Assembly (NCBI RefSeq): GCF_040054535.1
Contig: NC_090777.1
Coordinates: 12,497,001-12,561,000, forward strand
From: Antennarius striatus
Lineage: Eukaryota > Chordata > Actinopteri > Lophiiformes > Antennariidae
Reading direction: 5' to 3'
DNA length: 64,000 bases
In this document: positions 1-64,000 of the stretch, piece by piece
How positions within the stretch are numbered: the first letter of the stretch is position 1
Layout: every line of letters starts with the position of its first letter
Notes under the pieces: generated by a model
The model's database searches: none
Seen by the model: only the letters and a program-made list of their open reading frames with translations
Told to the model about the DNA's origin: nothing
Position numbers and translations under genes: made by a program

Positions 1-410
1 TGGACAGGATACCGAGGGATACCTTCTAGTTGTCGAAGGAGGTTTAGGTGTTTTCTTTATGCTCTTTTCAAACCTGGATAGAAAAAGAATCGCACTCGGG
101 AGAACCGATCACTTTTGCATCGGTAATTAGGAGAGGACTGCCTCCTTGGAGCGAACGGCAGACGCATCTGACCGACTGGGGTGGGGGGATACTTGGATGG
201 AGAGAGGGCAGCAGTGAGGGCTTGAGAGAGCGGCTTACCGTGCTCGGGTAGGAGGGAGGGAGACCGGGCAGTTTGAAGGAGCCTGGAGCGGCGCGGCGGC
301 TCCATGCGCGGCTCCTGCCGGGACAGAGCGCCCAGAGCCCAGCCGGAGCGTCTCCACTGCCGCGCGTAGAACCCCGGGCTTCAGGACGGCGGCCAGTTTG
401 GAAGTTTTTG
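1..410 (+). promoter_or_regulatory. tmem240: tmem240 5' leader and proximal upstream region
   Basis: This GC-rich stretch, richest at about 280-400, directly precedes the conserved start codon and probably contains the 5' UTR. No TATA box is obvious. Short open frames here in several phases look like by-products of GC-rich sequence. Where transcription starts cannot be seen from sequence alone. Confidence 0.4.
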
Positions 411-18571
<18,161 letters not shown>

Positions 18572-19472
18572 CTCTAAAAAACAAAACAACAGCAACAAAA
18601 CTATGCCCAGTCACCTGAAACCACTTCTACTCTCCTCACCAAGACCCTTTTCCCACCTTCCCAATCTCTTCCTTGGCCAACTGTTGCCTCAGAAAACCTG
18701 GAAAACTGCCCTCCTAATTTTCATAACATTGGCCCCCTGAAACTTCCATGACTGGACTTTCTTAAGACTAAACTTGTTCCGTCAGCACTAAACAAATCCC
18801 AAACTGGAGCAAGATGACAAATATTTGTTTCCATTGAAATCTTGTCTGATGTCCATGTCCACCATTGTTAGAGGAGAAGAAAAAAACATTTTTAAGGGTG
18901 TTTTTCTTGTATAGAGACATTTTCTGTGTTCATTGTTAAATCGGCATGCTCTTTTAGAACAGGGTAAGATGTGGGCAGTGTGTGGAACGGGGCAGCAAGA
19001 TGGGTGTGAGGTTTTTTTTCTGTAATGGGTGGGAGTGGGACAAATTTGGTGTTGGGAGGGGGTGAGTGAGAATGTTGGGCGTGTGGGTTTTTGTGATGGT
19101 TAGATTGCTGCTTCTGTAAATAGATATAAATATGGACAAGAGGGATTAACTGTCTTTAAAGGGGTGTGTGGGGGATTTCTGTGATTAATAGGAAACCTGA
19201 TGAGGGACTGTGTGTAAAGATTAGAGGAATGGAACAGAAAGACGAGTTTGCTTGGAAACTGGATGTGAAACAATGTGATTTCTGCTAAAACACAGATTAA
19301 TTAGCTTTGTTACTTAGTGAATTAACTGAATGTATTAATTTTTCCTGTAAATATGTGAGGGGGAGGGGAGCTTGCACGGTTGTGGTCGGGGTTCTCTTTG
19401 CTAAGTCGTCATTTTTTAGTGGAGACAGATGGCGAAATAATACCCAGCCTAGATGAGTCAGTTCAACACACG

Positions 19473-19479
<7 letters not shown>

Positions 19480-19546
<67 letters not shown>
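19480..19546. repeat. (CA)n microsatellite
   Basis: CA repeats with a short CG-containing start, in the presumed tmem240 3' UTR. Confidence 0.95.
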
Positions 19547-19547
<1 letters not shown>

Positions 19548-19709
19548 CACCATCTTCCCCACACTGTGCTTAACAACAGTTCAATTTTCTTCATCCAATT
19601 CTCTCACTTATCAACAGCAACCAGCCTATCAGCAGAGGGAACCCCCGCCCAACCCCCCCTCATCCTCTCTCTCCAGACATTGCTGTTGTGAGGATGAAAT
19701 GTCTGTTTT

Positions 19710-19715
19710 ATTAAA
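19710..19715 (+). terminator. tmem240: candidate tmem240 poly(A) signal ATTAAA
   Basis: ATTAAA is followed about 28 bases later by a GT-rich stretch (TGATGTTTGATTGTGTC, about 19744-19760), the usual layout for a cleavage site. It would give a 3' UTR of about 1.15 kb that includes a (CA)n tract at 19480-19546. An AATAAA at 20105 is an alternative. Confidence 0.4.
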
Positions 19716-19764
19716 AGTGCCATTGAAGCACAACAGTGACCTCTGATGTTTGATTGTGTCATTC

Positions 19765-21200
19765 CAATCACATGAACAACAAGAACACACTCTCACAGCG
19801 AGAGGTCGTTCCAGAGCAGCAACATCTGATTATACACAGGTCCTGCTGACAACCTCAACTCAGTTGATTGTAATTCAAATAGATATTTTATAGTCACCAA
19901 CTAACACCACCTCTGAAATGACTAACAATGACACTGACATTCTGATTAGATGGAGAACAACCCTCCACTATTATCCACTGGAACATCAGGAAACATCACA
20001 GGAACAGTTTTACAAATCTGATAAAGTTATTAAGATGGTAACTAATCCTAAAATGGACATTGTTAATATTTCTGATTCTCTGAATTTTTTAAAAGCTGAG
20101 TCAATAAAAATGTGAATAATACTTCCTGGAGCCTAAAAGGACCAGTCAACGACGTGAAAGTCAAAGATTTTAATATTACACAAATGTAAACTGACAAATA
20201 AAATGTCCGGCCTGAGGAGGAACAACTGAATATTCAGCTGTTTGTGAGAATTGATTTAAACAGTTAATGGCTTCAATGGCTGATCAGTATGCAGAAACAT
20301 GTTAAACTGTTGAACATCATCAGAAGCTTGTCAAATTCTAGCACCTTAGTTTAACTCTACGAATTATCTACTCAGTGATTCACAGCGGCTCTCAAAACTG
20401 TCCTAAAACCTAGAAGTTAACCATTGTTCTCCAGAATTGTTTTCTGTAAATTTAACTGATGACAAAAATGAAATTATGTGGTTGATCACTTTTGTGACAA
20501 ACAACTCAGTTTAGCAACATTTAAGAGGTATAAATATTATTTTCTTTGCTTTTTAACATGCAGTTAAGATCAACATTCACCTGAATTTAATTTAAAGCAC
20601 TGTAAGATGAGCAGCAGCAGACAAACTCATCATCTTATGCGCTTTTAGTGAAAAAAAGTTCCTGTGGATTAAGTGTAAGACTGTCGGATCAATAAAACAG
20701 ATGGAAATACAAATCAAAATGTCTCGATTAAAGATTGTTATTCGTTGAGAGCGGGTGTTAACTGCACCGGTGATGTTGTCATGAAGTCCCAGCGAAGAAC
20801 TGTTCTTAAAGAACCACTGCAGACATTGAATTCAAGCCAGAACTAATCAGCAAGCATAGGAGGATGTCCCATTTGAGGACAAATTTTCAGAATGTCAGAT
20901 ACATACAGACAAAATATCAATGAAGACAACAGATGAGAAAGAAAGAAAGCCAGAAAAAAAATCAAGACAAATATCATTCATTCAGAAATTTGTGGTGCAA
21001 AATAAAATACCTTAATCTTGAAATTACTACGTGAATCGAACATCAGACAGAATCAAAGTGAATGAAGCTGGCGTGTCGAAGAAATTCAGCAGCTCTTTGT
21101 ATACAGAAGTACTTTGATACATATACAAAGAAATCATGTAATTGGATCAGAACTGGACGGAGGTTTGTCTTCACCGCCTGTCTTCTGTGTGTGTGAAGGT
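19765..21200. other. intergenic interval between convergent tmem240 and atad3 remnant
   Basis: I see no gene, RNA or transposon end here. The sequence is AT-rich and unique-looking. The 3' end of the atad3 remnant lies at about 21200; its original stop codon cannot be located with certainty. Confidence 0.5.
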
Positions 21201-21206
21201 GAGTCC

Positions 21207-22934
21207 TCAGGGAGTCTGGGTCCAGCTTCTTCAGAGCTGGGAATCTGAGCAGACGCTGATTGGACTCTCGAGTTCCTCTGCCTGCAGTGACACAACAGCC
21301 TCATTGTCGACCTTCTCTTCCATGTTAGCAGCAGCTGCTCAGTTTGTCTTGTCGGTGATTTCATGCTCTACAGCCTTTTCTCCTTCTGCAGTAGTTGTTC
21401 TGGCCTTCACTTCTTCATCAACAACCTCAGTCGTCTCAGGCTGTTCCACATCTACCGTAGTCACCGTATCGACCTCCTGGGTTGTTAGGACAACGGCTTC
21501 CTTGTCAGCATCCTTAGTAGTGTTGGGTTGTTCCACGTCTACTGTTGCCACCGGATACGACTCCTAAGTTTGTAGGACTTATGCCTCCTTGGCAACAACT
21601 TCAGTCGTCTCAAGTTGTTTCATGTCTCCAGTACCCACTATGTTTGTCTCCTGGGTTGTTAGGACGCTTGTTTCCTTTGCAGCAATCTGTGAAGCCAGGA
21701 TCTCACCTTCTGAAGTAAACTCAGGGATAGAAATCTAATTGACATTGAGTTCTTCTGAAGCTGAGACCTCTGTTATTATGGTTTCAGCTGCCTTGGTAAC
21801 AGCTTCGGTTGTCACAGCTTCAACTTCCGTAACAACCACAGTACTGTCAAACTCCTTGCCCACATTTATCACTACATCCTAAATCTCTTTGGCAACATCT
21901 GAAGTTGCAGAATCTCTCTCCCCTTCCTCCACTTTTACAGAATTACTTTCCATCATTTCAAACTTCTTGGTATCGGCTCCTGCACCCTCCTCTTCCTCCT
22001 GTCTGATTGTTGCTATAGTATCAGCCACCTTTGCCAAATCCTTTGTTATTTCTTCACTATGTTTTACGATGTTTATTATGGACGCCATCCCTTTAGCATC
22101 CTCATTTGAAAGTCGCTCTCCAACCGGTGCAGCATCAGTCGCTCTTTCCTCTACAGCTTTAGTGCTTTCAGTTTCTACACCATCGACAGACACGGCTGCT
22201 GGCTTTGTGTCACCGGACACCACAACCTCTGGAGCCTCTGGCTCCTGTACGATATTAACATCTGATGCCTTCTCTAGGGCAACAGCTGGAACTGAGCTTT
22301 CCAAGTGTGTATTTTCTTCCACGACTACTTCTGTGACTTTAGTCTCTTGAACAACAGGATCAGTACTTCACTGTTCTCTAGTCATGGCAGCAGTTTCTGT
22401 GTCACTGGAAGCTGATATACCGCCAGCCTCTTTAAGCTCCCTGACTCCAGGAAGGACAGTGTCGGTAGCTATAACTGTTCCTAGCATCTCCTCAGTCAGA
22501 TCCTCCCCTGTCAACACCTCCTGCAGCGATGGGACAGCAGTATTTTTCTCAAAAACGGTTTCAACTGTTCCTCCATTTACCTCAGCAACATCCCTTTCCT
22601 TGACCAAAATGTTTTTTCTTTGGCAGTAACCTTTGTCTCTACCTCTGAAGGCAGAGTGGCTTCTTCTGCTCCTGCTGTTTCTCACAACCTCCAGAACTGG
22701 AAAGACTTGTGCAGCCGAGGTTTAATTTCTAGAGTGTTCATGTAAATCGGCTTCCTGGGGTGCCTTCTCCACAGCCATTTCCTTAGGGAGGAGGACGCCG
22801 ACCTTCCCAACCCCCGTACCTGCTTCTGTCAGTAGCCAATCCATTTTCTGTGCATGCTGCTTGATGGCATCATCAGCTCTTGAGTCCATCATCACTTCAG
22901 TCAAAATTCCATCTTCAGATGAGTATGCAACAAC
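21207..22934 (-). pseudogene. atad3: atad3 remnant, last exon with a long acidic C-terminal extension
   Basis: The exon starts [20 protein letters not shown] after an AAG acceptor, the normal ATAD3 end (AYxSEDGVLTEAMMDxRV...QQKMxWL). The same frame then runs on for more than 500 codons, rich in Glu, Val, Thr and Ala. In-frame stops are at 22722, 22368, 21879, 21735, 21579, 21564, 21339, 21231 and 21207 (lowest base of each), with no net frameshift. Human ATAD3A ends soon after the QQKM block, so the extension is unlike the human protein. Part of it is an 87-bp tandem repeat. It was probably coding until fairly recently. Confidence 0.75.
21405..21665 (-). repeat. 87-bp (29-codon) tandem repeat, three units
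   Basis: Units start at 21665, 21578 and 21491 on the minus strand, exactly 87 bp apart. The codon theme is VLTTQE..., VDVEQPETTEVV, KEA. Unit 2 has TAG where units 1 and 3 have CAG (TTQE), so that stop is a derived C-to-T change. Confidence 0.85.
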
Positions 22935-23439
22935 CTTCCAGGAAAACAAATTGAATACATGGTTGGCATTGGATTTGAAATCAAATTCATATTTGAAATG
23001 AGATTCACATTTTGTGTCAAAAGGTTTTTGTACTTACCTGCCAGGTGACGCCAAGTTTGGAGATTTCCCGACAGTTATATGCCTTCGACTCTCTTTGCAA
23101 TGTCTGAACATTTTTGTCCATAGTGGAACTGAGCCAACTTTAATCTCCTGTCATTGGATACAGAATAAAGCACAGGAGATTCGTACAGTAAATCAGTGTC
23201 AACACTGACCATTTGTTGTTTCAGTTAACCAACAGACTTGGCTCTGACTTGTGCGTTACATTCTGAGGACTTAAATATCATTTCATGAAAAGAAAAGAGT
23301 TTCAGGTGTGAACACATTATATACACCACTATGCAACTTGAGCTAGCAGCACAACATCTAGGTTCTGATGTTTTCATTTTCAATTCACCTCCAGCAGGGA
23401 GCAGCAACAACAATTTGTGCTGGGTCCTGAAGTGGCAGA

Positions 23440-23589
23440 ACCCAGCACAAATTTATCAAAATACTGGCGCACCACTCATTCCCTCTCCTCCAGGCTTGGT
23501 AAGGCAAAGATAACAATCTCATCAATATGATCCTTAATGGCCCAATGGAACTCTTCTGGTTGATTATTAGCAAGCACCAGCATGAACAT
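23440..23589 (-). pseudogene. atad3: atad3 remnant, second half of the AAA module
   Basis: Reads [36 protein letters not shown], then TGA at 23476-23478, then VVRQYFDKFVLGSATSG. This matches the ATAD3 sensor region [20 protein letters not shown]. The stop replaces an Arg codon (CGA to TGA is one step). The neighbouring piece at about 23670-23745 reads ISE, one extra base, then DLTATLNAFLYRT. Confidence 0.82.
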
Positions 23590-23818
23590 GAGGAGATAAT
23601 ATACCAGTACTTAAACTTGACCTGTGACCTTTTCATATCCAGACGTGCTGAGTGTCAAACATGAGATCCTTGCTTGTTGCTGTGCTCCCTGGTGCGGTAG
23701 AGGAAGGCATTGAGTGTAGCTGTTAGGTCCTTCCGAGATGCAAAAACCATGACTCATGAATATATGATTAAACCACTGGGCAGCATCACCATGCATACAG
23801 CACTGCAGCTGAACTCAC

Positions 23819-23865
23819 TGTGGATTGCTTGGAATGGATCAGCTTCATCTACAAACAGCAAGAGA
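23819..23865 (-). pseudogene. atad3: atad3 remnant, Walker B exon
   Basis: After CCCTGCAG it reads LLLFVDEADPFQAIHS and meets a GTGAGT donor at 23818. LLLFVDEAD is the Walker B motif with its catalytic Glu intact; the following AFLRKR of the family has decayed to PFQAIH. Confidence 0.8.
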
Positions 23866-24045
23866 CTGCAGGGAATCAGAGAAAATCAAAGAGAATCTGT
23901 TTAAGAACAGTCATTTAGTGCTTTTAATGTAATTAGCAGGTTTGTGTGCTGCACAACATCCAGGGCAACATTTAAAAGCTTATATTAATTTTAGTACTGA
24001 TACAGTGAGTGTTACTGCAGCAAATGAATATGGCAGACCATTGGC

Positions 24046-24163
24046 CACTGGTGCTGGCCCAGTCGAACACTTTGTGCATGTCAGTGACTCCATCACTCCC
24101 CATGGGCACTACGTCCACACCTGTCATGATGGCATAATCCATCCATGAATGAAGAGCCAGTTT
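24046..24163 (-). pseudogene. atad3: atad3 remnant, exon after Walker A
   Basis: After a TTTCAG acceptor it reads [20 protein letters not shown], then [19 protein letters not shown]. This is the ATAD3 block [36 protein letters not shown], still in one frame. The 3' border is not clear. Confidence 0.85.
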
Positions 24164-24383
24164 CTGAAAGGTAATAAAAAGAGATTAGTCCAAAATATAA
24201 TCTACTAAAGACATAAATATGACTACTTCTTTAAATTGCTGGGCATACATTGCATAATTCTCTGTCACCCATCTACTAAAGCCAACTATTAAGAAAACCG
24301 AATAAGAATAAAATAAGTAAAAATGAAAATGAAAAGGCCTCTGACCTAATCATACCGTCCCTCGGCAAAGAATGCTTTCCCAG

Positions 24384-24486
24384 TTCCAGGCGGTCCTTAC
24401 ATCAGGATGTTTCTGTACAGGCCTTCATTCTGCCTGGTGTTGCACGTGGCAATGGCAATGTCTCTCACACGTGCCTCCAAGGCTGC
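24384..24486 (-). pseudogene. atad3: atad3 remnant, Walker A exon with a stop before the P-loop
   Basis: Reads [28 protein letters not shown], then TAA at 24397-24399, then GPPGTGKAFFAE. In ATAD3 the residue at the stop is Tyr (NILMYGPPGTGK), one base from TAA. The P-loop GPPGTGK itself is preserved, but the usual Thr after the Lys is Ala. The donor expected after FAK is absent: GAG is followed by GGACGG instead of GT. Confidence 0.88.
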
Positions 24487-24753
24487 CTGCATGATCCAGA
24501 ACAAGATTTCGGCATATTTTTCAGTTGAAATCAAGAATGTGATTAATGAGATATCAACAGGACAAAATCCAAAAGCTGTTAATGCCTCAAATTGAGCACC
24601 ACGTCTTCTAATGGATCCTGTGGTCTGCTTCTCAGACGTCTGAAGGTCTGCAAAATGATGAAAACAGAGAGAATTACTGTACTGAGTGACTTGTTTTAGC
24701 AGAAACACATCAACCACTTGGAATCTGACAGATTATACACATAATATAGTGAA

Positions 24754-24757
<4 letters not shown>

Positions 24758-24802
<45 letters not shown>
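24758..24802. repeat. (AAT)n microsatellite
   Basis: About 45 bp of AAT repeats in an intron of the atad3 remnant. Confidence 0.95.
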
Positions 24803-24803
<1 letters not shown>

Positions 24804-25298
24804 TATAAAATTTGATTTTATTTTCAAATAGTTGTGCAAGTTTTATAATACTAGTGATCAATATTTTGCTCCTAAAGACACAATTCAAATATTTACTTGT
24901 ATATTTATGAATTTTGTAGAAAAATTGTTGAAGCATCCTTGAACAGCCATGGACTATCAATACAAACACTTGATTGGTAAAACCTTTATAATTTGATCAA
25001 ATATTATAATTTTTTACTTGTGCTGTACAATTTCTCTCACATTCAGTATATTTGATGTGATTTGCTCAATATCCTGTAGATGGTACACCAATAAACAAAT
25101 CCACTTCAACAAGTTTCTAGTCCAGAATTGAGTTTGATTACTGTGTAGCTAGGGTCACACACACTGAACAGTCTCCTGTGGATGAATCACACGCTCACAT
25201 CCTACACGTATCGCATTCTTGTACAGATGATATCGGTTGGATTTCCACCCTTCTACTATGTACATGTTAAAAACATGAAAACTACTATACGGTTTTAC

Positions 25299-25454
25299 CT
25301 TGATTGGGTGCTTGATGGCCTCTGCCACAGTTAACCTGCAGGTCTCTTGGACCAGAGAGGGTTTTCCGAGGCGAGACTCCATGTCACGTCCAGCTACTGC
25401 TGTGGCATTTCTGTAAGAATACACTCCTGCTGCCAACAGCGTCAAACCGGCTAC
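25299..25454 (-). pseudogene. atad3: atad3 remnant, membrane-segment exon
   Basis: A clean 52-codon exon between CCCCACAG and GTAAAA. It begins [20 protein letters not shown], the ATAD3 membrane segment, and ends [13 protein letters not shown], matching the family block [13 protein letters not shown]...EALKHPI. No defect inside this exon. Confidence 0.88.
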
Positions 25455-25658
25455 CTGTGGGGGACAAAGAAAACACACATTTTCTGGCATGTTGTATGGT
25501 GTATCAAAATATGAAAATCAGCGCTTCCAGACGACTTTGGTTACCTACAAAACCTACAAGGGTTTTTTTAACAGCTCTCTACAGCAGAGGTACACAGGAA
25601 GACAACATGTCAGGTTGCTTTAAGCGTCAACGGAAGCAACAATGAATTTTTCTCTCAC

Positions 25659-25825
25659 GTTATACATTCTAGGACAGTCTGTCTGTGTTCAGCAGCTTTG
25701 AGGTGGATCTGTTTCCTGATCAGGTCTGCGCTCTCACGCTCCACCTGACCATGGGCTTCGGGCATCCGCTTCAGTTCGAAGAAGGTCACTCTTGTGTCTC
25801 AGTTCCATTTCATGTTCAACTGTCA
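25659..25825 (-). pseudogene. atad3: atad3 remnant, end of the coiled-coil region, frameshifted
   Basis: After a CAG acceptor it reads [22 protein letters not shown], then slips by one base (an extra A in a CGAAGCCC context) and continues in the next frame as [30 protein letters not shown], ending at a GTGAGA donor. These blocks match the EREMELRHK...[13 protein letters not shown] part of ATAD3. The slip would truncate the protein before its membrane segment. Confidence 0.8.
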
Positions 25826-26837
25826 CTGGACAGAAAATGACCGATATTATTATTTACACACTGAATGCTCGGCTCTGAATGCAGAGCCGAGCATTGTTCT
25901 ACTTCTTATCATTCTGGTTTAGCTTAAAGTGTTTTTTCCAGAACTTAATGAAGTTCAGTTTAATGATCCTTATACTAACTTGTCACTAACATTACCAATG
26001 AATGTATTTTAGAATTTGCCATCAAATTCCACATACCTGCTGTATTATACATGTGTCACTTATTCTACTTTATTAATGTCTCTGTCCAACCAGTTATTTT
26101 AATTCTGATCTTAACTATTAACAGGGCATCGCTGTGAAAGTTTGTGTACAGTTAATCAAATGTGTGTAAATAAAACCTAAATCTGTAATCATTAATCATT
26201 GGTGATACAACACTAAAATATTATCACAATGTAATGTCATCGCATGTGTTAAAAAACAACCTCCTCCTAACAAATCCAGCAGACACAACCCATCATTAGC
26301 ATTCATTTCTTGCTGTGTTTCTGGTGACCTCGTGAGGACAGGTCAATAGATCGCTCTCCTTGTCCAGTTTTGTTTCGTCTCCATCATCTCCACAGAAATC
26401 ATCAGAAATCACCTGCTGCCTAGCTTTAGCCAGTAGTGTTTAGCTGGTTTATCACAAGAATATTGTTTCATAGAAGATTAAAAATGATTCTTTTTCCATA
26501 AGAATAAAATCCTCACACCTGCTGTGTTAAATATTCAAACACAAAATATTTTTATACTTTCTCTTGCATTACTTTTTTTTTTTTAACTTTGGTAGATTCA
26601 CACATTAAAAAAGGTCTATTTTTGTCTACGTTGGTGATCAAGTCATTAAAATAAAACCAGTACAGGTGATAATTAGAATAGACAGCCAGTTCGATATAAC
26701 TTGGTTAATTTTTGTCCTCAGAACAAGGCAATCAGAGACTGCAACATCCCGTGACTTACCCTAACCTCTTCCAGGGTAGGTCAGGGTACCCTGAAAGTAG
26801 TACCTGACAAGTGCATAGCTTTGACATTTCAGGGTAG

Positions 26838-29134
26838 GTGAACAAAGGTCCACGTGCGGACCCTGAGACTACACGAGAGACCATCTGTGGGACCACCTCC
26901 GCTCTTCGGACCCAGCACCCGGAGGCGCTTGTCATTATTACCGGTGACTTTAATCACGCCACCTTGGACTCATCTCTCCCCACAATGGTCCAGTGTGTAG
27001 ACTGTCCCACACGGAAGAACAGAACCATTTATCTCTTCTACACTAATGCTAAGGAGGCATACACCGCCACCCCCCTCCCTTCACTAAGTAAATCAGACCA
27101 TAACCTAGTGTACCTACAGCCCACCTACATCCCGCTGGTGAAACGGCAGCTAGCAACAACACGACAGGTCAGGAGGTGGTCCCCGGAAGCAGAGGAGATG
27201 CTGAGGGACTGCTTCCAGACCACCGACTGGGATGTCATCGTGGGCTCACATGGGGAGGACATTGAGGGGGCAGCTCAGTGTTTTACAGATTACATGAACT
27301 TTTGTTTGGACACTGTGGCCCCTGTCAGGACAGTCAGGTGTTACCCCAACAACAAACCATGGGTAACCAAGGAAGTCAAGGCTGTCCTGAACAGGAAGAA
27401 GCGGGCGTTCAGGAGCAAGAACGAGGAGGAGATGAGGAAGGCCCAGCAGGAAGTGAGACTCTGCCTGAGGGAGGCCAAGGAGGTGTACGTGAGGAAGCTG
27501 GAGAAGCAACTGGGGTGAAACCAGGTGCGGGAGGTCTGGAATGGGATGAGAACCATCACCGGACACGGGAAAGGGCGCGGCACTGTGGAGGGGAATAGTG
27601 AACGAACTAATGAACTAAACAGCTTTTTCAATCGGTTCAGCTCCCACCACTCCCTGCAGACCGCTCCACTGATGCTCCCTCCTCCTGTGCTTCGTCTCCT
27701 TCCACCCCTGCCACTTCTCCCGAGCCCACTCCAAGAACTGCGAAGCTCAATGGCCCCACCTCAACCACTGGACTTCCAACTTCGCTACGACCTCCTGCTC
27801 CCACCATGACGGAGACCGTCATCACTGCAGACCTGGTGACGACAACACTGAGGAGGCTCCGTACCTATAAGGCGACTGGACCGGATAAGGTCTCCCCAAG
27901 ACTCCTCTGAGCCTGTGCTTCGGAACTGGTTGACCCCCTGCAGCAATTGTTCAACCTCAGTCTGCGGCTGGGGAGGGTCCCGTCACTTTGGAAGACCTCC
28001 TGCATCGTCCCTGTACCCAAGAAAGGATGCCCTACTGAGCTCAACGACCACCGACCGATCGCTCTTACCTCCCACGTAATGAAGACACTAGAGCGACTGG
28101 TCCTGGAGCTTATGCATCCACAGGTGCAGGGTGGACCCTCTCTAGTTTGCCTATCAGGCCAAGGTTGGGGTTGACGATGCGGTCTTGTACCTCCTCCACC
28201 GCGTGCTCTCATACCTGGACACCGGGGGCTGTGCGGTCAGGGTGCTCTTCTTTGACTTTTCGAGTGCCTTCAACACCATCCAGCCGATACTCCGGCACGA
28301 TAAACTGACCTCCATGGCTGTGGACCCCTACCTCGTGAGCTGGATTACGGACTACCTAATGGACAGACCCCAGTACGTCCGTATGGGGGATTGTTTGTCT
28401 TCTGTGGTGACCAGCAGCACGGGGGCGCCACAGGGGACCGTTCTCTCCCCCATTCTCTTCACCATCTACACATCGGACTTCAAGCACAACTCGGATACAT
28501 GCCATATACAGAAGTACAGCGATGACACTGCGATTGTGGCATGTATCCAGGAGGGTGATGAGGGGGGGTACAGGGCATTGGTGGCTGACTTCGTGGAGTG
28601 GTGCCAACAGAACCAACTCCAGCTCAACGTCTCCAAGACCAAGGAGATGGTGCCTGATTTCCGGCGGGCACCTGCCTCTCCACAACCAGTGATCATCGAA
28701 GGCAGTGAGGTGGAGGTGGTAGAAAACTATAAGTACCTGGGACTGCATCTAGACAGCAGTCCGTAGTTTCCAGTGTGCTGTCATACGCCATTGTGTGTTG
28801 GGGTAGTGGGGCCAGGAAAAGAGATATGGAACGTCTTAACAGACTCATCCGCAGAGCGGGCTCAGAGGTCGGGCTGAGCCTGGACTCTGTGGAGACAGTT
28901 CTAGGGAGCAGGACCATGTCTAAATTCAGGGCCATCATGAAAAACACCACCCACCCCCTGCACACCACCTTCTCCCAGCAGAGGAGCACCTTCAGCGACA
29001 GACTGCTGTCATACAGCACCTCCACAGAGAGGCTGAGGTCCTCCTTCGTGCCATGTGCCATCAGGGGGTACAATGACTCTGTCAGGAGGAGCGGGGGGAG
29101 GTGGCGAGGTCAGCACGTGGTTGATCAGATTTAA
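26838..29134 (+). pseudogene. LINE ORF2 (endonuclease end, reverse transcriptase, C-terminus), broken
   Basis: From 26838 the frame reads through the end of the endonuclease (VIITGDFNHA, SLSKSDHNLVYL) and the linker (NKPWVTKEVKAVLNRKKRAF), then TGA at 27516-27518. Reverse transcriptase blocks follow in changing frames: VPVPKKGCPTELNDHRPIAL, FFDFSSAFNTIQP, GAPQGTVLSPILFTIYTSDF, and the catalytic YSDDT at about 28515-28529. After YKYLGLHLDSS a stretch is missing, and the C-terminal part resumes as YAIVCWGSGARKRDMERLNR and ends SFVPCAIRGYNDS. Several stops and frame changes: not active. Confidence 0.85.
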
Positions 29135-29355
29135 TTTAATTTTATACCATTTATATTTTAATTTTATACTGTTTATATTTTAGTTATAGTTTAGTATATA
29201 AGTCCTGTTAATGCTACATGTGTCTGTTAGTGTAGTGTATGACTTGTGGTATGTCCTGTGATGTCAGTTTCTTTTTCTCATGATGTTTTTCCAGTATTTA
29301 TTCGCTATGTAATAGCTGAGCAGTGGATATGTACAATTTCCTCCGTGATTATTAA

Positions 29356-29357
29356 AT

Positions 29358-29439
<82 letters not shown>

Positions 29440-29498
29440 CATCCATCCATCCATCCATCCATCCATCCATCCATCCATCCATCCATCCATCCATCCAT
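29356..29498. repeat. (ATCT)n then (ATCC)n tail of the LINE
   Basis: About 80 bp of ATCT followed by about 60 bp of ATCC, directly after the LINE 3' end (ATTAAATTCT junction). The Tyr-Leu-Ser-Ile and Ile-His-Pro-Ser frames over it are artefacts. Confidence 0.95.
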
Positions 29499-30426
29499 CA
29501 GCCACCCATCCATCCATCCAACTATCCATCCGTCCTCTAAGAGTGTTTTCCATCTCTCCTCTCCATGCAATTGGATCTGCTCACCCTTCAACTACTCCAG
29601 AGTTACCTCATATTCCTGTTGGAAGAGTTTGCATATGGAGACTGAAACATCCACCAAGGCTGAGCATCCCCCACAAGAAGATTTTCTTCATTAGATCACA
29701 CATCTACAAGTTGGACCAAATTTTTTTGGATATACATTCATGTTGAATATTTCCTTCTATATAACAATGTCTCCTACATAGTTTTATGGTAGTTCATGTT
29801 ATAGTTTTAGAAAATTAACAAAACAGTTACAAAAAGCTTTGCAACCTTCGAAAAAGTGGAAAATTAATCCAGACAGCAAACCAAAATTCAACTGTTTCTA
29901 CTTCACTCCATACCCAACCACCGCAGAAGTGGCATGAAATGAATGGAATTGTTAATGACAAGCATTTACTGTACTTTATCCTTCAGAGCAAAGAAAAGTA
30001 AATATGTTCATCTGCACATACTGACATATATGAAGTGATGTGAAAGAAAGAAACACAGATGGAGGGCTGATCCCTCAGGAACACTGTTTTCTCTGCTGAT
30101 TTCTCAAATCTAAATTCCCTTCCTTCTCTTCCTCCTCGACCCCCATTCTGACCTCCTGTGTGCTGTCTGTCAAAACTTTACCCATGTTCTAGTTTGTGTT
30201 GCTCAATCTGGTTTACTGTATGTATGATGGTGTAAACACCAAACAGATTTGTAGTGATCATGTAAGGCATTCACCAGCTAGACACTTTTCACCGAGTTCA
30301 GTTTAAGGTAATGTCCTCAAATGCAGTAAAGAATAATAATATGAGATCATTAATATGAAGTCATATCATATATGAAGAAAGCAATCAAGAAATGTTAAGC
30401 GAGGTTAAAAAACAACAGCACACACA

Positions 30427-30606
30427 TGATTTGTTGAGCTCTCTTGCAGCTTTTGCAGCTCTCTCCAGCCCAGTCGGGTCAAAGTTACTCAACTGGTCTC
30501 CAAGTTTGTTTCCCCCTGCTGCACCTCTGTCAGCAGAAGCCGACCCGGGCTGCTCCTCCATCGGTGGTGGCCTGTACCCCTTCCACCAGCTGAAGAGCCA
30601 CGACAT
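30427..30606 (-). pseudogene. atad3: atad3 remnant, first coding exon
   Basis: Reads [20 protein letters not shown], a short Gly/Ala linker, then [23 protein letters not shown]. The start MSWLF and the block [17 protein letters not shown] are the ATAD3 N-terminal hallmarks. The exon is open throughout. Its 3' border is uncertain: the nearest GT lies in a run of TGTGTG, which is not a strong donor. It faces sdhb head-to-head, with 1.5 kb between the two start codons. Confidence 0.8.
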
Positions 30607-30877
30607 GCCACTCCGACACCGTGTCAGTCACCTGCAGGGAGACACAACACAACACCAGCCTGACTGACACATGGTCAGGCTTCAAGGATCAAGTAGACTA
30701 ACGGTGGGGGGGACATTCGTCCATTTGTTCCAAAATAATCAGATATGAACATCAACATCCTTCAGTAAGATTTTAGAACGACAGGTGGAAGAATTATAGC
30801 TGTTGAGTCACTATTTGTAAAAAAAAAAATTAAAAAAAGGTTTGTATATTTATGGCAATCAATGCTACCCATTAGAT

Positions 30878-31359
30878 CAGGGGTGACAAACTCATTTTCA
30901 AAGAGGGCCACATCAGCATAATTGCTGTCCTTAAAGGGTCAGATGTAACTTATACATGTAACTCAGTGTAATGTAACATAAATTTAATTACTTCTTAATG
31001 TTAAATAACTCTGAATTTATTACTTATTCAAGTTGCAAACATCACAGTTTCATAGAAAACTATGTTTACTTGTTGCTCTGTTACATAAATCAATTTGTCA
31101 GGTTATGAAACCCAAATAACTCCATCAATCTAGGACCAAACTATCCAAGTGAATAAAGAAAAACACATCAAACAGAAGTAAAACGTTTTTGTCAAAGTTA
31201 AACTGGGCTTAATTACTGCATTGTGGGAAATGTAGTTTCAGGAAAAGCACGCTTTTGACCTATTTATTTTTAGACATTGACCCTTTGTGCTCTCATGGGC
31301 CGCGTAAAATGATGTGGCGGGCCACATTTGGCCCACGGGCCTCGAGTTTAACATATGTG
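30878..31359. mobile_element. non-autonomous hAT element with perfect target duplication
   Basis: Starts CAGGGGTGACAAACTC and ends GAGTTTAACATATGTG, imperfect inverted repeats. CATTAGAT is duplicated outside both ends (30870-30877 and 31360-31367). GGGCCACAT near the left and GGGCCACATTTGGCCC near the right are familiar from vertebrate hAT-derived repeats. At 482 bp it has no coding capacity. Confidence 0.8.
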
Positions 31360-32018
31360 CATTAGATGAACACAAAAGCTTTAGCAAGAAATGTATTGTT
31401 TGCAAGGAATAGAATGCTTTTAGTCTACAAAACGGAACCATCACTTAAACTTCGTCACTTTCAGTCCAATTTCTCAAACCTAGCGTGTATTGTCTCAACA
31501 CGATATACCAAGTCCAGCAAGGAAACATGTTGGAAAACCAAATCAGGAAAGAGAAGTCAGTATATTGGGATTTGAACACATTACATCAGACAGCATTTTA
31601 TCTCAGTCTGAAAAAAAAAAGGATTAACAAGCGCACGGAAACTGCTTGACTGATTTAAAATGTGTGTACACGATAGGTTGTAACTATTACGGATAAAGAT
31701 TATCTAAAATTTGGCTCCCCGAACTTCAATGTAATAACTGTCTAAATACAGTAGTTTACATTATTGTCCGAGTGACTCACAGCAGACAACAGAAGCAAAC
31801 AAGCAGAAACAAACACTAAGCTTCAGTTTTTAAGTGTTAAAAAAAATCTTACTAAAATGCTTTTAGTCGACTAACAGTGATGCCCTGTAGTTTTTCGCTC
31901 CCTAACTTCCACCTGCGGCACAAACCATGTTTGTATAACCTCGTGGTTTGTCAGTAACACCAGACAGGCTGGGGTGCTTGAAAGCAACTTGTTTACGTAA
32001 GGACGCACAGCTACGTGT

Positions 32019-32026
32019 TGACGTCA
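32019..32026. promoter_or_regulatory. sdhb: CRE-like palindrome TGACGTCA upstream of sdhb
   Basis: A perfect CREB/ATF consensus 104 bp before the sdhb start codon, among several ACGT cores. CREB/ATF sites are known in nuclear genes for mitochondrial proteins. That this one is used is inference. Confidence 0.4.
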
Positions 32027-32129
32027 CACGTAGTGGGTGGAGTCTAGTGTTACATATCCTGTAGTGACTTAAGGGGTGACCTGTGGTGTCCGCGCTGAAG
32101 TTACTCCATAAATATATCCAGCTCTGAAG

Positions 32130-35430
<3,301 letters not shown>

Positions 35431-35789
35431 ACATGTGAAAATGTCAACTTGAACTTGTGCCTGCATCACCTTTAATGTGATGTTAGATGTTAAAAATGTT
35501 TGAGACTGTGGTTATATGGGTGTCTGTGTTGCAAATGACAGGAGAGCTTGAGAAAAGGGTGATAGATGAAAATCTCGAGCAAAGTATTTTATTTATGCAA
35601 CACACTGGACCACATTTCTGGTAATTCTCTGCTCATTAAAATGCTCTGTTGTATTTTATTTTTTAAAATGCTCATGAACTTGTATGGAGTTTGTAAATAC
35701 TTAGACATGTGTTCATTGAAGATGTTCTGACCTCAATATGGAACTTGAAAATATGTTTTTAGATTAGGAAAGTACAAAATTGTAATTGC

Positions 35790-35799
35790 AATAAATAAA
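35790..35799 (+). terminator. sdhb: sdhb poly(A) signal, two overlapping AATAAA
   Basis: AATAAATAAA gives AATAAA at 35790-35795 and again at 35794-35799, about 360 bases after the stop codon. This is the first strong signal downstream of sdhb. Confidence 0.65.
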
Positions 35800-37316
35800 G
35801 ATGACGCAATTCAATGTCCAAGTCTGCTCCAGATATTTGAATGTTTTGGCATTTTTTCTGCCATAATGTGATACAGTATGATACTATTATCATTGCAACT
35901 TTTATTGGAATGTTTTTGTTGCAAAAATCAACACTCAGATCTTTGTCGTTCATTGTCACATAACGGCGCATTTTGTATTGCAAAGTACCAAAAGCTCAGG
36001 TGTTGCTAAGAACATTGAAAATGGATGAGCCACCATGAACAAAACCAGGATTCTGATTTGTAGCAAGTACTGCAAATGGATTCCTCAAAGGGAGTCTGGG
36101 ACAAATCTGTGCATTTGCCAATAGAATGCGATGGAGATAAAAGTGCTTTGTTGAGAGCGCTGATACTGTCTCATCTCACTGCAGAAAACCAGGCTGGAAA
36201 AGGGGAAACAAAGGGATTCCCAACCAAGCAGCCCAAACATTCTTCACATTCATGATTACTGTTGAAGTTAAGAAGTATTATTAAATTGCTTAAAATCAGA
36301 ATTCTTTTTTTGCTATTATACGTAACAACAAAAGTAGGAGTGAAAATCCCTCAGATTCTACATGAAAACAAAACATTTCTGCAAGCAAAGAAAAGTACCA
36401 TGCTGCATTTGACAAAATGTATATATAAAATGAACACAATCTAATATTTCAGAGAATTAAGTGCAGTTGTTAAGTCTGTTCAAACTGAAACAAAAGCATT
36501 CCCTTGACAGCAATGTGGGAAGTTTTTATGTTTTCAGTTCCCTTGGAAATTTGAAGGACGTAAACGACAGAAATAACCTCCAACAGGACAGTCTCTGTCG
36601 TGACAGGCAGGACTTTGATCAAATTTTGTTGCACAGACAGGAATACACGTGGAGAAAATGAGCATCATACATCAACAGAAAGCCGGTTTAAACAAATGCT
36701 GTATTAACTATATTATAACACTGACTGCTTGCGCTTGCCTGTATCAGTTTTGGACAACGTGACTTCCCGTAGAAATGATCGCTCCGACCTGGTCTACACT
36801 TCCTGTTTCTGAGTGGGCGTGGCGACCTTCCGCCGAATCCCATTGGACATTTTCAACACTATAACACAACACGTTATTTTTTCTTAATGTGAAAATAAGA
36901 GACCTCCAGACTGAGTCAGATATTATTTCCACATAATTTTGCTGCTAGTTTTGGCTGCTTGTTAAATATTCTCACTACGGATGTGTGACGTCTTTTGTGT
37001 TCGGAAACAACGTCTCAAAGATAGTTTTCTTTTGCTTATAGCGCGTCTTAAACCCATCATTTAAGGCTCATCACTGTTGAATGGCGTGTCGTTTATGATC
37101 GAGGGTTCCGTGTACTTTTGCTCGGTCATGATCTCATTCATTCCCCCCTCAGAAGTGGGCGACCGAGGGACGGACAGGAAATGGCTCTCCAGCCAACACT
37201 CTCTTCCTTGAATCGTCTTTGGTCCAGTGTGCGACTGGCGGCCATGGGACCGTCTGTTACTTAGGTTACCGTGGTGTAGAGGATCGTGATGTGGAGTCTC
37301 TCTTCGTGACCTCAGG
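35800..37316 (+). promoter_or_regulatory. sdhb-atp13a2 intergenic and atp13a2 upstream region
   Basis: The first kilobase is AT-rich with no gene recognised. The last 350 bases before the atp13a2 start are more GC-rich and hold a TGACGTC core near 36987, so the promoter probably lies there. No TATA box is clear. Confidence 0.4.
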
Positions 37317-62512
<25,196 letters not shown>

Positions 62513-62520
62513 CCTGCATT

Positions 62521-62526
62521 AATAAA
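62521..62526 (+). terminator. atp13a2: atp13a2 poly(A) signal AATAAA, eight bases after the stop codon
   Basis: The stop codon ends at 62512 and AATAAA starts at 62521. A T-rich stretch follows (about 62548-62556). If used, the 3' UTR would be only about 30 bases. Confidence 0.6.
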
Positions 62527-62539
62527 AGCTTTTTAAACA

Positions 62540-64000
62540 AAAGCAGACTTTTTTCTAGAGATTTTACAGCTACAGATGGTTTGACCTCACAATATCATCC
62601 AGGTGTCACACAATCACAATCCATTGGTGGCCGTAATAAAATCTCACTCAAAAATTGAGCACTACTTTAGAAACATTTTTATCTGTAATCTGAGCACACA
62701 AAAAGTTTAGGATTTATTGGTTCAGGTTTTGATATCGCAATTGCATAGTCAAGCAGACTGGAATTGTGATCTTTGTAATGTAAACCATACATCACAATGA
62801 CTTTGTAAATCATTTTATTAAATCAGTATTTACAGGCAGTTTATTTCCACTCAGAGCTCATTAAAATCACCCGTTCTTCTCATCCAAACTCTTGCTGTTC
62901 TTGTGAACTCTCCCTCTAATAAATTCAGTTTCTTGAAGTCCTGAAAATTACCAGGAAGTAAATAAGAGGCACAAGCTGAAGACAACCGTAAAAAGACATT
63001 TTTTACTTAGGTGCACCTCTGAATATGGCTTGAGATCATTTCTCCAAATGATGGTAAAAAACTAAAACTTCTATTGAGAACAGTGATCTTGGCCAGTCAG
63101 ACAGTCAACAGTCTGGTTCATCTGCAGCTGTATCTCTGAAGTGTTTCACTGGTGAACCATCAGTTACCCAACATTCACAGCGGGTAATGTCATTTCTTCC
63201 ATGACCCAGATGTCCACAATTCATCTTGAGACATTCAGTTCCAGTTCACTGCACTTCTACAGCCGTTTCCAGTGTCACCCCAAGCCTCAATACGGCCATC
63301 AGCTGCCTGAACAGCCAAACACCTTTTAAACAGTTACATTCATTCAGTCTTGTTCCCTTCCTATGTGCAGTTTTCTACTGAAGGACATCAAGAAACAAGT
63401 ACTGAAAAGATTTGATGGGGAGGCCTGTGAAGAATACGTTGATTTCTGCACTGGAGTCTGAAAACACAGCCTTCAAATAATGATTCTGTACAGCTTGATT
63501 TTAAAATGAGATTTTGGTTCTTCTCAATTAAAATACTGCTGACACTGCTGTCATCTCGTACAAAAAGGCAAAAAAGTATCTTAAAAATCTGTTTCATTTG
63601 TTTTTTTGTTGGGTTTTTTTTGGCTTTATATTAAATAGAAACATTGGTGGGACAGACCAAGGAAGACAGCTGAAAGCTCAAAACAAAACACACCAACAGA
63701 ATTTAGAAGATACACAACTTGACACACATGACAATTACCTTCCTTGTTTAAAAACAAAATGTACATTTCAGGGGCTTTCAATACCAATGGCTTTTTATGG
63801 GAAGGTACCAAAAAGTACTCAGCATTAATGTTGAGTTTACTGTGGACACTTTGACACCAAACCAGCATGTCACATTTCAGACCTGCAACCAATTTCCTTA
63901 AAATGAGAGATATATTTATATAAAAAAGTCTCTTACATACTGTTGTTGGTAGTTGTTGCATTTGTGATGTGAAATAGTTTTACCTTCACATAATAAATCT
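62540..64000. other. right flank, no gene recognised
   Basis: I see no coding exon, RNA gene or transposon end. AATAAA-type signals occur on the minus strand near 62812 and on the plus strand at about 63991. The stretch may therefore be 3' UTR of a neighbour, but this is only a possibility. Confidence 0.5.

Follow-up and report, generated by a model that had tools for sequence, protein, structure and literature searches.

ATAD3 is a mitochondrial ATPase that is reported to matter in early development and is linked to human disease (PMC11599198), and we found two described instances in which the protein carries additional residues at its C-terminus: (i) human ATAD3B, with a 62-residue extension reported to arise from mutation of the original stop codon (PMC11599198), and (ii) the ATAD3 of Plasmodium falciparum, with a lineage-specific C-terminal extension of about 100 residues whose role is unproven (PMC13249166). 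In two reviews the ATAD3B extension is described as primate-specific, and the ATAD3B C-terminus is placed in the intermembrane space before it reportedly becomes exposed on the outer membrane and recruits LC3 in mitophagy (PMC12765899, PMC10556134); for ATAD3A, the C-terminal portion is presented as an ATPase domain located in the matrix (PMC11599198). Passages of a further source, PMC10427715, contain nothing on ATAD3B. Among the open-licence papers listed for ATAD3, titles and opening lines of abstracts yielded no description of a long tail on a fish ATAD3, which is weak evidence of absence, and no description of a function for such a portion of ATAD3 was found there.

Here we characterize an atad3 copy within 64,000 nucleotides of Antennarius striatus DNA (the whole stretch analysed, hereafter the window). 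We conclude, with a probability of roughly 0.8, that this copy is an intron-bearing (unprocessed) teleost ATAD3 pseudogene, the last exon of which once encoded the conserved C-terminus followed by a strongly acidic, low-complexity tail of ~530 residues. Both the gene copy and the tail lie on the minus strand, a point absent from an earlier, sequence-only reading of this DNA.

Searching the window by tblastn with a human ATAD3A sequence returned 15 rows, 13 of which are collinear on the minus strand from 30606 to 22806; of the other two, one is a proline run and one matches the plus strand near 5400. The exon pieces recognized by tblastn are as follows.

30427..30606, minus strand: first coding exon, starting MSWLF (human residues 1-68; Pfam ATAD3_N, E 9.9e-8)
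29532..29618, minus strand: exon piece with one in-frame stop (human residues 94-122)
25661..25823, minus strand: exon piece or pieces with a frame change near 25755 (human residues 173-226)
25296..25454, minus strand: exon preceded by ag and with gt at its end (human residues 251-303)
24591..24680, minus strand: exon remnant (human residues ~292-321)
24361..24495, minus strand: Walker A exon, with a stop immediately before GPPGTGK
24023..24166, minus strand: AAA exon (human residues 363-410)
23673..23864, minus strand: Walker B piece (LLLFVDEAD), separated by non-matching sequence and a stop from what is left of the following exon
23425..23586, minus strand: AAA exon with one in-frame stop (human residues 447-500)
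23032..23149, minus strand: penultimate exon, its frame changing near 23080-23094, donor cag/gtaagt retained
22821..22934, minus strand: start of the last exon, the conserved ATAD3 C-terminus (codons 1-38), acceptor ..ttttcctggaag/gtt

The family domain ATAD3_N (Pfam PF12037) was matched by two of the five ATAD3 pieces scanned, including the ORF at 25158-25517 that holds the exon at 25296..25454 (E 2.9e-11), and the Walker A (GPPGTGK) and Walker B (LLLFVDEAD) segments both occur, in that order, among the tblastn matches. Two ORFs of the AAA region, scanned singly and excluding both Walker segments, had no match to Pfam AAA, and a PDB sequence search with one ATAD3 ORF retrieved nothing at E 0.01. 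Exon-intron structure is kept in a copy that bears disabling changes throughout, and a processed retrocopy was ruled out by the retained introns. Because the last intron keeps both its donor (cag/gtaagt) and its acceptor (ttttcctggaag/gtt), the last exon can be taken to begin at 22934.

Neither an intact open reading frame nor a complete set of exons is present. The core carries three stops in 421 codons, including one immediately ahead of Walker A, and frame changes in at least two exons (near 25755 and near 23080-23094). No match to human residues 69-93, 123-172 or 227-250 was obtained in the window, even with relaxed tblastn settings. From these stops, frame changes and missing stretches we consider the copy dead. 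Were the lesions instead errors of assembly or base calling, the gene could be alive with its full tail, a reading to which the retained splice signals of the last intron and the low density of stops (7/529 codons in the tail, 3/421 in the core) lend something; it is nevertheless highly unlikely, given that the three stretches of human sequence are missing under relaxed settings as well and that part of the Walker B region has been replaced by sequence that does not match. Stop rates in tail and core (7/529 versus 3/449 codons) do not differ significantly in a test of equal rates (p 0.20), the 449-codon core of this test including three of 14 ranges (28 codons) in the wrong frame that the 421-codon set leaves out. 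Decay of the tail and of the core is compatible with the same span of time.

Several other elements occupy the window. Inside the atad3 pseudogene, on the opposite (plus) strand, lies a LINE-type element at 26838-28763, with a match to Pfam RVT_1 in 28146-28763 and no Pfam match in 26838-27515; we take it to resemble the teleost Rex1 family. This reverse-transcriptase element need not be what disabled the gene. A second LINE-type element is found at 41560-42651 on the plus strand, its segment 41560-42027 matching Exo_endo_phos_2. Pieces of an ATP13A2-like gene lie at 53600-62500 on the plus strand, where the ORF at 61416-61847 (+) matched solved ATP13A2 chains (E about 1e-6, 47 residues) and had no Pfam match; the ORFs at 53602-54096 and 54567-54881 (+) presumably, by eye, belong to the same gene. 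By eye, the ORFs at 5064-5456 (+) and 43337-43837 (-) also resemble remnants of Tc1/mariner transposases, and a 137-amino-acid ORF at 60259-60669 (-) resembles part of a fish retroelement.

Beyond codon 38 the last exon continues into the tail, whose features are listed here.

21234..22820, minus strand: acidic C-terminal extension, codons 39-567, once coding, now interrupted in frame by 7 stops and with two frameshifts that compensate each other
about 22610..22690, minus strand: tail segment with its coding signal in frame 1 (sliding scan), reading as acidic coding sequence
21948..22124, minus strand: predicted single long helix (AlphaFold2, residues 82-140 of the piece 22367-21882)
21408..21668, minus strand: three tandem copies of an 87-bp (29-codon) unit
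21231..21233, minus strand: TGA at codon 568, with which the extended protein probably ended; the coding signal stops at about this point

The sequence-only reading held that the ATAD3 frame goes on for more than 500 codons past the normal end, interrupted by nine stops and by no frameshift. The continuation is real and reaches about 21234, and nine stops were indeed counted in the 576 codons from 22934 down to 21207; as a tally of disabling changes, only the seven within codons 39-567 remain. The coding signal fades at ~21260-21235, so the natural end of the protein was probably codon 568, with codon 576 outside the coding sequence, and neither stop is likely to be a disabling change. Downstream on the minus strand, no AATAAA occurs as far as 20000 (1.2 kb), and ATTAAA is found only at 20591 and 20174, which weighs against the favoured reading. 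The claim of no frameshift proved wrong, as the coding signal passes to frame 1 at about 22690-22610 and then returns. Since this stretch reads in frame 1 as acidic coding sequence before frame 0 resumes, we attribute it to two compensating frameshifts.

The scarcity of stops is itself suggestive, not decisive, for some shuffled sequences and some segments of the window are equally stop-poor. Over 22934-21207 the other minus frames hold 37 and 45 stops and the plus frames 20, 6 and 30, and dinucleotide shuffles average 33.5 +/- 5.1 per minus frame; even so, 17 of 2000 shuffles had some frame among the six with nine or fewer stops (30 of 2000 when only codon 61 onwards is considered), and two of 181 window segments of tail length had seven or fewer in some frame. 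We therefore considered that the open frame could be an artefact of composition, either a stop-poor, low-complexity sequence or the shadow of a coding frame on the plus strand. These low counts, together with the mere six stops of plus frame 1, speak for that explanation; the position-specific base composition speaks against it. A model trained on the ATAD3 exon pieces alone (421 codons, among them the first 38 of the last exon, which lie outside the tail) scored codons 39-567 at +112 bits in the ATAD3 frame. The two remaining minus frames scored -81 and -169 and the three plus frames -60, -3 and -59, so that the ATAD3 frame is 115 bits ahead of the best plus frame. For 181 control segments, overlapping one another and drawn from positions 1-20000 and 31000-50000 of the window, the best of six frames averaged -23 bits and reached at most -4.6. 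The first codon position is purine-rich in the tail, at 80% versus 65% in the core. In a sliding scan, for which the model was trained on the region itself, frame 0 scored best from ~22920 to 21260, with the single exception of 22680-22621, where frame 1 scored +11.9 and frame 0 -17.3.

Further evidence comes from the repeats within the tail. Tandem Repeats Finder delimits an 87-bp unit in 2.5 copies at 21419-21638, which by codon reading resolves into three units of 29; a pattern derived from the repeat has only two match sites in the window, both in the tail. Pooled over the three pairs of copies, which are not independent and form a small sample (29 codons, three copies), the ATAD3 frame has a dN/dS of 0.33, compared with 0.92 and 1.02 for the two remaining minus frames and 0.68, 0.48 and 1.91 on the plus strand. 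The value of 0.48 in plus frame 1 counts against the favoured reading, but the ratio is lowest in the ATAD3 frame. For copies 1 and 3 alone Fisher p runs from 0.006 to 0.028 over all four roundings of the fractional counts, 0.006 being the rounding most favourable to constraint. On the ATAD3-trained model, the purine-rich first position and the repeat dN/dS, we rejected both a plus-strand gene and a composition artefact, which we regard as having very little chance of accounting for the open frame. The frame-specific coding signal and the constraint between repeats instead support the proposal, made in the sequence-only reading, that the extension was selected as protein before the stops arose. 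That the stops are secondary to coding is supported at one of them: repeat copy 2 is interrupted by a stop at codon 457, a position at which each of its siblings has a glutamine codon, which marks that one stop as secondary. Judged from these patterns in the DNA, the tail appears to have once been translated as part of an ATAD3 protein.

A coding tail might alternatively represent a separate gene beginning just downstream of the normal ATAD3 end, for instance after the stop at codon 71, and sharing strand and frame with atad3 by chance. The TAA at codon 71 is compatible with such a boundary, as are the frame change that comes soon after it and the end of human ATAD3A, which we take to fall about 6 residues after the aligned block. 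Yet in every sliding segment to either side of codon 71 (22830-22681) frame 0 scores highest, if by only 3 to 6 bits; coincidence of strand and frame has a chance of ~1 in 6; and no further exon of such a gene was recognized in the course of the other analyses. We consider a separate gene improbable and retain the reading of the tail as an extension of ATAD3.

The biased composition described in the sequence-only reading (Glu, Val, Thr, Ala) is borne out, the tail comprising E 15%, V 14%, T 11% and A 10% with a net charge of -61, as computed over the 522 non-stop codons among 39-567 with the frame-1 segment counted in frame 0. AlphaFold2, applied to the 162-residue piece 22367-21882 as a single sequence without alignment, returned a mean pLDDT of 62.9 and a pTM of 0.26; block means reached 91-96 over residues 91-120, and outside the helix at residues 82-140 no structure was predicted, a lone helix from a single sequence being weak evidence. 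One match to the LC3-binding (LIR) pattern [FWY]xx[LIV] occurs in codons 39-567 (FPVL, codon 78), a number that chance could give. The tail would have been a mostly unstructured, flexible acidic arm behind the AAA part, perhaps with one coiled-coil-like helix, and may have acted as a charged spacer or interaction arm.

Searches for relatives of the tail gave negative results, a point against the favoured reading. The 575-residue stretch, with stops as X, reached a best E of 0.11 in Pfam and 0.23 in PDB, which is chance level. Its 162-residue stop-free piece had no tblastn match among plasmids, and none of its pattern matches (11 in viral contigs, 108 in prokaryote contigs) was confirmed by tblastn, these collections being not meant for fish genomes, so that negatives there say little. 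Compared with the rest of the window, the tail matches only itself; a blastp self-comparison gave no off-diagonal rows even for the known repeat and was hence uninformative.

We suggest that the tail may have arisen through read-through of an earlier stop and grown in part by in-frame tandem duplication of the 87-bp unit, and that the copy carrying it would have been a redundant duplicate that then decayed. We give slightly less than even odds to the possibility that living ATAD3 genes of this lineage have, behind the AAA part, an acidic C-terminal domain of ~500 residues, grown in part from repeats, of which the dead copy would preserve a fossil. Human ATAD3A is ~586 residues long. A tail almost the length of the human protein would mean that the ATAD3 C-terminus tolerates an acidic appendage of very large size, which some lineages may put to use, and would offer a natural experiment on the role of this end of the protein; a tail confined to the dead copy could be linked to the process that made the duplicate expendable.

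Set beside known proteins, the copy resembles ATAD3A/ATAD3 in the order of its exon pieces, its ATAD3_N domain, its Walker A and B segments and its conserved C-terminus, and differs in the stops, frame changes and missing stretches that break it and in its long acidic tail. By published description, it shares with human ATAD3B the character of an ATAD3 paralogue with extra residues in frame past the conserved C-terminus, whereas the human extension has 62 residues and the fish tail ~530 codons. With Plasmodium ATAD3, again by description, the likeness is a lineage-specific C-terminal extension of unproven role, and the difference lies in a length of ~100 residues, a distant lineage and a living gene. 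At ~530 codons the fish tail is far longer than both ATAD3 extensions that we found described.
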